A stretch of DNA of 64,000 bases, from positions 124,001-188,000 of the forward strand of contig NZ_JANHDO010000002.1 of the NCBI RefSeq assembly GCF_024494575.1, given 5' to 3'. A model generated the notes under the pieces. It saw only the letters and a list, made by a program, of their open reading frames with translations, was not told the DNA's origin and made no database searches. The translations under genes and the position numbers were made by a program. Of this stretch, positions 1 to 64,000 are shown piece after piece. Positions within the stretch are counted from its first letter, which is position 1. Each line of letters opens with the position of its first letter. Origin of the DNA: Halorubrum salinum (GTDB taxonomy: Archaea; Halobacteriota; Halobacteria; Halobacteriales; Haloferacaceae).

Positions 1-2667
1 CGTGACGAGACACTCACAGACCGCCTGCTCGAGTTCGCCTCGCGTGTCCGCATGGACGATCTCGTGGCCGATATCCCGGATCCGTTGATTCAACGACTCG
101 ACTTTCTCCAACTCCCGTTTGTGGTCTTCGAGGTCTTGTTCCCGTTCGTTGCGGTCGAGCGCCCCTTCCGTCACAGCACCCAACGTCTCTACGAGTCTGA
201 CCGTCCAGTCGTCGAACCGCTCCGGTCGGGCGTCGCCCGCGATGAGAACGCCCCAATCGCCGATCGGAACGGCGAGTTCACTCCGGAGTGCTCGCTCGAA
301 CTCGTACTCCGTCTGCCGTGTTCGGAAGTCATCGACGACGGCGGTCTGTCCCGATGTGAACGCATCCCATTCGACGCCATCTCCGGGTTCGAAGGGAGGC
401 AGGTGGGCGAGCTGCTCAGGAGCGTCGCTTGCGCTTGCATGGACAGTCGGCCTGAGTTTCCACTCATCTTCGCCGAACGCATAAAATGCGACAGTAGAGA
501 CATCGAGGATATCGGCCAGCGTCTCCACCGCCTTTCGCGTTGTCTCCGGTCCCTCCTCGGCGTTGAACAACTCCTGGATGGCATCGTTGAGCGTCGCTAT
601 CCGGCGCTGGTACTCAAATTGGTCACTGACGTCCTGTATCATCTTAAAAACGACGTCGTCACCCTCTAGCTCTATCCTCTTCGTAGTGATCTCGACGGGG
701 ACCTCGTCGCCGCCTGCTGTGACGATAGTCGTTGGCGAACCGTCGGGTAGGTGTCGCCACGTCTCTTTTCGCTCGGTTGTGTCCGTGAATATCGAATCGT
801 ATCCGTCGCGGTTCTCGGCGGGATGCACAGACGCTCGGTTTTCCCCGATGAGATCGGCTGCCGGACGGTCGAGAAGTGTCCCGGCAGCCTCGTTCGCTTC
901 GAGAATATCTCCAGTCGTGGGATCGACAGCAACTACCGGAACTGGTGCCATCTCCAGTAGCTTCTGATAGCGTTTTTCTGCCCGCTGTCGGGCCTGTTCC
1001 TGCTCCTTGCGTTCGGTGACATCTCGGAAATAGACGGCTATTCCTCCGTCGCTGTTCGGATACGCCTGCACGTCGAACCATCCATCGAGCGCCGGATAGT
1101 ACTCGGTAAACGAGGTCGGTTCTCGGGTGTTCATCACCGCTCGATACCGGGCTTCGAATGGCGTGTCTCGGGCGGCTTCGAACACGTCCCAGATACTCCG
1201 GCCGAGTATCTCTGCTTCGGACGTGTCTAGCAGTGTCTCGGCCTGATCACTGACGAACGTGAACTGCCAGTCGGCGTCCAGTTCGAATATTCCGTCGGTA
1301 ACCCGGTCGATAACCTGCTTTCGCTTGCGTTCTTGTCGTTTGCGCTCGGTGATGTCCTCTTGTGTCCCCAAAAATCGGACGAGTTCCTCGTCGGTGTCGT
1401 ACACCGGAGTGATCATAACGCTATTCCAGAACTCGGTTCCATCTTTTCGATAGTTGCGGAGTTCCGCTGTCACCTGCTCTTGGTTGTCGATGGCTTCTCG
1501 AAGCTTTCTAACTGGTTCCTCTCGGGTGCTTTCGCCTTGGAGAAAACGACAATCTTGGCCGATAACCTCCGATTCTGAATATCCAGTTATCTGTTCGAAT
1601 GCTTCGTTTGCATACGAGATGGGAGTATCGTCTGCTCCCGGCTCCGCCATTATAAGGGGCGAATTTGCCTTCTCGATTGCCCGCCAGAGGAGGTCCTTCT
1701 CGCGTTCCTGTTCCTTGCGTTCGGTGATGTCTGTTGTAGTGCCAAACCATTCGACGATTTCACCGTCCTCCAGTATTGGCACCGCTCTTGAATGCGTCCA
1801 CCCTGTGGTGCCATCAGCGCATCGTATCCGGTGTTCCAATTCGAACGGGCTCTGTGTCTCGATCGCCTCGTCGATCGCCTGCTTCACCCGAGCGTGGTCC
1901 GTTTCTGGGACATACGCTTGCCATGTGCTTGGCCGATCGGTCGAGACGAAATTATCCTCGGCAAGTTGGTAGATCTCCGACCAGTCTGGACTCATCCGAT
2001 AGATGCCATCTGTCGTGGCTCTCATCAGCGCATCGAGCCGGTTTTTACTCTCGTATACTTCCTGTACGGCGCGTTTTTCTCCCGTCACATCGTCGAACAA
2101 AACAGCGACCGTATGATCGTCAGGCTCCCCGACACGATACATGTGAGCATCTATCCACTGATCATCGAGCGTCTCGAAACGCGTTATGAACCGGGTGGAT
2201 TCGCCCGTCTGTGCGACGGTGGTGTACGCATCGAATATGTGGGCGTCGCTGTCTGGCTCCAACTCGCGTACCGATTTGCCTTCTGTATCTTGCAACCCAG
2301 TGAGCGCTTCGAATGCTGAATTCGATTCAACGAACCGGTAGTCTACCGGCTGGCCGTCCTCGTCGAAGTCGAACGTAATAACACAGATAGCTTTGTCCAG
2401 TGACTGGAACAGCGCCCGATACGTCTCGTCCGTTTGCTGCTCCGCGCCTCTGTCTCGCTCGACTGGTCGCCACCAAACACGGCCGCGGGCACCGACTTTT
2501 TTGGTCTCAAGTGTGCCATCTTCGACGAGCGTCTCAAGTTTATTATAGATCGTTCGGTCGGTACAGTCGAACGATTCGGCGACTTCCGGTGTGGTGAGCG
2601 GCGTGCCGGGCGGTCCGAGCGCGTTGAACACGTCGCTGACCTCCGAAAGTGTGGGAACCGAACTCAT
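1..2667 (-). CDS. Bat-type multi-PAS/LOV/GAF transcriptional regulator (3' part outside window)
   Basis: Open from ATG at 2667 to the window edge (889 codons, no stop); the C-terminus is missing. Seen in order: winged-helix DNA-binding domain (about 1-65), two PAS domains (75-195, 200-320), a LOV domain (325-445), two further PAS domains (450-685), a GAF domain (690-845), and the start of the segment that precedes the bacterio-opsin-activator HTH in Bat proteins (motif TRGELEQAVCECL). The LOV core reads GQDCRFLQG with Cys373 where flavin-binding LOV proteins form their photoadduct, followed by NYRKDG, FWN and FLGTQED, whose Gln matches the flavin-contacting Gln. A blue-light or redox-responsive regulator is therefore likely (inference). 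GC and codon use are clearly lower than in neighbouring genes, suggesting a different evolutionary history. A TATA-like box at 2685-2697 makes a leaderless transcript likely. Targets are unknown. Confidence 0.85.
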   Translation of the reverse strand, partial: MSSVPTLSEVSDVFNALGPPGTPLTTPEVAESFDCTDRTIYNKLETLVEDGTLETKKVGARGRVWWRPVERDRGAEQQTDETYRALFQSLDKAICVITFDFDEDGQPVDYRFVESNSAFEALTGLQDTEGKSVRELEPDSDAHIFDAYTTVAQTGESTRFITRFETLDDQWIDAHMYRVGEPDDHTVAVLFDDVTGEKRAVQEVYESKNRLDALMRATTDGIYRMSPDWSEIYQLAEDNFVSTDRPSTWQAYVPETDHARVKQAIDEAIETQSPFELEHRIRCADGTTGWTHSRAVPILEDGEIVEWFGTTTDITERKEQEREKDLLWRAIEKANSPLIMAEPGADDTPISYANEAFEQITGYSESEVIGQDCRFLQGESTREEPVRKLREAIDNQEQVTAELRNYRKDGTEFWNSVMITPVYDTDEELVRFLGTQEDITERKRQERKRKQVIDRVTDGIFELDADWQFTFVSDQAETLLDTSEAEILGRSIWDVFEAARDTPFEARYRAVMNTREPTSFTEYYPALDGWFDVQAYPNSDGGIAVYFRDVTERKEQEQARQRAEKRYQKLLEMAPVPVVAVDPTTGDILEANEAAGTLLDRPAADLIGENRASVHPAENRDGYDSIFTDTTERKETWRHLPDGSPTTIVTAGGDEVPVEITTKRIELEGDDVVFKMIQDVSDQFEYQRRIATLNDAIQELFNAEEGPETTRKAVETLADILDVSTVAFYAFGEDEWKLRPTVHASASDAPEQLAHLPPFEPGDGVEWDAFTSGQTAVVDDFRTRQTEYEFERALRSELAVPIGDWGVLIAGDARPERFDDWTVRLVETLGAVTEGALDRNEREQDLEDHKRELEKVESLNQRIRDIGHEIVHADTRGELEQAVCECLVT

Positions 2668-2684
2668 ATCCCTTGTTACATGAG

Positions 2685-2697
2685 AACAAAAATAATA
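2685..2697 (-). promoter_or_regulatory. TATA-like promoter element of the LOV/Bat-type regulator
   Basis: The minus strand reads CTATTATTTTTG, centred about 25 bases before the ATG at 2667. This is the spacing of leaderless haloarchaeal promoters. Confidence 0.5.
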
Positions 2698-2803
2698 GTT
2701 CCGTCAACAGAATACACGGAGTTCGTTGCTCTGGAACCGGAATCCGTGTAAAATCTCAGCAAGCTGCCGTCGATACACCCGTGACTTCTCGTCGCGATCG
2801 TCG

Positions 2804-2809
2804 AAAAAA
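2804..2809 (-). terminator. Oligo-T terminator after the CitE-like gene
   Basis: Six T residues on the minus strand, 38 bases past the stop codon of the lyase gene. Archaeal RNA polymerase terminates at such T tracts. There is no obvious stem. Confidence 0.45.
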
Positions 2810-2846
2810 CCAGGAATCGGCCGGTATCGAGCGCGCGGTGGCCCGA

Positions 2847-3758
2847 TTACAGGATGCCGGCGGCTTCCGCGGTCTCGACGATGTCCTGTGCCATCTTGTT
2901 CGTCGCCTCGTCGACCATCTGGCCGTCGACGCTCACTGCGCCCTGGCCCTTCTCCATCGCCTCGGCGTAGGCGTCTACGATCCGCTTCGCGCGCTCGGCG
3001 ACCTCCGGGTCCGGCGCGAACACTTCGTTGCCGATCTCGATCTGCGACGGGTGGATAGCCCACTTGCCGTCACAGCCGATCATGTTGGCGTTGTTGGCGG
3101 ACTCGCGGAACCCTTCGGGGTCCTCGATGTCGGCGTACGGGCCGTCGAGACACGGCAGACCGGCGGACTTGGCCGCGGAGTTACACTCGGAGAGCGCGTG
3201 GTGCCAGTAGTGTCCGGGGTACTCGGGGAACTGGCCGATGTCGAGTCCGGGCGTCCCCATCGCGGCGGAGTAGTCGCCGGGACCGAAGATGATAGAGGAG
3301 AGGCGGTCGGAGGCGTGCGCGATGTCGTGGACGTTGTGGATCCCCTCGCCGTCCTCGATCTGGGGTTCGAGACCGATGCCGCCGACCTCGAGGTCGTTGT
3401 TCACTTCGATCTGTTCGAGGAGGTTCTCGACGGTGTGAATGTCGCTCGCGGACTTCACCTTCGGCACGATGATGTCGTCGATGAACTCGCCGGCCTCGCC
3501 GACGACGGTGATCAGGTCGTCGTACCACCACTGCGTGTCGATGCCGTTCATCCGGAAGCTGAGGACCTTGTCGCTCCAGTCCTCCTCGCGGGCGGCCTCG
3601 ATGAGCGGTGCGCGGGCGTCCGGCTTCGCGTTCGGCGCGACGGAGTCTTCCAGGTCGAGGAAGACCTCGTCAGCGTCGCTGTCGGCCGCCGAATGCATCA
3701 TTTTCTCGTCGCTCGCGGGCGTTGCCAGCTGCGTCCGACGAAGAGTAACGTCCGTCAT
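2847..3758 (-). CDS. HpcH/HpaI-CitE family lyase (candidate malyl-CoA-type lyase)
   Basis: 303 residues, one TIM-barrel domain of the citrate-lyase beta/malyl-CoA lyase family. Visible signatures are FLDLEDSVAP (acidic metal/substrate strand), GLEPQIEDGEGI and FGPGDYSAAMG. In haloarchaea such enzymes cleave or condense malyl-CoA or beta-methylmalyl-CoA in central carbon metabolism; exact substrate specificity cannot be read from the sequence. The ATG at 3758 (MTDVTLRRTQL) is chosen over an upstream in-frame ATG at 3854 because the TATA-like element at 3788-3795 lies about 33 bases before it and the extra 32 residues look non-coding. It is a single gene: an oligo-T tract follows and the neighbours are separately transcribed. 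Confidence 0.85.
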   Translation of the reverse strand: MTDVTLRRTQLATPASDEKMMHSAADSDADEVFLDLEDSVAPNAKPDARAPLIEAAREEDWSDKVLSFRMNGIDTQWWYDDLITVVGEAGEFIDDIIVPKVKSASDIHTVENLLEQIEVNNDLEVGGIGLEPQIEDGEGIHNVHDIAHASDRLSSIIFGPGDYSAAMGTPGLDIGQFPEYPGHYWHHALSECNSAAKSAGLPCLDGPYADIEDPEGFRESANNANMIGCDGKWAIHPSQIEIGNEVFAPDPEVAERAKRIVDAYAEAMEKGQGAVSVDGQMVDEATNKMAQDIVETAEAAGIL

Positions 3759-3787
3759 GTGTGACGGATGGAGGACGAACACGCACG

Positions 3788-3795
3788 AAAATAAA
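3788..3795 (-). promoter_or_regulatory. TATA box of the CitE-like lyase gene
   Basis: The minus strand reads TTTATTTT, centred about 33 bases upstream of the ATG at 3758, predicting a 5' leader of only a few bases. It supports the chosen start. Confidence 0.55.
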
Positions 3796-3965
3796 TCTAC
3801 CTCACTTGGTTTTCTCTGAGACGAAAACGAGTATATCCCGTGCGGCGCGTTCACATTACACTCGCGGTGCTGTCGATGGCGGGGGCGGCGGCGGAACAGC
3901 GGTGGAGCGTCGGAACTGCGGAGGAGCGACGGAGCAGCGGAGCGGCGGCGACTCCCGGCGAGCGG

Positions 3966-4982
3966 TCAGGGTTCGAGGACGACCCGGAACCGCGCTTCGT
4001 TGTCGATCATGCGGTCGTACGCCGCGTCGACCTCCTCCAGTCCGTACGTCTCGACCTCGGGCGTAATCTCGCGGAGCGCGCTGAACTCCAGGGTGTCCTG
4101 GGAGTCGCGCGCGTGGCCCGACCCCCACCCCTCGACCGCGCCGAGCGACCCGACCAGCTCCTGGACGTTCACCGACACCGGCTCGCCCGGGACCCCGACG
4201 GCGACCACGGAACCGCCGATCCCGAGCCCGCCGACGACCGACTCGATCGCGTCGCTCGCCGGCGCGGTCGAGAGGACGACGCTCGCGCCACCGAGTTCCT
4301 GTAGCCGCGCCGCCGGATCGGTGTCCGCGGCGTTCACGAAGTGGTCCGCGCCCAACTCGCGGGCGAGCGGCTCCTTGTCGGGGCTCCGCGAGATCGCGAC
4401 GGTCTCGTACCCGGCCGCGTGCGCGTACTGCACACCGAGGTGTCCGAGCCCGCCGACGCCGACGACGGCGACGAGGTCGCCGGGCTGCGCGTCGCTGTTC
4501 CGCAGGGCGTTGTACGTGGTGACCCCGGCACACAGGAGCGGCGCGGCGTCGACGGCGTCGAGGTCGTCGGGGATCGCCGCCAGCGCCTCGGCGGGAACCG
4601 TCGCGTACTCGGCGTAGCCGCCGTCGAACGTGAGGCCGGTGACCTCGGCGTTCTCGCACTGCAGGAACTGCCCGCGCCGGCACGGGTCGCAGGTGAAACA
4701 GTGGCCGCCGTGCCAGCCCGCGCCGACCCGATCGCCCGCCTCCCACGCGCTCACGTCGTCGCCGACGGCGTCGATCCGTCCCGCGATCTCGTGGCCCGGG
4801 ACCCGCGGGTAGCTCACCCCGGGGAACGTCCCCTCCTTGACGAAGGCGTCGCTGTGACAGATCCCGCAGGCCTCGACCGCGACACGGACCTCGTTCGGGC
4901 CGGGATCTGGAACCTCCCGCTCGACCATCTCGAACTCGCCGCCCGCCTCCGGTACGACCGCGGCTCGCATGGTGTCCGTCAT
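3966..4982 (-). CDS. Zinc-dependent alcohol dehydrogenase (MDR family)
   Basis: 338 residues, the usual length for medium-chain zinc alcohol dehydrogenases. Catalytic zinc ligands are visible in GICHSDAF (Cys) and GHEIAGRI (His-Glu). The structural zinc site is the four-cysteine block CFTCDPCRRGQFLQC. The nucleotide-binding loop is VGVGGLGHLG. The order is therefore a GroES-like catalytic domain followed by a Rossmann domain. It should oxidise an alcohol or reduce an aldehyde with NAD(P); the substrate is unknown. Start at ATG 4982 (MTDTMRAAVV); the open frame continues far upstream only because stops are rare at this GC. It is not in an operon: the lyase gene is about 200 bases downstream and the pilus ATPase gene diverges upstream. 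Confidence 0.88.
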   Translation of the reverse strand: MTDTMRAAVVPEAGGEFEMVEREVPDPGPNEVRVAVEACGICHSDAFVKEGTFPGVSYPRVPGHEIAGRIDAVGDDVSAWEAGDRVGAGWHGGHCFTCDPCRRGQFLQCENAEVTGLTFDGGYAEYATVPAEALAAIPDDLDAVDAAPLLCAGVTTYNALRNSDAQPGDLVAVVGVGGLGHLGVQYAHAAGYETVAISRSPDKEPLARELGADHFVNAADTDPAARLQELGGASVVLSTAPASDAIESVVGGLGIGGSVVAVGVPGEPVSVNVQELVGSLGAVEGWGSGHARDSQDTLEFSALREITPEVETYGLEEVDAAYDRMIDNEARFRVVLEP

Positions 4983-5178
4983 CGGCCGTTCATCCGGGCG
5001 ACGCGCGGGAAAACCTGACGGCGGCGGGGATCTGACCGGCCGACGCGCGCCGGACGTTTCCCGCGGCTGAAACGACATATCAAATATAATACAAACGCTT
5101 AACTCGGGGCGGCGGCCACCCGCGACCGACGATGACGACGAGCGGGGACGGCGACGTCGCGGGGGACCGGTCGGCGGC

Positions 5179-7605
5179 GTGGACCGAGACGCGAGCGAGC
5201 CACGAGACCGAGACACGAGGGACCGAAACGAGGAGAGGAGAGCGCCGAGGGGCCGGGACGTGAGCGAGGGGCCGACGCTTCGGATCGGCGACGAGGCGGA
5301 CGACGACCCGCCCGGCGCGGTGCCCGCGCCCGTCCCTCCGGACGACCCGGAGGCGTGGTACGCGCCCGACGTCCGCGCGCAGTACGAGCCCGCTCCCGGC
5401 GTGGTGGCGACGGTGCGCGAGCGCGACGGCGGGCGGTTCGGATACGACGTGCGCGAGCCGTTGCTCTCGCCGGCCGACGAGCGCGCGCTCGACCGCGTCC
5501 GCGGCCACTTCTCCGCGGTCCGCCACCGCCGACCGCTCACGCGGGTCGGCGTGGTGGAACGCGCCGCGGCCGGCTTCGAGCCCAAGTACGAGCGCGCGCT
5601 CGACCGGCTGCTCGACGCGAGCGCCGCAGCGCGCCGCCGAATCGACTACCACGCCCTCCGCGACCTCCGGCTGCTCGGCGAGTTGACTCCCGTCGCGCTC
5701 GACGACCGCATCGAGATCGCCGACGTCGGCGACGAGCGCGAGCTGGTCGTCCACACCGAGACGTTCGCGCCCCTCGAAACGGGGATCGACGCGGACGCCC
5801 CGTACGTCGAACGGGTCGCGGCCGAGCGGCTCGCGCAGTACGCCGTCGAGTTCGCCGGCCTCTCCGTCGACGTGGTGATCTACCGCGAGCGACTCCTCGG
5901 CTCCGACGCCTTCGAGACGAAGTACGCCGCGCTCGAACCCGACCTGCTCCCGGGAGACGCGGCGCTCATCGAGGAGTGTAAAGCGCGGATCTGGGAGACG
6001 TCGGTGAACGGCGTCGTCGACGATCGCGAGTCGTTCGTCGACGCCCACGCCCGTCGGTTCCTCACGCAGCGGCTCACCGCCCGCGACACCCGCGCGTGGC
6101 TCGACGCGGCGGCTCACCGGGTGCGTTCGGCGCTCGCGTCACGCGGCCTCGCGGTGCCCCCGGTCGACTCGCGGTACGCCCGAGACCGCCTCGACGACCT
6201 CGCGTACTACGTGCTCCGCGACTTCGTCGGCGAGGGTATCTTGACCGTCCCGGTCCGCGACCCGAACCTCGAAGACGTGGAGGCGAACCGGGTCGGCGAG
6301 CGCGTGAAGGTCGTCCCGCGCTCGTCGGTCCTCCGGCGCGGCGACGAGAGTACCCCGACCGAGTCCGTCAGCACCGCCGGGCGGCGGGTCCCGACGAACC
6401 TCGCGTTCGCCGACGAGACCGCGTTCGTCAACGTCGTCACCGGGCTCGCGGCCCGCGACGGGACCGAACTCAACGCCTCGACGCCGTCCGCGAAGGTGAA
6501 CCTCGACGTCGACGGCGTCGAGGAGACGATCCGGTGTGCGGTGGCGCTGCCGGTCATCTCCGAGGGCGGCCCGCACGTCTCCATCCGCAAGCAGTCGCCG
6601 GACGCGCTGACGCCGGTAGACCTGATCGACCGCGGGACGCTGTCCGTCGACCTCGTCACGCTGTTGTGGCTGCTGTATGAACACCGCGGCGTCGTCCTCT
6701 TCGCGGGGCCGACCGGCGTGGGAAAGACGACGCTTCTCAACGCCCACACGCCCTTCATCCCGTTCGACGACCGCCCCGTCTCGATCGACGAGGGGTCACG
6801 AGAGGTTCGGCTCCCGCACGAGACCGGGGTGTCGCTCACGACGCGCGACCACGAGGACGCCTACAAGTCGGTGAGCATGTCGGACCTGATGACCGAGGCG
6901 AACTACCTCAATCCCGACATCGAGGTGATAGCCGAGATCAACACGCCGGCGAGCTTCGAGACGTTCGCCGAGACGCTGAACACGGGCCACGGCGTGATCG
7001 GGACGACGCACGCCGAGGACGTGGAGTCGCTCGTCAACCGCGTGATAGAGCGCGGGCTCCGCCCCTCGCTGTTGCGCGAGATCGACGTGGTCGTCTTCCC
7101 GCGACAGGTCGGCGGCGAGCGGTACGTCTCGCGGGTGGTCGAACTGCTCTCGGCCGACGAGTACGAGGCGCTCGATCGGGACGCGACACACAGCCCGACT
7201 GGGAATCCGACGCACGGCGGGGCCGGCGTCGTCGACAAGGGCGAGACGACGGTGTACTACAACACGGTCGCGTGGCGCACCCCCGACGGCGAGTTCCGGT
7301 TTCCGGGCGCGCCGAGGGCTGACCCGTCCGCTTCCGGCGGCGTCGGTCCGGGGCCATCGCCGGCGCGGACGGAGCGAGCGCTCCACACGTTCGCCCGCCT
7401 GGCCGCCCGAACCGACCGCGACGCCGACGACGTGGCGGCCGAGTTCGCCGCCAAGCGCCGCTACGTCGAGTACCTCGTCCGCGAGGGCGTCGACGACGCG
7501 GACGACCTGTTCGAGTTCCTCGCCGACCTCCGAACCGACGAGGCCGCGACCGTCGAGCGAGCCGCGCGCACGATGCGCGATCGGCCGGGACGGGGATCGC
7601 CGTGA
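5179..7605 (+). CDS. PilB/TadA-type secretion ATPase
   Basis: 808 residues. The C-terminal half is a type II/IV secretion ATPase: Walker A GPTGVGKTT at about residue 510, the conserved acidic segment IEVIAEINTP, and the His-containing switch GHGVIGTTHAED. The N-terminal 380 residues hold the family-specific domain that packs against the pilus machinery. It powers assembly of a type IV-like pilus or secretion of a pilin-like polymer, working with the membrane protein encoded immediately downstream, whose GTG overlaps this stop by four bases. The GTG at 5179 is the first start in frame; a GTG at 5260 (MSEGPTLRIGD) is an equally possible start and would remove a charged, disordered-looking head. 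An AT-rich element lies at about 5080-5100. No pilin or prepilin peptidase gene is in the window. Confidence 0.85.
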   Translation: MDRDASEPRDRDTRDRNEERRAPRGRDVSEGPTLRIGDEADDDPPGAVPAPVPPDDPEAWYAPDVRAQYEPAPGVVATVRERDGGRFGYDVREPLLSPADERALDRVRGHFSAVRHRRPLTRVGVVERAAAGFEPKYERALDRLLDASAAARRRIDYHALRDLRLLGELTPVALDDRIEIADVGDERELVVHTETFAPLETGIDADAPYVERVAAERLAQYAVEFAGLSVDVVIYRERLLGSDAFETKYAALEPDLLPGDAALIEECKARIWETSVNGVVDDRESFVDAHARRFLTQRLTARDTRAWLDAAAHRVRSALASRGLAVPPVDSRYARDRLDDLAYYVLRDFVGEGILTVPVRDPNLEDVEANRVGERVKVVPRSSVLRRGDESTPTESVSTAGRRVPTNLAFADETAFVNVVTGLAARDGTELNASTPSAKVNLDVDGVEETIRCAVALPVISEGGPHVSIRKQSPDALTPVDLIDRGTLSVDLVTLLWLLYEHRGVVLFAGPTGVGKTTLLNAHTPFIPFDDRPVSIDEGSREVRLPHETGVSLTTRDHEDAYKSVSMSDLMTEANYLNPDIEVIAEINTPASFETFAETLNTGHGVIGTTHAEDVESLVNRVIERGLRPSLLREIDVVVFPRQVGGERYVSRVVELLSADEYEALDRDATHSPTGNPTHGGAGVVDKGETTVYYNTVAWRTPDGEFRFPGAPRADPSASGGVGPGPSPARTERALHTFARLAARTDRDADDVAAEFAAKRRYVEYLVREGVDDADDLFEFLADLRTDEAATVERAARTMRDRPGRGSP

Positions 7606-9659
7606 GCGCGGGTCCGCGATCCGGAGTTGGCGACCCCGCCGACCCGCCGGATGCGGGGGGCACGCTCGCCGCCGCGGACGACGACCTCCCGCGGAGCCGG
7701 CGCGCGTCGGTCGCAGACCGCGTGCTGTACGCGCTGTTCGCACGTCACGCGGACGACCGCCGCCACGACGCGGACCGAAAGCGCTACCGCGGGACCGCGC
7801 TCGGGACGGGGTTCGAGACGTACCTGTCGCGGGTGTACGGGCTCTCGTGGCTCGTTTGTGCCGTCGTCACCGTGCCGGCGCTCGTCGTCGCGTCGGGCGT
7901 GACGCCGTCGCTTCTCGCCGCGGTCGACGCGCTGTTCGGAGGCGACGCGCCGATCCCGGTAGCGGCGCGCTCGCGCCGATGGGTCGCACTCGGGATCGCC
8001 GCGGCCGCCGGCCTCCTCGCGAAGCGCGCGACGGTGCGGTTCGGGGGTGTCCACCTCCGGTGGCTGACGGCGACCCGACGGACCGACATCGAACGGACGC
8101 TCCCCGGTGCCGTCCGATACCTCGAACTGCTCGCCTCCGGGAGCGACGGGCCGCGGGCGATGGTCGCCAAGGCCGCCGCGAGCGACGCCTACGGCGGGAC
8201 CGCGACCTCGCTGCGGAAGGCGCTCAACGCCGCTCGGCTCGCCGGGAGCCTCGACGAGGGGCTCCGCCGAGTCGCCCGCGACACGCCCTCGCGAGAGCTG
8301 CTCGCGCCGTTTCTCCTCAAGTTCCGCAAGCACGCCGCCACGGGCGACGCGGCGCTCGCGTCGTACCTCCGGACGGAGAGCCGAATGCTGGCGCACCGGC
8401 AGGACCGCGCTCGAAAGCGGGCCAGACGATTCTTGGAACTGCTCACGGAGCTGTTCGTCGCGGTGCTCGTCCTCCCGGCGCTGCTCGTGATCGCGGCGAC
8501 GGCGCTCACCGTGGTGATCCCGGAGTTCCTCCCGCCGGTGGATACTCCCGTCGGCGTGGTTCCGACGCGCGCGGTCGTGCTTTACGGGGCGGTCGCCTTC
8601 CTCGTCGCGCTCGGGCTCGCGGGCGCGGTCGCCGTCGGGACGCTCCGTCCGCCGAACCAGCGCGCGAGCTACGATCGGCCCGGCTCGCCGCGGGCGATCC
8701 TCGTCTCCGCCGGGCGCAACCCGGCGAGCACCGCAGTCGTGGCCGCGCCGGTCGCTCTCGCCCTCGCGGCGTGGCTCGCGGTCTCGGGATACACCCTGGT
8801 CAACGTGGCGCTTCTCGCGTACGCGGCGTTCGCCGCCCCCGTCGGCGTCGTCGCGGGACGGCGCACCCGGATCGACGACGCGAAGGACCGCGAACTCGCC
8901 GACTTCGTCCACGCCGTCTCGGGGCACGTGGCGCACGGTCGGCCGTTCCCGGACGCGGTCGAGGCCGTCGCCCGCGACGCCGACCTCGGGGTGTTAGACG
9001 GCGACGTCGCCGCCCTCGCGTTCGCCCTCCGATCGACGACCGCGACGGGTGCGGTCGGGTGTTCGCCGGGGGAGATGGCCCCGTCGAGAGCGGGAGCGAC
9101 GGGAGCGACGGGGGAGGGGGAGACGGGGTCGGCGAACGCGGGGAAGACAGACGCCGGAGAGACGACGGACGTTCGCGCGGCCGCGGTCGGCCGGTTCGTC
9201 GACCGCGTCGGGACGCCGCTCGCCGAGGGGACGCTCGGGCTCGTCACGGGCGCGTTGAACGCCGGCAGCGACGCGGACGCCGTCTTCGAGACGCTCCGGA
9301 TCGAGGTCGGACAGCTGTACAGCGAACAGCGCGCGCTCCGTTCGTCGATGCACCCGTACGTCGCGGTCGGCTGGGCGGCGGCCGCGCTGGTCGCGGCCGT
9401 CGTCGCCGTCGTCAACACGCAGGTGATCGACGCGGCGCGGCTCGCGGAGGTGGCCGCCGCCACCGACTTCGTGACCGAACCCGAGACGGTCCACCCCGAC
9501 CTCGAACGCTTCCGGCTGTACGTCGTCACGCAGGCGACGGTGCTCGCGTCGGGCTGGTTCGCCGGCACCGCCTCGCGCGGACGCTACGCGGCGCTCTTAC
9601 ACTCGGGGGTCCTCGTCGCCCTCTGTTATGCGGCGTTCACGCTCGGCGGGCTGTTGTGA
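7602..9659 (+). CDS. PilC/TadC-like type II secretion system membrane protein
   Basis: 685 residues, polytopic. Two T2SF-type cytoplasmic helical repeats (about 150-280 and 425-570) are separated by hydrophobic segments, for example residues 280-310, 325-350, 370-420 and near 580-685. It forms the inner-membrane platform for the PilB-type ATPase encoded upstream; the two are translationally coupled by the GTGA overlap at 7602-7605. The second repeat is interrupted by a low-complexity Ala/Gly/Thr/Ser insertion (about residues 485-525), probably a flexible surface loop. The GTG start is accepted because of the overlap. A dedicated pilin is expected elsewhere in the genome. Confidence 0.82.
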   Translation: MSAGPRSGVGDPADPPDAGGTLAAADDDLPRSRRASVADRVLYALFARHADDRRHDADRKRYRGTALGTGFETYLSRVYGLSWLVCAVVTVPALVVASGVTPSLLAAVDALFGGDAPIPVAARSRRWVALGIAAAAGLLAKRATVRFGGVHLRWLTATRRTDIERTLPGAVRYLELLASGSDGPRAMVAKAAASDAYGGTATSLRKALNAARLAGSLDEGLRRVARDTPSRELLAPFLLKFRKHAATGDAALASYLRTESRMLAHRQDRARKRARRFLELLTELFVAVLVLPALLVIAATALTVVIPEFLPPVDTPVGVVPTRAVVLYGAVAFLVALGLAGAVAVGTLRPPNQRASYDRPGSPRAILVSAGRNPASTAVVAAPVALALAAWLAVSGYTLVNVALLAYAAFAAPVGVVAGRRTRIDDAKDRELADFVHAVSGHVAHGRPFPDAVEAVARDADLGVLDGDVAALAFALRSTTATGAVGCSPGEMAPSRAGATGATGEGETGSANAGKTDAGETTDVRAAAVGRFVDRVGTPLAEGTLGLVTGALNAGSDADAVFETLRIEVGQLYSEQRALRSSMHPYVAVGWAAAALVAAVVAVVNTQVIDAARLAEVAAATDFVTEPETVHPDLERFRLYVVTQATVLASGWFAGTASRGRYAALLHSGVLVALCYAAFTLGGLL

Positions 9660-9670
9660 ACTGCCCGCCG

Positions 9671-10453
9671 TCAGCTCATGAACAGCCGGCGGTCGGCGCG
9701 CTCGTGGCGCATGCCCATCGCGTCCGCGAGCGGCGCGAACGAGCACATCGCGGTGAGGTCGGCGTCGTGATAGCGGTCACAGACGGTCTCCATCGCGGGG
9801 AACAGCCCCGAGAGCTGGGACTGTATCGCGGTGTGGCCGAACCGCCCGAGCCGCTGGGCCGCCGCGAGCAGCCCAGTCACGGAGGCGTACGCGTTCACCA
9901 GCGCCGCCTCGCGAGCGTCGAGGCCGGCGCGCTGACAGACGACGCCGAGCGCGACCGGGTAGTGGCCGTCGGTGCGTCCCGCCTCGCAGGCGGCCGCGTA
10001 CTCGGCGAGCACGCCCTCGACCGCGACGTCGCCGAGCCCGGCGGCGTCGCCGGCGGACGACGTGCGGTCCGCCGCGTCGGCCGGATCGGACGAGCGCGAG
10101 GCGGCCGCCCCGTCGTCGGTATCGGCGAGCAGTTCGAGGAGCTTCGAGCCGGCCTTGCGCGAACTGTCGCGGAACTCCGCTGGCAGCGTCGCCGCGCCGA
10201 GCCGCTCGTCGGCCGCGAACACCCCGTCGAGGTCGCCGGCCGCGGCCGACCGGTGGGCGTGCCCGAGCGCGACGGTCTCGGCGGGCCCGATCACGCCGCG
10301 GAGGTACCCCTCGATCAGGTCGCCAAGCCCCGCTGCCGTCTCGATCTCGTCTTCGTTGAGATACTGCTCGATCCCGTAGGAGGCGGTGTAGGTTCCGACG
10401 GGAAGCATGGAGTCGGACAGGCGCATCGCCGTCAACAGCGCGCGGTCGTTCAT
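9671..10453 (-). CDS. ureF: Urease accessory protein UreF
   Basis: 260 residues, all-helical UreF family. UreF binds UreD and UreG and controls the GTP-dependent delivery of nickel to apo-urease. Recognisable segments are the N-terminal LLTAMRLSDSMLPVGTY, the central LLAAAQRLGRFGH and an Arg-rich end. A haloarchaea-style acidic/Ser/Ala loop is inserted at about 110-140. It is the last gene of the operon; its ATG overlaps the ureE stop by four bases. It faces the converging pilC-like gene, with only 11 bases between the two stop codons. Confidence 0.92.
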   Translation of the reverse strand: MNDRALLTAMRLSDSMLPVGTYTASYGIEQYLNEDEIETAAGLGDLIEGYLRGVIGPAETVALGHAHRSAAAGDLDGVFAADERLGAATLPAEFRDSSRKAGSKLLELLADTDDGAAASRSSDPADAADRTSSAGDAAGLGDVAVEGVLAEYAAACEAGRTDGHYPVALGVVCQRAGLDAREAALVNAYASVTGLLAAAQRLGRFGHTAIQSQLSGLFPAMETVCDRYHDADLTAMCSFAPLADAMGMRHERADRRLFMS

Positions 10454-11088
10454 TCGTCACCCCCCGAAGCCGACTGGCGGTCGTGGCTGTGATCGCGGTC
10501 GTCACCGTGGCCGTGGCTGTGCTCACCGTGACCGTTGTCGTGATCGCCGCCGTGGCTGTGGTCGTGATCCCCTCCCGAGTCGCCACCCGCACCCGAGCCG
10601 TCGGCGTCCTCGATGAACCGCTCCGCCTCGACGGTCTCGTACCGCGCCGTCGCCCCGGAGGGCAGGTACGGCCCGAGCACGTCCTCGATGATCGCTCGGT
10701 CGGCCTCGACCGGGACGTAGACCGTGTCGCCATCGACCGCGACGTCCCAGTGCTGGTTCCCGACCCGGTGACCGAACTCGACCGCCGTCGACACCGCGGC
10801 CTCGGCGGCCGGGAACTCGACGACGAACGCCTCGCGCGGCTCGAAGGCGACGACGACAGCGCGGTCGTCCTCGACGAGGAGCACGTCGCCCGCGGTCAGT
10901 TCCGGCCGGTCGACGAGCACGCCGAGTTCGGTGCCCGCCTCGGTCGTCACGCGCAGCCGCGAGCGCCGCCGCTCGACGTCGTCGAGGACGACCCGTTCGA
11001 GCGTCCCCCCCCGCTCGTGGGCCGCGACAGCCTCGGCCAGTTCCGGGTCGTCGTCGACGTTGCCGACGACCCCGTCGACGCGTCTCAT
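10450..11088 (-). CDS. ureE: Urease accessory nickel metallochaperone UreE
   Basis: 212 residues. An N-terminal peptide-binding-like domain is followed by the UreE metal-binding domain (GHRVGNQHWDV contains the conserved His) and a C-terminal tail very rich in His and Asp (HDHSHGG, HGEHSHGHG repeats), typical of nickel-sequestering UreE proteins. It supplies nickel to the UreG/F/D complex. Start ATG at 11088 (MRRVDGVVG) is chosen because it overlaps the ureD stop at 11085-11087; an upstream in-frame start would intrude 60 bases into ureD. The His/Asp tail is encoded by GTG/CAC-rich low-complexity DNA at 10460-10590. Confidence 0.92.
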   Translation of the reverse strand: MRRVDGVVGNVDDDPELAEAVAAHERGGTLERVVLDDVERRRSRLRVTTEAGTELGVLVDRPELTAGDVLLVEDDRAVVVAFEPREAFVVEFPAAEAAVSTAVEFGHRVGNQHWDVAVDGDTVYVPVEADRAIIEDVLGPYLPSGATARYETVEAERFIEDADGSGAGGDSGGDHDHSHGGDHDNGHGEHSHGHGDDRDHSHDRQSASGGDE

Positions 11089-12149
11089 CGGCCGCGCCCC
11101 CCGAGCGGCGCGCCGACGCCGAGCAGCGCCTCGCGCGTCTCGTCCCACGCCGCTTCGACGGCGTCCACCACGTCCGTGCTCCGGTCGCCGAGGACCCGGA
11201 CCGCGACGCCGGTGTCGTCCCGCAGCACCGACGCGCCGGCGACGACGGTCGGGTCGTCTCCCGTCGGCTCGCCGGCCGCGGGGTTCTCGCCTGTGGCGTC
11301 GTCCTCTCCGGAGTCGTCCCCGACCCCGTCCGCGATCCGGTCGTGAATCCGGTCGGCGAGCGCGCCGACGTCCGGCTCCGCGGGGGCGACGACGTAGAGC
11401 GTCCCGACGACGCCGTGCTCGCCGACGGTCGCCGGGTCGCGCGGGTCGCGCTCGCCGGGCCGGAGGTCGACGGCGTCCGCGCAGACGAGGTCGCCGCCGA
11501 CGCGCGCCTCGAACCGGCTGTGGTAGTGGTCGAAACCGAACGGTTCGTGATCCGAGAGCCCGTCCGGGACGAACACGTCGCCGACGACGACCGTCGAGTC
11601 CGCGGCCGCGGACACCGCGGTCGTCTGGAGACAGCGCGCGTCCTCGTTGAGGATGGTCGGGCCGGGGAGGTACTCGAGGTACGCGCCCGACTCGGCGGTA
11701 AGGGTCGCGTCGAGGTGGGCGTAGCTCCCGTTCATCGACTGGACCTTCGTCGCGCTCTGGGTGGTCACGTGGGCGCGCGAGCCGGCGCGGGCCTCGACCG
11801 AGAGCCGTCGCCGGTCGCCCTGCGTGACGACGGCGGTCGGGTCCTGCAGACAGATCGTCGTCAGCCCCGGCGCGGGATCGCTGTCGAGCGTGCCCGTCAG
11901 GTGGTACGGCACCGTCACGAAGTCCGAAACCAGCCGGGTCGGGTTGTCGCTCTCGCGGGCGACCACGAGGTCCGCGACCCCGTCTTTCCCGTGTCCGAAC
12001 GCCGGGGACTGCTGCAGTTCCTCTTCGCCGTACTCGCGGAACGCCGGGGGGACGGCGACTGCGCCGTCGGCGGAGTCGGTGGCGGCGCTCCCGTCCGCGT
12101 CGTCGCCGTCGGCGGCCCTCTCGTCCGGGGTGTCGGTGTCGGTTTTCAC
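11085..12149 (-). CDS. ureD: Urease accessory protein UreD
   Basis: 354 residues, UreD/UreH family. UreD is the scaffold that contacts apo-urease and with UreF forms the nickel tunnel. Matching family segments include [23 protein letters not shown] and AYLEYL-type beta strands in the middle. Two acidic low-complexity stretches (residues 1-30 and about 275-300) are likely halophilic surface loops rather than domains. The GTG start at 12149 overlaps the ureG stop (GTGA); no better ATG lies nearby. Confidence 0.9.
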
Positions 12150-12769
12150 GCGAACAGGACGCTCCGTTCGATGGCGTCGGCTACCGCGTCGATGCCCTCG
12201 TCGGCCTTGCAGTCGGTGAACGCCGTCGGGTCCTCGCCCCGCACCGTCGCGGCGTCCTCGCGGATCACGTCGAGGTCGGCGTCGACGTGCGGCGCAAGGT
12301 CCGTCTTGTTGACGACGAGCAGGTCCGCCTGCGTGACGCCCGGGCCGCGCTTGCGCGGGATGTCGTCGCCCTCGGCGACCGAGATGACGAACATGAAGTA
12401 GTCGGCGAGCTCCGGGTTGAACGTCGCGGCGAGGTTGTCGCCGCCCGACTCGATCAACACCACGTCGAGCTCCGGGTGCCGCTCGGTGAACTCGTCGATC
12501 TTCGCGAGGTTCATCGAGGGGTCCTCCCGGATCCCGGTGTGCGGGCAGGCCCCCGTCTCGACGCCGGCAACGAGGTCCGGCGGGAGTCGGTCGGAAAACG
12601 ACTCGCGGAGCCGGTCTGCGTCCTCCTGTGTCATGATGTCGTTCGCGATGACGCCCACGTCGTAGCCGGCGTCGTCGAGCCGCGGGACGAGGTGCTGGAC
12701 CAGCGCGGTCTTGCCGGATCCGACGGGGCCGCCGAGCCCGACCGTGGCCACGTCTCTGTGGCCCGTCAC
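12146..12769 (-). CDS. ureG: Urease accessory GTPase UreG
   Basis: 207 residues, SIMIBI-class GTPase. P-loop [11 protein letters not shown] at about residue 14, the nickel-binding CPH motif ([12 protein letters not shown]), the [11 protein letters not shown] segment and the NKTD guanine-specificity motif are all intact. It couples GTP hydrolysis to nickel insertion into the carbamylated urease active site. The GTG start at 12769 overlaps the ureA stop by four bases. All catalytic residues I know for UreG are present, so the accessory system looks functional. Confidence 0.95.
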
Positions 12770-13119
12770 GCGCCGTCCCCCCCGGCGTCGCCCTCGTTCA
12801 GCTGCTCGCGGCTGTCGCTCCGGATCGGGTCGTGGACGGTCACGAGCTTCGTGCCGTCCGGGAACGTCGGTTCGACCTGCACCATGTCGACCATCTCGGG
12901 GACTCCCTCCATCACGTCCTCGCGGGACAGGAGACTCGTCGCCTCAGCGCGTATCTCCGCGACGCTCTCGCCCTCGCGAGCACGCTCGCAGACCCAGTCG
13001 GAGATGTACGCGACCGTCTCCGGGTGGTTGAGTTCGATCCCGCGCTCCTTCCGTCGTCTGGCCAGCTCCGCGGCCATGAATATCGTGAGTCGTTCGTTGT
13101 CCTTGGGTGAGAGCTTCAT
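12766..13119 (-). CDS. ureA: Urease gamma subunit
   Basis: 117 residues, full length for UreA. The N-terminus [14 protein letters not shown] and the central HPETVAYI and [13 protein letters not shown] match the gamma subunit closely. The final 15 residues are an acidic/Gly extension. It packs against the alpha subunit in the (alpha-beta-gamma)3 enzyme. The ATG overlaps the ureC stop by four bases. The order B-C-A, with gamma after alpha, is unlike bacterial ureABC but known in haloarchaea. Confidence 0.95.
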
Positions 13120-14828
13120 AGGGTGTACCTCTGTGCGAGCGGCACCTCGTCGGCGGGCTCACACGTCACGTGTTCCCCGTCGACTTCGACCTCGAACGTC
13201 TGCGCGTCGATCTCGATGTCCTCTGGCGTGTAGTCGTTGTGTAGCATGTCCGATTTGCCGACCTCGCGAGTCCCGCGAACCGGACGCACCCGCGAGTCGA
13301 GGTCGAGGCGATCGCCGACGTCGTTCTCGTAGGCGGCCTCGCTGACGAACGTCGTGCTCAGGGCGTTCTTCGCCTTGCCGACCGCGCCGGCCCGCGAGCG
13401 CTGCATCACCGGCTCGCAGGTCATCAGCGAGCCGTTGGCCTCGCCCATCTCGCTGTGGACGGGGAAGCCGCCCTTGATGACGTACTTCGGTTTGATGCCG
13501 AAGAACTCCGGGTCCCAGAGCACGATATCGGCCATCTTCCCCGGCTCCAGCGAGCCGATGTGCTCGTCGATGCCGGCCACCCTCGCGGGGTTGAGCGTGT
13601 ACTTCGCGACGTAGCGCTCGATCCGGGCGTTGTCCGCGCCAGTGCCCTCGTCGGCCGGGAGCGGCCCGCGCTGGGCCTTCATCTTGTGGGCGGTCTGCCA
13701 CGTCCGGCAGATCACCTCGGCCATTCGTCCCATCGCCTGCGAGTCGGAGGTCATCATGCTGATCGCGCCGGTGTCGTGGAGCACGTCCTCGGCGGCGATG
13801 GTCTCGGAGCGGATGCGCGACTCGGCGAAGGCCACGTCCTCCGGCACGTCCGGGTTCAGGTGGTGACAGACCATCACCATGTCGAGGTGCTCGTCGAACG
13901 TGTTGACGGTGTACGGCATCGACGGGTTCGTCGAGGACGGCAGCATGTGCTCGTGACCGATCAGCTCCAGCACGTCGGGCGCGTGGCCGCCGCCCGCGCC
14001 CTCGATGTGGAAGGTGTGGATCGTCCGCCCGTCGATGGCGTCGAAGGTGTCCTCGACGAACCCCGACTCGTTGAGCGTGTCGGTGTGGATACACACCTGT
14101 ACGTCCTCCTCGTCGGCCACGTCGAGCGCGCAGTCGATGACCGCGGGCGTGGAGCCCCAGTCCTCGTGCAGTTTGAGGCCGCACGCGCCGGCTTCGACCT
14201 GCTCGCGGATCGGCTCCGGTCGGCTGCTGTTCCCCTTCGCGTAGAAGCCGACGTTCATCGGCCACTCCTCTGCCGCCTGCAGGAAGCGCTCGACGTTCTC
14301 GGGGCCGGGGGTGCAGGTGGTCGCGCCCCCGCCGTAGCCGCCGCCGAACATCGTCGTGATCCCGCTCGCGAGGGCGTGTTCGAACAGCTCCTTGCTGTTG
14401 AAGTGAACGTGGATGTCGAACGCGCCCGGCGTCGCGATGAGCCCGTCGGCCGGGACGGTGTCGGTGCTCGCCCCGATGACCAGGTCGTCGTCGACGCCGT
14501 CCATCGTGTCCGGGTTGCCGGCCTTGCCGACGCCGACGACCTCCCCGTTGCGGACGCCGATGTCGCCCTTCTGCACGCCGAGGACGGGATCGATGACGAC
14601 GACGTTGGTGTAGACCCAGTCGAGGGCCCCGTCGGCCTGCGTCGTGCCGGACTGCATCCCCATCCCGTCGCGCATCGTCTTGCCGCCGCCGAACACCGCC
14701 TCGTCGCCGTAGGTGCCGTGGTCGGTCTCGATCTCCGCGAGGAGGTTCGTGTCGCCGAGGCGCAGCCGGTCGCCCTCCGTGGCCCCGAAGAGATCGGTGT
14801 ACGCCTTCCGCGAGAGCTCGCGGCTCAT
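13116..14828 (-). CDS. ureC: Urease alpha (catalytic) subunit
   Basis: 570 residues, an amidohydrolase of standard UreC length. It hydrolyses urea to ammonia and carbamate at a dinuclear nickel centre. Active-site elements seen are DIHVHFNS (two His ligands), GLKLHEDWG with the Lys that is carbamylated (about residue 219), [15 protein letters not shown], the mobile-flap Cys-His-His in [10 protein letters not shown], and the Asp of [12 protein letters not shown]. All expected ligands are intact. Start and stop overlap ureB and ureA by four bases each, so stoichiometric translation is likely. Nickel uptake and urea transport genes are not in the window. Confidence 0.97.
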
Positions 14829-15208
14829 TCGTCGGCCTCCATGTACCCCGCCTCGCGGGCCCGCTCGAAGGCCGCCTCCCGAACGTCCTCGTCGTCGAGG
14901 TCGCCCTCGACGAGCCCGCCCATCCCCCTGAGGACGCGGTTCCCGCCGTACGCGACGAGGTCGACGTCCTCCTCACACCCCGGCTCGAACCGGACCGCCG
15001 TTCCGGCCGGGATGTCGAGTCGCATGCCGTAGGCGGCCTCGCGGTCGAACTCGAGCGCCCTGTTGCACTCGAAAAAGTGGAAGTGCGAGCCCACCTGCGC
15101 GGGACGGTCACCGGTGTTCTCGACGGTGACCGACGCCGTCTCCCGGCCGGCGTTGATCTCGACCGGCTCGTCCGCCGGCAGCAGTTCCCCCGGAACGAGG
15201 TCACTCAT
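14825..15208 (-). CDS. ureB: Urease beta subunit
   Basis: 127 residues from ATG 15208 ([19 protein letters not shown]), the N-terminus expected for UreB. The core [14 protein letters not shown] and [17 protein letters not shown] are diagnostic. An alternative ATG at 15250 adds 14 residues; the TATA-like element at 15291-15297 would give that start a short leader and the preferred start a leader of about 60 bases, so the longer form cannot be excluded. This is the first gene of the operon ureB-C-A-G-D-E-F. Confidence 0.92.
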
Positions 15209-15290
15209 CCGCCCGATCACCCCGTCGGTCCCGCGCGATCTCGAAACCATGTTCGTCCATCGTTCTGGGCAGTTGTTCGGACAATACGTG

Positions 15291-15297
15291 TAAAATA
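15291..15297 (-). promoter_or_regulatory. Probable TATA box of the urease operon
   Basis: The minus strand reads TATTTTA within an AT-rich stretch 83-89 bases before the preferred ureB start and about 45 bases before an alternative ATG. It is the only clear promoter-like element upstream of the operon. Confidence 0.4.
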
Positions 15298-15492
15298 CTT
15301 CCTCTTAGCGTAGTTCTCTGCTATTCTACCCCGGTATAATTGCGTATTCGCCACTCTAGTGGCAATATTTTCTGTCAGGCCGTCGGTTCGGGTAGCTATC
15401 GCTCCGAAAACTCGGCGTTCGTTCGGGGCTCTCGATGCGGCGAGTTCGCCGCCGACTCAGCGCTTATCCGTCGGCGGTGCAGACGACTCGCC

Positions 15493-16155
15493 GTGAGTGA
15501 CCGTCGAACCGACGTCGACCGCGACGTCAACGCAGACCGCGACGCCGCGCTCGCCGCGGGGGCCGCGCTGTTCAACGCGGGCCACGCGCTCGCGGCCCAC
15601 GACCCCTGGGAGGCGGCGTGGCTCCCGCTCGACTCCGGCCCGGACGAGCGGCTGTTTCACGGGCTGATCGCGGCCGCCGCGGCGACACACCACGCGACAG
15701 AGCGGAACTGGTCCGGCGCTGTCGGCTGCGCGGAGAACGCGGTCCGGTACCTCGGCGCGCTCGGAGACGAGGCCGACGCGGCCCGGGGCGTGGACGCGCG
15801 CACCGTCCGCGACTGGTGTCGGCGGCTCGCCGCCGACCCGGAGGTGATCGAGCGCGCGAGCCCCCCGGAGATTCGGGTCGACGGCGCGCCCCTCGGGTTC
15901 GACGACCTCGACCTCTCGGCGACGCTGCTCGCCGCCCCCGCGCTCGCCGAGGCGGTCGCGCCCGGCACCGAGGCGACCGTCGAGGAGGCCGCGAGCCTCG
16001 CACGCGCGGAGCGCGGGACGGGGCGGACGACCTTCGCGGAGCTGCTCTTCGCGTTCTGTCGCGATCCGTCGTCGCGCCCGCAGGTGGCCGCGCGGCTCGC
16101 GGATCACGTCGAGCGCGAGCGGCGAAAGCGGCGAGACGTCGAGGGACTGTTCTGA
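15493..16155 (+). CDS. DUF309 family protein
   Basis: 220 residues, helical. It matches DUF309 by the pattern GAALFNAGHALAAHDPWEAAW, FHGLIAAAAATHHA and GAVGCAENAVRYL, in which His and Trp-Glu residues are conserved. The biochemical function of the family is unknown. The GTG at 15493 (MSDRRTDVD) is preferred over the ATG at 15340: the upstream 51 codons are AT-rich and poor in haloarchaeal codon bias, and a TATA-like CTTATCC lies at about 15462, some 30 bases before the GTG. Confidence 0.75.
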   Translation: MSDRRTDVDRDVNADRDAALAAGAALFNAGHALAAHDPWEAAWLPLDSGPDERLFHGLIAAAAATHHATERNWSGAVGCAENAVRYLGALGDEADAARGVDARTVRDWCRRLAADPEVIERASPPEIRVDGAPLGFDDLDLSATLLAAPALAEAVAPGTEATVEEAASLARAERGTGRTTFAELLFAFCRDPSSRPQVAARLADHVERERRKRRDVEGLF

Positions 16156-16212
16156 GTCCGGCGAACGCCCGCGGCCGCGGCGGTCGCTTGATAGGCCGCA
16201 GCGGTCGCTCGA

Positions 16213-17079
16213 TCAGGCCCCGTCGGTCGGCGTGTCGGGGTCGGAGGGAAAGTTCGGCTCCGCGGCGCTGTCGTCGATCGGTCCGTTCCGGCCGTCGCCC
16301 TCCTTCGGCTCGCCCTCGAAGGTGTAGTCCGCGGAGTTGTCGGCGGGGTCGTAGCCGAGCGCCTCGCGGGCGCGCTCGATGGAGTAGTACCGGCGGTCGT
16401 TGTTCGAGATCCCGTAGACGATCTCGTAGCCGTACTCAGCCTGCAGGCAGCGGTCGAACAGGTGCGCGCAGTCGCGGTGTGAGAGCCACATCGCCTGCCC
16501 GCGCTCGTACTCGCGCGGCGGGTGGTCCTTGGTGAGGTTACCGATTCGGACGCAGACGACGCTCATCCCGTGTTCGTCGTGGTAGAGCCGCCCGAGCGCC
16601 TCGCCGGTCGCCTTCGAGACGCCGTAGAGGTTCCCCGGACGCGGCAGTTCGGTGCCGTCGAGCCGGTAGTCGTCGTCCGTGCGGTACAGGTCGGGCGTCC
16701 GGTCGTCGGTCTCGTAGCCGCCGACCGCGTGGTTCGAGGAGGCGAACACGAACCGGTCGACGCCGGCGTCGGCGGCGGCGCGCATCACGACCTGCGTCCC
16801 GTCGATGTTGTTCCGGAGCACCGAGTCCCACGGGGCGGTCTTCCGCGGGTCGCCGGCGAGGTGGACCACGGCGTCGACGTCCGCCATCGCCTCCGCGACC
16901 GCGCGTTCGTCGGTGATGTCCGCGACGTACAGGTCGGCGTCGGTGACGCCGTCCGGCACCTTCGCTCGCGGGAGCGGCTCCCGGTCGAGGAGCCGCCAGT
17001 CGTACTCGCCGCCGATGCCGTCGAGGATGGCTTGTCCCACCCGTCCCCCGGCACCGGTCAGCAGGACCGGCTCGTCCAT
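16213..17079 (-). CDS. azf: NAD-dependent glucose-6-phosphate dehydrogenase (Azf type)
   Basis: 288 residues, extended short-chain dehydrogenase/NAD-epimerase fold. The Rossmann motif GAGGRVGQ is at the N-terminus and the catalytic YGVSK (Tyr152, Lys156) in the middle. The whole pattern (MDEPVLLTGAGGRVGQAILD, FASSNHAVGGY, DDRRYYSIERA) resembles the haloarchaeal archaeal zwischenferment, which oxidises glucose 6-phosphate with NAD+ in an oxidative pentose phosphate pathway; assignment is from remembered similarity. The ATG at 17079 is chosen rather than 17091: the TATA box at 17106-17114 is about 31 bases from the former but only 19 from the latter. The acidic C-terminal 30 residues look disordered. 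Confidence 0.75.
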   Translation of the reverse strand: MDEPVLLTGAGGRVGQAILDGIGGEYDWRLLDREPLPRAKVPDGVTDADLYVADITDERAVAEAMADVDAVVHLAGDPRKTAPWDSVLRNNIDGTQVVMRAAADAGVDRFVFASSNHAVGGYETDDRTPDLYRTDDDYRLDGTELPRPGNLYGVSKATGEALGRLYHDEHGMSVVCVRIGNLTKDHPPREYERGQAMWLSHRDCAHLFDRCLQAEYGYEIVYGISNNDRRYYSIERAREALGYDPADNSADYTFEGEPKEGDGRNGPIDDSAAEPNFPSDPDTPTDGA

Positions 17080-17105
17080 TCGCTCGTCCATGGGCGCGAG
17101 ACGGG

Positions 17106-17114
17106 CATATAATG
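17106..17114 (-). promoter_or_regulatory. TATA box of the azf-like gene
   Basis: The minus strand reads CATTATATG, centred about 31 bases upstream of the ATG at 17079. It decides the start codon in favour of the shorter form. Confidence 0.55.
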
Positions 17115-17155
17115 CACGGTTCGACCGTGATCGGACCGCCGCGCGCAGACGGCCG

Positions 17156-17506
17156 TTAGAGCTTCTCGCGGGAGATGTTGACGCCGGTCGGGGTGACGAC
17201 GATCTGGTCGTCGCCCTTCTGGACGATGTCGCCGTCGACCTCCTGGGCGACCTGCCGAAGCTCGTCGATGATGTGTTCGATGGTCCGGTCCGACGTGGAG
17301 TGGCGGGTGATGTCGGCGATGACGAAGTCGCCGTCGTAGACGGCGTCTTTGATCGGGATGATGTCGCTCTGGTCGCCGATCTCGGCGATGTGTACCTGCA
17401 TGCCCGTTTCCGCGTGCGCCTCGGCGAAGTCGTCGAGGTCGAGTTCGACGTAGTCGTCGACGGAGCGGTTCCCGCCGCCGCCGAGGATCTTGCTCATAAT
17501 ACCCAT
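17156..17506 (-). CDS. sepF: Cell division protein SepF
   Basis: 116 residues. It matches the archaeal SepF family: an N-terminal amphipathic membrane-anchor stretch (MGIMSKILGGGGN), a short linker and a SepF/CdpB-like alpha-beta domain (GDFVIADITRHS, HIIDELRQVAQEVDGDIVQ, VVTPTGVNI). In archaea SepF anchors FtsZ rings to the membrane. The start at 17506 keeps the MG.MSKILGG N-terminus that the family uses for the anchor; an ATG at 17497 is the alternative. It is a single gene; MutS lies downstream on the same strand after a 50-base gap. Confidence 0.9.
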   Translation of the reverse strand: MGIMSKILGGGGNRSVDDYVELDLDDFAEAHAETGMQVHIAEIGDQSDIIPIKDAVYDGDFVIADITRHSTSDRTIEHIIDELRQVAQEVDGDIVQKGDDQIVVTPTGVNISREKL

Positions 17507-17555
17507 ACACACCACACGACGAGGTCGGACATTAGTTCTTACGTCAGACGCCCCC

Positions 17556-20363
17556 TCACGTGGCGTCGTCGAGCCGCGCCTGCCACTCTTGGACCCGCGA
17601 GAGCAGCTCCACCGGCGCGGTCGACGCGACGTCGACCTCGCTCAGCTCCTCGATCACGGCCTCGGTCTCCGGATCGATCCCCCCGATGCCGTCTCCACCG
17701 TCTCCCGACTCGGCCGCGGCGGCGACCGCGCCACCCGCGGCCGTCTCGTCGCCCGGAACGGTCTCGTCGCTCGCCGTCTTCTCGCCGGTCACAGCCGTTC
17801 CGCTCTCCGCGTCGCCCGCCGACGGCGCATCGCTCTCCGCGCCGTCCCCGGCGAACGACCCGGACGAGAGGTCGAAGACGACCTGTTCGGTCTCCGCTGG
17901 ATCCCGGCTCCCGCCGTCGCCGCCTCCGCCTCTCGCCTCTATCGCCTTCTCCTCGCGGAGCCGGTCGAGCACCGCGTCGGCGCGCTCGACGACCGGGTCC
18001 GGTACTCCGGCCAGGTCCGCGACGTGGACCCCGTACGACCGGTTCGTCGGACCGTCGCGGACGGTGCGGAGGAACGTCACGTCGCCGTCGCGCTCGTCGA
18101 CGGCGACGTGCACGTTCGCGACGCGCGGGAGGTGGTCGGCCAGGGCCGTCAGCTCGTGATAATGAGTGGCAAAGAGGGTGCGGGCGCGGACCTCGTTGTG
18201 CAGGTACTCGGTCGCCGCCCACGCGATCGAGATCCCGTCGTAGGTGGCGGTGCCGCGGCCGACCTCGTCGAGGATAACCAGGGAGTCCTCGGTCGCCGAA
18301 TGGAGGATGTTCGACAGCTCCTGCATCTCGACCATGAACGTGGAGCGCCCCTGCGCCAGTTCGTCGAGCGCGCCGACCCGGGTGTAGATCCCGTCGACGA
18401 GCCCGACCTCGGCCGACCGCGCCGGGACGAACGACCCCGCCTGCGCGAGCAGTTGAATCAGCGCGGCCTGTCGCATGTACGTCGACTTCCCGCTCATGTT
18501 CGGCCCCGTGACGATGAGGAAGCCCCGGTCGGCGTCGAGCGCGAGGTCGTTCGGGACGAAGTCGGTCGTCCGCTCGACCACCGGATGCCGCCCGGCCTCG
18601 ACCGCGAGCCGGCGCTCGTCGGTCAGCTCGGGACGCGTCCAGTCGTTGCCGGCCGCGTGGGTCGCGAGCGAGGCGAGCGCGTCGAGTTCGGCGATCGCTC
18701 GCCCCGCGTCCTGCAGCAGTTCGCTGTCGTCGGCGACTCGCTCGCGGAGGGCCTCGAACAGCTCGTACTCCAGTTCGCCGCGGGCCTCTTCCAGCCGGAG
18801 CACCTCGCGTTCGCGCTCCTCCAGTTCGTCGGTGACGAACCGCTTCGAGTTCTTCAGCGTCTTGATCTCGCGGTAGTGCTCGGGGACCTGGTCGGCGACC
18901 GACTTGCCGACCTGGATGTAGTAGCCGTCCGTCTTGTTGCGGTCGACGGTGACGTGGCTGAGCCCGTACTGGTCTTTCTCCCGCTTTGCGAGCGTGTCGA
19001 GCCACTCTTTCGCCTCCTCGTGGCTCGCGATCAGCTCGTCGAGGTCGGCGTCGTACCCCTTCCGTATCAGCCCGCCCTGCGTCTTCGTCTTCGGCGGGTC
19101 GGCGGCGAGCGCGGCGGAAAGCTCCTCGCGCCACTCGGCCGCGCGGTCGCGGTCGATCCCGTCCAGGACGCTCGCGACCGGCGAGTCGGCGAGGTCGCCT
19201 CCGGAGACCGCGTCTGCGATCGCGGGGACTAACGCGAGGGTGTCCCTGACCGAGAGCAGTTCTCGCGCGCCCGCGCTCCCGCTCGTCGCCCGCGCGGCCA
19301 GCCGTTCGAGGTCGGCGGCGTCGCCGAGCGTCTCGCGGAGCCGGTCCCGCCCGAGCGCCGCGGACGCCAGCGACTCGACCGCGTCGAGCCGCCGCTCCAG
19401 CGTGGCGCGGTCGCGCCGCGGGCGCGTGAGCCACTCCCGTAGCAGCCGGCCGCCGGCCGCGGTGACCGTCTGGTCTATCGTCTCGAACAGGGTCCCCTCG
19501 TCGTCGCCGCGCATGGTCTCCGTGATCTCCAGGTTGCGCTGGGTGGTCGCGTCAAGCTCGACGTGGTCGTCGTCGCCGTAGGCGGTGAGCCGCGTCATCG
19601 ACGCCAGCACGCCCGCGCCGGTCTCCTCGACGTAGCCGAGCACCGCGCCCGCCGCCCGCAGAGCCAACTCGGAGTCTATCCCCACGCTGTCTGCGGTCTC
19701 GCGGCCGAACTGTTCGCGGACCGCGTGGGTCGCCCGGCCGGGCGCGAACGCCTCGGCGTCGAAAAGCGAGACGGACCCGGACAGCTCCTCGCGGACCGCG
19801 GCGAGCAGGTCGTCGTCGGTGCGGAGCCCGGGCCCGGGCAGCACCTCCGCGGGGTCGAACCGGTACAGCTCCGCCCGCAGGTCGCCCGCGTCGGCGACCT
19901 CGGTGACGAGGAACCGACCGGTGGTGACGTCTGCGAGCGCGAGTCCGTAGGGGCCCTCGGTGCTCCCGACCGCGTCACCGCCGCCGGCGTCGTCGCCCCC
20001 CACGACCGCCGCGAGGTACCGCGCGTCGTCGCCGGTCGTCTCCAAGATCGTGCCGGGCGTGACGACACGCGTGATCTCGCGGGCGTGGCCGTCGTCGGTC
20101 TCGTACTGATCGGCGACGGCGACGCGGTAGCCCCGCTCGACGAGCGCGCTCACGTACGGCGTCAGCTCCGAGAGCGGCACGCCCGCCATCGGGTACGACG
20201 AGCCGTGCGAGGACTTCTGTGAGACGGTCAAGTCGAGTTCGTCTGCGACCAGCTCCGCGTCGTCCGCGAAGAACTCGTAGAAGTCGCCACACTGCATCGC
20301 GAGGACGTCAGCGTCCGTCTCCGCCTTGAGATCGAGGAACTCCCCGACGATCCCCGTAGCCAT
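17556..20363 (-). CDS. mutS: DNA mismatch repair protein MutS
   Basis: 935 residues. The mismatch-recognition domain at the N-terminus carries the Phe-x-Glu motif (CGDFYEFF), followed by connector, lever/clamp (about 270-610) and ATPase domains with Walker A TGPNMSGKST, the ILDEVGRGT Walker B region and the THYHELTAL loop. The C-terminal 140 residues include an acidic, Ala/Gly-rich insertion before the dimerisation helix. It recognises mispairs and initiates repair; no mutL is adjacent, so this may be one of several haloarchaeal MutS1 paralogues. The start at ATG 20363 (MATGIVGEFLDLKAE) is where family similarity begins; the frame stays open upstream through a GC-rich tandem repeat that I regard as non-coding. 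Confidence 0.92.
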   Translation of the reverse strand: MATGIVGEFLDLKAETDADVLAMQCGDFYEFFADDAELVADELDLTVSQKSSHGSSYPMAGVPLSELTPYVSALVERGYRVAVADQYETDDGHAREITRVVTPGTILETTGDDARYLAAVVGGDDAGGGDAVGSTEGPYGLALADVTTGRFLVTEVADAGDLRAELYRFDPAEVLPGPGLRTDDDLLAAVREELSGSVSLFDAEAFAPGRATHAVREQFGRETADSVGIDSELALRAAGAVLGYVEETGAGVLASMTRLTAYGDDDHVELDATTQRNLEITETMRGDDEGTLFETIDQTVTAAGGRLLREWLTRPRRDRATLERRLDAVESLASAALGRDRLRETLGDAADLERLAARATSGSAGARELLSVRDTLALVPAIADAVSGGDLADSPVASVLDGIDRDRAAEWREELSAALAADPPKTKTQGGLIRKGYDADLDELIASHEEAKEWLDTLAKREKDQYGLSHVTVDRNKTDGYYIQVGKSVADQVPEHYREIKTLKNSKRFVTDELEEREREVLRLEEARGELEYELFEALRERVADDSELLQDAGRAIAELDALASLATHAAGNDWTRPELTDERRLAVEAGRHPVVERTTDFVPNDLALDADRGFLIVTGPNMSGKSTYMRQAALIQLLAQAGSFVPARSAEVGLVDGIYTRVGALDELAQGRSTFMVEMQELSNILHSATEDSLVILDEVGRGTATYDGISIAWAATEYLHNEVRARTLFATHYHELTALADHLPRVANVHVAVDERDGDVTFLRTVRDGPTNRSYGVHVADLAGVPDPVVERADAVLDRLREEKAIEARGGGGDGGSRDPAETEQVVFDLSSGSFAGDGAESDAPSAGDAESGTAVTGEKTASDETVPGDETAAGGAVAAAAESGDGGDGIGGIDPETEAVIEELSEVDVASTAPVELLSRVQEWQARLDDAT

Positions 20364-20440
20364 ACAGCGTACTCCCGCCGTGGGCGGGTAAAACCCTGCG
20401 GGTGGCGGGCGACTCGGCGGTCGACCCCGCGCTGTCCCGC

Positions 20441-20548
20441 CGCCTCGCCGACCTCCCGTCCCGCCTCGCCGACCTCCCGTCCCGCCTCGCCGACCCCCCC
20501 GCTCCGCCTCGCCGACCCCCCCGCTCCGCCTCGCCGATCCCCCGCCCC
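20441..20548. repeat. Tandem repeat of 21-22 bp units upstream of mutS
   Basis: Five head-to-tail copies begin at 20441, 20462, 20483, 20505 and 20527, each starting CGCCTCGCCGA. The first two are identical 21-mers ending CCTCCCGTCC; copies three and four are identical 22-mers ending CCCCCCCGCTC; the fifth is degenerate. The array lies between the mutS start and the end of the next gene. Confidence 0.85.
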
Positions 20549-20580
20549 GCCGCGGCGTCACTCGGCGTTTCGTCGCGCGA

Positions 20581-21135
20581 TCACCCGATCCGGTTCCGTC
20601 TCGTCACCGTCCGGTGGACGGCCCCGGAGATACCGAACAGCGCCGCGAACAGCCCCGCGTACGCGTAGCCGGACAGCCACGCGAACGGGACGGTCCCGAT
20701 CCACGCCGCGCCGGCCAACAGTCCGCAGACGACTCCGAGCCCGAGGTAGTACTCGCCCCAGAGGATCTCGTTTTGCCCGACGATCTCGAGGTACACGTCC
20801 AGGTCGCGTCCCTCGTCGGTGAGCGAGGCGAGCCCCCTGTCCGGCTCGTACTCGATGAACCCGCTTTTCGCCAGCTTCGGGAGGTGGGACTGATGGAGCG
20901 CGGTGTACACGCGCTTGCGCTGTTTGTACGTCACCGCCGGGACCTCGACCTCGTTTTCCCACGCGGCGATCTGTTCGGCGATATCTCTGACTCGCGCTTC
21001 GGCGTCGACCTGCTTCAGATACCGGATCGTGTGCCGACGCCGCCGATTGCTCAGCGCCGAGAACACCTCGTCGCGCGAGGGCTCCCCGCTCTCGTTTACC
21101 GGAGGCTTCTCTATAATTGTGTGTTGTGATGTCAT
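20581..21135 (-). CDS. Membrane-linked winged-helix protein (DUF7344-like)
   Basis: 184 residues. The N-terminal two thirds form a winged helix of the haloarchaeal DUF7344 type: VFSALSNRRRRHTIRYL, then RVYTALHQSHLPKLAKSGFIEY and a wing. Two hydrophobic segments follow (about 130-178), so the DNA-binding domain is predicted to be tethered to the membrane. A regulator is likely (inference). The start at ATG 21135 (MTSQHTIIEKP) follows an AT-rich promoter region with a TATA-like GTTATATG near 21170-21178. A paralogue lies at 22287-22814, and a surface-protein locus begins 2.2 kb further on. Confidence 0.75.
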   Translation of the reverse strand: MTSQHTIIEKPPVNESGEPSRDEVFSALSNRRRRHTIRYLKQVDAEARVRDIAEQIAAWENEVEVPAVTYKQRKRVYTALHQSHLPKLAKSGFIEYEPDRGLASLTDEGRDLDVYLEIVGQNEILWGEYYLGLGVVCGLLAGAAWIGTVPFAWLSGYAYAGLFAALFGISGAVHRTVTRRNRIG

Positions 21136-21391
21136 AGCTCTGGCACAGTATCTCACAAAGATATTTCCTTCATATAACATATCACTTTCCCTTACAGAGA
21201 TATATCTGACAAAACCGTGTTTAGTGCTATCATGTGCCTATAAAACGGATGTATCGGAACTGTGTGTAGTATCTCCATATCATTCGACAGCACCGACTCA
21301 CTTCTACGGAGGCGCGTCCGACGGCCGCCGCGACGACCGTTCCCGCGGTAGGCTGCCCATACATACGACCGCGTGTCGCCTCCCTCTCTGT

Positions 21392-22249
21392 ATGACTGCC
21401 TCACACACTATTGGCCGTCTTCGACGCCCCGAGTACACCGGTGAGAACCGCTGTGTCCCGTGTACGATCGTCAATCTCGGCATCGCCGCGACGCTCGCCG
21501 CCGTGATCGCCGTCGCGGTCGGCCCCTCGCTCGGGCCGGCGCTCGCCGCGGTCGTCCTCGTCGGATCGCTCGTCGCGATCTGGCTCCGCGGCTACCTCGT
21601 CCCGGGGACGCCGGAACTCACGAAGCGCTACCTCCCGTCGTGGGCGCTCGCGTTGTTCGGGAAAGACTCCGACCGGCACGCCGAATCGGCCGCCGTCCCC
21701 GACGGCTTCGATCCCGAAGCGTATCTCCTGTCCGCGGGCGTCCTCGCGGAGACGGCGGACGGGAACGACTTCGCGTTCGCGCCGGAGTTCGCCGACGCGT
21801 GGCGGGACGCCCTCGACCGAGAGGGCGCGGTCGCCGCGGCGCGCGCGGACGCCGACCTCGCGGCGCTGTCGACGCTCACCGGGCTCGACGAGGCGACGCT
21901 GTCGCTCGACTGGCACGGCGCGTCCGGCGTCGCCTTCGCAGACGGTTCCGTGATCGGTCGCTGGGAGTCCCGACCCGCGTTCCGCGCGGACGTCGCCGCC
22001 GACCGCGTGCTCGCGGCGAGCCGAGACGACTGGGCCGCCCTCCCGCTCGGGGCGCGCAGCGCGGCTCTCGGCGCGCTCCGACTGTTCGTCGACGAGTGTC
22101 CCGCCTGCGCGGGTGACGTGGCGCTCGAAGAGCGCGTCGTCGAGTCCTGTTGTACCTCCCGTGACGTCGTCGCCGCCCGCTGTCGCGGCTGTGACGCGCG
22201 GCTGTTCGAGATGGACCTCCCCGAGTCGATCGCGGTCGAACGCGACTGA
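21392..22249 (+). CDS. Conserved haloarchaeal membrane protein with zinc-binding cysteines
   Basis: 285 residues; function not recognised. A CVPC pair (residues 21 and 24) precedes two hydrophobic segments (about 27-66). A soluble alpha/beta region follows and ends in a probable zinc ribbon (CPAC at about 236, a CC pair, and CRGC near 268). The start at ATG 21392 (MTASHTIGRLRR) is chosen because everything upstream in the open frame lacks haloarchaeal codon bias and contains likely promoter sequence (CATACATA about 30 bases upstream). It sits between two DUF7344-like regulator genes on the opposite strand, with no operon partner. Confidence 0.6.
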   Translation: MTASHTIGRLRRPEYTGENRCVPCTIVNLGIAATLAAVIAVAVGPSLGPALAAVVLVGSLVAIWLRGYLVPGTPELTKRYLPSWALALFGKDSDRHAESAAVPDGFDPEAYLLSAGVLAETADGNDFAFAPEFADAWRDALDREGAVAAARADADLAALSTLTGLDEATLSLDWHGASGVAFADGSVIGRWESRPAFRADVAADRVLAASRDDWAALPLGARSAALGALRLFVDECPACAGDVALEERVVESCCTSRDVVAARCRGCDARLFEMDLPESIAVERD

Positions 22250-22286
22250 CGGCCGGCGTCGCCTCCCGCGCCCCCGGCGAGCGTCT

Positions 22287-22814
22287 TCACCGCCGGAGGT
22301 GACGAACCACGGAGAACCGGTTGATCCACAGTTGATACGCGCTGGCGGCGGCGAACAGCCCGAGCGCGAGGCTCGTCCAGAGCATCGGGTCGACCGCGGA
22401 CACGCCGGGGGCGTCGAGGTGCGCGGCGAGCACGACGAGCAGGGAGCCGGTGCCGAGCGCGCGGTACAGCTCCGACCACGTCACGCCGCCGCGCGCGACG
22501 ATCTCGGTGTAGAGCCCCACGTCTCGCGCGTGTCGCGAGAGTTCTATCGTCTGCGTCTCGCGGTCGTACTCGATCACGCCGAGCGCCTCCAGCTTCGGGA
22601 GGTGCGTCTGAACGAGCGAGGTGTAGACGCTCTCGCGACACCGCGTCGGCGGGGGCGTCTCGCCGGTCTCTCGGCCGGCGACGAGCGTCGACAGCTCGTG
22701 GACGGTCACTACCCCGCCGACGTCGGTGAGCTGTTCGAGCGCGCGGCGGCGGCGCTCGTTCGCGAGGATGGCGTACACCTGTTCGGCCGGGAGGACGTCG
22801 CGTCTGAATTTCAT
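22287..22814 (-). CDS. Membrane-linked winged-helix protein (DUF7344-like paralogue)
   Basis: 175 residues, the same architecture as the protein at 20581-21135: winged helix (YAILANERRRRALEQL; SVYTSLVQTHLPKLEALGVIEYD; a basic wing) followed by two C-terminal hydrophobic segments (about 118-162). Probably a membrane-associated transcription regulator. The ATG at 22814 is the natural family start. The upstream region shared with the divergent surface-protein locus is 549 bases, so a regulatory link to that locus is plausible but unproven. Confidence 0.75.
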   Translation of the reverse strand: MKFRRDVLPAEQVYAILANERRRRALEQLTDVGGVVTVHELSTLVAGRETGETPPPTRCRESVYTSLVQTHLPKLEALGVIEYDRETQTIELSRHARDVGLYTEIVARGGVTWSELYRALGTGSLLVVLAAHLDAPGVSAVDPMLWTSLALGLFAAASAYQLWINRFSVVRHLRR

Positions 22815-23363
22815 GGTGAGGGTGGGTCCGGGCCCGCGGCGGCGGTGCCCGACTGGTACGTCTTCCCGTGCGCGAGATAGGGGCATATGTATGGTCTCGC
22901 TACCCGCCCATCGAGCGCGGCGCGGCGTCTCCCAGTTCCCGTCTCGACCGCCGTTTGACGGCGATACCGGCGGACTCCGGCGGGGACGGCGCGGTCTCCC
23001 GCCCGAGTGGCGCGGCGGGACGACTCGACGCGCCGCTCGCCCGGCAGTCGGTTCGTACCGCTTCGGCGAGTACGAGTATGGCCTTCGTTCCGCATTCCCG
23101 GCCGCGAGTACGGTCTCCCTGCGGCTCCGATCCCCGCGAGTAGGCACGCCGGACCGTCGGTCGAAGGCGTCGTGTGACCGCATCGAAGGGTTCGTTTGAC
23201 GCGATCGAACGGACGATTCGATTCGTCGCTTGAGGCGTTCTACTCGTCGAATTCCTCGTTTGACTGTGACATGGCTGCGCGTAACTAGGTAGCTATCCCC
23301 TAGAGGGGGTAGTAACCGACTTCCGCTGGCCGAGCGCGGAACGGGCGTGAGTCGGGTGATACC
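22815..23363. other. 549-base divergent intergenic region upstream of the surface-protein locus
   Basis: No convincing gene on either strand; the open frames here have no family match and atypical composition. It holds a TATA-like CATATGTATGG at 22883-22893 facing the winged-helix gene. It also holds two imperfect copies of a TGAC-x-GC-ATCGAA element (about 23172-23188 and 23197-23213), further TCGTTTGA-like elements up to 23270, and an inverted repeat at 23293-23312. These are candidate regulatory sites for the rightward locus. Confidence 0.55.
23293..23312. promoter_or_regulatory. Inverted repeat CTATCCCC/GGGGGTAG upstream of the first TasA-like gene
   Basis: Eight-base arms (seven of eight pair) separated by TAGA, ending 51 bases before the ATG at 23364. 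An overlapping CTAGG...CCTAG pair begins at 23285. C-run/G-run hairpins also precede the second and third genes of the locus. It may be an operator or an RNA structure. Confidence 0.5.
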
Positions 23364-24863
23364 ATGAAACCGGACACCAACGACACGATCGGACTCTCGC
23401 GGCGCAAGCTGCTCGCCGGCCTCGGCGCGGTCGGCGTGGCCTCCGCGGGCGCGGGACTGGGAACCACGGCGTACTTCAACGACACGGAGACGTTCGAGGG
23501 TAACACGCTCACCGCGGGCGAACTCGATTTGAAGCTCGACTACAAGTCGACGTACCTCGGCGGCCCCGGCCGTCTGGACGACGTCGTCGACATGGGCTAC
23601 CCGGACGCCGAAGACCTCGGCGACGGCCGGTACCTGCTCGACCAGACCCCGAGCCCCGCGGACATGCAGGCGTGGGAAGACCTCGTCATGGAGGACGACT
23701 TCGACTTCTGTTCGCCCGAGGCGGACGAGTACCTCGTCAACGGCGAGGGAATTCCGGTGTTCACGCTCGACGACGTGAAGCCCGGCGACTCCGGCGAAGT
23801 GACGATCAGCCTCCACATCTGTGACAACCCCGCGTACCTCTACCTCGCGGGCGAGATCACGGAGAACGCGGAGAACGGGCAAAGCGAGCCAGAGTCGGCG
23901 GTCGACGAGACCGGCGGCGACCCCGGCGAGGGCATGGGCGAGCTCGCGGACGCGATCGAGGTCTGCGTCTGGTACGACGAGGACTGCGACAACGTGTACG
24001 AGCCCACCGGCACGGGCCAGCAACAGGAACTGGAGGTCGCCCTCGTCAGCGACGTCTCCGGATCCATGGACGGCTCGATCGACGACCTCCAGGCCGCCGC
24101 GAACGGGTTCGTCGACAACCTCTCCGCACCGGACGAGGCCGCCGCGATCTCGTTCAACAGCTCCGCGTCGCTCGACCAGGAGCTGACCACGAACTACCAG
24201 GCCGTCAAGGACGCCATCAACGCCTACAGCGACGGTGGCGGCACGAGCATCGATCAGGGAATCAACGTGGGTGCGGACGAACTCCTCAACGGGAGCAACG
24301 CCACTCCCGGCGCGTCGAAGGTGATGATCCTGCTGAGCGACGGGAACTCCAGCGCCACTGCCGCGAACAACGCGGCGGACGCCGCGAAGAACGCGGGCAT
24401 CCGCATCTTCACGATCGCGCTCGGGAGCGCGAACACCTCGCTGCTCCAGAGCCTCGCGAGTTCGCCGGACGACGCCTTCGTCGCACCCGACCCGGCCGAC
24501 CTCGACACCGTCTACGCCGAGATCGCGCAGATCGTCTTGGCGGGCGAACAGAAGATCGCCTCGGGCACGATGAGCGAGGTCTTCGGACAGCTGTCCGAGG
24601 GCGTCGCGCTCGACGGCAACCGCCAGGACGAGGGTCGCCAGCCGTACCCCGGCGCGACCACTCAGTGCATCGGCTTCGAGTGGACGCTCCCGGCGGAGGT
24701 CGGCAACGAGATCCAGACCGACTCCGTGGCCTTCGACCTCGCCGTCTACGCCGAGCAGTCGCGGCACAACGACAACCCGCAGGTGGCGTTCAACGGGACG
24801 GAGGCGAACAGCACCAGCCCCGGCCCCGCCCCCAACGGCACCGGCAACGTGAGCTCGAACTAG
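23364..24863 (+). CDS. TasA/camelysin-like surface protein with inserted vWA domain (copy A)
   Basis: 499 residues. Signal region: twin Arg (SRRK, 13-14), hydrophobic AGLGAVGVASAGAG, then AYFNDTETFEGNTLTAGELDL, closely resembling the SipW-cleaved signal of Bacillus TasA/camelysin; predicted cleavage is after GTTA. The TasA-like strands include DVKPGDSGEVTISLHICDNP. A vWA domain (about 222-393) is inserted after WYDEDCDNVY, with MIDAS residues Asp230, Ser232, Ser234, Thr294 and Asp326. The TasA-like fold then resumes (GTMSEVFGQLSEGVALDGN, ECVW/CIGFEW-type strands, AEQSRHN). The Asn/Ser/Thr-rich tail has several N-glycosylation sequons and no membrane anchor. Likely an exported, self-assembling or adhesive subunit with metal-dependent ligand binding (inference). 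Residues 19-46 are encoded by DNA identical to copy C. Confidence 0.85.
   Translation: MKPDTNDTIGLSRRKLLAGLGAVGVASAGAGLGTTAYFNDTETFEGNTLTAGELDLKLDYKSTYLGGPGRLDDVVDMGYPDAEDLGDGRYLLDQTPSPADMQAWEDLVMEDDFDFCSPEADEYLVNGEGIPVFTLDDVKPGDSGEVTISLHICDNPAYLYLAGEITENAENGQSEPESAVDETGGDPGEGMGELADAIEVCVWYDEDCDNVYEPTGTGQQQELEVALVSDVSGSMDGSIDDLQAAANGFVDNLSAPDEAAAISFNSSASLDQELTTNYQAVKDAINAYSDGGGTSIDQGINVGADELLNGSNATPGASKVMILLSDGNSSATAANNAADAAKNAGIRIFTIALGSANTSLLQSLASSPDDAFVAPDPADLDTVYAEIAQIVLAGEQKIASGTMSEVFGQLSEGVALDGNRQDEGRQPYPGATTQCIGFEWTLPAEVGNEIQTDSVAFDLAVYAEQSRHNDNPQVAFNGTEANSTSPGPAPNGTGNVSSN
23418..23499 (+). repeat. 82-bp direct repeat (copy 1) in the signal region of gene A
   Basis: Identical base for base to 26497-26578, including every third codon position. 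It encodes the signal hydrophobic core through the YFNDTETFE segment. Confidence 0.95.
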
Positions 24864-24941
24864 CTCTTTGGAGCTGTCCAACCACCCCGAACGATCACCT
24901 CGTTCGGTTCCCCGTTCGGCACCCGACGTGGGCGGCCGACG

Positions 24942-24980
24942 CGGCGGTTCGCGACCGCCGGCGGGACTCCCCATTGGGGA
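24942..24980 (+). promoter_or_regulatory. Double hairpin leader immediately upstream of gene B
   Basis: First stem: CGGCGGT / ACCGCCG (24942-24948 with 24954-24960, loop TCGCG). Second stem: TCCCC / GGGGA (24968-24972 with 24976-24980, loop ATT), ending nine bases before the ATG at 24990. The same two-stem layout precedes gene C. It may control translation or mRNA processing. Confidence 0.55.
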
Positions 24981-24989
24981 TGATACACA

Positions 24990-26321
24990 ATGAACGACGA
25001 CACAATCGGACTCTCGCGGCGCAAGATGCTGGTCGGACTCGGGGCTGTCGGCGTGGCCTCCGCGGGCGCGGGACTGGGAACCACGGCGTACTTCAACGAC
25101 ACCGAGTCGTTCGAGGACAACACGCTGACCGCCGGCGAACTCGACCTGTTCGTCCACGTCGACTACTCGGAAGATCAGGGTAGCTACGCGCAGTACTCTA
25201 CCCCCTCCGGAACGTTCATCGACGGCAACGTCGTGGGCGGCGGCGACGGCGAACCCCTCAGCATCCAGGTCTCCGACCTGAAGCCCGGCGACTCCGGCGA
25301 GGGCGAGTTCTGCTTCTCGATCGTCGACAACCCCGCGTACATGTGGATGTGCGGCGAGCTGACCGCGAACGACGAGAACGGCCAGACTGAGCCCGAGTCC
25401 GACGACGACGAGACCGGTGGCGACCCCGGCGAGGGCGCGGGCGAGATCGCCGACGCGATGCAGGTGACCGTCTCGTACTGTACCGACGACGGCGACGGCG
25501 GAAACGTGGTCGGCGACGAGATCATCTCCGGCTCGCTAGCGGAGGTCATGCTCGCGCTGCAGGCCGGCGTCCCGCTGTCCGGCGACGGCGACGGCGGCGC
25601 GCCGCTCGCGAACCGCCCCGCGTTCGAGGGCGTCACCGAACCGTTCGTGGACGATGTACCGAACATCGCAGAGCAGTGCGTCTGCTTCGAGTGGGAGGTC
25701 CCGGTCGAGGTCGGCAACGAGATCCAGACGGACTCCGTGACGTTCGACTTCGAGTTCTACGCGGTCCAGGCCCGCCACAACGACGGGACCCACAACCCCT
25801 GCGTGGACGAGACCGTCGTCACCGCGTACGACAACGACTGGAAGGGCCAGACTCTGGGGAACCCCACCGAGGGTAACGTCTACACCAGCGTCTCGTTCGG
25901 CCAGAATCAGACCGTTCTGAGCTTCGCGTTCGACGACGACGGCGACGGCGTGGACTTCCTCGACACCGCGGACTACTCCAGCACGAATCTCCCCGTGGCG
26001 GTCGACGCGGACGCGGACGGCACGCACGACTGGCAGCTCATCTGGCAGCCCAACGCCGGCTTCCCGGACGCTCCGTTCGGATACGTCGAGAACAACGGCG
26101 GAAGCTACGGCGCTGCTCAGTCGCTCCCGGCCGGCTTCTCGGCGGCGAAGGTCGGGAACACGATCGTATTCGGGGTCCCGAACAGCGAGATATCCTCGAC
26201 GTTCCGGCTGCTCGGATACGGCAGCACGGGCGGCGAGGGGCCGGTCGCGAAGGTCAACGACGACCCCTCGTTGGGCCCGGACTTCTACAACAGCGCTAAC
26301 GCGGTCGAGTTCAGCGACTGA
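24990..26321 (+). CDS. TasA/camelysin-like surface protein with extra C-terminal domain (copy B)
   Basis: 443 residues. It has the same Tat-plus-SipW-like signal region as copy A (SRRK, GTTA before YFNDTESFEDNTLTAGELDL) and the same TasA-like core (DLKPGDSGEGEFCFSIVDNP; FEWEVPVEVGNEIQTDSVTF; VQARHNDG). It lacks the vWA domain: between the strand ending VSYCTDD and the SGSLAEVMLALQAGVPLSG strand there is only a short acidic loop, so this gene shows the uninterrupted fold. Residues about 270-443 form an additional all-beta domain rich in Asp, Asn and aromatic residues that I do not recognise. No membrane anchor. Probably the plain structural subunit, with a distinct C-terminal cap or ligand-binding module (inference). 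Confidence 0.82.
   Translation: MNDDTIGLSRRKMLVGLGAVGVASAGAGLGTTAYFNDTESFEDNTLTAGELDLFVHVDYSEDQGSYAQYSTPSGTFIDGNVVGGGDGEPLSIQVSDLKPGDSGEGEFCFSIVDNPAYMWMCGELTANDENGQTEPESDDDETGGDPGEGAGEIADAMQVTVSYCTDDGDGGNVVGDEIISGSLAEVMLALQAGVPLSGDGDGGAPLANRPAFEGVTEPFVDDVPNIAEQCVCFEWEVPVEVGNEIQTDSVTFDFEFYAVQARHNDGTHNPCVDETVVTAYDNDWKGQTLGNPTEGNVYTSVSFGQNQTVLSFAFDDDGDGVDFLDTADYSSTNLPVAVDADADGTHDWQLIWQPNAGFPDAPFGYVENNGGSYGAAQSLPAGFSAAKVGNTIVFGVPNSEISSTFRLLGYGSTGGEGPVAKVNDDPSLGPDFYNSANAVEFSD
25047..25102 (+). repeat. 56-bp segment shared with the 82-bp repeats of genes A and C
   Basis: Identical to the central 56 bases of the two 82-bp repeats (within the signal region); the flanks have diverged. Confidence 0.9.
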
Positions 26322-26391
26322 CGCGCTGACGACCCCGCCGCTTCGGGCGGCGTGACCGCCTCCCACCCCGGACCCGCGCGGACGGCCGGGA

Positions 26392-26430
26392 CGACGGTTC
26401 GACTCCGTCGGTGGGACTTCCCTTCGGGGA
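26392..26430 (+). promoter_or_regulatory. Double hairpin leader immediately upstream of gene C
   Basis: First stem: CGACGG / CCGTCG (26392-26397 with 26405-26410, loop TTCGACT). Second stem: TCCC / GGGGA (26419-26430, loop TTC), ending nine bases before the ATG at 26440. Both this and the copy before gene B are preceded by GGGACT. Confidence 0.55.
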
Positions 26431-26439
26431 CTTCCAATC

Positions 26440-28149
26440 ATGACAGACAACGAAACAATCGACACGGTCGGTCTCTCGCGGCGGACGCTCCTGGCGGGCC
26501 TCGGCGCGGTCGGCGTGGCCTCCGCGGGCGCGGGACTGGGAACCACGGCGTACTTCAACGACACGGAGACGTTCGAGGACAACACGCTCACTGCCGGTCA
26601 GCTCGACTTGCTCGTCGACTGGCAGCAGACGTACGACTTCGGTGAGGGTCACCAGTTCGTCAGCGCGCACCCCGACCACGACGGCGACGGCGAACAGTCG
26701 ATCGAGATAGACGGAGAGGTGTTCGCGTACAGCGACTTCCCGGACGAGGACGACGAGGACAGCAACGGCGCGAACATCCCGGTGCTCGACTGCGAGACCA
26801 TCCCGCCGCTGGAGGAGGCGGACTTCGGCACCGACCCGGTCACGGGCGAGGAGATGGAGACGCTGATCCAGTTCTCCGACGTGAAGCCCGGTGACTCCGG
26901 CGAGATCACCTTCTCGCTCCACCTCTGTGACAACCCCGGCTACATCTGGATGCAGGCGGGCAACGTCAGCGAAGACGGCGGCGCGTTCACGGAGCCCGAA
27001 TCGCTCGTCGACGCGGACAACGCCGCGGACCTCGCGGACGCCATCGAGGCGACGCTGTGGTACGACGAGGACTGCGACAACGTCTACGACGGCGCGGAGC
27101 CGGTGGACATCATGCTCACGCTGGATTTCTCCGGCTCGATGCTGTACGACCAGTACGGCGGCGTCGTCAACTCCGACCCCATTCAGGTCAACGGGACGAC
27201 GTACCCGGAGACGACGAAGGTCGACCTCGTCGAGCTCGGCACCCGCCAGTTCGTCGACTACCTGCAGTCGCAGAACTCGGACGTGCAGGTCGGCGTGGCG
27301 TACTTCGACGGCGAGGGAAGCGACGACACCGAGCCGCGGACCGGCATCGTTCAGCCGCTGACGAGCGACCTCTCCGTGGTCGACTCGGCGCTCTCCGGAC
27401 TCCGACAGAAGCTCGCGAACGTCGTGAGCGGCGGCGCGGGCTCCACACCGTTCGACGGCGACGGCGACCCGGACCCGTTCTCGAACGCGAACGGCATCGC
27501 GACGGGCACCTACATCGGTGAGGGCGTCGACGACGCGCAGGACGAACTCGCCGCGAACGGCCGTCCGGCGGCCGACAAGCGCAACATCGTTCTCTCGGAC
27601 GGCGAGTCGTTCAACGGCACCGGCAGCACCCAGTTCTCCTCGCCGACCGGGGCGGCGGACGACGCGCGGGCGGCCTCGCCGAGTCCCGCGACCGACGTCT
27701 ACACGATCAACGTCGACGGCAGCGCCGGCACGCTGCAGGCGATGGCCGGCCCGGCCGGCGGGACCGGCGGCGACGCGACGTTCTTTAACAACGTCGACGA
27801 CCCGCTCAACATCCCGACCGTGTTCGGCAACCTCGCGGCACAGACCGCACAGGAGAAGGTCATCATGGAGGACACGCTCGGCAACGTCCTCGACGCGCTC
27901 GCCGACGGCAACGGCGTCCCCCTCGACGGGAACCGCGCGACGCCGTACGACGAACTCGGCGACGCGCCCGACGACGCGGCCCGCGACCCGTTCCGCGGCG
28001 ACGGCGTGATGCACTGCGTCGCGCTCTCGTGGGAGCTGCCGTTCGACGTCGGCAACGAGGTTCAGGGCGACACGCTCGGCTTCGACCTCGGCTTCTACAC
28101 CGAGCAGGCGCGTCACAACGACGGCTCCGGACCGGGACAGGCCGCCTGA
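26440..28149 (+). CDS. TasA/camelysin-like surface protein with inserted vWA domain (copy C)
   Basis: 569 residues. The signal region is like copy A (SRRT, GTTA before YFNDTETFEDNTLTAGQLDL). TasA-like strands surround DVKPGDSGEITFSLHLCDNP. After WYDEDCDNVY a larger vWA domain (about 222-465) is inserted at exactly the same point as in copy A: MIDAS Asp229, Ser231, Ser233, a Thr in the GIATGTYIGEG region and Asp in LSDGESF. The fold resumes at MEDTLGNVLDALADGNGVPLDGN and ends with LSWELPFDVGNEVQGDTLGF and TEQARHND. Four Cys are in positions shared with copy A, suggesting conserved disulfides. The vWA sequences of A and C differ far more than the scaffolds, so the two proteins probably bind different ligands (inference). 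Confidence 0.85.
   Translation: MTDNETIDTVGLSRRTLLAGLGAVGVASAGAGLGTTAYFNDTETFEDNTLTAGQLDLLVDWQQTYDFGEGHQFVSAHPDHDGDGEQSIEIDGEVFAYSDFPDEDDEDSNGANIPVLDCETIPPLEEADFGTDPVTGEEMETLIQFSDVKPGDSGEITFSLHLCDNPGYIWMQAGNVSEDGGAFTEPESLVDADNAADLADAIEATLWYDEDCDNVYDGAEPVDIMLTLDFSGSMLYDQYGGVVNSDPIQVNGTTYPETTKVDLVELGTRQFVDYLQSQNSDVQVGVAYFDGEGSDDTEPRTGIVQPLTSDLSVVDSALSGLRQKLANVVSGGAGSTPFDGDGDPDPFSNANGIATGTYIGEGVDDAQDELAANGRPAADKRNIVLSDGESFNGTGSTQFSSPTGAADDARAASPSPATDVYTINVDGSAGTLQAMAGPAGGTGGDATFFNNVDDPLNIPTVFGNLAAQTAQEKVIMEDTLGNVLDALADGNGVPLDGNRATPYDELGDAPDDAARDPFRGDGVMHCVALSWELPFDVGNEVQGDTLGFDLGFYTEQARHNDGSGPGQAA
26497..26578 (+). repeat. 82-bp direct repeat (copy 2) in the signal region of gene C
   Basis: Identical to 23418-23499. 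The surrounding coding sequence is only moderately similar, which points to recent gene conversion or strong constraint on this segment. Confidence 0.95.
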
Positions 28150-28362
28150 CCGCGGAACGCGGGACCCCGCGACGAACGGGACGCCCGCGGCGGGCTGACT
28201 CCCGCCTCTGAGAGGGCCGCGCGGCCGAGTAGGAGACGCGGACCGCTCGGGTAGGTCGTGCATACATACGGACGCAGGGGGCGTGAGACGACCATCGGCG
28301 GCGACGGCGGCGGCAAGCTGCCGTCTCGGACGGAACCGCACACGAAACACACACGACAGCAC

Positions 28363-29139
28363 ATGACACACAAAGACACACAACTCACGCGGCGACAGAC
28401 GCTCGCGGGCCTCGGAGCCGTCGGCTTCGCCGTCCTCGGTGCCGCGACCGGCCGGTCGGCGGAAACGGCCAGCCGGGAGGCGTATCCAAGCTACACGTAC
28501 GCGCAGTCAGACACGCCGTGGGACCTCGTGGTCGGCTGGCGACGCACCGAGAACGGGGCCGTTGTCGGGTCGAGCCCGAGCGACGCCGAGACCGACGTCG
28601 AGAGCGCCGGCATCCGGCTCGTCGACGTCGACAACGCGCTGCCGGGCGACCGCGGGACGGCGAGCGTCGGGCTCTGGCTCGACGACCCGGCGAACACCGC
28701 GCCCGACGGCGTCCGCGTGTGGCTCCGCGTCTCACCCCAGGTCGACACCGCCGACGCCGCGAGCGCCGCGCTCGCAGAGCGCATCTCGCTCGACGTCCGG
28801 TACGACACCGGAATCCTCGGGATCGGCGGCTGCGGGGGTGCCGAGGGAGACTTCGCCGCGTACGGCGAGTCGATCGCCGACGGCACGCTGGCCTCGTTCG
28901 ACGGTACCGACCTCGCCGAGGGGATCGAACTGAATCCGGGACTCTTCGACAGCGGGTGTCTCACCGCCGACGAGCGGCGGTGTCTGGTCTTCGCGTGGGC
29001 GTTCGACACCGACGGCGGCAACGCCGGACAGGGCGGGACCGTGGACTTCACGGTCGAGTTCGCCGCGGACGACTGCGGGAGCGAGGGCAACCCCTTCGAG
29101 ATCGACGCGGCCCCCGACGCCGCGGGAGGGACGTCGTGA
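28363..29139 (+). CDS. Exported TasA-related protein, divergent (gene D)
   Basis: 258 residues from ATG 28363 (MTHKDTQLTRRQTLAG). It has a twin-Arg signal (TRRQ) and hydrophobic core LGAVGFAVLGAATG. It lacks the FND block of copies A-C but keeps the core layout: an ALPGDRGTASVGLWLDDP strand like the KPGD segment, a central ISLDVRYDTG strand, SIADGTLASFDGTDLAEGIEL and a closing CLVFAWAFDTD...GGTVDFTVEF. I therefore place it as a distant member of the same fold, without a vWA domain or membrane anchor. The upstream 213 bases contain several GC hairpins (28150-28240). Its stop overlaps the GTG of gene E. Confidence 0.65.
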   Translation: MTHKDTQLTRRQTLAGLGAVGFAVLGAATGRSAETASREAYPSYTYAQSDTPWDLVVGWRRTENGAVVGSSPSDAETDVESAGIRLVDVDNALPGDRGTASVGLWLDDPANTAPDGVRVWLRVSPQVDTADAASAALAERISLDVRYDTGILGIGGCGGAEGDFAAYGESIADGTLASFDGTDLAEGIELNPGLFDSGCLTADERRCLVFAWAFDTDGGNAGQGGTVDFTVEFAADDCGSEGNPFEIDAAPDAAGGTS

Positions 29140-30227
29140 CCCCAGACGACGGTGAACGACGGTCGAGCGGCCTGAGCCGCCGCCGCCTGCTCGCCGGGAT
29201 CGGCGGCGTCGGTGCGGTCGGTATGGCGAGCGGGCTCGGCACCGGCGCGTACCTCTCGGACCGCGTGACGTTCGCGAACAACGGGTTCGGGGCCGGAACG
29301 GTCGAGCTGACGGTCGGTGACGGCGTCGCAGACGGCGTCGTCGTCGACGTGTCGGGGATCGACCGCGGTCCCGAGGGACGCGTCACCGAGACGTTCCCCG
29401 TCGGCGTCCGGACCAACCCCGCGCGGGTCTGGCTCGCGGCGGAATGTCCCGACGACGACGCGCTCGCGGCCGCCCTCCGGATCGATCTCCGCGTCGACGG
29501 GCGCTCGATCACGGACGGGCTCCGGCCGTTCGCCGCCGTCGCGGCCGACCTCGTCTCCGGCGAGCGCATCGACGACGGCTGTCTCGGCCCCGACGACGCG
29601 CTCGCGGTCGAGGTCACAGCGGAGCTCCCAGCCGACGCGCCCGACGCGCTGGCCGGGACGGCGACCTCGCTTCGCCTCCGCCTGTACGCCGAACAGTGCC
29701 GACACGTCACCGAGACGGCCGCGACCGGCGCGAACCCCTTCGCCGGACGGGCCTGTGAGGGTCCGGCGTGCGTCTCCTGTGAGGACGAAAACGGCGTCGC
29801 GATCGGATCGCTCACGCTCCGGTACCGCGGCGACGAGGCCGCGCGCGTGACCGTCGCCGCCACCGGCGGCGGTGCGGGCGGCGTCGGCACGGGCGGGACC
29901 GTCGTCTTCGCGGGCGACGTGGCTCCGAACGAGACGTTCGTCGTCGACGGCTCCGACGCACCCACGAACGGCGACCCGGGCTGGCTCGGCTCGAACATCT
30001 ACGTCGACGCCGACAGCGACGCCGCTGACGGCAGCGACGCCGGAAGCGACGACAGCGGTCCGGGAAGGGGCAACGGCGGACCCGAGCGCCCGGCCGGCGT
30101 CAAGATTCACACGAGCTGTTCGGAGCCGCTCGCGGTCGGGATGCGGTTCGGCGAGAACGGCGAGTTCGAGATCGCCGCCGGAACGACGACGGCCGGCGAG
30201 CCGCTCTGCGGCTCGGAGGAGAACTGA
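29136..30227 (+). CDS. Exported TasA/camelysin-like protein with C-terminal Cys motif domain (gene E)
   Basis: 363 residues. The GTG start overlaps the gene D stop (GTGA) and is preceded by a GGGAGGG Shine-Dalgarno at 29124-29130. The signal has twin Arg (SRRR) and GTGAYLSDRVTFANNGFGAGTVEL, a variant of the AYFND...aGeLDL block, so cleavage by the locus peptidase is expected. The TasA-like region runs to about residue 195 (LRLYAEQCRHV). A second module with paired Cys (CEGPACVSCE) and a small beta domain ends in KIHTSCSEPLAVGMRFG, a motif I have seen at the end of many archaeal surface proteins. A Gly/Asp/Ser linker lies at about 290-315. Probably an accessory or capping subunit (inference). 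Confidence 0.7.
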   Translation: MTPDDGERRSSGLSRRRLLAGIGGVGAVGMASGLGTGAYLSDRVTFANNGFGAGTVELTVGDGVADGVVVDVSGIDRGPEGRVTETFPVGVRTNPARVWLAAECPDDDALAAALRIDLRVDGRSITDGLRPFAAVAADLVSGERIDDGCLGPDDALAVEVTAELPADAPDALAGTATSLRLRLYAEQCRHVTETAATGANPFAGRACEGPACVSCEDENGVAIGSLTLRYRGDEAARVTVAATGGGAGGVGTGGTVVFAGDVAPNETFVVDGSDAPTNGDPGWLGSNIYVDADSDAADGSDAGSDDSGPGRGNGGPERPAGVKIHTSCSEPLAVGMRFGENGEFEIAAGTTTAGEPLCGSEEN

Positions 30228-31231
30228 TGACACCAACTCTCACACCACGGATGAAACGGGCGGCGAACGTACTCGGCATCGCCGTGCTGATCGTCCTCGT
30301 GGCGCCCTTCGCGGTGTACGCGGCTCCGGAGGTCGTCGGTGCCGACGAGAGCTTCGTCGTGCTCACGCCGAGTATGACCCCCGCGATCGCTCCCGGCGAC
30401 GTCGTCGTCGTGGCCGAACGCGACCCCACCACAGTCGTCGAGGACGACGTGATAACCTTCGTCCGCGGGTCGAGCGACGTGCCGGTGACACATCGGGTGA
30501 TCGGCGTCGTCTCCACGGCCGGCGGCGTCGAGTTCGAGACCAAAGGCGACGCGAACGAGGGTCCCGATCCCGGGCTCGTCCCGGGAGCGAACCTCGTCGG
30601 CGTCGTCGTCCTGACGATCCCGTACATCGGCTACGTGATCCAGTTCGCCGGCACGCGGGCGGGCTTTCTCGCGCTGGTCGTGCTCCCGTTCGGACTGCTC
30701 GTGGCGTCGGAACTGTGGAGCATCGTCCGATCGCGGTCCGACGACGCCGGCGATGCACTCGCATCGACCGATCCGGAGACTCCGGCCGGTTCGGACGCTG
30801 GGGCCGATCCGGACGTCGAGGCCGGTCCGGAGGCTCCGGCCGGTTCGGACGCTGGGGCCGATCCGGACGTCGCAGAGACGGTCGCCGATTCGACGACGGC
30901 CGCGGACGAGACTGGCGGGATCTCGGTCGACGCGGTCGGCGGCGCGACCGCCGTGCTCGCCGTGTTCGCGCCCTACGCCGCTTACGCGGCGGTCGAACTC
31001 CGGAGCGCGGCGTCGATCGCGGTCGCGGTCGCGTCGGCGACGGTCCTGTTCGGCGCGCTCGCGGTCTGGGTGCCGGCGAGCGGCGTCGTCGACCGCGTTC
31101 GCCCCGGTGACTCGGCGTCCTCGTCCGAGCGGTCTGCGGAGCCGGTCACGGTCGACCCGTCCTCCGCGCCGGCCGCCGACGAGACGCCCGCGCCCACGGC
31201 GCAGACGGACGGCTCGGGGGAGGTGGAGTGA
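30227..31231 (+). CDS. SipW/Sec11-type signal peptidase I (gene F)
   Basis: 334 residues. An N-terminal transmembrane helix (about 14-34) is followed by the S26B catalytic domain: nucleophile Ser49 in LTPSMTP, His89 in THRVIGV (His rather than the bacterial Lys, as in ER/archaeal/SipW enzymes) and acidic residues Asp108/Asp114 in KGDANEGPD. A second helix lies at about 136-165. It then departs from the family: an acidic Ala/Gly/Asp/Pro linker (170-230) with an internal duplication, two more hydrophobic helices (about 236-285) and a disordered acidic tail. The ATG overlaps the gene E stop and has GGAGGA at 30215-30220. Being embedded among SipW-type substrates, it is almost certainly their processing peptidase (inference). 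Confidence 0.85.
   Translation: MTPTLTPRMKRAANVLGIAVLIVLVAPFAVYAAPEVVGADESFVVLTPSMTPAIAPGDVVVVAERDPTTVVEDDVITFVRGSSDVPVTHRVIGVVSTAGGVEFETKGDANEGPDPGLVPGANLVGVVVLTIPYIGYVIQFAGTRAGFLALVVLPFGLLVASELWSIVRSRSDDAGDALASTDPETPAGSDAGADPDVEAGPEAPAGSDAGADPDVAETVADSTTAADETGGISVDAVGGATAVLAVFAPYAAYAAVELRSAASIAVAVASATVLFGALAVWVPASGVVDRVRPGDSASSSERSAEPVTVDPSSAPAADETPAPTAQTDGSGEVE
30780..30871 (+). repeat. 38-bp exact direct repeat inside the signal peptidase gene
   Basis: Copies at 30780-30817 and 30834-30871, offset by 54 bases (18 codons), so the reading frame is kept. They encode two PAGSDAGADPDV blocks in the inter-helix linker. Confidence 0.95.
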
Positions 31232-31998
31232 TGCCCGCTTCACGCGGCGTCACCGCCGCCGCCGTCGCCGTCCTGCTCGTGTGGTGCGTCGCGTTCGGCG
31301 GCGGGTACACCCTCGCGGCGTTCTCCTCGGCCGCCAACGTGACCGTCTCGTTCGAGACCGCGGAGAACTTCTCCGTCCCGGAACCGACCGCGGACGTCCC
31401 CGACGCCCCCCAGGCCGCGTCCGCCGACAACGGCTCTGACCCGTCCGTCGCGGCCGATCCCGGTCCGCCGGCGAACGCCCCGGGTCCGGGAGAGAACACG
31501 AGATCGCCACCCGGCGGCGGGGCCGTTCCGCCATCGGCGACGGTCCCGACGCCGCCCGCCACGGGCGGCGGGGACGCGGCAGAGGGTCCCGAGAGCGACG
31601 ACGAGACTGACGGCGCAGACGAACCGAAGACGACGGGTGAGCCGCCCGACACCGCTGCCGCCGGCGAGCCGGCGGGTGACGACTCCGCCGCTCCCGATGA
31701 CGACGCTGGCGAGGGCGGTGACGGCACCGGTGACGCTGGCGAGGGCGGTGACGGCGACGCCGACGCTGCCGGTGACGGAGACGAAGCCAGCAGCGGCGAT
31801 GAGGATGCCGACGCCACCGGCGACGGCGACAACAACGGCAGCGCGGGCGACGCCGCCGGAGGTGGGGAGGATGGCGACGCCGGAGATGAGGATGCCGGTG
31901 ACGACGCCGAAGACGCTGACGACGGGAGCAGCGACGACGCCGGTGACAGTGGCGATACAAGCGGCGGCGACGCAGCCTCCGGTGAGGTGAGCGCGTGA
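31231..31998 (+). CDS. Asp/Gly-rich exported protein with SipW-like signal (gene G)
   Basis: 255 residues. The hydrophobic segment (about 6-30) leads into TLAAFSSAANVTVSFETAENF, a reduced form of the TasA/SipW cleavage context but without the twin Arg of the other substrates, so Sec export is more likely. From about residue 60 the protein is low-complexity Asp/Gly/Ala/Glu/Ser/Thr/Pro, including a 24-base direct repeat (31702-31725 and 31732-31755). No folded domain is evident. It could be a hydrated sheath, spacer or calcium-binding matrix component (inference). Start: the ATG at 31231 shares one base with the gene F stop and sits seven bases after GGAGG at 31219-31225; a GTG directly before it is the alternative. 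Confidence 0.7.
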   Translation: MPASRGVTAAAVAVLLVWCVAFGGGYTLAAFSSAANVTVSFETAENFSVPEPTADVPDAPQAASADNGSDPSVAADPGPPANAPGPGENTRSPPGGGAVPPSATVPTPPATGGGDAAEGPESDDETDGADEPKTTGEPPDTAAAGEPAGDDSAAPDDDAGEGGDGTGDAGEGGDGDADAAGDGDEASSGDEDADATGDGDNNGSAGDAAGGGEDGDAGDEDAGDDAEDADDGSSDDAGDSGDTSGGDAASGEVSA

Positions 31999-32132
31999 GC
32001 GCTTGCGGTCGGCCGAGACGCGCCGGTCGCCCCCTCTGTGGACCGGTGGGGCTGAAGCTCGCGGTGCTTCTGTTGTTCGTCCTCCTCCTGCTTCTCGGCG
32101 TCCTCGCTGGGATCGTCCGCGGGCTCGGCTGA
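31995..32132 (+). CDS. 45-residue single-helix membrane protein (gene H)
   Basis: A small gene. The GTG at 31995 overlaps the gene G stop (GTGA) and is preceded by GAGGTGA (31984-31990), matching the Shine-Dalgarno consensus. The protein has a basic head with two cysteines (CGRPRRAGRPLCG) and one strongly hydrophobic segment (residues 20-41: LKLAVLLLFVLLLLLGVLAG), ending at TGA 32130-32132. I recognise no family. Translational coupling and codon use support it as real. It may be a membrane partner of the peptidase or a locus-specific assembly factor (inference). Confidence 0.65.
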   Translation: MSACGRPRRAGRPLCGPVGLKLAVLLLFVLLLLLGVLAGIVRGLG

Positions 32133-32221
32133 GTCCGGATCGACGCCCCGGCGACGCCGGTCCCAGCACGTGAGCGCACTCGGCGTATTTATCAGTCGGT
32201 GCGCCGAACTGTCAGCCGACA

Positions 32222-33019
32222 ATGGTCGACGTCGCCGCGTTCGGGTTCGTCTTCGTCGCGGGGCTGATCACGGCGCTGGCGACGGGGGTCGGCGCGCTGC
32301 CGTTCTTCTTTTTCGACTCGATAAGCGACCGCGGGAACGTCGCGCTGTGGGGGTTCGCCTCCGGGATCATGGTCGCCGCGTCGCTCTTCGGGCTGGTTCA
32401 GGAGGGGCTCGCGGAGGGGACCCCGGTGGAAATCGGTGTCGGCGTGCTCGCCGGCGTCGCGCTCGTCGTGCTCGCACACGAGGTGCTTCTCGACGCCGAG
32501 ATCGACCCCCGCGAGTACGAGGAGGCCGACTTCAAGAAGCTCGTGCTGATTCTCGGTGTGCTCACGGTCCACAGCTTCCCCGAGGGGATCGCCGTCGGCG
32601 TCTCCTTCGCCGACCTCGGGCTGGAGGGCGGGACGCAGGTGCTCGGGTTCACGGTCCCGCTTCTCGCGGTGTTCATGACCGTCGCGATCTCGATCCACAA
32701 CGTCCCCGAGGGGACCGCCATCTCGATCCCGCTGCGGTCGATGGGCGTCTCGAAGTGGAAGATGGTCTGGTGGGCGGTGTTCTCCAGTCTCCCGCAGCCT
32801 ATCGGGGCGGTCCTCGCGTTCGCGTTCGTCCGGTACGCCCGCGAGGTCCTCCCCTACGGCTTCGGGTTCGCCGCCGGCGCGATGGTGTACCTCGTGCTCA
32901 CGGAGTTCATCCCGGAGGCGCTCGACACCGGCGCGGACCTCCCACGAGGCGGCAAGCCGACCCTCGCGGTCGGACTCGCGCTCGGCGTCGCGCTCATGGT
33001 GCCGCTCAACTTCGTGTGA
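32222..33019 (+). CDS. ZIP family metal transporter
   Basis: 265 residues, about eight membrane segments. The two ZIP metal-binding signatures are intact: HSFPEG (His117, Glu121) in the fourth segment and HNVPEG (His159, Glu163) in the fifth. A cytoplasmic acidic loop lies at residues 90-105. It is expected to move Zn2+ or other divalent metals into the cytoplasm. The ATG at 32222 follows the TATA-like element TTTATC at 32191, giving a leader of only a few bases. It is separated by 90 bases from the surface-protein operon and probably has its own promoter. Confidence 0.9.
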   Translation: MVDVAAFGFVFVAGLITALATGVGALPFFFFDSISDRGNVALWGFASGIMVAASLFGLVQEGLAEGTPVEIGVGVLAGVALVVLAHEVLLDAEIDPREYEEADFKKLVLILGVLTVHSFPEGIAVGVSFADLGLEGGTQVLGFTVPLLAVFMTVAISIHNVPEGTAISIPLRSMGVSKWKMVWWAVFSSLPQPIGAVLAFAFVRYAREVLPYGFGFAAGAMVYLVLTEFIPEALDTGADLPRGGKPTLAVGLALGVALMVPLNFV

Positions 33020-33094
33020 CCGCGCCCCGTCACCGGGCGGGCAACGTGGCCTCGCGCCCTCGCGAAGGCGTGACTGCACGCTCGCGCGCCCGAG

Positions 33095-33985
33095 TCACTC
33101 CGCGCCGTCGAGCATCGTCGGGTTCACCGCTCCCGGTCCCTCGCCCACGTCGTAGCCGCGCCGGATCGCCGCCCCCATCTCGCCGACGGCGGTCTCGACC
33201 GCCGCGGCCAGCGGTTCGCCTCGCGCGAGCCGCGCCGCGACCGCGCTCGACAGCGTGCACCCGGACCCGTGCGTCGCCCCGGTCGCGACTCGCGGCGTCT
33301 CGAACCGCACGACTGCGGTTCCGTCCTCGGATTCGGCGGCCGACAGAGATTCACCGCTCCCCGCCGCCTCGGCCGCGCCCTCGCCGAGAACGAGCGTGTC
33401 GACCACGGTGTCGTCGCCGTCGAGGTGCCCACCCTTGACGAGGGCGGCGTCCGCGCCGCGGGCGACGATCTCGCGTCCGGCCCGCGCGGCGTCGGCCGGC
33501 GTCTCGACGTCCCCACCGACCAACACCGCCCCCTCGTCGGCGTTCGGCGTGACGAGCGTCGCGGCGGCGATCAGGTCGTCGTACGCCTCCTCGGCCGCGG
33601 GCGAGAGCAACCGGTCGCCGGTCGCGGCGACCATCACCGGATCGACGACGATCGGTTCCGCGAATCCGGCGAGCCGCTCTGTCACCGCCTCCACCGTCTC
33701 CGCCGTGGCGAGCATCCCCGTCTTCACCGCCCTGACGTCGAAGTCGTCGACGACGGCGTCGTACTGTGACTCTACGTGGTCGACCGGGAGCGCGTGAACG
33801 TCTGACACGCCGCGCGTGTTCTGTGCCGTCGTCGCCGTCACGACGGCGGTCCCGAAGACGTCGTGGGCCGTCATCGCCTTCAGGTCGGCCTGTATTCCCG
33901 CCCCGCCGCCGGAGTCGCTGCCGGCGATCGTGAGCGCGACGGGCGGCGAGACCGGGTCGTACGCGCTGGCTGTCTCCTTTGTCAT
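33095..33985 (-). CDS. thiD: Hydroxymethylpyrimidine/phosphomethylpyrimidine kinase ThiD
   Basis: 296 residues, ribokinase fold. Signatures: N-terminal [16 protein letters not shown] (substrate and phosphate binding), [13 protein letters not shown], and the C-terminal anion-hole/catalytic [12 protein letters not shown]. It phosphorylates HMP twice for thiamine biosynthesis. Many haloarchaeal ThiD proteins carry an extra C-terminal ThiN domain; this one stops at the kinase domain. An acidic insertion (about 205-235) precedes the catalytic loop. Transcribed alone. Confidence 0.92.
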
Positions 33986-34070
33986 ACCCGATGTATATTA
34001 CCCGGTTGTCCTAAATCGTAGCGATCGCCGCCGTCGAACGCCCTTTGCCGTTCGGGGTCGAACCGGGCGT

Positions 34071-34775
34071 ATGTCGAACTCCGATCCCGCAGCCGAATCG
34101 CCCGAATCGGACGGTTCCGAGGCGGCCGGCATCGCCGCCGATCCGGTCGACGACGCGACCGACTCCGTCACCGTCTACTCCGATTACGTCTGCCCGTTCT
34201 GTTACCTGGGTCGGCAGTCGCTCGCGGAGTACCGGGAGACGCGGTCCGAGCCGCTCGCGGTCGACTGGCACCCGTTCGACCTCCGCGCCGGCAAGCGCAA
34301 CCCCGACGGGTCGATCGACCACGAGGCCGACGACGGGAAAGACGAGGACTACTACGCGCAGGCCCGAGAGAACGTCCGGCGGCTCCAAGAGCAGTACGGC
34401 GTCGAGATGGCCCAAGAGATCGCCACCGACGTCGACTCGCTCCCGGCGCAGGTCGTCTCCGTTCACGTGAAAGAGACCGCGCCGGAGGCGTGGCCCGCGT
34501 TCGACGAGGCGGTCTTCGAGGCGCTCTGGCGGGACGGCCGCGACATCGGCGACCGCGAGGTGCTCGCCGACCTCGCGGCGGACGTCGAGGGTCTCGACGC
34601 CGACGCGGTCGAGACCGCGCTCGGCGACGACGATCTCCGCGAGCGCGTCACGGGGCTCTTCGACGCGGCGAGAGAGCGCGGAATCACCGGCGTCCCCACG
34701 TTCGCGTTCGACGGCCACGCCGCCCGCGGCGCGGTCCCGCCGGAACAGCTCGAACGGCTCGTCGAGGGGGCCTGA
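34071..34775 (+). CDS. DsbA/FrnE-like thioredoxin-fold protein
   Basis: 234 residues, no signal peptide, so cytoplasmic. The CPFC redox motif (Cys41, Cys44 in YVCPFCYLG) starts a DsbA-type domain with its helical insertion, and the cis-Pro loop GVPTFAFDG is near the C-terminus. The family includes FrnE polyketide-related proteins and disulfide oxidoreductases or isomerases; the reaction here is unknown. ATG 34071 is the first start with good codon use; the earlier part of the open frame is antisense to thiD. An acidic 30-residue leader precedes the domain. Confidence 0.85.
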
Positions 34776-34814
34776 GGCGCGCGCCCACGCGGTAACGACG
34801 AGCGGAAGCGACGA

Positions 34815-35615
34815 TTACGCCGCCTCGTCGGGGTCGACGATCCGATAGGAGAGATAGACGCATCCGAGCGCGAGGACGGTCCCGCCGATCACGTCCGTGA
34901 GCCAGTGGATGCCGAGATACATGGTTGCTATCACCACGGATCCGGCGAGCCACACGGCGAGCGGCGTCCACAGCGGGTACTCCTCGCGTGTCAGTACGGC
35001 GAAGGCGGCGACCGTCACCGAAAGCGACGTGTGAAGCGACGGGAAGACGTTCGTCGTCTCGTTCACCGCGCTCGTCAGCGCGCTGAACTCTGGGTTGTGG
35101 GTGTACAGAAGCGACGTCCCGACGTTCAGGTTCCGCGGGCCGTGTGCGAACACGGCCGTGTAGAGTGCGAGCCCGATCGCGTAGTTGAACGCGTACGCGA
35201 CGAGCAGCCGCCGCAGGGTCGTCGTCTTCGGCAGCGCGAGGTACGCGAGAAACGGGAACGCGAGCAGGAACGCGTACCCGTACACGTACACCGACGAGAA
35301 GTACATCGTCAGTTCGGGAGTGGCGAACGCCTGCTGGAGCCACGCGACGAAGTTTCCTTCGAGCGCCCAGATGAACCCGGTCAGCCGCAGTCCGAACAGC
35401 TCGGAAATCGTCTGTAGGGACCCCCGACCGACGGCGCTGACGAGCAACACGACGCCGAGCGCGAGGAGTTCCCGCCGCGCGTCCCGAAGCCGCGGCACGG
35501 CGTTCCCCCACAACCCGTACAGCCGCTTCGGCCGGACGATCGCGATACCGGCGACGAAAAGCGACGCGCAGAGCCACAACACGACCGATCGGAGGACGGA
35601 CAGGAACGGGCTCAT
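34815..35615 (-). CDS. PAP2 superfamily membrane phosphatase
   Basis: 266 residues with about six membrane segments. PAP2/AUR1-type signatures are HGPRNLNVG, the FPSLHTSLS block (PSxH) and GIHWLTDVIGG (HxxxD). It probably hydrolyses a lipid phosphate, or transfers a phosphoinositol-type head group, at the outer membrane face. The ATG overlaps the stop of the upstream substrate-binding protein gene (ATGA), so the two are co-translated and probably act together on a membrane or cell-surface substrate (inference). Confidence 0.85.
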   Translation of the reverse strand: MSPFLSVLRSVVLWLCASLFVAGIAIVRPKRLYGLWGNAVPRLRDARRELLALGVVLLVSAVGRGSLQTISELFGLRLTGFIWALEGNFVAWLQQAFATPELTMYFSSVYVYGYAFLLAFPFLAYLALPKTTTLRRLLVAYAFNYAIGLALYTAVFAHGPRNLNVGTSLLYTHNPEFSALTSAVNETTNVFPSLHTSLSVTVAAFAVLTREEYPLWTPLAVWLAGSVVIATMYLGIHWLTDVIGGTVLALGCVYLSYRIVDPDEAA

Positions 35616-37546
35616 TGCTGCCTCGCGAGCAGCCGTCCCTCGTCGTCGAACCGATACCCGGCGTCTCGGAGCAGATCCCGCGCCCGCTCGGCGTCGAGCG
35701 AGCCGGTTCCGGCGTCGCCGGCGAACGGGTGAACCGGGTCCACGGACCGCTCGTCCCACCGCAGGCCGTCGGGGACCCACGACGGAGAGGCCGCGAGCGG
35801 CGACGACGCCGGCTCCGCGTATCCGTCGAACGCCTCCTCGACCAGGGATTCCTTGTCGATCAGCGACGCGAGGACCCCGCGGAACCGCGGGTTCGACAGC
35901 GGTGCTCGCCGCACGTTGTAACCCACGTGGTAGAACGCGCCCGAACGGCCGGTCACGAGCCGGGCGTCGGCCTCGCGGCCGATACGCGGGATCGCGTCGG
36001 GACCGAGGGTCGAGACGGTGGCGTCTGCGAACCCGTCTCCGACCATCTGGACCGCCGCGATGTCCGAGGGAACCACGCCGACTTCGAGCCGGTCGAACGC
36101 CGGCTTTCCGCGGAAGCGCTCTGGAACCCCGGCCGCCGCGTCCGCCGACGCCCCGTCGCCTCCCGTCTCGGCCCGCACGAGGAAGTGGTCCGGGTTCCGC
36201 TCGAAGACGGCCGACTCCTCCGCCGTCGCCTCGACGAACCGGATCGGCCCGCTTCCCACCGGGTCCTCGTTGGGCGAGACGAGCGCCTCCGTCGTCTCCG
36301 CGTCGAACTCGAAGCCGGCGATCGTGGCGGCCTCGGTGCGGTCGCTCCACACGTGTGCCGGCAGGATCGGGACGCGAAGCGCGCGGACGACCACCGCCCG
36401 GTTGACGTTCTCGACGCCGAGCCGAACGGTCCGGTCGTCGACCGCCAGCGCGGACTCGACGACCGAGCTTCGGCCGCGGAACCGCGGCGTCGGCACCGGC
36501 GTCTCCATGCTCCCCATCGACGTGTCGCGGAGGAACTCGTAGGTGAACGCGACGTCGTCCGCGGTGAGCGGTTCGCCGTCGTGCCAGGTCGCGTCCCGCA
36601 GCGAGACCTCGACCGTCTCGGGCCCGACGCGCTCCCAATCGGTCGCGAGCCACGGGACGACGTCGCCGGAGTCGATCACGACGAGTCGGTCGTACAGGAG
36701 CGACGTGAACGTCCCCTGTCGGCGATACTCCGCCGCGATCGGGTTCCAATTCTCCGTGATACCGCTGTCCGTCGTCACCAGCCGGAGCGTGGCCGACGCC
36801 TCGGCGTCGTCGCCGGCGAAGAGCTCCTCGGCGGCCGCGGTGGCGTTCCCGCCGTCGTCGAGGAACTCGCCGCCGTCGGTCGATCCCCCGCCGTCGGCCG
36901 ATCCCCCGCCGCCGGTCGAACCGTCGGCCGCGTCCGTGCGATCGAGGGACAACAGACCGGAGACGGTGAGCGGCTGTCCCTGACTCCACCCCTCGAACCG
37001 CTCCTCGCGGATCGCGGTGAGCGGGTCGGGAAACGCCACGACGGTGAACGGCTGGAGTTCGGTGAGCGAGCGCTGGAGGTCCGCAACCGCCTCGCGTCGA
37101 TCCGGTTCCGCCCGGCGCTGTCTTTCGAGCTCCTCGTCGACGCCGTTGAGGTCGGCGAATCCGAACGGGTTCTGCCGGCCCACTTCCGGGGCGAACCGCG
37201 AGTGCGTGAGCGCGTACATCGCGTCCGGGTCGAACGGCTTCGGTTCGAGGAACTGGCCGACGTACGCGTCGAAGTTCTGGTTGATGAGTACCTTCCGCCA
37301 GAGGGTGGTCCGATCGAGGGTGTTGATGCGGGCGTCGATCCCAACCGTCTTGAGGTTCTCCGCGAGGTGTCTCGCGATCCGGATCGCGTTCGGGTCCCTG
37401 TCGGCGGGCACCGCGTCTATCTGGAGGGTCAACTGCGAGGTCGTCCCCCGTCCCGCGAGGTTTCGCGAACGACCGAGACAGCCACCGCTCGCGGCGACCG
37501 CGCCGAATCCCGCGAGCGCCCGCCGTCGGCTGATCGGTCGGGTCAT
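35612..37546 (-). CDS. Family 5 substrate-binding lipoprotein with circularly permuted lobes
   Basis: 644 residues. A Tat signal (SRRRA) with lipobox ASGGC (Cys23) anchors it outside the cell as a lipoprotein. Residues 37-200 match what is normally the C-terminal half of DppA/OppA-type binding proteins (AENLKTVGIDARI, FDAYVGQFL, FDPDAMYALTHS, RSLTELQPFTVV). A Gly/Ser/Asp linker (205-250) follows, then residues 252-644 match the usual N-terminal part (NWNPIAAEYRRQG, VPWLATDWERV, WHDGEPLTADDVAFTYEF, YNVRRAPLSNPRFRGVLASLIDKE, ARDLLRDAGYRFDDEG). The gene ends where the conventional sequence would continue into its second half. No permease or ATPase genes are adjacent; it forms an operon with the PAP2 gene. 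Confidence 0.8.
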   Translation of the reverse strand: MTRPISRRRALAGFGAVAASGGCLGRSRNLAGRGTTSQLTLQIDAVPADRDPNAIRIARHLAENLKTVGIDARINTLDRTTLWRKVLINQNFDAYVGQFLEPKPFDPDAMYALTHSRFAPEVGRQNPFGFADLNGVDEELERQRRAEPDRREAVADLQRSLTELQPFTVVAFPDPLTAIREERFEGWSQGQPLTVSGLLSLDRTDAADGSTGGGGSADGGGSTDGGEFLDDGGNATAAAEELFAGDDAEASATLRLVTTDSGITENWNPIAAEYRRQGTFTSLLYDRLVVIDSGDVVPWLATDWERVGPETVEVSLRDATWHDGEPLTADDVAFTYEFLRDTSMGSMETPVPTPRFRGRSSVVESALAVDDRTVRLGVENVNRAVVVRALRVPILPAHVWSDRTEAATIAGFEFDAETTEALVSPNEDPVGSGPIRFVEATAEESAVFERNPDHFLVRAETGGDGASADAAAGVPERFRGKPAFDRLEVGVVPSDIAAVQMVGDGFADATVSTLGPDAIPRIGREADARLVTGRSGAFYHVGYNVRRAPLSNPRFRGVLASLIDKESLVEEAFDGYAEPASSPLAASPSWVPDGLRWDERSVDPVHPFAGDAGTGSLDAERARDLLRDAGYRFDDEGRLLARQQ

Positions 37547-37669
37547 GTGTCGGTGCCCTTTCGCCGCCGGGGTATATTTCTTCTGTGGTCGCCCGTCCGC
37601 GGATCGGCGGATCTGCCGCCCTTTCGGCCGACTCCCGCCCGATCTGCACGATCGATCCGAACGGACCAC

Positions 37670-38869
37670 TCAGATCACGTCGGCGAGCGGGAGCGCCAGT
37701 CCGACCGCCCACGCGACCGTCCCCGCGGCGAGGACGGCCCTGTCGCCGGCCGCTCGACCCAGCGCGAGCACGGAGAGCGCGGCGACGAGCGCGGTCCGAT
37801 GGACGATGAGGGCGGGCGGGACCGCGACGCCGAGCGCGGCGAAGTCGGCGACGAAACCGGCTCCGAGCCCCGCGCCGACCGCGAGCCCCGCTGCAGTCGG
37901 GTCACACTCGCGCCCGAGTGCGACCACGAGGCCGGGCAGTCCGACGGCGAGGACGAGGTACAGCGGGGCGGCGATCGCCTTCGGCGGGAGCGTCGGCCCC
38001 AGCGTCTCGACGGTCACGCCGGCGACGCGAACCGCGACGACGACGAGCGCGAGCAGGGCACCGAGCGCCGCGGCCCGCGTGTGTCGGCGGGCTTCCCGGC
38101 GACTACGCCGGGCAAGGTCGACGGCGGCCCGTCGAGTCCGGTCCCGGAGGAGGGTCCCGCCGACCGCCGCGAGCGTCGCCGCCGTCGCCAGTTCGACCAC
38201 CGTGAGCCACCCGTCGCTCCACCCGCCGTCGATGCCGCGGTACTCGCGGCTGACCTCGGCGTCGACCGCCCCGCGGATGAGCTCGTCCTCCAACCGATTC
38301 CGCGGCTCGGCGATCCCCGGTACCGTGTGTCGCAGCCGGAACCAGTCGTAGTACTCCTCGTGGGCCTGTATCGCCGTGTACGCCCCGTCCGGCGACTCGT
38401 AGGCGCGGAGGTGGTCGCGGACGCCGAGGTACGAGCCGTCGTGAAGCTCGAACGTCTCCCGGAGCCAGATCCCGCCCGCCGGCCCTCGAACGTAGCCGTA
38501 TCGGGTGGAACTCCGCGCGTCGGCCCAGTCGCGCTCGACTATCGCCCGGACCTGATCGACGTCCGCCGTGGTCGCGGCCTCCGTCCCGTTCGTCTCCTCC
38601 CAGTCCGCGTCGGACCGGTGTTCGATCGCACGCCGGGTCGTCTCGGCGTCGGCGTGGACCACGACGTTGATCGCGAGCGTCCTCCCCGCGGCCGACGTGT
38701 CACGGCTCGTATACGGCCACAGTCGGTACTCCCCCTCGACGACGACGAGCGAGTCCGCGTCGACCGCCGCGTCCGCCGGCTCGGCCGGCGGCCCGGCGAA
38801 GACCCCGGAGAGCGCCAGCCCGACGCCGACGACGACGAGCAGTACGGCAGCGGTCGTCGTCCGTCCCAT
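37670..38869 (-). CDS. Haloarchaeal membrane protein of unknown function
   Basis: 399 residues from ATG 38869 (MGRTTTAAVLL). An N-terminal signal-anchor helix (5-28) is followed by an extracytoplasmic domain of about 180 residues (rich in Trp, Tyr and charged residues, with HEEYYDWFRLRH near its end). Some seven hydrophobic helices (about 215-399) then follow, with a basic loop at 235-255. I do not recognise the family. An upstream GTG at 38878 is the alternative start. The gene stands alone, 124 bases from the binding-protein gene that follows on the same strand. Confidence 0.65.
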   Translation of the reverse strand: MGRTTTAAVLLVVVGVGLALSGVFAGPPAEPADAAVDADSLVVVEGEYRLWPYTSRDTSAAGRTLAINVVVHADAETTRRAIEHRSDADWEETNGTEAATTADVDQVRAIVERDWADARSSTRYGYVRGPAGGIWLRETFELHDGSYLGVRDHLRAYESPDGAYTAIQAHEEYYDWFRLRHTVPGIAEPRNRLEDELIRGAVDAEVSREYRGIDGGWSDGWLTVVELATAATLAAVGGTLLRDRTRRAAVDLARRSRREARRHTRAAALGALLALVVVAVRVAGVTVETLGPTLPPKAIAAPLYLVLAVGLPGLVVALGRECDPTAAGLAVGAGLGAGFVADFAALGVAVPPALIVHRTALVAALSVLALGRAAGDRAVLAAGTVAWAVGLALPLADVI

Positions 38870-38947
38870 GGCACCCACGACGAGGCGGGAGGTAAAACCG
38901 GTTCGGGAGTCTCCTCCCCGGGCCCGTCCGTTCCACCTCGCCCGCGG

Positions 38948-39250
38948 TCACCACGTCTCGACGACGCCGTCGCGAACGTCCTCCGCACACCCCTCACAGT
39001 CGGCGTGTCCGGATTCGAAACACGCCGGTCGCCCCTCCTCGTCGACCGGAACGGCCCGCCGCTCCGCGTGCCGCCGGCAGACGACCCGCGCGCGCCCCTC
39101 CTCGTCGACCGGGAGGTCGTACCGCGCCGCGCCCGCCGCGTCCCCTTCCGAACCGTCGCGTCCCTCTGCGTAGGCGCGTTTGGCCGCCTCGAACTGCCGG
39201 CCAGCCTCGCGGATCTGCCGGCGGATGACGCGTTCGAGTCGGTCGTCCAT
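38948..39250 (-). CDS. Small haloarchaeal protein with Cys/His cluster
   Basis: 100 residues from ATG 39250 (MDDRLERVIRRQI). A helical head is followed by two short DEEGR repeats and a Cys/His cluster (VVCRRHAE, ACFESGHADCEGCAED) that probably binds zinc. Function not recognised; similar small proteins are widespread in haloarchaea. Codon bias is good. No operon partner. Confidence 0.65.
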   Translation of the reverse strand: MDDRLERVIRRQIREAGRQFEAAKRAYAEGRDGSEGDAAGAARYDLPVDEEGRARVVCRRHAERRAVPVDEEGRPACFESGHADCEGCAEDVRDGVVETW

Positions 39251-39417
39251 ACGACCCCGTTCGTCCGGCGAACTATAGGTCCGTTGGCCGTCGGAGCCGG
39301 TCCGTCCGCGACGCACCCCGCTCGGGATCGGACGCGACGGGGCGAAAAAACACGACGAACGTTCAGTTCACGAGGGGAACGGGGAGGTATTAGTCGCCTC
39401 GGCCCCACGGATCGCGC

Positions 39418-40251
39418 ATGAGCCAGACCCCAGCGGAGTCGGTGTTGCTGTCGGACGACCCCCCGCTCGACCTCCGTCTCTCTCCGGCCGAACTCGACGC
39501 CGCCCGCGATCGGATCACGTCGTTCATCGCCGACGTCGTCGACGACGCGGGCGCTGACGGGGCGGTCCTCGGACTCTCCGGCGGGATCGACTCGACGCTT
39601 TCCGCCTATCTCGCGGTCGAGGCTCTCGGCGAGGACGGTCTCCACGGGATCACGATGCCGGCCGAGGTGAACGACCCCGACGTGATGAGCGACGCCGAGC
39701 GCGTCGCCCACGACCTCGGGATCGAGTACGACGTGGTCGAGATCCAACCGATCGCAGAGCGGTTCTTCGAGGCGTTCCCGGAGGCGGCCGACGATCGGAC
39801 GGCGACGGGGAACGTGTACGTCCGGACCCGCGCGGTGCTGAACTACTTCGTCGCCAACGCGGAAAACCGGGTGGTGCTCGGGACCGGCAACCGCGCGGAG
39901 GCGATGACGGGGTACTTCACCAAGTACGGCGACCAGGCCGTCGACTGTAACCCGATCGGGAACCTCTACAAACAGCAGGTGCGCCAGCTCGCCGCCCACG
40001 TCGGCGTCCCCCGCGACCTCGTGATGCAAGAGCCCACGGCCGGGATGTGGGAGGGACAGACGGACGCGGCGGAGATGGGCCTCGACTACGACACCGTCGA
40101 CGCGATCGTGGCCGTCCACGTCGATGGCGGCCTCTCGCGGTCGGCGACGGTCCGCGAACTCGGCGTGCCGGCCGAGGCCGTCGACCGAGTCGTCGAGCTG
40201 TACGAGGGCAGCGCGCACAAGCGGTCGATGCCACCGGCTCCGGAACGGTAG
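39418..40251 (+). CDS. nadE: NAD+ synthase
   Basis: 277 residues, an ammonia-dependent type without a glutaminase domain. The PP-loop SGGIDS (54-59), RTRAVLNYFVANAE, GTGNRAEAMTGYFTKYGD and PTAGMWEGQTDAAEMGLDYD are classical NadE blocks. It amidates deamido-NAD using ATP. ATG at 39418, 168 bases from the divergent small gene. The C-terminal HKRSMPPAPE is typical of the family end. Confidence 0.94.
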   Translation: MSQTPAESVLLSDDPPLDLRLSPAELDAARDRITSFIADVVDDAGADGAVLGLSGGIDSTLSAYLAVEALGEDGLHGITMPAEVNDPDVMSDAERVAHDLGIEYDVVEIQPIAERFFEAFPEAADDRTATGNVYVRTRAVLNYFVANAENRVVLGTGNRAEAMTGYFTKYGDQAVDCNPIGNLYKQQVRQLAAHVGVPRDLVMQEPTAGMWEGQTDAAEMGLDYDTVDAIVAVHVDGGLSRSATVRELGVPAEAVDRVVELYEGSAHKRSMPPAPER

Positions 40252-40277
40252 ACCAGTAGCGACCGCTTCGAGTCCGC

Positions 40278-40427
40278 TCAGGCGTCGTGCGCCCGTTGTT
40301 TCGTGACCTCCGCGATACCGGCGTTGGCCGAGCAGTTCGGGCACGCGTGGATCTGTCCGCGCTCGTCGGAGAACACCCGAGCGAACCGGTCCGAGACGTG
40401 CGCGTCGCAGTGCTCACACGTGGGCAT
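40278..40427 (-). CDS. 49-residue zinc-ribbon protein
   Basis: A small gene, ATG at 40427 to TGA at 40278. Two CxxC knuckles (CEHC at residues 4-7, CPNC at 29-32) flank a short beta hairpin, a complete one-domain zinc ribbon common in haloarchaea (DUF7563-like, from memory). Function unknown. It faces nadE tail to tail with 26 bases between stops. Confidence 0.72.
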   Translation of the reverse strand: MPTCEHCDAHVSDRFARVFSDERGQIHACPNCSANAGIAEVTKQRAHDA

Positions 40428-40617
40428 GACGGGGGGGCTCCGGGTGTCTGAAGGCGTTTCGTATCATGGCAGTTCTACGCACGTGAGACTTGGTCACGAA
40501 CGCCTAAGTGGCCTTTCCGAACTCCGTCCAAAATTCGTCCGAAAACCTCTCGCCTGCGGGCGGATCGGTCGCGTCGCGAGCGGCGTCACCCCCGACGCCA
40601 CGGCCCTCAGCCGGTGG

Positions 40618-40622
40618 AAAAA
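40618..40622 (-). terminator. Oligo-T tract after the TrpD-like gene
   Basis: Five T residues on the minus strand 11 bases beyond the stop codon at 40634-40636. Confidence 0.35.
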
Positions 40623-40633
40623 CGGCCCCTATC

Positions 40634-41731
40634 TCAGAAGTCGCGGAGCGCGTCGAGCACGGCCATCGCGGAGCCGTCGTCGATCGCGTCGCGGGCCAGT
40701 TCCAGCCCCGCCTCGATCGAGTCGGCGTCCTCGCGGGCGTAGATCCGCAGGGCGGCGTTGACCGCGACCGCGTCGGCGAAGGCGTCCTCGCGCTCGCCCG
40801 CCAAGACCTCCTCCGTGATCGTCGCGGACTCGCCCCCGACGTCGTCGACGGCGAGGTCGTCCTCTTCCAGATCCATCCCGTACTCGGCCGTCTCGATCTC
40901 GAAGTCGTCGAAGCTCGCGCTCTCGCTGCCGGCCTCGTCTCCCTCGTCGCCGGCCGCGGTCCACTCCGCGACCTTGGTGTACCCGGGACGGACGTCGTCG
41001 TACCCCTCCATCCCCTGGAACATCAGGACGCGGTCGAGGTCGTGGAACTCGCTTTCGACGAACGTGTCCACGACCTTCTTCGCGAACGCGAGGTGATAGA
41101 ACGAGCCGAGGTGGACCGACGCGCCGGCGGGGTTCGCCAGCGTCTCGATCGTGTTGACGAACGTCCGGACGCCCATCATGTCGCGGCGCTCGAACAGGTC
41201 GTCGATCGCGGGGTTGAACGCGGGCTGGTAGTAGAACCCGAACCCGGTCTCGTCGACCATCTCGGCGGAGTCACGCGGCGTGAGCTCCGTCGCGACGCCG
41301 AGTTCGTCTAAGACCTGCTTGTACGCGTCCTGCTTTTGCGTGGGGACGCGGTCGCCCGAGTGGACGACCACGGGAGTTCCGGCGGCGGCCGCGACCGCGC
41401 CCGCGGCCACGCCCAGGATCGCGGTCCGACCCTTCCCGTCGTAGTTCGCGCCGCAGTCGACGGGGTCGACCTCGGGCTCCGCGTACTCCACGCGGTCGCA
41501 CATCACGTCGACGTACGCGCCCAGCTCCTCGGGCGTGTTCCGCTTCCAGCGGTTCGCGAGCCAGAACGCCCCGAGCGTCGTCGGGTCCGGCTCGTCCGCG
41601 AGGATTCGCTCGAACGCCTCCGTCGCCTGCGCGCGCGTCAGGTCGTCGGCCGACTTGTGCCCGGAGCCGCAGACCTCGGTCATCAGCCGCTTGAGGGGCC
41701 ATTCGCCGAACTCCTGAGTCGCCTGAGCCAT
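40634..41731 (-). CDS. TrpD-like anthranilate phosphoribosyltransferase family protein
   Basis: 365 residues, glycosyltransferase family 3 fold. The N-terminal helical domain has DDLTRAQATEAFERILADEPDP. The PRPP-binding loop of true TrpD (D-x-x-G-T-G-G-D) is replaced by DCGANYDGKGRTAILG, so this is a diverged paralogue. Other family blocks are HSGDRVPTQKQDAYKQVLDELGV, NPAGASVHLGSFYHL and LMFQGMEGYDD. It is probably a phosphoribosyltransferase or phosphorylase acting on an unknown base; it need not be in tryptophan synthesis because no trp genes are nearby. The start is ATG 41731 (MAQATQEFGEW), and an oligo-T tract follows the stop. Confidence 0.8.
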   Translation of the reverse strand: MAQATQEFGEWPLKRLMTEVCGSGHKSADDLTRAQATEAFERILADEPDPTTLGAFWLANRWKRNTPEELGAYVDVMCDRVEYAEPEVDPVDCGANYDGKGRTAILGVAAGAVAAAAGTPVVVHSGDRVPTQKQDAYKQVLDELGVATELTPRDSAEMVDETGFGFYYQPAFNPAIDDLFERRDMMGVRTFVNTIETLANPAGASVHLGSFYHLAFAKKVVDTFVESEFHDLDRVLMFQGMEGYDDVRPGYTKVAEWTAAGDEGDEAGSESASFDDFEIETAEYGMDLEEDDLAVDDVGGESATITEEVLAGEREDAFADAVAVNAALRIYAREDADSIEAGLELARDAIDDGSAMAVLDALRDF

Positions 41732-41865
41732 ACGCCTCGTTCGGGGCTCCGAACGAAAAGTCCCTCGCTCGCCTCCCGCGAGCCGGGAACGGGCCCGGAA
41801 CGCGGCGCGTGCGAGCCGTCGCGGACGACCGCCGCCGCAGATCCGTGTCACAGATCCGCATACAA

Positions 41866-41996
41866 TACTGTGGCTTTGTTCATTTACAGGGGAAATCAAG
41901 ACACAATACGATAGAATTAGCGCTGGAAGATTCTGTAGCGCGGTGTAAAAAGCGTCAGAATTATATGCACGTCCACCTTGTGTTCGATTGTACCCG
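41866..41996. other. AT-rich intergenic segment, possible insertion remnant or promoter region
   Basis: About 40% GC in a 68% GC background. It contains TGTGGCTTTGTTCAT (resembling an IS5-group terminus), no open frame of note, and a TATA-like TTATATG at about 41961-41967 that suits the small gene starting at 41997. No partner inverted repeat or transposase is visible. Confidence 0.35.
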
Positions 41997-42143
41997 ATGA
42001 CGTCCAAATCCGTGTCAACCGCGCTCACGCTGTATCGCTCTCGGACCCTCACCCTCGAACAGGCCGCCACTGCCGGCGGCTGCTCGACGACACAACTCGA
42101 AGAGAGCGCCCGGGCGTTCGCGCCGACTCCCGCTGACGACTGA
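41997..42143 (+). CDS. 48-residue haloarchaeal small protein (DUF7317-like)
   Basis: A small gene, ATG 41997 to TGA 42141-42143. The pattern ALTLYRSRTLTLEQAATAGGCS is that of a widespread haloarchaeal mini-protein resembling one helix-turn-helix (family named from memory). A TATA-like TTATATG about 32 bases upstream predicts a leaderless mRNA. The role is unknown; a DNA-binding or protein-binding HTH is possible. Located alone before the siroheme decarboxylase gene. Confidence 0.6.
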   Translation: MTSKSVSTALTLYRSRTLTLEQAATAGGCSTTQLEESARAFAPTPADD

Positions 42144-42282
42144 CTCCCGCTGACGTCCCCGCTGACGTCGCGCCGATCTCCCGATTGCCGCCCCGCTGTC
42201 GTCGTCTATCGCCCTCACCGACGGCCCTTGCCGACTACCCGCCTCCGAAACCGGTAGGTACGCGCGGCACTTAATCTGGCCA

Positions 42283-43374
42283 ATGAGTCTGGACGCCGAC
42301 TGGCGGACCGACGTCGACGCCGTCGACGCGGCCCTCATCGACGAGTACCAGAGCGGCTTCCCGGTCGAGTCGCGCCCGTTCGAGCGCGTCGCACGCGAGA
42401 TCGCCGCCGAGACGGGTGTGTCCCTCGACGCGAGCGAGGTTCTCGATCGCGTCCGCGACCTGCGCGAGCGCGGCGTGTTCCGGCGGTTCGGCGCGGTGCT
42501 CAACCCCCCGGTCATCGGGTCCTCGACGCTCGCGGCCGTGCAGGCCCCCGCAGACCGGTTCGACGAGGTCGCCGAGATAATCAACGGCTACCCGCAGGTG
42601 AACCACAACTACCGCCGTGACCACGCGTGGAACCAGTGGTTCGTCGTCACCGCCGGCTCCCGCGAGACGCGCGACGAGATCCTCGCGGAGATCGAGGCGC
42701 GGACCGGCTGTGCGGTGTTGACCCTCCCGATGCTCACGGACTACTACATCGACTTGGAGTTCCCCGTGGTGAACGGCGACCGGTTCGCCAGAGAATCACT
42801 GGAGGAAACGGCGGTCTCCGCCACCCGTATCTCCGAGGACGCCCGCGGGGATCTCACCCCCCTCGACGCCGCGCTCCTCCTGTCGATCCAGGACGGCTTC
42901 CCGCTGTCTTCGACCCCCTACGCGGACGTGGCAGACGAGATCGCGGCGAGCGATGCCGGCGCGGCGGCCGGCGTCGACCCGACGGTCGACGACGTGCTCG
43001 CCGCGGTCGAACGCCTGCTGGCGGACGGCTGTATCAAGCGGATCGGCTGCGTCGTCAACCACGTCGTCACCGGATTCACGAGCAACTGCATGGTCGTCTG
43101 GGACGTCCCCGACGACGACCTCGACGAGCGCGGCGAGGCGGTGGGGAGCCTCCCGTACGTCACCCTCTGTTACCACCGACCCCGCCGCCCGGAGCAGGAC
43201 TGGGAGTACAACCTGTTCACGATGATCCACGGCCGTGAGGCCGACGCCGTCGACCGGAAGATCGACGAGCTGGCGGCCGAACACCTCCCGTACGACCACG
43301 AACGGCTCTACTCCACGGAGACGCTGAAACAGACCGGCGCGCGCTACGAGGACCTCGTCGCCAGCGAGGAGTGA
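42283..43374 (+). CDS. Fused siroheme decarboxylase (AhbA/AhbB, NirD/L-like)
   Basis: 363 residues made of two tandem AsnC/Lrp-type units, each with a winged helix and a ligand domain. Unit one carries VNHNYRRDHAWNQWFVV and unit two CYHRPRRPEQDWEYNLFTMIHG, the His/Arg/Tyr signatures of siroheme decarboxylase subunits. In bacteria and methanogens the two are separate proteins; here they are one chain. The predicted reaction converts siroheme to 12,18-didecarboxysiroheme in archaeal haem synthesis. The ATG at 42283 is the first start after the intergenic region. Other haem genes are not in the window. A pure Lrp-type regulator is the alternative but less likely reading. Confidence 0.85.
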   Translation: MSLDADWRTDVDAVDAALIDEYQSGFPVESRPFERVAREIAAETGVSLDASEVLDRVRDLRERGVFRRFGAVLNPPVIGSSTLAAVQAPADRFDEVAEIINGYPQVNHNYRRDHAWNQWFVVTAGSRETRDEILAEIEARTGCAVLTLPMLTDYYIDLEFPVVNGDRFARESLEETAVSATRISEDARGDLTPLDAALLLSIQDGFPLSSTPYADVADEIAASDAGAAAGVDPTVDDVLAAVERLLADGCIKRIGCVVNHVVTGFTSNCMVVWDVPDDDLDERGEAVGSLPYVTLCYHRPRRPEQDWEYNLFTMIHGREADAVDRKIDELAAEHLPYDHERLYSTETLKQTGARYEDLVASEE

Positions 43375-43379
43375 AAAAA
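43374..43379 (-). terminator. Oligo-T terminator after the sensory rhodopsin operon
   Basis: Six T residues on the minus strand, about 32 bases past the sopII stop and overlapping the stop codon of the convergent siroheme decarboxylase gene. Confidence 0.5.
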
Positions 43380-43410
43380 CGGGACTCCCGTCGGCTGTCC
43401 GGCGGTCCGG

Positions 43411-44178
43411 TCAGTCGTCGGCCAGTACGGTCGTCTGTTCCGTGTCGTCGGCGTCGCCGACCGCGACCGGTCCGGCGCTGTCGGGTGCGCTCCCCGCGGT
43501 GAGGTAGGTGAGCGCGTCGGCTCCTCCGACCGCGACGACGACGAAGCCGACCTTCGAGACGATGTCGAGGTAGACGAACACGAGCATCTCGGTCGCGGGC
43601 GTCACCAGCCCGAGGCCGGTCGGCGCGAGCGCCCACACGACCGGGTAAAGCGTCCAGAGGACGACGGTGATGTTCCGGAGCGTCCCGAAGACGGCTCGGA
43701 CCCGGTCGCCTGCGGCCGACGCCGACCGCGGGAGGGAGACGAGCAGCCCGTACACCAGCGCGACGTACGCGACGCCGCCGACGCCGAACAGCGCCCACGA
43801 GAGCGTCCCCGTGGTGGCGCTGGCGGCGATGCCGGCCGCGATGATCACCACGTCGACGCCGATCAGTCCGGCGAGGACGCCGCGCGACGGCCGCGCGAGC
43901 AGGCCGAGGTACAACAGCAGGAGCGGCGTCGTCAGGAGCCAGTCGACGTAGCGGACGATCTCCAGATCGCCGCCGGGCGTGGACACCACGCCGACGCCGA
44001 GCCCCATCGCGAGGTACGCGAGCGCCGCGATACCGGTGACCCCCGCGAGCGTGAGGTAGTACTTGGCGTGTGACTCGCCGGACGCGTCCCGCGAGAGCCA
44101 CGCCCAGAGCGGCGCGACCGTCCCGGCGGCCATCGCGACGAACCCGACCCACGCCCAGACGGCTGCGTCGGCGATCAT
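43411..44178 (-). CDS. sop2: Sensory rhodopsin II
   Basis: 255 residues, seven helices. The retinal Lys is K209 (IVSKVGF), the Schiff-base counterion D79 and Arg R76 are in [11 protein letters not shown], and helix F carries LWTLYPVVW with Y178. The proton-donor position of pumps is Tyr (Y90), so it is a sensor rather than a proton pump. By alignment from memory to Natronomonas SRII, the signalling Thr204 position is Ser208, and T193 and Y203 of the transducer interface are kept. It absorbs blue-green light and drives repellent phototaxis through HtrII. The start ATG overlaps the stop of the upstream htrII gene by four bases. Confidence 0.93.
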
Positions 44179-45878
44179 CGCCGATCACCTCCTTCGGGGG
44201 CGGCGTCGCCGTCGGCGGCGTCGGAACCCCCCGCGTGCGAGAAGTCGAAGGCGTCGCCCGCATCGGACTCGCCGTCGCCGTCACCCGCGGCCGTCCCGCC
44301 GTCCGAGACGGCCTGTGCGCTCGCGTCGCCCGCGCTCGGCGCGGCGTCGAGGTCGGCGTCGGCCGCGAACTCGAAGCCGCCGACGGCGTCGCGCAGGTCG
44401 TGTGCACGGGCGGAAAGCGACTCGGCGGCCGTCTCGACCGCGCCGAGCGTCCGCTCCTGTTCGTCGACCGCGCCGGTCACGTCGCCGGCGGCGCTCGCGG
44501 TCTGGGCGCTGATCGCGGAGACGTCCTCGACGTGACCGACCACGGCGTCGACGGAGTCCGCCTGCGTCTCCGTCGCGCGGGTGATCTCCGTCATGCTCGT
44601 GTCGGTCCGCTCGGATGCCTCGGCGAGGCGCTCCAAGGCGTCGATCGACGTCTCGACGGTCTCGACGCCCGCCGAGATCCGCTGTTCGGTCCGCTCCATC
44701 GCGTCCGCGCCGGTCTCCGCGCGCTCTTGGACCGCGTGGATGCGCGCTTCGATCTCGCTCGCGGACTCCTGCGTCTCCTCGGCGAGCGACTTCACTTCCT
44801 CCGCGACGACCGCGAAGCCGGCCCCCTCCGCTCCCGACCGCGCCGCCTCGATGGAGGCGTTCAGGGCGAGCAGGTTGGTCTGTTCTGCGATGTCGGATAT
44901 CGTGTCGACCACCTCGCCGATCTCCTCGACCTCCTCGGCGAGCGCCTCGACCTCCGCGGTCGTCTCCGCGGTCGTCTCCTCGACGGCGTCCATCTCCGCG
45001 AGCGCCTCCTCCGCGGCCTCGCGACCCTCCTCGCCGACCGAGGCGGCGTGTTCGGCCGTCTCGGCCACGTCGGTGACGGTCGAGGCGACCTCCTCGGCCG
45101 AGGACGCGAGGTTCTCTGCCTCGTCGGTCGCCGCCCGGAGATCGTCGCGCTGAGTGCGCGCCCCCTCGGCGATCTCCTCTACCGCCTCGCTCACGGTGCC
45201 CGTCGTCGCCCGCAGGCTCTCGGTGCGGTCGTCGACGGTGCCGGCGACGTCTGCGGTGTCCTCGGCGACCGTCGCGACCGAGGTCACGGTGTCCTCCAGC
45301 TCGGCCGCCATCTCGTTGAACGCCGCGCCGACGCGCGCCATCGACTCGTTGTCGCTGTCGGTGTCGACCCGCTGTGTGAGGTCGCCGTCGGCGAGCGCGC
45401 GCATCGCGGACTCGTACTCCGTCGCCTTCCGCTCGACCGTCTCCGCGCGCTCCGTCGCCTCGCGGCGGGCGCGCTCGGCCTCTTCACGGGCGGTCTCCGC
45501 GTCGTCTATCTCGGATCGGAGCGACGACCGCATGGCGTCGAACGCCCGGAACAGCCGCCCGATCTCGTCGCTCCGTCCGGTCTGGAGCGGCACGTCGAGG
45601 TCGCCGTCGGCCATCTGTTCCGCCTTCGCGGTGAGCTGTCGCAGCGAGATGACGGTGTTCGACCCGACGGTTACCCCGATGAGCGCGAGCCCGATGACGG
45701 TGAGAAGCGTCATCCCGATGAGCCCGGACCTGATCTCCGCGCCCGCCGCGCCGAGCCCGTCTGCCCTGAGGTAGACGAGTACCCCGTACGAAACTGAAAT
45801 CCCCATGACGCCGACGAGCGACAGCGCGAGCTTCGCGCCGTAACTCGACCGGACACGGGAGAACGGTCCCCATTGCAT
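44175..45878 (-). CDS. htr2: Sensory rhodopsin II transducer HtrII
   Basis: 567 residues. Two transmembrane helices (about 17-35 and 48-70) are joined by only a short extracellular loop, so there is no ligand-binding domain, as in Natronomonas HtrII and unlike the Halobacterium form. HAMP domains follow ([18 protein letters not shown] and [16 protein letters not shown]), then a long coiled-coil signalling domain with the conserved hairpin tip [31 protein letters not shown] and methylation-type Glu pairs. The C-terminal 60 residues are acidic and disordered. It relays SRII photoactivation to CheA/CheW. It is first in the operon with sop2, and its TATA box is at 45907-45914. Confidence 0.93.
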
Positions 45879-45906
45879 GTGTACCCAGTACCTGCGGTCG
45901 AGTTCG

Positions 45907-45914
45907 TATAATAA
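45907..45914 (-). promoter_or_regulatory. TATA box of the htrII-sopII operon
   Basis: The minus strand reads TTATTATA about 30-36 bases before the HtrII ATG, predicting a leader of a few bases. Immediately upstream is GCTAGTT, half of a Bat-type activator motif. Confidence 0.55.
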
Positions 45915-46013
45915 CTAGCACCCGAATATTAGGGATGATAACCGCCGTTGGATGCGTGTGACCGCCGATCGGCCGGCTCTCACACGACGGCTACCAGCGC
46001 GACGTCGAGGCGG

Positions 46014-46568
46014 TTACCCGAGGACGTACCGCGCCCACGGGTACCGCTCGACGAGCGGTCGGCCGTTCACCTCGTACCCCTCGACGTACGCGTCGAGCCC
46101 GAGGATCCGACCGGCCCCGAACGCGGCGACGGAGAGGAACACGAGCATGTACGCCAGATCGCCGTTGACGTACCCGTGCGCGATGTCCCAGTTCCCGAAG
46201 TAGAACAGGACCATCATGAACGCCCCCCAGAACGCGGCGAGTCGGGTGAGAAAGCCGACCAGCAGGCCGAGCCCGATGAACAGCTGACCCCACGGCACGG
46301 CGACGTCGACGAACGCCATGAACCACGCCGTCTCGGACATGGCGACGAACAGCCCGGCGAGCGGGCTGCCGTTCCCGGCCGGCGCGTTCGCCAGGTACCC
46401 CGCCGCGCTGAACGGCTCGCCGAGGAGCTTCCCCAGCCCGGCCTGCAGGAACGCCAGCCCCATCATCAGCCGCAACGCGAGGATGAACCAGACGCTGAGC
46501 GTGTGGAGCTTGCCCTCTGCGGAAATACCGGCAACAGTGCTCTGTAACGAAACTTCTTTTGTAGACAT
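46014..46568 (-). CDS. DoxX/DoxD-like membrane protein
   Basis: 184 residues from ATG 46568 (MSTKEVSLQS). Four hydrophobic helices form a DoxX-type core (RLMMGLAFLQAGLGKL in helix one, PWGQLFIGLGLLVGFLTRL in helix two, AFWGAFMMVLFYFGNWD, YMLVFLSVAAFGAGRILGLD). DoxX-type proteins include quinone-linked oxidoreductase subunits and many uncharacterised members; no catalytic assignment is possible. The gene is separate from the htrII operon (135 bases) and is transcribed in the same direction. Confidence 0.8.
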   Translation of the reverse strand: MSTKEVSLQSTVAGISAEGKLHTLSVWFILALRLMMGLAFLQAGLGKLLGEPFSAAGYLANAPAGNGSPLAGLFVAMSETAWFMAFVDVAVPWGQLFIGLGLLVGFLTRLAAFWGAFMMVLFYFGNWDIAHGYVNGDLAYMLVFLSVAAFGAGRILGLDAYVEGYEVNGRPLVERYPWARYVLG

Positions 46569-46804
46569 ACGCGTCAAGATGACAGATTAGTACATAAACA
46601 TAGTGGCACTTTCTCGGGCGCAAGGGGGTGTCGAGCCCGTCGTCGCCGGGAAACAGACCGAACTGCGGGCCGATCGACCCCGACCGACCGAGTCGAAACT
46701 GGACGCCGATACGTCTCGTATCGCCGGGGTGAACCGTCGTCCGCGTCGGTTTCACTTCCGCTTTCGGGGTCGTTTTTAAAACCCGTCGGGCCGACTGTGG
46801 CATC

Positions 46805-47218
46805 ATGAGCCAGTCCACGTTCGACGACGACGACCTGTTCGGCGAGGCGGCGGCGGAGACCCGCGCGGAGGTCGAAGAGCACCTCGCGGCCGCCCGCGAG
46901 GAACTCCCCGACCCCGACGCGGTCTGGGAGACGGACGCGGACAACGTGCTCGGCGTGCTCAACGGGCTGAAATCGGCGCTCGACGTCGGCGACGCGGTCG
47001 ACAGCGTGCGCTCGGCGAAGAAGGCGTACGTGCTCGGCGAGCGGGCCGACGCCTTCGACGACGCGGACGACCTGAACGCGGAGATCGAGGAGCTGGAGGA
47101 ACTGGTCGGCGACATCGAGGCCGCCGCCGAGGAGGTGGCCTCGCTCACCGGGACCGTCCCCGCGATCCGCGGTGCGTTACAGGACGCGACGGCCGAGGAA
47201 GAGGAGAGCGAGGAGTAA
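46805..47218 (+). CDS. DUF5790-like haloarchaeal acidic helical protein
   Basis: 137 residues, very acidic, predicted almost entirely helical with coiled-coil potential (for example the EEHLAAAREEL and EIEELEELVGDIEAAAEEV stretches). The N-terminal MSQSTFDDDDLFGEAAAE is typical of a small conserved haloarchaeal family (named from memory). Function unknown. The TATA-like TTTTTAAAA at about 46771-46779 lies about 30 bases before the ATG. Confidence 0.7.
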   Translation: MSQSTFDDDDLFGEAAAETRAEVEEHLAAAREELPDPDAVWETDADNVLGVLNGLKSALDVGDAVDSVRSAKKAYVLGERADAFDDADDLNAEIEELEELVGDIEAAAEEVASLTGTVPAIRGALQDATAEEEESEE

Positions 47219-47220
47219 GC

Positions 47221-47970
<750 letters not shown>

Positions 47971-48050
47971 GCCGGACCGTCGCCGCGCTGGGTCCTATAG
48001 CCAGCGGTCCGAACAGGGGAATTATTCCGATGGCGGGCGAACGGCAACCC

Positions 48051-48404
48051 ATGACGGATGATCACGATGACCACGCACGGGCGTACGGCGTCGCGTTCGG
48101 CCCGCTGAAGCGGGCGCTCCGCGAGCACCGATACCCGGTGTCGGCCGCGGAGCTGATCGAGCAGTACGGGGGGTTCGAACTGGAGACCGCGGCGGGGGGA
48201 GAGCGGCTCGAAGCGGCCTTGGAGGGGACCGAGACGACGCGGTTCGGCGAGCCGTGGGAGGTCCGCGACGCGATCCTGGACGGGCTCGCCGACGGCGCGG
48301 TGCGCGGGCGCGTCGACCGCGGGGACGAGGGCGGTGACGCCGGCGACGACTCCGCCGCGGTCGACACCGCGGGCGACTGGAGTCGGCTGGAAAGCGAGGA
48401 GTGA
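48051..48404 (+). CDS. DUF5789-like haloarchaeal protein
   Basis: 117 residues from ATG 48051 (MTDDHDDHARAYGVAFG). Conserved pattern: FGPLKRALREHRYPVSAAELIEQYGGFELE, then a short helical region ending in an acidic disordered tail. Function unknown. An upstream in-frame ATG at 48030 is only about ten bases from the AT-rich promoter element (AATTATT near 48019), whereas 48051 has the usual 30-base spacing, which decides the start. Confidence 0.7.
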   Translation: MTDDHDDHARAYGVAFGPLKRALREHRYPVSAAELIEQYGGFELETAAGGERLEAALEGTETTRFGEPWEVRDAILDGLADGAVRGRVDRGDEGGDAGDDSAAVDTAGDWSRLESEE

Positions 48405-48473
48405 GCACCCGGCGCGTTGGACCGGCCGTCGTCGGTCGAGGCGGGCGTCGCCGGCCGGCCCGTTCCGGTCCGA

Positions 48474-50420
48474 TCAGTCGTCGTCGCCCTCGGCGTCTTC
48501 GATCAACTGCGCGGTCCGCTCCTGGGCGCGGTCGATGAACTCCTGTGGCAGCTCGTCTATCTCGCCGGCCTGCACGCCCCAGAGGTGCGCGTACAGCCCG
48601 TCCTCGTCGAGCAGTTCCTCGTGCGTCCCTCGCTCGACGACCTCGCCGTCCTCCAACACGAGGATCGTGTCGGCGTCTTTGATAGTGGAGAGTCGGTGGG
48701 CGATCGCGAACGTCGTCCGGTCGGCGGTGAGCCGGTCGAGCGAGCGCTGGATCAGCATCTCCGTCTCGGTGTCCACGTCGGAGGTCGCCTCGTCCAAGAC
48801 GAGCACGTCGGGGTCTTTGAGCACCGCCCGGGCGATGGTGACGCGCTGGCGCTGGCCGCCCGAGAGCTTCACTCCGCGCTCGCCGACCATCGTGTCGTAG
48901 CCGTCCGGGAGGTTCTCGATGAACTCGTGGGCCTCGGCTGCCTTCGCTGCCTCGCGGACCTCCTCGTCCGTCGCGTCGAAGGTCCCGTACGTGATGTTCT
49001 CGCGGACGGTCCCGTAGAAGAGGTACGACGACTGCCCGACGTAGCCGATCGAGCGCCGGAGCGACCGGAGGGTCACGTCGCGGACGTCCTGCCCGTCGAT
49101 TTCGATGGCCCCCTCGTCGACGTCGTACATTCGGAGAAGCAGCTTGAGGACGGTCGATTTGCCGGCTCCGGTGGGCCCGACGAGCGCGAGCGTCTCGCCG
49201 CCCTCGACCGCGAAGTCCACGTCCCGGATGATCGTCTCGTCGTCGTAGCCGAACGAGACGCCGTCGTACTCGACCGCTCCCTCGTCGACGACGAGGTCCT
49301 CGGCGTCCGGGTCCTCGGCGAGCCGCGAGGGCTCGTCCATCAGGCCGAAGATCCGCGCGGAGGAGGCGCGGGCGCGCTGGTACATGTTGATGATCTGTCC
49401 GAACTGCGCCATGGGCCAGATGAACCGCTGGGTGTAGAGGATGAAGACGACGAAGTTCCCGACGGTGAGCGTCCCGGTGAACGGACCCGGCGGCGTCTCT
49501 TGGAACACCCACAGGCCGCCGATCACGAAGGTGATAACGAAGCCGATGCCGGCGAACACGCGCAGCGCCGGGAAGAAGGTGATCCGGGTGCGGATCGCGT
49601 CCCAGTTGGCGTCGAAGTAGTCCATCGACACGTCGTCGACGCGGTCGGACTCGTACGGCTCCGTGTTCGAGGACTTGATCACCTGAATCCCGCCGAGGTT
49701 GTTCTCCAGTCGGGAGTTCATCGTCCCGACCGACGAGCGCACCGCGGCGTACTTCGGCTGGATCGTCCTGATGAACAGGTAGGTGAACCCGGCGATGATC
49801 GGCACCGGCAACAGCGCCACGAGCGCCAGCTGCCAGTTGATCCAAAAGAGGATGACGCCGATCCCGAGGACCATCACGGAGAGGCGGAACAGCGAGTTCA
49901 TCCCGTCGTTCAAGAACCGTTCGAGCCGGTTCACGTCGTTCGAGAGGATCGACATCATCTCGCCGGTCTGCTTGTCCGAGAAGAACTCCATGTTCAGCCG
50001 CTGCATCTTGTCGTAGGTGTCCGTGCGGACGTCGTGCTGGATGTGCTGGGCGAACGCGTTGAACCCCCAGTTGCGGACCCAGTGGAACCCGGCACCGAGC
50101 ACGAACGCGCCCGCGATGACGCCGACCGTGAACCAGAACTGGTCGGCCTGGGCCGTGGGCAGCCACGCGTCCGGCAGTACGACGAGCGGGATCTGCTCGC
50201 GGAAGTCGGCGTCTCGACGGAACACGGCGTCGATGGCGATCCCGAGCATGAGCGGGGGGAGGAGATCGAGGAGCCGCGCGAAGACGCTGGCGAGCACGCC
50301 GACGGAGGCCTGCGGGAGGTACTCGCGGCCGTAGACGGCGAACAGCCGCCGCATCGGGTTCTCGACCTCCTCGCGCTGCTCCTCGAACGGGTCGTCGTCT
50401 TCCCACTCGGCGCTACTCAT
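48474..50420 (-). CDS. ABC-type exporter, fused membrane and ATPase domains
   Basis: 648 residues, a half-transporter of the MsbA/multidrug type. The six-helix membrane domain (about 45-345) carries the intracellular-loop block MMSILSNDVNRLERFLNDG. The nucleotide-binding domain has Walker A GPTGAGKST, Q-loop VGQSSY, signature LSGGQ, Walker B VLVLDEATSD and H-loop IAHRLS. It should act as a homodimer exporting a lipid or hydrophobic compound; the substrate is unknown. Start ATG 50420 (MSSAEWEDDDPF). No partner half-transporter gene is adjacent. Confidence 0.92.
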   Translation of the reverse strand: MSSAEWEDDDPFEEQREEVENPMRRLFAVYGREYLPQASVGVLASVFARLLDLLPPLMLGIAIDAVFRRDADFREQIPLVVLPDAWLPTAQADQFWFTVGVIAGAFVLGAGFHWVRNWGFNAFAQHIQHDVRTDTYDKMQRLNMEFFSDKQTGEMMSILSNDVNRLERFLNDGMNSLFRLSVMVLGIGVILFWINWQLALVALLPVPIIAGFTYLFIRTIQPKYAAVRSSVGTMNSRLENNLGGIQVIKSSNTEPYESDRVDDVSMDYFDANWDAIRTRITFFPALRVFAGIGFVITFVIGGLWVFQETPPGPFTGTLTVGNFVVFILYTQRFIWPMAQFGQIINMYQRARASSARIFGLMDEPSRLAEDPDAEDLVVDEGAVEYDGVSFGYDDETIIRDVDFAVEGGETLALVGPTGAGKSTVLKLLLRMYDVDEGAIEIDGQDVRDVTLRSLRRSIGYVGQSSYLFYGTVRENITYGTFDATDEEVREAAKAAEAHEFIENLPDGYDTMVGERGVKLSGGQRQRVTIARAVLKDPDVLVLDEATSDVDTETEMLIQRSLDRLTADRTTFAIAHRLSTIKDADTILVLEDGEVVERGTHEELLDEDGLYAHLWGVQAGEIDELPQEFIDRAQERTAQLIEDAEGDDD

Positions 50421-50486
50421 CACCGAGACTACCGGGCCGCGAGACAAGTGGGTTTCCTTCGGATCGATCTGGACGGTGAACGTGCC

Positions 50487-50762
50487 TCAGACGTCTCGGC
50501 GCTCGATCGCCGGATCGACGCCGGCGGCGTCGAGGTCCTCGCGGATCCGACGGCGGAGGGGATTCGGGACCTCGTCGCGGGGGATCGGCGCGGCCGTCTC
50601 GCGGCCCTCGTCGGTCGGCACCGTCCAGTAGAGGACGCGCTCGGCGGCGGCGTAGAACTCGATCGCGACGCGGTCGCCCCCGCCGTCGTAGTGGACGCGC
50701 GCGGCGTCTCCCTCGGCGCGCCACCCCTCTTGACCGACGAGCGCGGCGATCTCCTCGTGCAT
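50487..50762 (-). CDS. Small conserved haloarchaeal protein
   Basis: 91 residues, alpha/beta, not recognised. Features are an N-terminal helix (MHEEIAALVGQEGW), a central beta region ending in LYWTVPTDEGRE and a C-terminal helix-rich part (PLRRRIREDLDAAGVDPAIE). Codon use is typical of real genes here. It lies between the ABC exporter gene and the divergent RNase Z gene and could share a promoter region with rnz. Confidence 0.6.
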   Translation of the reverse strand: MHEEIAALVGQEGWRAEGDAARVHYDGGGDRVAIEFYAAAERVLYWTVPTDEGRETAAPIPRDEVPNPLRRRIREDLDAAGVDPAIERRDV

Positions 50763-50881
50763 GGGGGGATTCGGGGCGGGAGGCTGATGTCGGCTTCGAC
50801 CTCGGTCGCCGGTCCCCGCGATCGTCGCCCGCGACGAGCACGCCTCGAAAGGAGTTTACCCCCGCCGGCCGCAGGGCGGGT

Positions 50882-51814
50882 ATGTCCCTTCGCGTCACCT
50901 TCCTCGGGACGGGCGGTGCCGTCCCGACGACCGAGCGCGCGCCGAGCGCCCTGTTCGTCAACCGCGAGGGCGACCGCCTGCTTTTCGACTGCGGCGAGGG
51001 CACCCAGCGCGGCATGATGCGGTACGGCACCGGCTTCGGGATCGACCACCTGTTCGTCTCGCACCTCCACGGCGACCACGTCCTCGGGATCCCGGGGCTG
51101 ATCCAGACGCTCGGGTTCAACGACCGGACGGAGCCGCTCTCGATCTACTGCCCGCCGAACACCGACGCCGACCTCCGCGATCTGGTCCACGCGGTCGGCC
51201 ACGACCCCGCGTTCCCGGTCCGGATCGAGCCGGTCGCGCCCGGCGAGGTCGCGCTCGACGCCGACGGCTACGCGGTCCGCGCCTTCGAGACGGAGCACCG
51301 CACCAGATCGCAGGGGTACGTCCTCGAAGAGGACGACCGCCCCGGTCGGTTCGACCGGCCGAAGGCCGAGGAGCTCGGCGTCCCCGTCGGCCCGAAGTTC
51401 GGCAGGCTCCACGCGGGCGAGTCCGTCGAGGCCGACGACGGGACGACCGTCGAGCCCGATCAGGTCGTCGGTCCGCCGCGTCCCGGGCGGAAACTGGTGT
51501 ACACGGCTGACACGCGCCCGCGAGAGCGGACCGTCGAGGCCGCCCGCGACGCCGACCTCCTCGTTCACGACGCCACCTTCGCCGACGACATGGCCGACCG
51601 CGCCCGCGACACCGCGCACTCGACCGGTCGCGAAGCCGGGTCGATCGCGGCGCGCGCGGACGCGTCGCGACTGGCGCTCGTCCACATCTCCTCGCGGTAC
51701 GCGGCGGACGCCTCCGCGATCCGCCGGGACGCCCGCGAGGAGTTCGACGGGGAGTGCATTCTGCCCGACGACGGGACGCTTATCGAGGTGCCGTTCCCGG
51801 AGCGAGAGGAGTAG
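50882..51814 (+). CDS. rnz: Ribonuclease Z (tRNA 3' endonuclease)
   Basis: 310 residues, beta-lactamase fold of the short RNase Z type. The zinc motif SHLHGDHVLG, N-terminal FLGTGGAVPTTERAPSAL, FDCGEGTQRGMMRYG, YTADTRP and the C-terminal His motif LVHISSRYA are all present. It cleaves the 3' trailer of tRNA precursors. ATG at 50882, with an AT-poor leader. All ligands known for the family are visible, so it should be active. Confidence 0.95.
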   Translation: MSLRVTFLGTGGAVPTTERAPSALFVNREGDRLLFDCGEGTQRGMMRYGTGFGIDHLFVSHLHGDHVLGIPGLIQTLGFNDRTEPLSIYCPPNTDADLRDLVHAVGHDPAFPVRIEPVAPGEVALDADGYAVRAFETEHRTRSQGYVLEEDDRPGRFDRPKAEELGVPVGPKFGRLHAGESVEADDGTTVEPDQVVGPPRPGRKLVYTADTRPRERTVEAARDADLLVHDATFADDMADRARDTAHSTGREAGSIAARADASRLALVHISSRYAADASAIRRDAREEFDGECILPDDGTLIEVPFPEREE

Positions 51815-51913
51815 GCCGCTCCGGGCCCGAAGATCCGACGCCTGAGCCGACTATCCGACGACCGCACGACGGCCCGGGAAAGCTTGATGGGCCGCGCCGC
51901 CGACCCCTCGCGT

Positions 51914-52345
51914 ATGTCCGACAACTGCATCTTCTGTGCGATCGCCGACGGCGAGATCCCGGCGCGGACCGTCCACGAGACCGACGACGCCCTGGCCTTC
52001 CTCGACGCCAACCCGCTCGCACCGGGACACACGCTCGTGATCCCCAAAACGCACGCCGAACGCGTCGGTGACCTCGACGCCGACCTCGCGAGCGCCGTCT
52101 TCGACGTCGTGAGCGAGATCACGCCGGAGGTCGAAGCCGCCGTGGACGCAGACGGCGCGAACGTCGGGATCAACGACGGCGAGGCGGCCGGTCAGGAGGT
52201 CCCGCACGTCCACGTCCACGTCGTCCCGCGGTTCGACGGCGACGGCGGCGCGCCCATCCACGCGGTCGCCGGTGAGCGTCCCGACTTCGAAGACGAGGAA
52301 CTGGACGCGATCGCGGCGGACGTGTCGGCCGCGATCGACGGGTAA
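51914..52345 (+). CDS. HIT family nucleotide hydrolase
   Basis: 143 residues from ATG 51914 (MSDNCIFCAIADGEIP). The CxxC pair (Cys5, Cys8), NPLAPGHTLVIPKTHAE and the catalytic triad HVHVHVVPR are typical of Hint/HinT-like histidine triad proteins, which hydrolyse nucleoside phosphoramidates or AMP conjugates. Full length, single gene, just downstream of rnz but 99 bases away. Confidence 0.92.
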   Translation: MSDNCIFCAIADGEIPARTVHETDDALAFLDANPLAPGHTLVIPKTHAERVGDLDADLASAVFDVVSEITPEVEAAVDADGANVGINDGEAAGQEVPHVHVHVVPRFDGDGGAPIHAVAGERPDFEDEELDAIAADVSAAIDG

Positions 52346-52432
52346 CGCCCCTCCGGTTCGACCGCCGATCGCGCGGGCGATCAGTCCTGGCCAGCCGCTC
52401 ATCCTCGCCGAGCGATCACTACCGTCAGCCGC

Positions 52433-53650
52433 TCATCCCCGTCCGCCAGCCAGCCGGTCTGCGGCCGGTAGCGTGCGGAGCCACAGCATTGCCGCGGTCC
52501 CCACCAGCGGCCCGACGACGAGCGGGGCGAACGCCCACCGCCAGCCGACGGCGTCCTGCACGACGGGGACGAGCTGGATCGACGCGATGGTGATGAGAAA
52601 GCCGACCGCGGTCTGGAGCGTCAGCGCGGAGCCGACGTAGCTCTCGTCGGCGAGCTCGGAGACCGCCGCCGAGAACTGCGCGGAGTCGGCCACGATGAAA
52701 AAGCCCCAGACGAGGACGAACGGGGCGACCACGAGCGGCGACGCGCCGAACACGACGCCCGCGAGCAGGCAGGCCGCTCCCGAGACGATCATCGACGCGC
52801 TGGTGACGACGGACCGGCCCCACCGGTCGGCCGCGGAGCCGGCGAGCCACGCGCCGACCCCGCCGACGGCGATCGTCGCGAACGCTAACAGCGCGGCGCT
52901 GCGGTCGGCGTCGGCGACGCCGCCGGCCTCGAAGCTCGCGGCGAGGTAGACGGGGATCCACGTCCAGACCGCGTACAGCTCCCACATGTGGCCGAAGTAG
53001 CCGGTGTTCGCGAGGACGACGCCGCGATCGGTGACGATCCGACGGATCGCGCCAGGGTCGAACGGAGCCGTCTCCGGCTGGTGTGGTCCGTCCTCGTACG
53101 CGAGCACGAGCACCCCACCGAGCGCCGCGAGCGCGGCGGTGCCGTACAACACCGCGTCGGGACGGCCGATCCCGCTGACGGCTCGGAGGAGGTGCGGCGA
53201 GGCCGACCCGACCGTGAGCGCGCCGACCAACACGCCGATCGCCAGCCCGCGCCCCTCGTCGAACCACGACGCCATCATCTTCATGCCGGTCGGGTACACG
53301 CCCGCGAGCGCGACGCCGGTCAGGAACCGCAAGAGGATCGCGGGCGGGCCGCTCTCGACGACCGCCGCGATGACCGCCGTTCCCGCGCCCCCGGCGAGCG
53401 CGGACCCGGCGAACAGATAGCGCGGGGGAACGACGTCGGCGATCGTCAGCGACGCCGACAGGAGGGCCCCGACGACGAACCCTAGCTGGACCGCGTTCGT
53501 CAGCCACGCCGTCTCGGCAGGGGAAAGCCCCCACGCCGCGGCCAGCTCCGGCCCGACGGCGGTCCCGCTGAACCAGAGCGTCATCGCGAAAAGCTCCGCG
53601 ACGCCGACCAGCACGAGCGCGCGCCACTTCCCGTCTGCGATGGCAGCCAT
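52433..53650 (-). CDS. Major facilitator superfamily transporter
   Basis: 405 residues with twelve predicted helices. The MFS motif between helices 2 and 3 is weak; typical features include FSGTAVGPELAAAWGLSPAETAWL, FLTGVALAGVYPTGMKMMASWFDEGRGLA in helices 4-5 and GSAADRWGRS between helices 8 and 9. The pattern is that of small-solute or anion:H+ carriers, and no substrate can be named. ATG at 53650; a TATA-like ATTTATGAC lies just upstream on the minus strand (about 53667-53676). The C-terminus is 87 bases from the HIT gene, convergent. Confidence 0.85.
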   Translation of the reverse strand: MAAIADGKWRALVLVGVAELFAMTLWFSGTAVGPELAAAWGLSPAETAWLTNAVQLGFVVGALLSASLTIADVVPPRYLFAGSALAGGAGTAVIAAVVESGPPAILLRFLTGVALAGVYPTGMKMMASWFDEGRGLAIGVLVGALTVGSASPHLLRAVSGIGRPDAVLYGTAALAALGGVLVLAYEDGPHQPETAPFDPGAIRRIVTDRGVVLANTGYFGHMWELYAVWTWIPVYLAASFEAGGVADADRSAALLAFATIAVGGVGAWLAGSAADRWGRSVVTSASMIVSGAACLLAGVVFGASPLVVAPFVLVWGFFIVADSAQFSAAVSELADESYVGSALTLQTAVGFLITIASIQLVPVVQDAVGWRWAFAPLVVGPLVGTAAMLWLRTLPAADRLAGGRG

Positions 53651-53772
53651 GTGCCCATACCGATGGATTATTTATGACATAAGTGTTGGGACGGGGCGGA
53701 CGCGACCGACGTTCGGACGCGGTCGCGGGGCCGATCCGCGACGCTTAACACCCGACTACAGAGACCGGTCTC

Positions 53773-54573
53773 ATGCATACCACGACGCTCGCGCTGGTCG
53801 GAGCGACCGGCGGCGCGGGAACGACGCGGACCGCCGTCGAACTGGCGGCCGTCGGCGCGCGAGGCGGTCACGACGTCGCGGTCGTCGACGCCGCGTTCAC
53901 GACCCAGGGCCTCTCGGAGTACGTCGCGGGCCGGATCGACACCGACCTCACCGCGCTTCTCACGGACGAGACCGAGTCGCCGCTGTCGGCGGCCGCGTAC
54001 CCGCTCGGGGCCGCCGGTGCGTCCGGTGTCGCGTCCGAACCGAACGCGAGAGGCGCGGCCTCCGACGGTCGCGTCGATATCGTCCCCGCGCGAGCGCCCT
54101 TCGAGCGCCTCGCGCGGGCGAAGACGGCGGCGGCCGCACGGAAGCTAGAGCGCCGCATCGAGGAGGCGACCTCGACGCACGACGCGGTCGTCCTCGACGT
54201 CGCGCCCGTCGGATCGAACGAGGCGGTCGCCGCGGCCACCGCCGCCGACCGAGTCGAGACCGTCAGCCCGGCGTCGGCTCACGGGCGCGACGCGCTCCAG
54301 CGCCTCCGCGGGCGGATGGCGGACGTCGGGGCGACCGTCGACGGATCGATCGCGGTGGCGGCGCGAGACGGCCACGGCGAGTCTGTCGAGCCGTCGGCCG
54401 ACACCCTCCTCCCGGCCGTCGACCCCGCCGTCGCGCCAGTGCCGACCGCGCCGCGCGGCGACGGCGCGTACACGCGTGCCCTCCGCGACACCTACGAGCG
54501 GGCGTTCGGCGTGTCACTCGAGATCGCCGCCGACGACCCCGGACTGATCGACCGGCTGCGGCCGTCGGACTGA
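53773..54573 (+). CDS. ParA/MinD-like protein with atypical P-loop
   Basis: 266 residues. The N-terminus follows the ParA/MinD pattern (LALVGATGGAGTTRTAVELAAVGARGGHDVAVVDAAFTTQGLSEY), but the deviant Walker A that normally reads KGGxGKT/S is GGAGTTR: both lysines are missing. A second strand VVLDVAPVGSNEAV resembles the switch II region. The remainder is Ala/Asp-rich alpha/beta. It may bind nucleotide weakly or act as a non-hydrolysing scaffold (inference). Convergent with the gene at 54608-55099, which often accompanies it in haloarchaea (memory, not checked). Confidence 0.65.
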   Translation: MHTTTLALVGATGGAGTTRTAVELAAVGARGGHDVAVVDAAFTTQGLSEYVAGRIDTDLTALLTDETESPLSAAAYPLGAAGASGVASEPNARGAASDGRVDIVPARAPFERLARAKTAAAARKLERRIEEATSTHDAVVLDVAPVGSNEAVAAATAADRVETVSPASAHGRDALQRLRGRMADVGATVDGSIAVAARDGHGESVEPSADTLLPAVDPAVAPVPTAPRGDGAYTRALRDTYERAFGVSLEIAADDPGLIDRLRPSD

Positions 54574-54607
54574 CCGGCGCGCTCGACCCGCGGCCGCGGC
54601 GGTCGGC

Positions 54608-55099
54608 TCAGCGGATTCCGTCGGGGTCGCCGAGCGCCCCGCCGAGCGGGGCGGAGCCGGCGAGGTGGGCGTCGACGGCGTCGGCGACGGCGGACACCGC
54701 GTCGTGAGTCTCGACGTAGGTCGCCAGCGCGAAGTCCGCCTCGTCGCCGCCGGTGAGCGCGACTGCGTCGCTGCGGCCGATCCGGCCGTCGAGCCAGTCG
54801 CGGACGACGCCGCGCCGGGTCGGCGCGAGCGGACAGATCCCCGCGACGCCGCAGCGATGCAGCGTCTTCGCGGCGGTCATCGGCGTGACGCCGGCCTCGC
54901 TCGCGGCGTCACCCACGCTCCGTCCGGCCGAGTAGGCGTCGACGAGCGTCGCGGTCGCGGCCGGGGTACACGGGAGATCGGCGGCGTGACCCGAGAGCCG
55001 ATCGACGAGCGGCGTCTCGGTGTCGTCCGCGACGGCGACCCCGCGGTCGCGCTGGCGCGCAGTCACTTCGAGACCCGCCGCGATCTCCGAGAGCGTCAT
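54608..55099 (-). CDS. Conserved haloarchaeal HTH-like protein
   Basis: 163 residues, not assigned to a characterised family. The central part resembles a helix-turn-helix (AYSAGRSVGDAASEAGVTPMTAAKTL), followed by a Cys-containing segment (RCGVAGICPLAPTRRGVVRDWL) and an Ala/Asp-rich helical end. N-terminal MTLSEIAAGLEVTARQRDRGVAV. Placed between the ParA-like gene (tail to tail, 34 bases) and the divergent TFB gene. A DNA-binding or regulatory role is an inference. Confidence 0.6.
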   Translation of the reverse strand: MTLSEIAAGLEVTARQRDRGVAVADDTETPLVDRLSGHAADLPCTPAATATLVDAYSAGRSVGDAASEAGVTPMTAAKTLHRCGVAGICPLAPTRRGVVRDWLDGRIGRSDAVALTGGDEADFALATYVETHDAVSAVADAVDAHLAGSAPLGGALGDPDGIR

Positions 55100-55225
55100 G
55101 AAACTCCGTGCGCCGCTCGCGGTGTTAAAACCCTCGTACTGCGGCGAGATCGACGACCCACCACCGACCGGTTACCGGTCGGTTCGAACGCGCAGATCGC
55201 GCCGTTCTCCCCCCGATCCACCCGG

Positions 55226-55235
55226 GTTTAAGTAT
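55226..55235 (+). promoter_or_regulatory. TATA box of the TFB gene
   Basis: TTTAAGTA-type element centred about 30 bases upstream of the ATG at 55262, predicting a leaderless or nearly leaderless transcript. Confidence 0.55.
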
Positions 55236-55261
55236 GGGATCGGGACGGAGTTGGAAGTACG

Positions 55262-56194
55262 ATGAGCCACGCACGTTCGACCCGCGTCCGATCGCACCGC
55301 ACCGCAACCACCGCCGGCGTCGACGAGACGGAACGGGCCTCCGTCGACGAGTGTCCCGAGTGCGGCGGTCGGACGCAGGTCGACGCCGCCGAGCGCGTCT
55401 GTAGCGACTGCGGGCTCGTGGTCGAGACCGACCGGATCGACCACGGCCCCGAGTGGCGATCCTTCGCCGACGACCAGACGAACCCGAAGCGCACGGGCGC
55501 GCCGCTGACGCGCTCGCGGCACGACCGCGGGCTCTCGACGGAGATCGGGCGGTCGACCCGGGTGAAGGGCCGTAAGCGTCGGCGGCTCGCCCGCATGCGG
55601 ACCCAGCACAACCGCGCGCGGATCTCGACGAAACGCGACCGCAACAAGGTGTACGCCTACACCGAGATCCGGCGACTGACGGGCGCGCTGGAGCTGCCGA
55701 CCAGCCTCCGCGACACCGCCTGCACCCTGTTCGACTCCGCGCAGGCCGAGAGCCTGCTGCGCGGGCGCTCGCTGGAGGGCTTCTCGGCCGCGTGCGTCTA
55801 CGTCGCCTGTCGCACCGCGAACGTCGCCCGCACCGTCGGCGAGGTGTGCGAGGCCGCGAAGGCGACCGAGGCCGAACACCGCGCCGCCTTCGACGCGATG
55901 AACCGCGAGCTCGGTCTCCCGATCGGGCCGACCGGACCCGCGGAGTACCTGCCGCGGTTCGCGAGCGACCTCGACGTCGACGCCGCGACCGAGCGTCGGG
56001 CCGGCGAACTCGTCGACTGCGCCGTCGAAGAGGGGATCGCGAACGGCCGAAACCCGGTCGGCGTCGCCGCCGCCTGCCTCTACACCGCGGCCCGCGAGCG
56101 CGACGCCGACTGCACGCAGCAGGACGCCGCCGACGTCGCGGGCGTCACGCCCGTGACCGTCCGGCGGACGTACGTCGAACTGACCGCGAAGTGA
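55262..56194 (+). CDS. tfb: Transcription initiation factor TFB (paralogue)
   Basis: 310 residues. An N-terminal zinc ribbon (CPECGG...CSDCGLV), a basic B-finger/linker (GRKRRRLARMRTQHNRAR) and two cyclin-like repeats (about 125-205 and 220-305) are present, the second ending in an HTH (AADVAGVTPVTVRRTYVEL). It recruits RNA polymerase to TATA-bound TBP. The charged 30-residue head and low similarity in the linker suggest one of the several TFB paralogues typical of haloarchaea, which direct different gene sets. Strong leaderless promoter. Confidence 0.93.
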   Translation: MSHARSTRVRSHRTATTAGVDETERASVDECPECGGRTQVDAAERVCSDCGLVVETDRIDHGPEWRSFADDQTNPKRTGAPLTRSRHDRGLSTEIGRSTRVKGRKRRRLARMRTQHNRARISTKRDRNKVYAYTEIRRLTGALELPTSLRDTACTLFDSAQAESLLRGRSLEGFSAACVYVACRTANVARTVGEVCEAAKATEAEHRAAFDAMNRELGLPIGPTGPAEYLPRFASDLDVDAATERRAGELVDCAVEEGIANGRNPVGVAAACLYTAARERDADCTQQDAADVAGVTPVTVRRTYVELTAK

Positions 56195-56290
56195 CACTCC
56201 GGAGGGCTCCCGAGTCCTCGGAACCGATCACGACACGTGGGGACGGATAGCACGAAAACGGTTAAGCCCGGCTGTCGCGTACGAGCGACC

Positions 56291-57919
56291 ATGAGCGCTG
56301 ACCGGTCCGCCCTGTTGCGGGCCATCGAGCGCGGCGAACGGGACGGCGGCGCGATCGAGTTCAAAGAGCGGCTCACCCGCGAGGTCCACCTGGCCGACGG
56401 CCGGATGGAGTCGCTCGTGGCCCAGCTCCGTCACCGCGTGCTCTCCGGTGACGGCGAGGCTACCTACGTCCTCGGCGTCACCGACGACGGCGGCCTCGCG
56501 GGCGTCGACCCCGGGACCTTCTCCGAGACGATGGACGTGCTCTCGCTTCTCGCCGGCGAGGCCGACGCGCACATCGCCGACGTCGAGACGTGGAGCGCCG
56601 GCTCGTCCGGAAACGGGAGCGCAGACGGGCTCGTCGGGCTCGCGACGCTCCGCGACGGTGCGATGTTCGAGACCGATGACGACCACCTCGTAGTCGGGAC
56701 CGCGGGCCACGTCGACCACGGGAAATCGACGCTCGTCGGCACTCTCGTCACGGGCCGGGCGGACGACGGGCAGGGCGGCACGCGCGGGTTCCTCGACGTC
56801 CAGCCGCACGAGGTCGAACGCGGGCTGTCGGCGGACCTGTCGTACGCCGTCTACGGCTTCGCCGACGGCGACGGCGACCCGGTGCGGATGGACAACCCCC
56901 ACCGGAAGTCGGACCGCGCCCGGATCGTCGAGGAGGCCGACCGACTGGTCTCGTTCGTCGACACCGTGGGCCACGAGCCGTGGCTCCGGACCACGATCCG
57001 CGGGCTCGTCGGACAGAAGCTCGACTACGGACTCTTGGTCGTCGCCGCCGACGACGGCCCGACGAAGACGACCCGCGAGCACCTCGGCATCCTGCTCGCG
57101 ACCGAACTCCCGACGATCGTCGCGATCACGAAGGCGGACGCCGTGAGCGACGAGCGGCTCGCCGCGGTCGAGCGCGAGGTCGAATCGACGCTCCGGGACG
57201 CCGGACAGACGCCGCTTCTCGTCGATCGACACGGTATCGACGCGGCGGTCGCGGAGGTCGGCGACGGCGTCGTCCCCCTGCTGTCGACGAGCGCCGTGAC
57301 GAAGGCGGGGATCGGGACGCTCGACCGGCTCTTCGAGACGCTTCCGAAGCGCGCGACTCCAGAGCGCGCGGAGTTCCGGCTGTACGTCGACCGCAGCTAC
57401 AAGGTGACCGGCGTCGGCGCGGTCGCGTCCGGCACCGTCAACTCCGGCACCGTCGAGGCGGGCGACGAACTCCTCTTGGGACCGATGACCGACGGATCCT
57501 TCCGCGAGGTGGAGGTGCGCTCCATCGAGATGCACTACCACCGCGTCGACAAGGCGACCGCCGGCCGGATCGTCGGGATCGCGCTCAAGGGCGTCGACGA
57601 GGCGGAGATAGAGCGAGGGATGGCCCTGGTCCCCCGCGACAGCGACCCGGAACCGGTCCGCGAGTTCGAGGCCGAGGCGATGGTGCTCAACCACCCGACG
57701 CGGATTCAGGCGGGCTACGAGCCCGTGGTCCACGTCGAGACCGTCTCGGAGGCCGCGGTCTTCTCGCCCGAGGGCGGCCAGCTCCTCCCCGGCGACACCG
57801 GGCGGACGCGCGTCCGGTTCAAGTTCCGTCCGTACCTCGTCGAAGAGGGGCAGCGGTTCGTCTTCCGCGAGGGGTCGAGCAAGGGCGTCGGGACGATCCG
57901 GGCGGTGAACCCGGACTGA
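56291..57919 (+). CDS. GTPBP1-like translational GTPase
   Basis: 542 residues from ATG 56291 (MSADRSALLRAIERG). A 120-residue N-terminal domain has IEFKERLTREVHLADGRMESLVAQLRHR followed by YVLGVTDDGGLAG. The GTPase domain then shows GHVDHGKST (about 139-147), DTVGHEPW and TKAD, and two EF-Tu-like beta barrels follow (VDRSYKVTGVGAVASGTVNSG is the usual domain 2 start). Archaeal members form the GTPBP1/GTPBP2 group implicated in mRNA or ribosome quality control in eukaryotes; the archaeal function is unknown. All G motifs are intact. It ends 11 bases from the convergent mptD stop. Confidence 0.88.
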   Translation: MSADRSALLRAIERGERDGGAIEFKERLTREVHLADGRMESLVAQLRHRVLSGDGEATYVLGVTDDGGLAGVDPGTFSETMDVLSLLAGEADAHIADVETWSAGSSGNGSADGLVGLATLRDGAMFETDDDHLVVGTAGHVDHGKSTLVGTLVTGRADDGQGGTRGFLDVQPHEVERGLSADLSYAVYGFADGDGDPVRMDNPHRKSDRARIVEEADRLVSFVDTVGHEPWLRTTIRGLVGQKLDYGLLVVAADDGPTKTTREHLGILLATELPTIVAITKADAVSDERLAAVEREVESTLRDAGQTPLLVDRHGIDAAVAEVGDGVVPLLSTSAVTKAGIGTLDRLFETLPKRATPERAEFRLYVDRSYKVTGVGAVASGTVNSGTVEAGDELLLGPMTDGSFREVEVRSIEMHYHRVDKATAGRIVGIALKGVDEAEIERGMALVPRDSDPEPVREFEAEAMVLNHPTRIQAGYEPVVHVETVSEAAVFSPEGGQLLPGDTGRTRVRFKFRPYLVEEGQRFVFREGSSKGVGTIRAVNPD

Positions 57920-57929
57920 TCCGGGACCG

Positions 57930-58277
57930 TCAGGCCTCCTCGACCACGTCGACGAGTTCCATCAGCGGGTAGCCGTCGACCATCGACATGCGGGTGCGAA
58001 CGCGGACGCCCTCGTAGTCGATCCGCATCTCGACGTCCATCAGCGAGCCCGTGAGCTCCGTGTACCCGTTCTCGTGGTCGATCGCGTCTGCGACGCGGTC
58101 GTCATGGATCTCGACGGTCACGGACTCACAGAACGGCTGGTTCTCTATCGACTCCGCCATCGCGGCCTCCAGGCTCCGGGCGCTCGACGGGCTGACTGGC
58201 GTCCCCGCGAACTGGTGGTACAGCGAGCCGAACTTGATCCCCGCCTCGAAACACGCCTGCTCCGCGTCGGTTGCCAT
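57930..58277 (-). CDS. mptD: Archaeal dihydroneopterin aldolase MptD
   Basis: 115 residues. It matches the archaeal aldolase family (formerly DUF381) by EQACFEAGIKFGSLYHQFAGTPVS, ESIENQPFCESVTVEI and the closing YPLMELVDVVEE. It makes 6-hydroxymethyl-7,8-dihydropterin from dihydroneopterin on the route to archaeal folate/methanopterin-type cofactors. ATG at 58277, no overlap with neighbours. Conserved length suggests a single-domain, oligomeric enzyme. Confidence 0.82.
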   Translation of the reverse strand: MATDAEQACFEAGIKFGSLYHQFAGTPVSPSSARSLEAAMAESIENQPFCESVTVEIHDDRVADAIDHENGYTELTGSLMDVEMRIDYEGVRVRTRMSMVDGYPLMELVDVVEEA

Positions 58278-58414
58278 ACCGGCCCTCCGGCGGCGGCGGG
58301 GAAAGAAGTTCGGAGCCAGCGGCCGGCGTCGTTCGGCGGGGTAGTCGAGTCGCCCGCCGCACCGCGTCGCCGACGAACGGAAGGCGTTAGGTCCGGCGGC
58401 CGGAACCCGTGGGC

Positions 58415-59743
58415 ATGAACGCGCTTCGCGTGACCGGCGGCCGAGTGCTCCGCCCGGACGGCCGCGTGACCGAGTCGGACGTGACGATCGACCGCGACGC
58501 CGGGACGATCGTCGCCGTGGGCGAAGAGGCGGTCGACGGGGCGGGCGGCGAGGGCTCCGACCTCGCCGACGCCGAGACCCTCGACGCGTCCGGATCGCTC
58601 GTGATCCCCGGGCTCGTCAACGCGCACACCCACGTCGCGATGACGCTGCTCCGCGGGTACGCCGACGACAAGCCGCTCGACCCGTGGCTACGGGAGGACA
58701 TCTGGCCGGCCGAGGCGGCGCTCACGCCCGACGACATCGAGGCCGGCGCCGAACTCGGCGTCCTCGAAATGATCCGGTCGGGGACGACCGCGTTCGCCGA
58801 CATGTACTTCTCGATGGACCGGGTCGCGGACGTGGTCGACCGCGCGGGACTGCGCGCGCGGCTCGGCCACGGCGCGGTCACGGTCGGCAAAGACGACGCG
58901 GACGCGCGGGCGGACGTCGAGGAGAGCGTCGCCGTCGCCCGCGACCTCGACGGGGCCGCGGACGGGCGGATCCGGACCGCCTTCATGCCGCACTCGCTGA
59001 CGACGGTCGGTGAGGAGTACCTCCGCGAGGGCGTGGCCGCGGCCCGCGACGCCGGCGTTCCGATCCACCTCCACGCGAACGAGACGAGCGACGAGGTCGA
59101 CCCGATCGTCGAGGAACGCGGCGAGCGACCGATCGCGTACGCCGACGATATCGACGCGCTCGGCGAAGACGACTTCTTCGCGCACGGCGTTCACCTCGAC
59201 GAGGGAGAGATCGATCGGCTCGCCGAGTCGGGGACGGCGATCGTCCACTGTCCGGCCTCGAACATGAAGCTCGCGAGCGGGATGGCTCCCGTCCAGCGGC
59301 TCCGCGACGCGGGCGTGACGGTCGCGCTCGGCACCGACGGCGCGGCCTCGAACAACGACCTCGACGTCTTCGACGAGATGCGCGACGCCGCGATGCTCGG
59401 GAAACTCGCCGCGGACGACGCGAGCGCGGTCCCCGCGGAGGCCGCGGTGGAGATGGCGACCGCGGCCGGCGCGGACGCAATCGGGCTCCCCGGCGGACGG
59501 ATCGAACCCGGCGCGGCCGCCGACCTCGCCGTCGTCGACCTCGACGCGCCGCACCTGACTCCCGTTCACGACCCCGTCTCACACCTCGCGTACGCGGCGC
59601 GCGGGAGCGACGTGCGCCACACCGTCTGTGACGGGCGCGTCCTCATGCGCGACCGCGACGTGTTGACGCTCGACGCCGACGCGGTGCGAGCGCGCGCGGC
59701 CGACGCCGCACGCGACCTGATCGACCGCGTCGAACGGGACTGA
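58415..59743 (+). CDS. mtaD: 5-methylthioadenosine/S-adenosylhomocysteine-type deaminase
   Basis: 442 residues, amidohydrolase fold. Metal ligands: NAHTHVAM (His71, His73), HLHANETSDE, and GTDGAASNNDLD with the catalytic Asp. FPG-like entry LVIPGLVNAH, LLRGYADDKPLDPWL and IVHCPASNMKLASG are family blocks. It deaminates MTA, SAH or 5'-deoxyadenosine; haloarchaeal substrate preference is not decidable here. ATG 58415 (MNALRVTGG) is preferred to the GTG six bases upstream. The C-terminal beta domain ends in the usual AADAARDL helix. Confidence 0.88.
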   Translation: MNALRVTGGRVLRPDGRVTESDVTIDRDAGTIVAVGEEAVDGAGGEGSDLADAETLDASGSLVIPGLVNAHTHVAMTLLRGYADDKPLDPWLREDIWPAEAALTPDDIEAGAELGVLEMIRSGTTAFADMYFSMDRVADVVDRAGLRARLGHGAVTVGKDDADARADVEESVAVARDLDGAADGRIRTAFMPHSLTTVGEEYLREGVAAARDAGVPIHLHANETSDEVDPIVEERGERPIAYADDIDALGEDDFFAHGVHLDEGEIDRLAESGTAIVHCPASNMKLASGMAPVQRLRDAGVTVALGTDGAASNNDLDVFDEMRDAAMLGKLAADDASAVPAEAAVEMATAAGADAIGLPGGRIEPGAAADLAVVDLDAPHLTPVHDPVSHLAYAARGSDVRHTVCDGRVLMRDRDVLTLDADAVRARAADAARDLIDRVERD

Positions 59744-59884
59744 CGGCGGGGGGTACCGGCTACCTGCTCTCAGCGAGAAGACAGCGGTCTGGCCGATCGG
59801 CTTTCGAATCGAAAGTTCCACCTCTCGATCAACCCGACTCTCGAAGCAGTAAACCAGCTAAGAGTGGCCCCCCTAGTAACGGGT

Positions 59885-62635
59885 ATGCCAGACAGAACAG
59901 CCCACCTCGACATCACGGGGATGTCCTGTGCCAACTGCTCGGCGGCGATACAGGACGCTTTGGAGGCCCTCGACGGCGTAGCGTCTGCGACGGCGAACTA
60001 CGCCACCGATGAGGCGACGGTCGAGTACGATCCCGAGGTCGTAACGCTGCGCGAGATCTACGACGCGATCGACTCGGCCGGCTACGGTGCGATCTCGGAG
60101 ACGGTCACGGTCGCGATCACGGACATGTCGTGTGCGAACTGCGCCGAGGCGAACGCGGACGCCCTCGACGACACGCCGGGCGTGATCGACGCGGACGTGA
60201 ACTACGCCACCGACGAGGCGCAGGTGACGTACAACCCGGCGGGCGCCTCCCGTTCCGACCTGTACGCGGCCATCGAGTCGGCCGGCTACTCTCCGGTCCG
60301 CGAGGACGGCAGCGGGGAAGGCGGCGAATCGGGTGCATCCGGCGCGAGCGACGCGGCCGGCGACGCGGACGCCGGGTCTGGCGGCGACGGCGGTCAGAGC
60401 GCCCGCGACGCCGCGCGGGAAGAGGAGATCCGCAGGCAGCTCCGCCTGACGCTGTTCGGGGCGGCGCTCGCCGCCCCGCTGCTCGCGTTCATGGCCGACC
60501 ACCTCTTCTTCGGCGGCGCGCTCTTGCCCGACCGGGTGTTCGGCGTCGGCGTCGGCTGGGTGCAGTTCCTGCTCGCGACGCCCGTGCAGGTCGCGCTCGG
60601 CCGGCCGTTCTACGAGAACTCCTACAAAGCGCTCGTCAGGAACGGCCGCGCCAACATGGACGTGCTGATCGCGCTCGGCTCCAGCACCGCGTACGTCTAC
60701 TCGGTCGCGGTCCTCTCCGGGGCGATCGCCGGGAGCCTCTACTTCGACACGGCCGCGCTCATCCTCGTGTTCATCACGCTCGGCAACTACCTCGAAGCGC
60801 GCTCGAAGGGGCAGGCCGGCGAGGCGCTCCGGAAGCTGCTTGAGATGGAAGCGGAGACGGCGACGCTCGTCGACAGGGCGGCGTCGGATACGCCGCATGC
60901 AGACGGCGAAGCCGTCGACGACGAGGGGAGCGAGACGGAAGTCCCGCTCGACGAGGTCGAACCGGGCGACCGCATGAAGGTCCGCCCCGGCGAGAAGATC
61001 CCGACCGACGGCGTCGTCGTCGACGGTCAGAGCGCGGTCGACGAGTCGATGGTGACCGGCGAGTCGGTCCCGGTCGAAAAGAGCGAGGGCGACGAGGTCG
61101 TCGGATCCACGATCAACGAGAACGGCGTGCTCGTGGTCGAGGCGACGAAGGTGGGCGCGGACACCGCGCTCCAGCAGATCGTCCAGACGGTGAAGCAGGC
61201 GCAGTCGCGCCAGCCCGACATCCAGAATCTCGCCGACCGCATCTCGGCGTACTTCGTCCCCGCGGTCATCGCCAACGCCCTGCTGTGGGGGGTCGTCTGG
61301 TTCCTGTTCCCCGAGACGCTCGCCGGGGTCGTGAACGCCCTCCCGCTGTGGGGGCTCGTCGCCGGCGGCCCGGCGGTCGCGGGCGGCGGCGTCTCGGTCT
61401 TCGAGTTCGCGGTCGTCGTGTTCGCCTCCGCGGTGCTCATCGCGTGTCCCTGCGCGCTCGGGCTGGCGACGCCCGCGGCGACGATGGTCGGCACGTCCAT
61501 CGGCGCGCGAAACGGCGTCCTGTTCAAGGGCGGCGACGTCCTCGAACGCGCGCGAGACGTCGACACGGTCGTGTTCGACAAGACGGGGACGCTCACCGAA
61601 GGCGAGATGGAGCTCACGGACGTGGTCGCGTTCGGTCCCGACGGCGAGCCCCACGCCGACGGCGGGACCGTCCAGACGATCGACCCCGGCGATGAGACCG
61701 AATCCGGCCCGGACGACGCCGCCCTCACCGACGACGAGGTGCTCCGGCTCGCCGCGAGCGCCGAGCGCGGCAGCGAACACCCGCTCGCGCGCGCCATCGT
61801 CGAGGGAGCCGAGGAGCGGGGACTCGACCTCGCAGACCCCGACGGCTTCGAGAACGTTCCCGGTCACGGCGTCCGCGCCGAGATAGCGGGCGAGGACGTG
61901 CTCGTCGGCAACCGGAAGCTCCTCCGCGACAACGGCGTCGACCCCGACCCCGCCGAGGAGACGATGGAACGGCTCGAAAGCGAGGGGAAGACGGCGATGC
62001 TCGTCGCCCGCGTGCCCGCCGGCACGGAGGGGGGAAGACTCGTCGGCGTCGTCGCCGACGCCGACTCGGTGAAATCGAGCGCCGCTGACGCCGTCACCGC
62101 CCTCCGCGATCGCGGCCTCGACGTGATGCTGATCACGGGCGACAACGAGCGCACCGCGCGTGCGGTCGCCGAGCGCGTCGGGATCGACCCCGGAAACGTC
62201 CGCGCCGAAGTCCTCCCGGAGGACAAATCTGACGCGGTGGAAGCGATTCAGGAGGACGGCCGCAAGGCGATGATGGTCGGTGACGGCGTCAACGACGCGC
62301 CGGCGCTCGCGGTCGCACACGTCGGGACCGCCATCGGGAGCGGTACCGACGTCGCGATCGAGGCCGCGGACGTGACGCTGATGCGCGACGACCCGCTCGA
62401 CGTGGTTCGGGCGATCCGCGTCTCCGACGCCACCCTTCAGAAGATCAAACAGAACCTCGTGTGGGCGCTCGGCTACAACACGGCGATGATCCCGCTGGCG
62501 TCGCTCGGGCTGCTCCAGCCCGCGCTCGCAGCCGCGGCGATGGCCTTCTCCAGCGTGAGCGTGCTCACCAACAGCCTGCTGTTCCGCCGGTACGAGCCCG
62601 ACCGCGACTACCGGCTGCTCGGTCGGCTGCGGTGA
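59885..62635 (+). CDS. copA: Copper-transporting P1B-type ATPase
   Basis: 916 residues. Two N-terminal heavy-metal-associated domains carry GMSCANCS and DMSCANCA (CxxC at about 14-17 and 83-86). Eight membrane helices follow with the ion-binding CPC in CPCALG (about 521), phosphorylation site DKTGTLT (about 565), the nucleotide-domain SEHPLARA motif and GDGVNDAP (about 799). Acidic low-complexity insertions lie after HMA2, in the actuator domain and in the nucleotide domain. It exports Cu(I). ATG 59885 ([10 protein letters not shown]) is the domain-consistent start; a TATA-like AGTAAACC lies 35-40 bases upstream. No adjacent metallochaperone gene. Confidence 0.95.
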
Positions 62636-62789
62636 ACTCGGCGCGTCAAAATTTCGTATAGCGGTATTAAATTTATATCGGCGGTCCACTCGGCTCCAAC
62701 GCTTCTGTCGGCTCATGCGACGGGCGTCGTCCGTGTATCCGCTCGACGGGATCGACCGGCTTTTTTCCGGGCGCGCCGTCGGCCCCGCT

Positions 62790-63119
62790 ATGGCTGACGA
62801 GTTCGACCCCGAGAAGTTCGAGGACAAGTACGCCCACTACTTCAACGAGCTGCAGCGGGCGTACAAGAACGCGTTCAACCAGATGAACGACCGGTACGAC
62901 TCGGAGCTGATCCACGGGATCGACCAGACGGTGCTCAACGAGTCCGAGCCGTTCTACGAGGACGGCGAGTTCTACGTCGAACTCCCGGAGGATCCCCGCG
63001 AGCGCATTCAGGGTGCCGTCCCCGTCGACGACGAGACGTTCGAGGAGACGCTCGACGAGTACGTCGACCGTATCGAGACGGAGCTGTATCGGACGCTCGG
63101 CGTCGACCGACCGGAGTGA
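62790..63119 (+). CDS. DUF5783-like haloarchaeal protein
   Basis: 109 residues from ATG 62790 (MADEFDPEKFEDKYAHYF). Amphipathic helices with aromatic residues (YFNELQRAYKNAFNQM), a beta hairpin (PFYEDGEFYVELPEDP) and a C-terminal helix (EETLDEYVDRIETEL). Conserved among haloarchaea (family name from memory); function unknown. An earlier ATG at 62715 lies in a GC-poor leader and is unlikely to be used. A poly-T-like TTTTTT at 62761-62766 lies in the leader. Confidence 0.72.
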   Translation: MADEFDPEKFEDKYAHYFNELQRAYKNAFNQMNDRYDSELIHGIDQTVLNESEPFYEDGEFYVELPEDPRERIQGAVPVDDETFEETLDEYVDRIETELYRTLGVDRPE

Positions 63120-63215
63120 ACGCGTTCGCTCGGTTCACTGCCCGAAGCGTCGATTTTCGCGGTTCCCGTTCGGTCGAACCAAAGGCATAAGCCCGCCGAC
63201 CGCCAACTCTCGGGC

Positions 63216-63590
63216 ATGAGCACGGATACGAGCGACGCGGACAACGACCTCCGCGAGCGGATCACGAACTTCCTGCGGCGCAACTTCCCGCAGATTCAGA
63301 TGCACGGCGGGAGCGCCGCGATCAGCCACCTCGACCGCGAGAACGGGGAGGTGACGGTGCAACTCGGCGGCGCGTGTTCCGGCTGCGGCATCTCGCCCAT
63401 GACGATCCAGGCGATCAAGTCGCGAATGGTCAAGGAGATTCCCGAGATCGAGACGGTCCACGCCGACACCGGGATGGACGCGGGCGCGGACGGCGACCTC
63501 GGCGGCACCGGCGGGGGCATGTCGCCCTCGTTCCCCGGCGAGACGACGGACGACGGCGGCGACGACGAAGGACCGCAGGCCCCGTTCTGA
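63216..63590 (+). CDS. NifU C-terminal domain Fe-S scaffold protein
   Basis: 124 residues. The NifU/Nfu core is intact: FLRRNFPQIQMHGGSAAI, VQLGGACSGCGISPMTIQ with the cluster-ligating Cys54 and Cys57, and KEIPEIETVHADTG. It should bind and transfer [4Fe-4S] clusters. A Gly/Asp-rich disordered tail (95-124) follows. ATG at 63216, transcribed alone. Confidence 0.93.
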   Translation: MSTDTSDADNDLRERITNFLRRNFPQIQMHGGSAAISHLDRENGEVTVQLGGACSGCGISPMTIQAIKSRMVKEIPEIETVHADTGMDAGADGDLGGTGGGMSPSFPGETTDDGGDDEGPQAPF

Positions 63591-63756
63591 ATCGCTGACG
63601 CCCGCAGCGTCTTCGCTTCTCACAGCAGTCGAGTGCCGATAGCGACAGCCGGTACCACGCTGCGCGTCTGTAAACTATTGAGTGCTATATCAATTCGGCG
63701 TCCCGTTCCCGGCCGCGACTGAAGACTTTTTGCCCCCGGCGGTCGTTGGCGCGTCC

Positions 63757-64000
63757 ATGCATCACCGAGAAGTGGAGACGACTGCGGAGTACGTCGCGCG
63801 GTTCGAGACCGGTGCCGATTGGCGCGAGGAGATAGAGGACCTCGCCCGCGCGGAAGACGTCGAGGCGGGCTGGTTCACGGCGCTCGGTGCGGTCCAAGAC
63901 GCCGACGTGTGGTTCTACGACCAGGAGGACACCGAGTACCAGTCGGTGACGTTCGACGAGCCGCTGGAGGTCGCCGCCTGCGTCGGCAACGTCTCGCTCT
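63757..64000 (+). CDS. PPC/DUF296 domain protein (5' part; continues beyond window)
   Basis: 81 residues in the window from ATG 63757. The pattern EYVARFETGADWREEIEDLARAEDVEAGWFTALGAVQDADVWFYDQ is that of the plants-and-prokaryotes-conserved (PPC/AT-hook-associated) domain, seen in prokaryotes as small trimeric DNA-binding or ligand-binding proteins. The end, including the Gly-rich loop of the family, is cut off. The promoter region is AT-rich (63680-63735). Confidence 0.78.
   Translation, partial: MHHREVETTAEYVARFETGADWREEIEDLARAEDVEAGWFTALGAVQDADVWFYDQEDTEYQSVTFDEPLEVAACVGNVSL

Follow-up and report, generated by a model that had tools for sequence, protein, structure and literature searches.

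Organization of the locus

The window analysed here, a stretch of 64,000 nucleotides from Halorubrum salinum, contains a row of genes, labelled A to H, for putative exported proteins, a signal peptidase and a small membrane protein (Table 1). The initial annotation had described an eight-gene locus, and this is borne out: all ORFs were found where it had placed them, all on the forward strand, and seven of the eight were also recovered by a codon-based gene caller. Its gene boundaries stand except for small corrections, included in Table 1, to the start of D and to E, G (start at 31228 or 31231) and H. From D to H neighbouring genes overlap by 1–4 bases, which is the pattern of a translationally coupled operon; E and H each start with a GTG that overlaps the stop codon of the preceding gene. 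The short gene H, noted earlier as encoding 45 residues, is real, with homologues of 45–64 amino acids downstream of G in many Halorubrum loci, joined to it by the same four-base GTGA overlap.

Table 1. Features of the locus and its upstream region (positions in the window).
Feature	Positions	Strand	Description
R1	20581..21135	-	DUF7344 winged-helix-type regulator (PF24035, E-value 1.4e-29); flanking, probably associated
R2	22287..22814	-	Second DUF7344 regulator (PF24035, E-value 6e-24), divergent from A; candidate operon regulator
Palindrome	23297..23316		Imperfect palindrome CTATCCCCTAGAGGGGGTAG upstream of A; candidate operator
A	23364..24863	+	Tat/SipW-type signal, TasA-like domain, embedded vWA (residues 225-384) with full MIDAS
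B	24990..26321	+	Tat/SipW-type signal, TasA-like domain, C-terminal Ig/CBM9-like beta-sandwich
C	26440..28149	+	Tat/SipW-type signal, TasA-like domain, embedded divergent vWA with MIDAS kept
D	28363..29139	+	Tat-type signal, TasA-like core, no SipW/donor segment
E	29136..30227	+	Tat and SipW-type signal, shorter TasA-like core, C-terminal DUF7467 (PF24269)
F	30227..31231	+	SipW-like/archaeal type I signal peptidase (Ser49/His89), extra C-terminal membrane region
G	31231..31998	+	Sec-type N-terminus, SipW/donor-like segment, acidic low-complexity tail
H	31995..32132	+	45-aa tail-anchored-type membrane protein

Two genes for DUF7344 regulators lie upstream of A. Among the named loci a DUF7344-like gene adjoins the first substrate gene in 54 of 71 cases and is divergent from it in 53 of these 54. 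An element similar to the palindrome, CCCTCGGAGGG, occurs 65–70 bp upstream of the first substrate gene in several Halorubrum loci. The palindrome is possibly an operator for a DUF7344 regulator; this function is inferred. Between the two regulator genes (21392–22249) lies the gene of a conserved 285-aa protein with an N-terminal membrane region, a cysteine-rich C-terminus and no Pfam match, homologues of which recur beside SipW/TasA-like loci. Separately, the first 4000 positions of the window have a GC content of 57–61% against about 70% in the remainder and could be an island.

Signal sequences and export

SipW-type or Tat signals had been proposed for all of A–E. With the model for SipW-dependent signals TIGR04088 (cut-off 19 bits) this holds for A, B and C (34, 34 and 32 bits), while D gives no match and is only Tat-like. 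Protein E remains below the cut-off with 15.6 bits, but its homologues do match (23 of 27); among 29 homologues of D none does. When the whole genome was searched with TIGR04088 at E-values up to 1, five matches were obtained, all in the locus: A, B, C, E and, below the cut-off, the N-terminus of G.

Twin arginines are present in 299 of 325 strong haloarchaeal SipW-type signals and missing in the four of four readable signals from other archaea, which come from four loci only (L190–L193). Substrates of the Tat system fold before export. Tat export of folded proteins would fit the behaviour of TasA, whose soluble monomer is self-complemented (PMC9674648).

A shared TasA-like domain

The mature domains of A–E were compared by hhalign, using profiles of their orthologues from which the signal peptides and the vWA domains had been cut out. 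All ten pairs align, with probabilities of 98.5–100 and E-values of 1e-15 to 1e-61 (against B, 1.6e-18 for D and 4.6e-20 for E), whereas the controls, which were column-shuffled profiles and three families of these loci that are unrelated to A–E, gave E-values of 0.04–0.9. This homology between all pairs indicates that the TasA-like strands recognized earlier in the five proteins belong to one homologous domain. Iterative searches started from D, E and B converged on one set as well, but drift is possible in such searches and the controlled comparison was used in their place.

A model of mature B was obtained with AlphaFold2 from 63 sequences (pLDDT 82, pTM 0.85). In a Foldseek comparison with the PDB the only chain with an E-value under 1e-3 was the TasA fibre (8aur; E-value 1.1e-4, probability 1.00), and alignment of the TasA monomer 5of1 with VIA-align gave a Z-score of 9.7 and an rmsd of 3.5 over 154 residues with 20% identity, covering model residues 35–236. 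CBM9 modules score as well as 5of1, but over residues 154–410, and Ig chains align only at about 260–410. By these alignments B has an extra C-terminal Ig/CBM9-like domain. This domain (window 25866–26321) could bind carbohydrate. The archaeal pilin AbpA was not among the listed PDB matches of the model, an absence that excludes nothing. A fold search with the whole of A was uninformative on its TasA part because the match list was filled by vWA domains, and this part was judged by profile comparison.

By sequence alone the relation to TasA is weak: the family profile matches TasA with E-values of 0.04 to 0.2, and in the profile search against the PDB a chance match to a sialoadhesin scores slightly better. 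The Pfam M73 profile PF12389 was rejected as proof of TasA homology, as it matches the signal stretch only; its gathering score is passed by B alone (23.9 against 22.5 bits), over residues 20–56, with A, C and E below it, and a search of the whole genome at an E-value of 1e-3 gave no match. The TasA similarity put forward in the initial annotation has in this way survived the profile and fold comparisons, through the fold of B and the homology of A, C, D and E to B, but not through the M73 profile. The mature domain of A–E is, as far as prediction goes, a TasA-like fold; the domain was modelled in B, and for A, C, D and E the assignment is made via their homology to B.

Embedded vWA domains

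In A the vWA domain is recognized by Pfam (PF00092, E-value 2e-22) and is located inside the TasA-like fold. That of C is missed by Pfam and matches the domain of A by profile (E-value 1e-15, against 0.35 for a shuffled profile). The MIDAS (DxSxS, T, D) is complete, its D, S, S, T and D being invariant or conserved over 90% in 53 A- and C-type sequences. Of 124 proteins that combine a SipW-type signal with a vWA, 117 have the vWA between the KPGD and GNEIQ halves of the core, and in most of the others it lies behind the core. This second architecture is seen in loci L068, L071, L148, L150, L153 and L162.

The closest structure to the vWA domain of A is the fimbrial tip protein Mfa5 (Z-score 26.1, 27% identity), whose vWA likewise splits a beta-sandwich domain into two segments (PMC7835359). 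The likeness to Mfa5 and the intact MIDAS suggest a role in adhesion, an inference from sequence and structure alone. The earlier proposal of two vWA proteins is correct for A and C; that these are vWA-tipped remains unproved, the domains being embedded within the chain.

Putative donor and acceptor segments

Protein G had been described as an acidic, low-complexity exported protein. It is acidic and of low complexity, and its N-terminus in addition carries a SipW/donor-strand segment. In G homologues the acidic tail varies and a segment GG..T.A.FSD...V..F is kept; 28 of 40 match TIGR04088 at E-values up to 1, the best at 3e-8, and the TapA and TasA models match weakly in second place. A profile of G aligns with the substrate N-termini by hhalign at an E-value of 3e-6, compared to about 0.1–0.2 for control N-termini. 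No TasA core was detected in G. Judged by these sequence features, G is probably an additional SipW-type protein, and it is probably exported by Sec, since twin arginines occur in only 3 of 39 homologues. D is the reverse of G, a TasA-like core without the SipW segment. A precedent for a protein that only donates a strand is TapA, of which the secreted residues 44–57 alone support biofilms of B. subtilis (PMC10151520). Taken together, a donor-only G, A, B, C and E with both donor and acceptor, and an acceptor-only D would fit a linear donor-strand polymer; this is an inference, as neither polymerisation nor adhesion could be tested here.

In TasA, F29, P62, F200 and Q232 are among the most conserved residues and are situated at the protomer interface (PMC10151520). 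The conserved columns of the haloarchaeal family had been listed before these residues were known to the analysis. In the profile alignment P62 (chain position 33, offset 29) is matched by the P of KPGD and Q232 by the Q of AxQxRHND, both of which are invariant; the counterpart of F29 is a phenylalanine at the mature N-terminus that is conserved 90%+ in the family, and F200 was not placed. All three counterparts are present in A–C. The counterparts of F29 and Q232 are missing in D and that of P62 in E, so not all five proteins need polymerise; D and E may be caps, chaperones or non-polymerising partners. The donor segment is also the recognition site of the peptidase, and its conservation may reflect cleavage alone.

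The peptidase and its co-occurrence with the substrates

F, assigned earlier as a SipW/Sec11 peptidase, is an archaeal SipW-like peptidase. It has the ER-type Ser/His arrangement, with the Ser, His and Asp columns invariant in 14 of 14 homologues, and scores 95 bits with TIGR02228, the general model for archaeal signal peptidases (cut-off 52), being the only protein of the genome over that cut-off; three weaker paralogues are encoded elsewhere. With the SipW model NF046067 it reaches 95.8 bits, below the 190-bit cut-off, and F is similar to SipW but not an equivalog. The C-terminal membrane region of F is absent from short versions of the peptidase.

In 148 genomes of the family, relatives of B are found in 87 and relatives of F in 90, largely the same genomes. 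Among 292 genomes of the class, for which the counts were combined by hand, TIGR04088 matches occur in 138 and F in 147, and F is present in all 138 TIGR04088 genomes (Fisher p 3e-73, uncorrected for phylogeny or shared ancestry). The nine genomes with F only include weak paralogues and decayed copies. Among the named loci, a substrate gene lies at most 3 kb from F in all 76 loci with a called peptidase and at most 400 bp away in 66 of them. The co-location of the signals and their association with the peptidase are far beyond chance. Lack of such co-occurrence in other genomes would have refuted the locus as first interpreted, and it does not apply.

Genera with the operon include Halorubrum, Halobellus, Haloferax, Halobacterium, Haloarcula, Natrialba and Halococcus. 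In Haloferax and Haloarcula the number of substrates is often no more than one or two. In three Haloferax loci (L157, L161, L169) one SipW-type substrate is combined with the peptidase, and a G-like gene then follows in L157 and L169. In one genome of the same genus (G140, L101 4528–5244) all that remains of the locus is a decayed fragment of the peptidase gene, located between mutS and a ZIP transporter gene.

Possible function and alternatives

In view of the above we consider it likely that the operon serves a surface filament or matrix fibre composed of several TasA-like subunits, an interpretation carried by the observed gene content, homology and co-occurrence and by the predicted fold. 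In the proposed mechanism A, B, C and E would be exported by means of their twin-arginine signals and trimmed at the SipW-type site by the dedicated peptidase F, which would free an N-terminal strand (AYFNDTE..). As in TasA, this strand could then be inserted into the following subunit, whose beta-sandwich is open. Both cleavage and polymerisation are inferred here, as is any order of subunits, in which B would be the likely main or spacer subunit and E would contribute its DUF7467 domain. Adhesion, also an inference, would be provided by A and C through the MIDAS vWA inside the chain. G would offer a strand only and, like the N-terminus of TapA, may be the starting point of the chain at the membrane; D would offer a groove only and may act as a cap or chaperone; and H may aid anchoring or assembly. 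Control of the operon by the DUF7344 regulators is equally inferred.

A more specific form can be put forward only tentatively, and we regard it as possible rather than probable. It describes a hetero-polymeric haloarchaeal pilus of folded, Tat-exported TasA-like subunits, with the Sec-exported, donor-only G as starter, donor-plus-acceptor building blocks of which A and C hold an integrin-like MIDAS adhesin within the very fold that polymerises, the acceptor-only D as cap or chaperone, and a single peptidase that releases the subunits. Filament formation itself rests on inference, without an experiment, a complex prediction or a filament image.

It is also conceivable, if unlikely, that A–E are separate, non-polymerising secreted or surface adhesins that have a TasA-like domain and a signal peptidase in common, with A and C binding ligands through their vWA domains. 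The vWA indeed accounts for much of A and C, some TasA interface residues are missing in D and E, and polymerisation is untested. Yet inspection of A–E revealed no C-terminal membrane segment or sortase-type tail by which they could be retained at the cell, the protomer-interface residues of TasA are conserved in proteins of the A–C type, and the number of paralogues and the operon order resemble polymer systems. An amorphous or sheet-like product in place of a filament, released as extracellular matrix or surface coat and with G as a salt-adapted filler, seems improbable to us; it would agree with the acidic, low-complexity character of G, with the function of TasA as a matrix protein and with the lack of a retained anchor, but G is conserved at its SipW/donor N-terminus and not in the tail. 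That the likeness to TasA reflects merely a common beta-sandwich, and that A–E stem from an unrelated immunoglobulin-like surface family, can hardly be maintained, because the insignificant sequence profile to TasA and the many Ig folds that match the C-terminal domain of B are outweighed by TasA as the sole PDB match of B under the threshold, by the alignment of 5of1 with the N-terminal domain, a part that the Ig chains do not cover, and by the SipW signal and the KPGD and Q motifs, all of which agree with TasA.

Surface fibres of haloarchaea are discussed mostly as type IV pili and archaella. The preferred reading, a filament or fibre of several TasA-like subunits, points to a second, donor-strand class of fibres in about half of the sampled genomes of the class. 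If true, it would mean a TasA-type polymer built from subunits that are folded before export by Tat, with vWA adhesin domains inserted in the very fold through which the subunits polymerise.

Comparison with known systems

In the literature searched, which was covered in part, no description was found of a haloarchaeal SipW/TasA/vWA operon, of a TasA fold that contains a vWA or of SipW substrates with signals of the Tat type. The initial view that no haloarchaeal equivalent has been described is to that extent supported; the operon is nevertheless widespread in haloarchaea, where NCBI has annotated it piecemeal, with individual proteins named 'SipW-dependent-type signal peptide-containing protein'. 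We know of no vWA in the AbpA bundling pili and of no link of the Sulfolobus threads to a SipW-type peptidase or a vWA. The former, from Pyrobaculum calidifontis, are reported to form an archaeal TasA-like donor-strand filament, in a different archaeal lineage (PMC9674648, PMC10903470), and the latter are also archaeal donor-strand filaments (PMC9715654). That archaea have TasA homologues has been mentioned in general terms (PMC10151520). Mfa5 of the type V fimbriae of Porphyromonas gingivalis resembles A in being fibre-associated with a MIDAS vWA between beta-sandwich segments, but is unrelated to the haloarchaeal locus in its carrier fold, its secretion route and its assembly machinery.

The tapA-sipW-tasA operon of Bacillus subtilis and sipW-calY/tasA of B. 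cereus share with the locus the SipW-type signals, a dedicated ER-type peptidase beside its substrates, the TasA fold, the interface residues P62 and Q232, of which A–C have conserved counterparts, and an accessory protein with a strand-like N-terminus. The haloarchaeal locus differs in its five TasA-like proteins, compared to one or two in Bacillus, and further in the vWA inserted in two of them, the twin-arginine signals, the donor-only G, the donor-less D, the extended peptidase and the DUF7344 regulators. SipW–TasA operons in Bacillus and TasA-like pili in Pyrobaculum are already known, and the haloarchaeal operon is a more elaborate variant.
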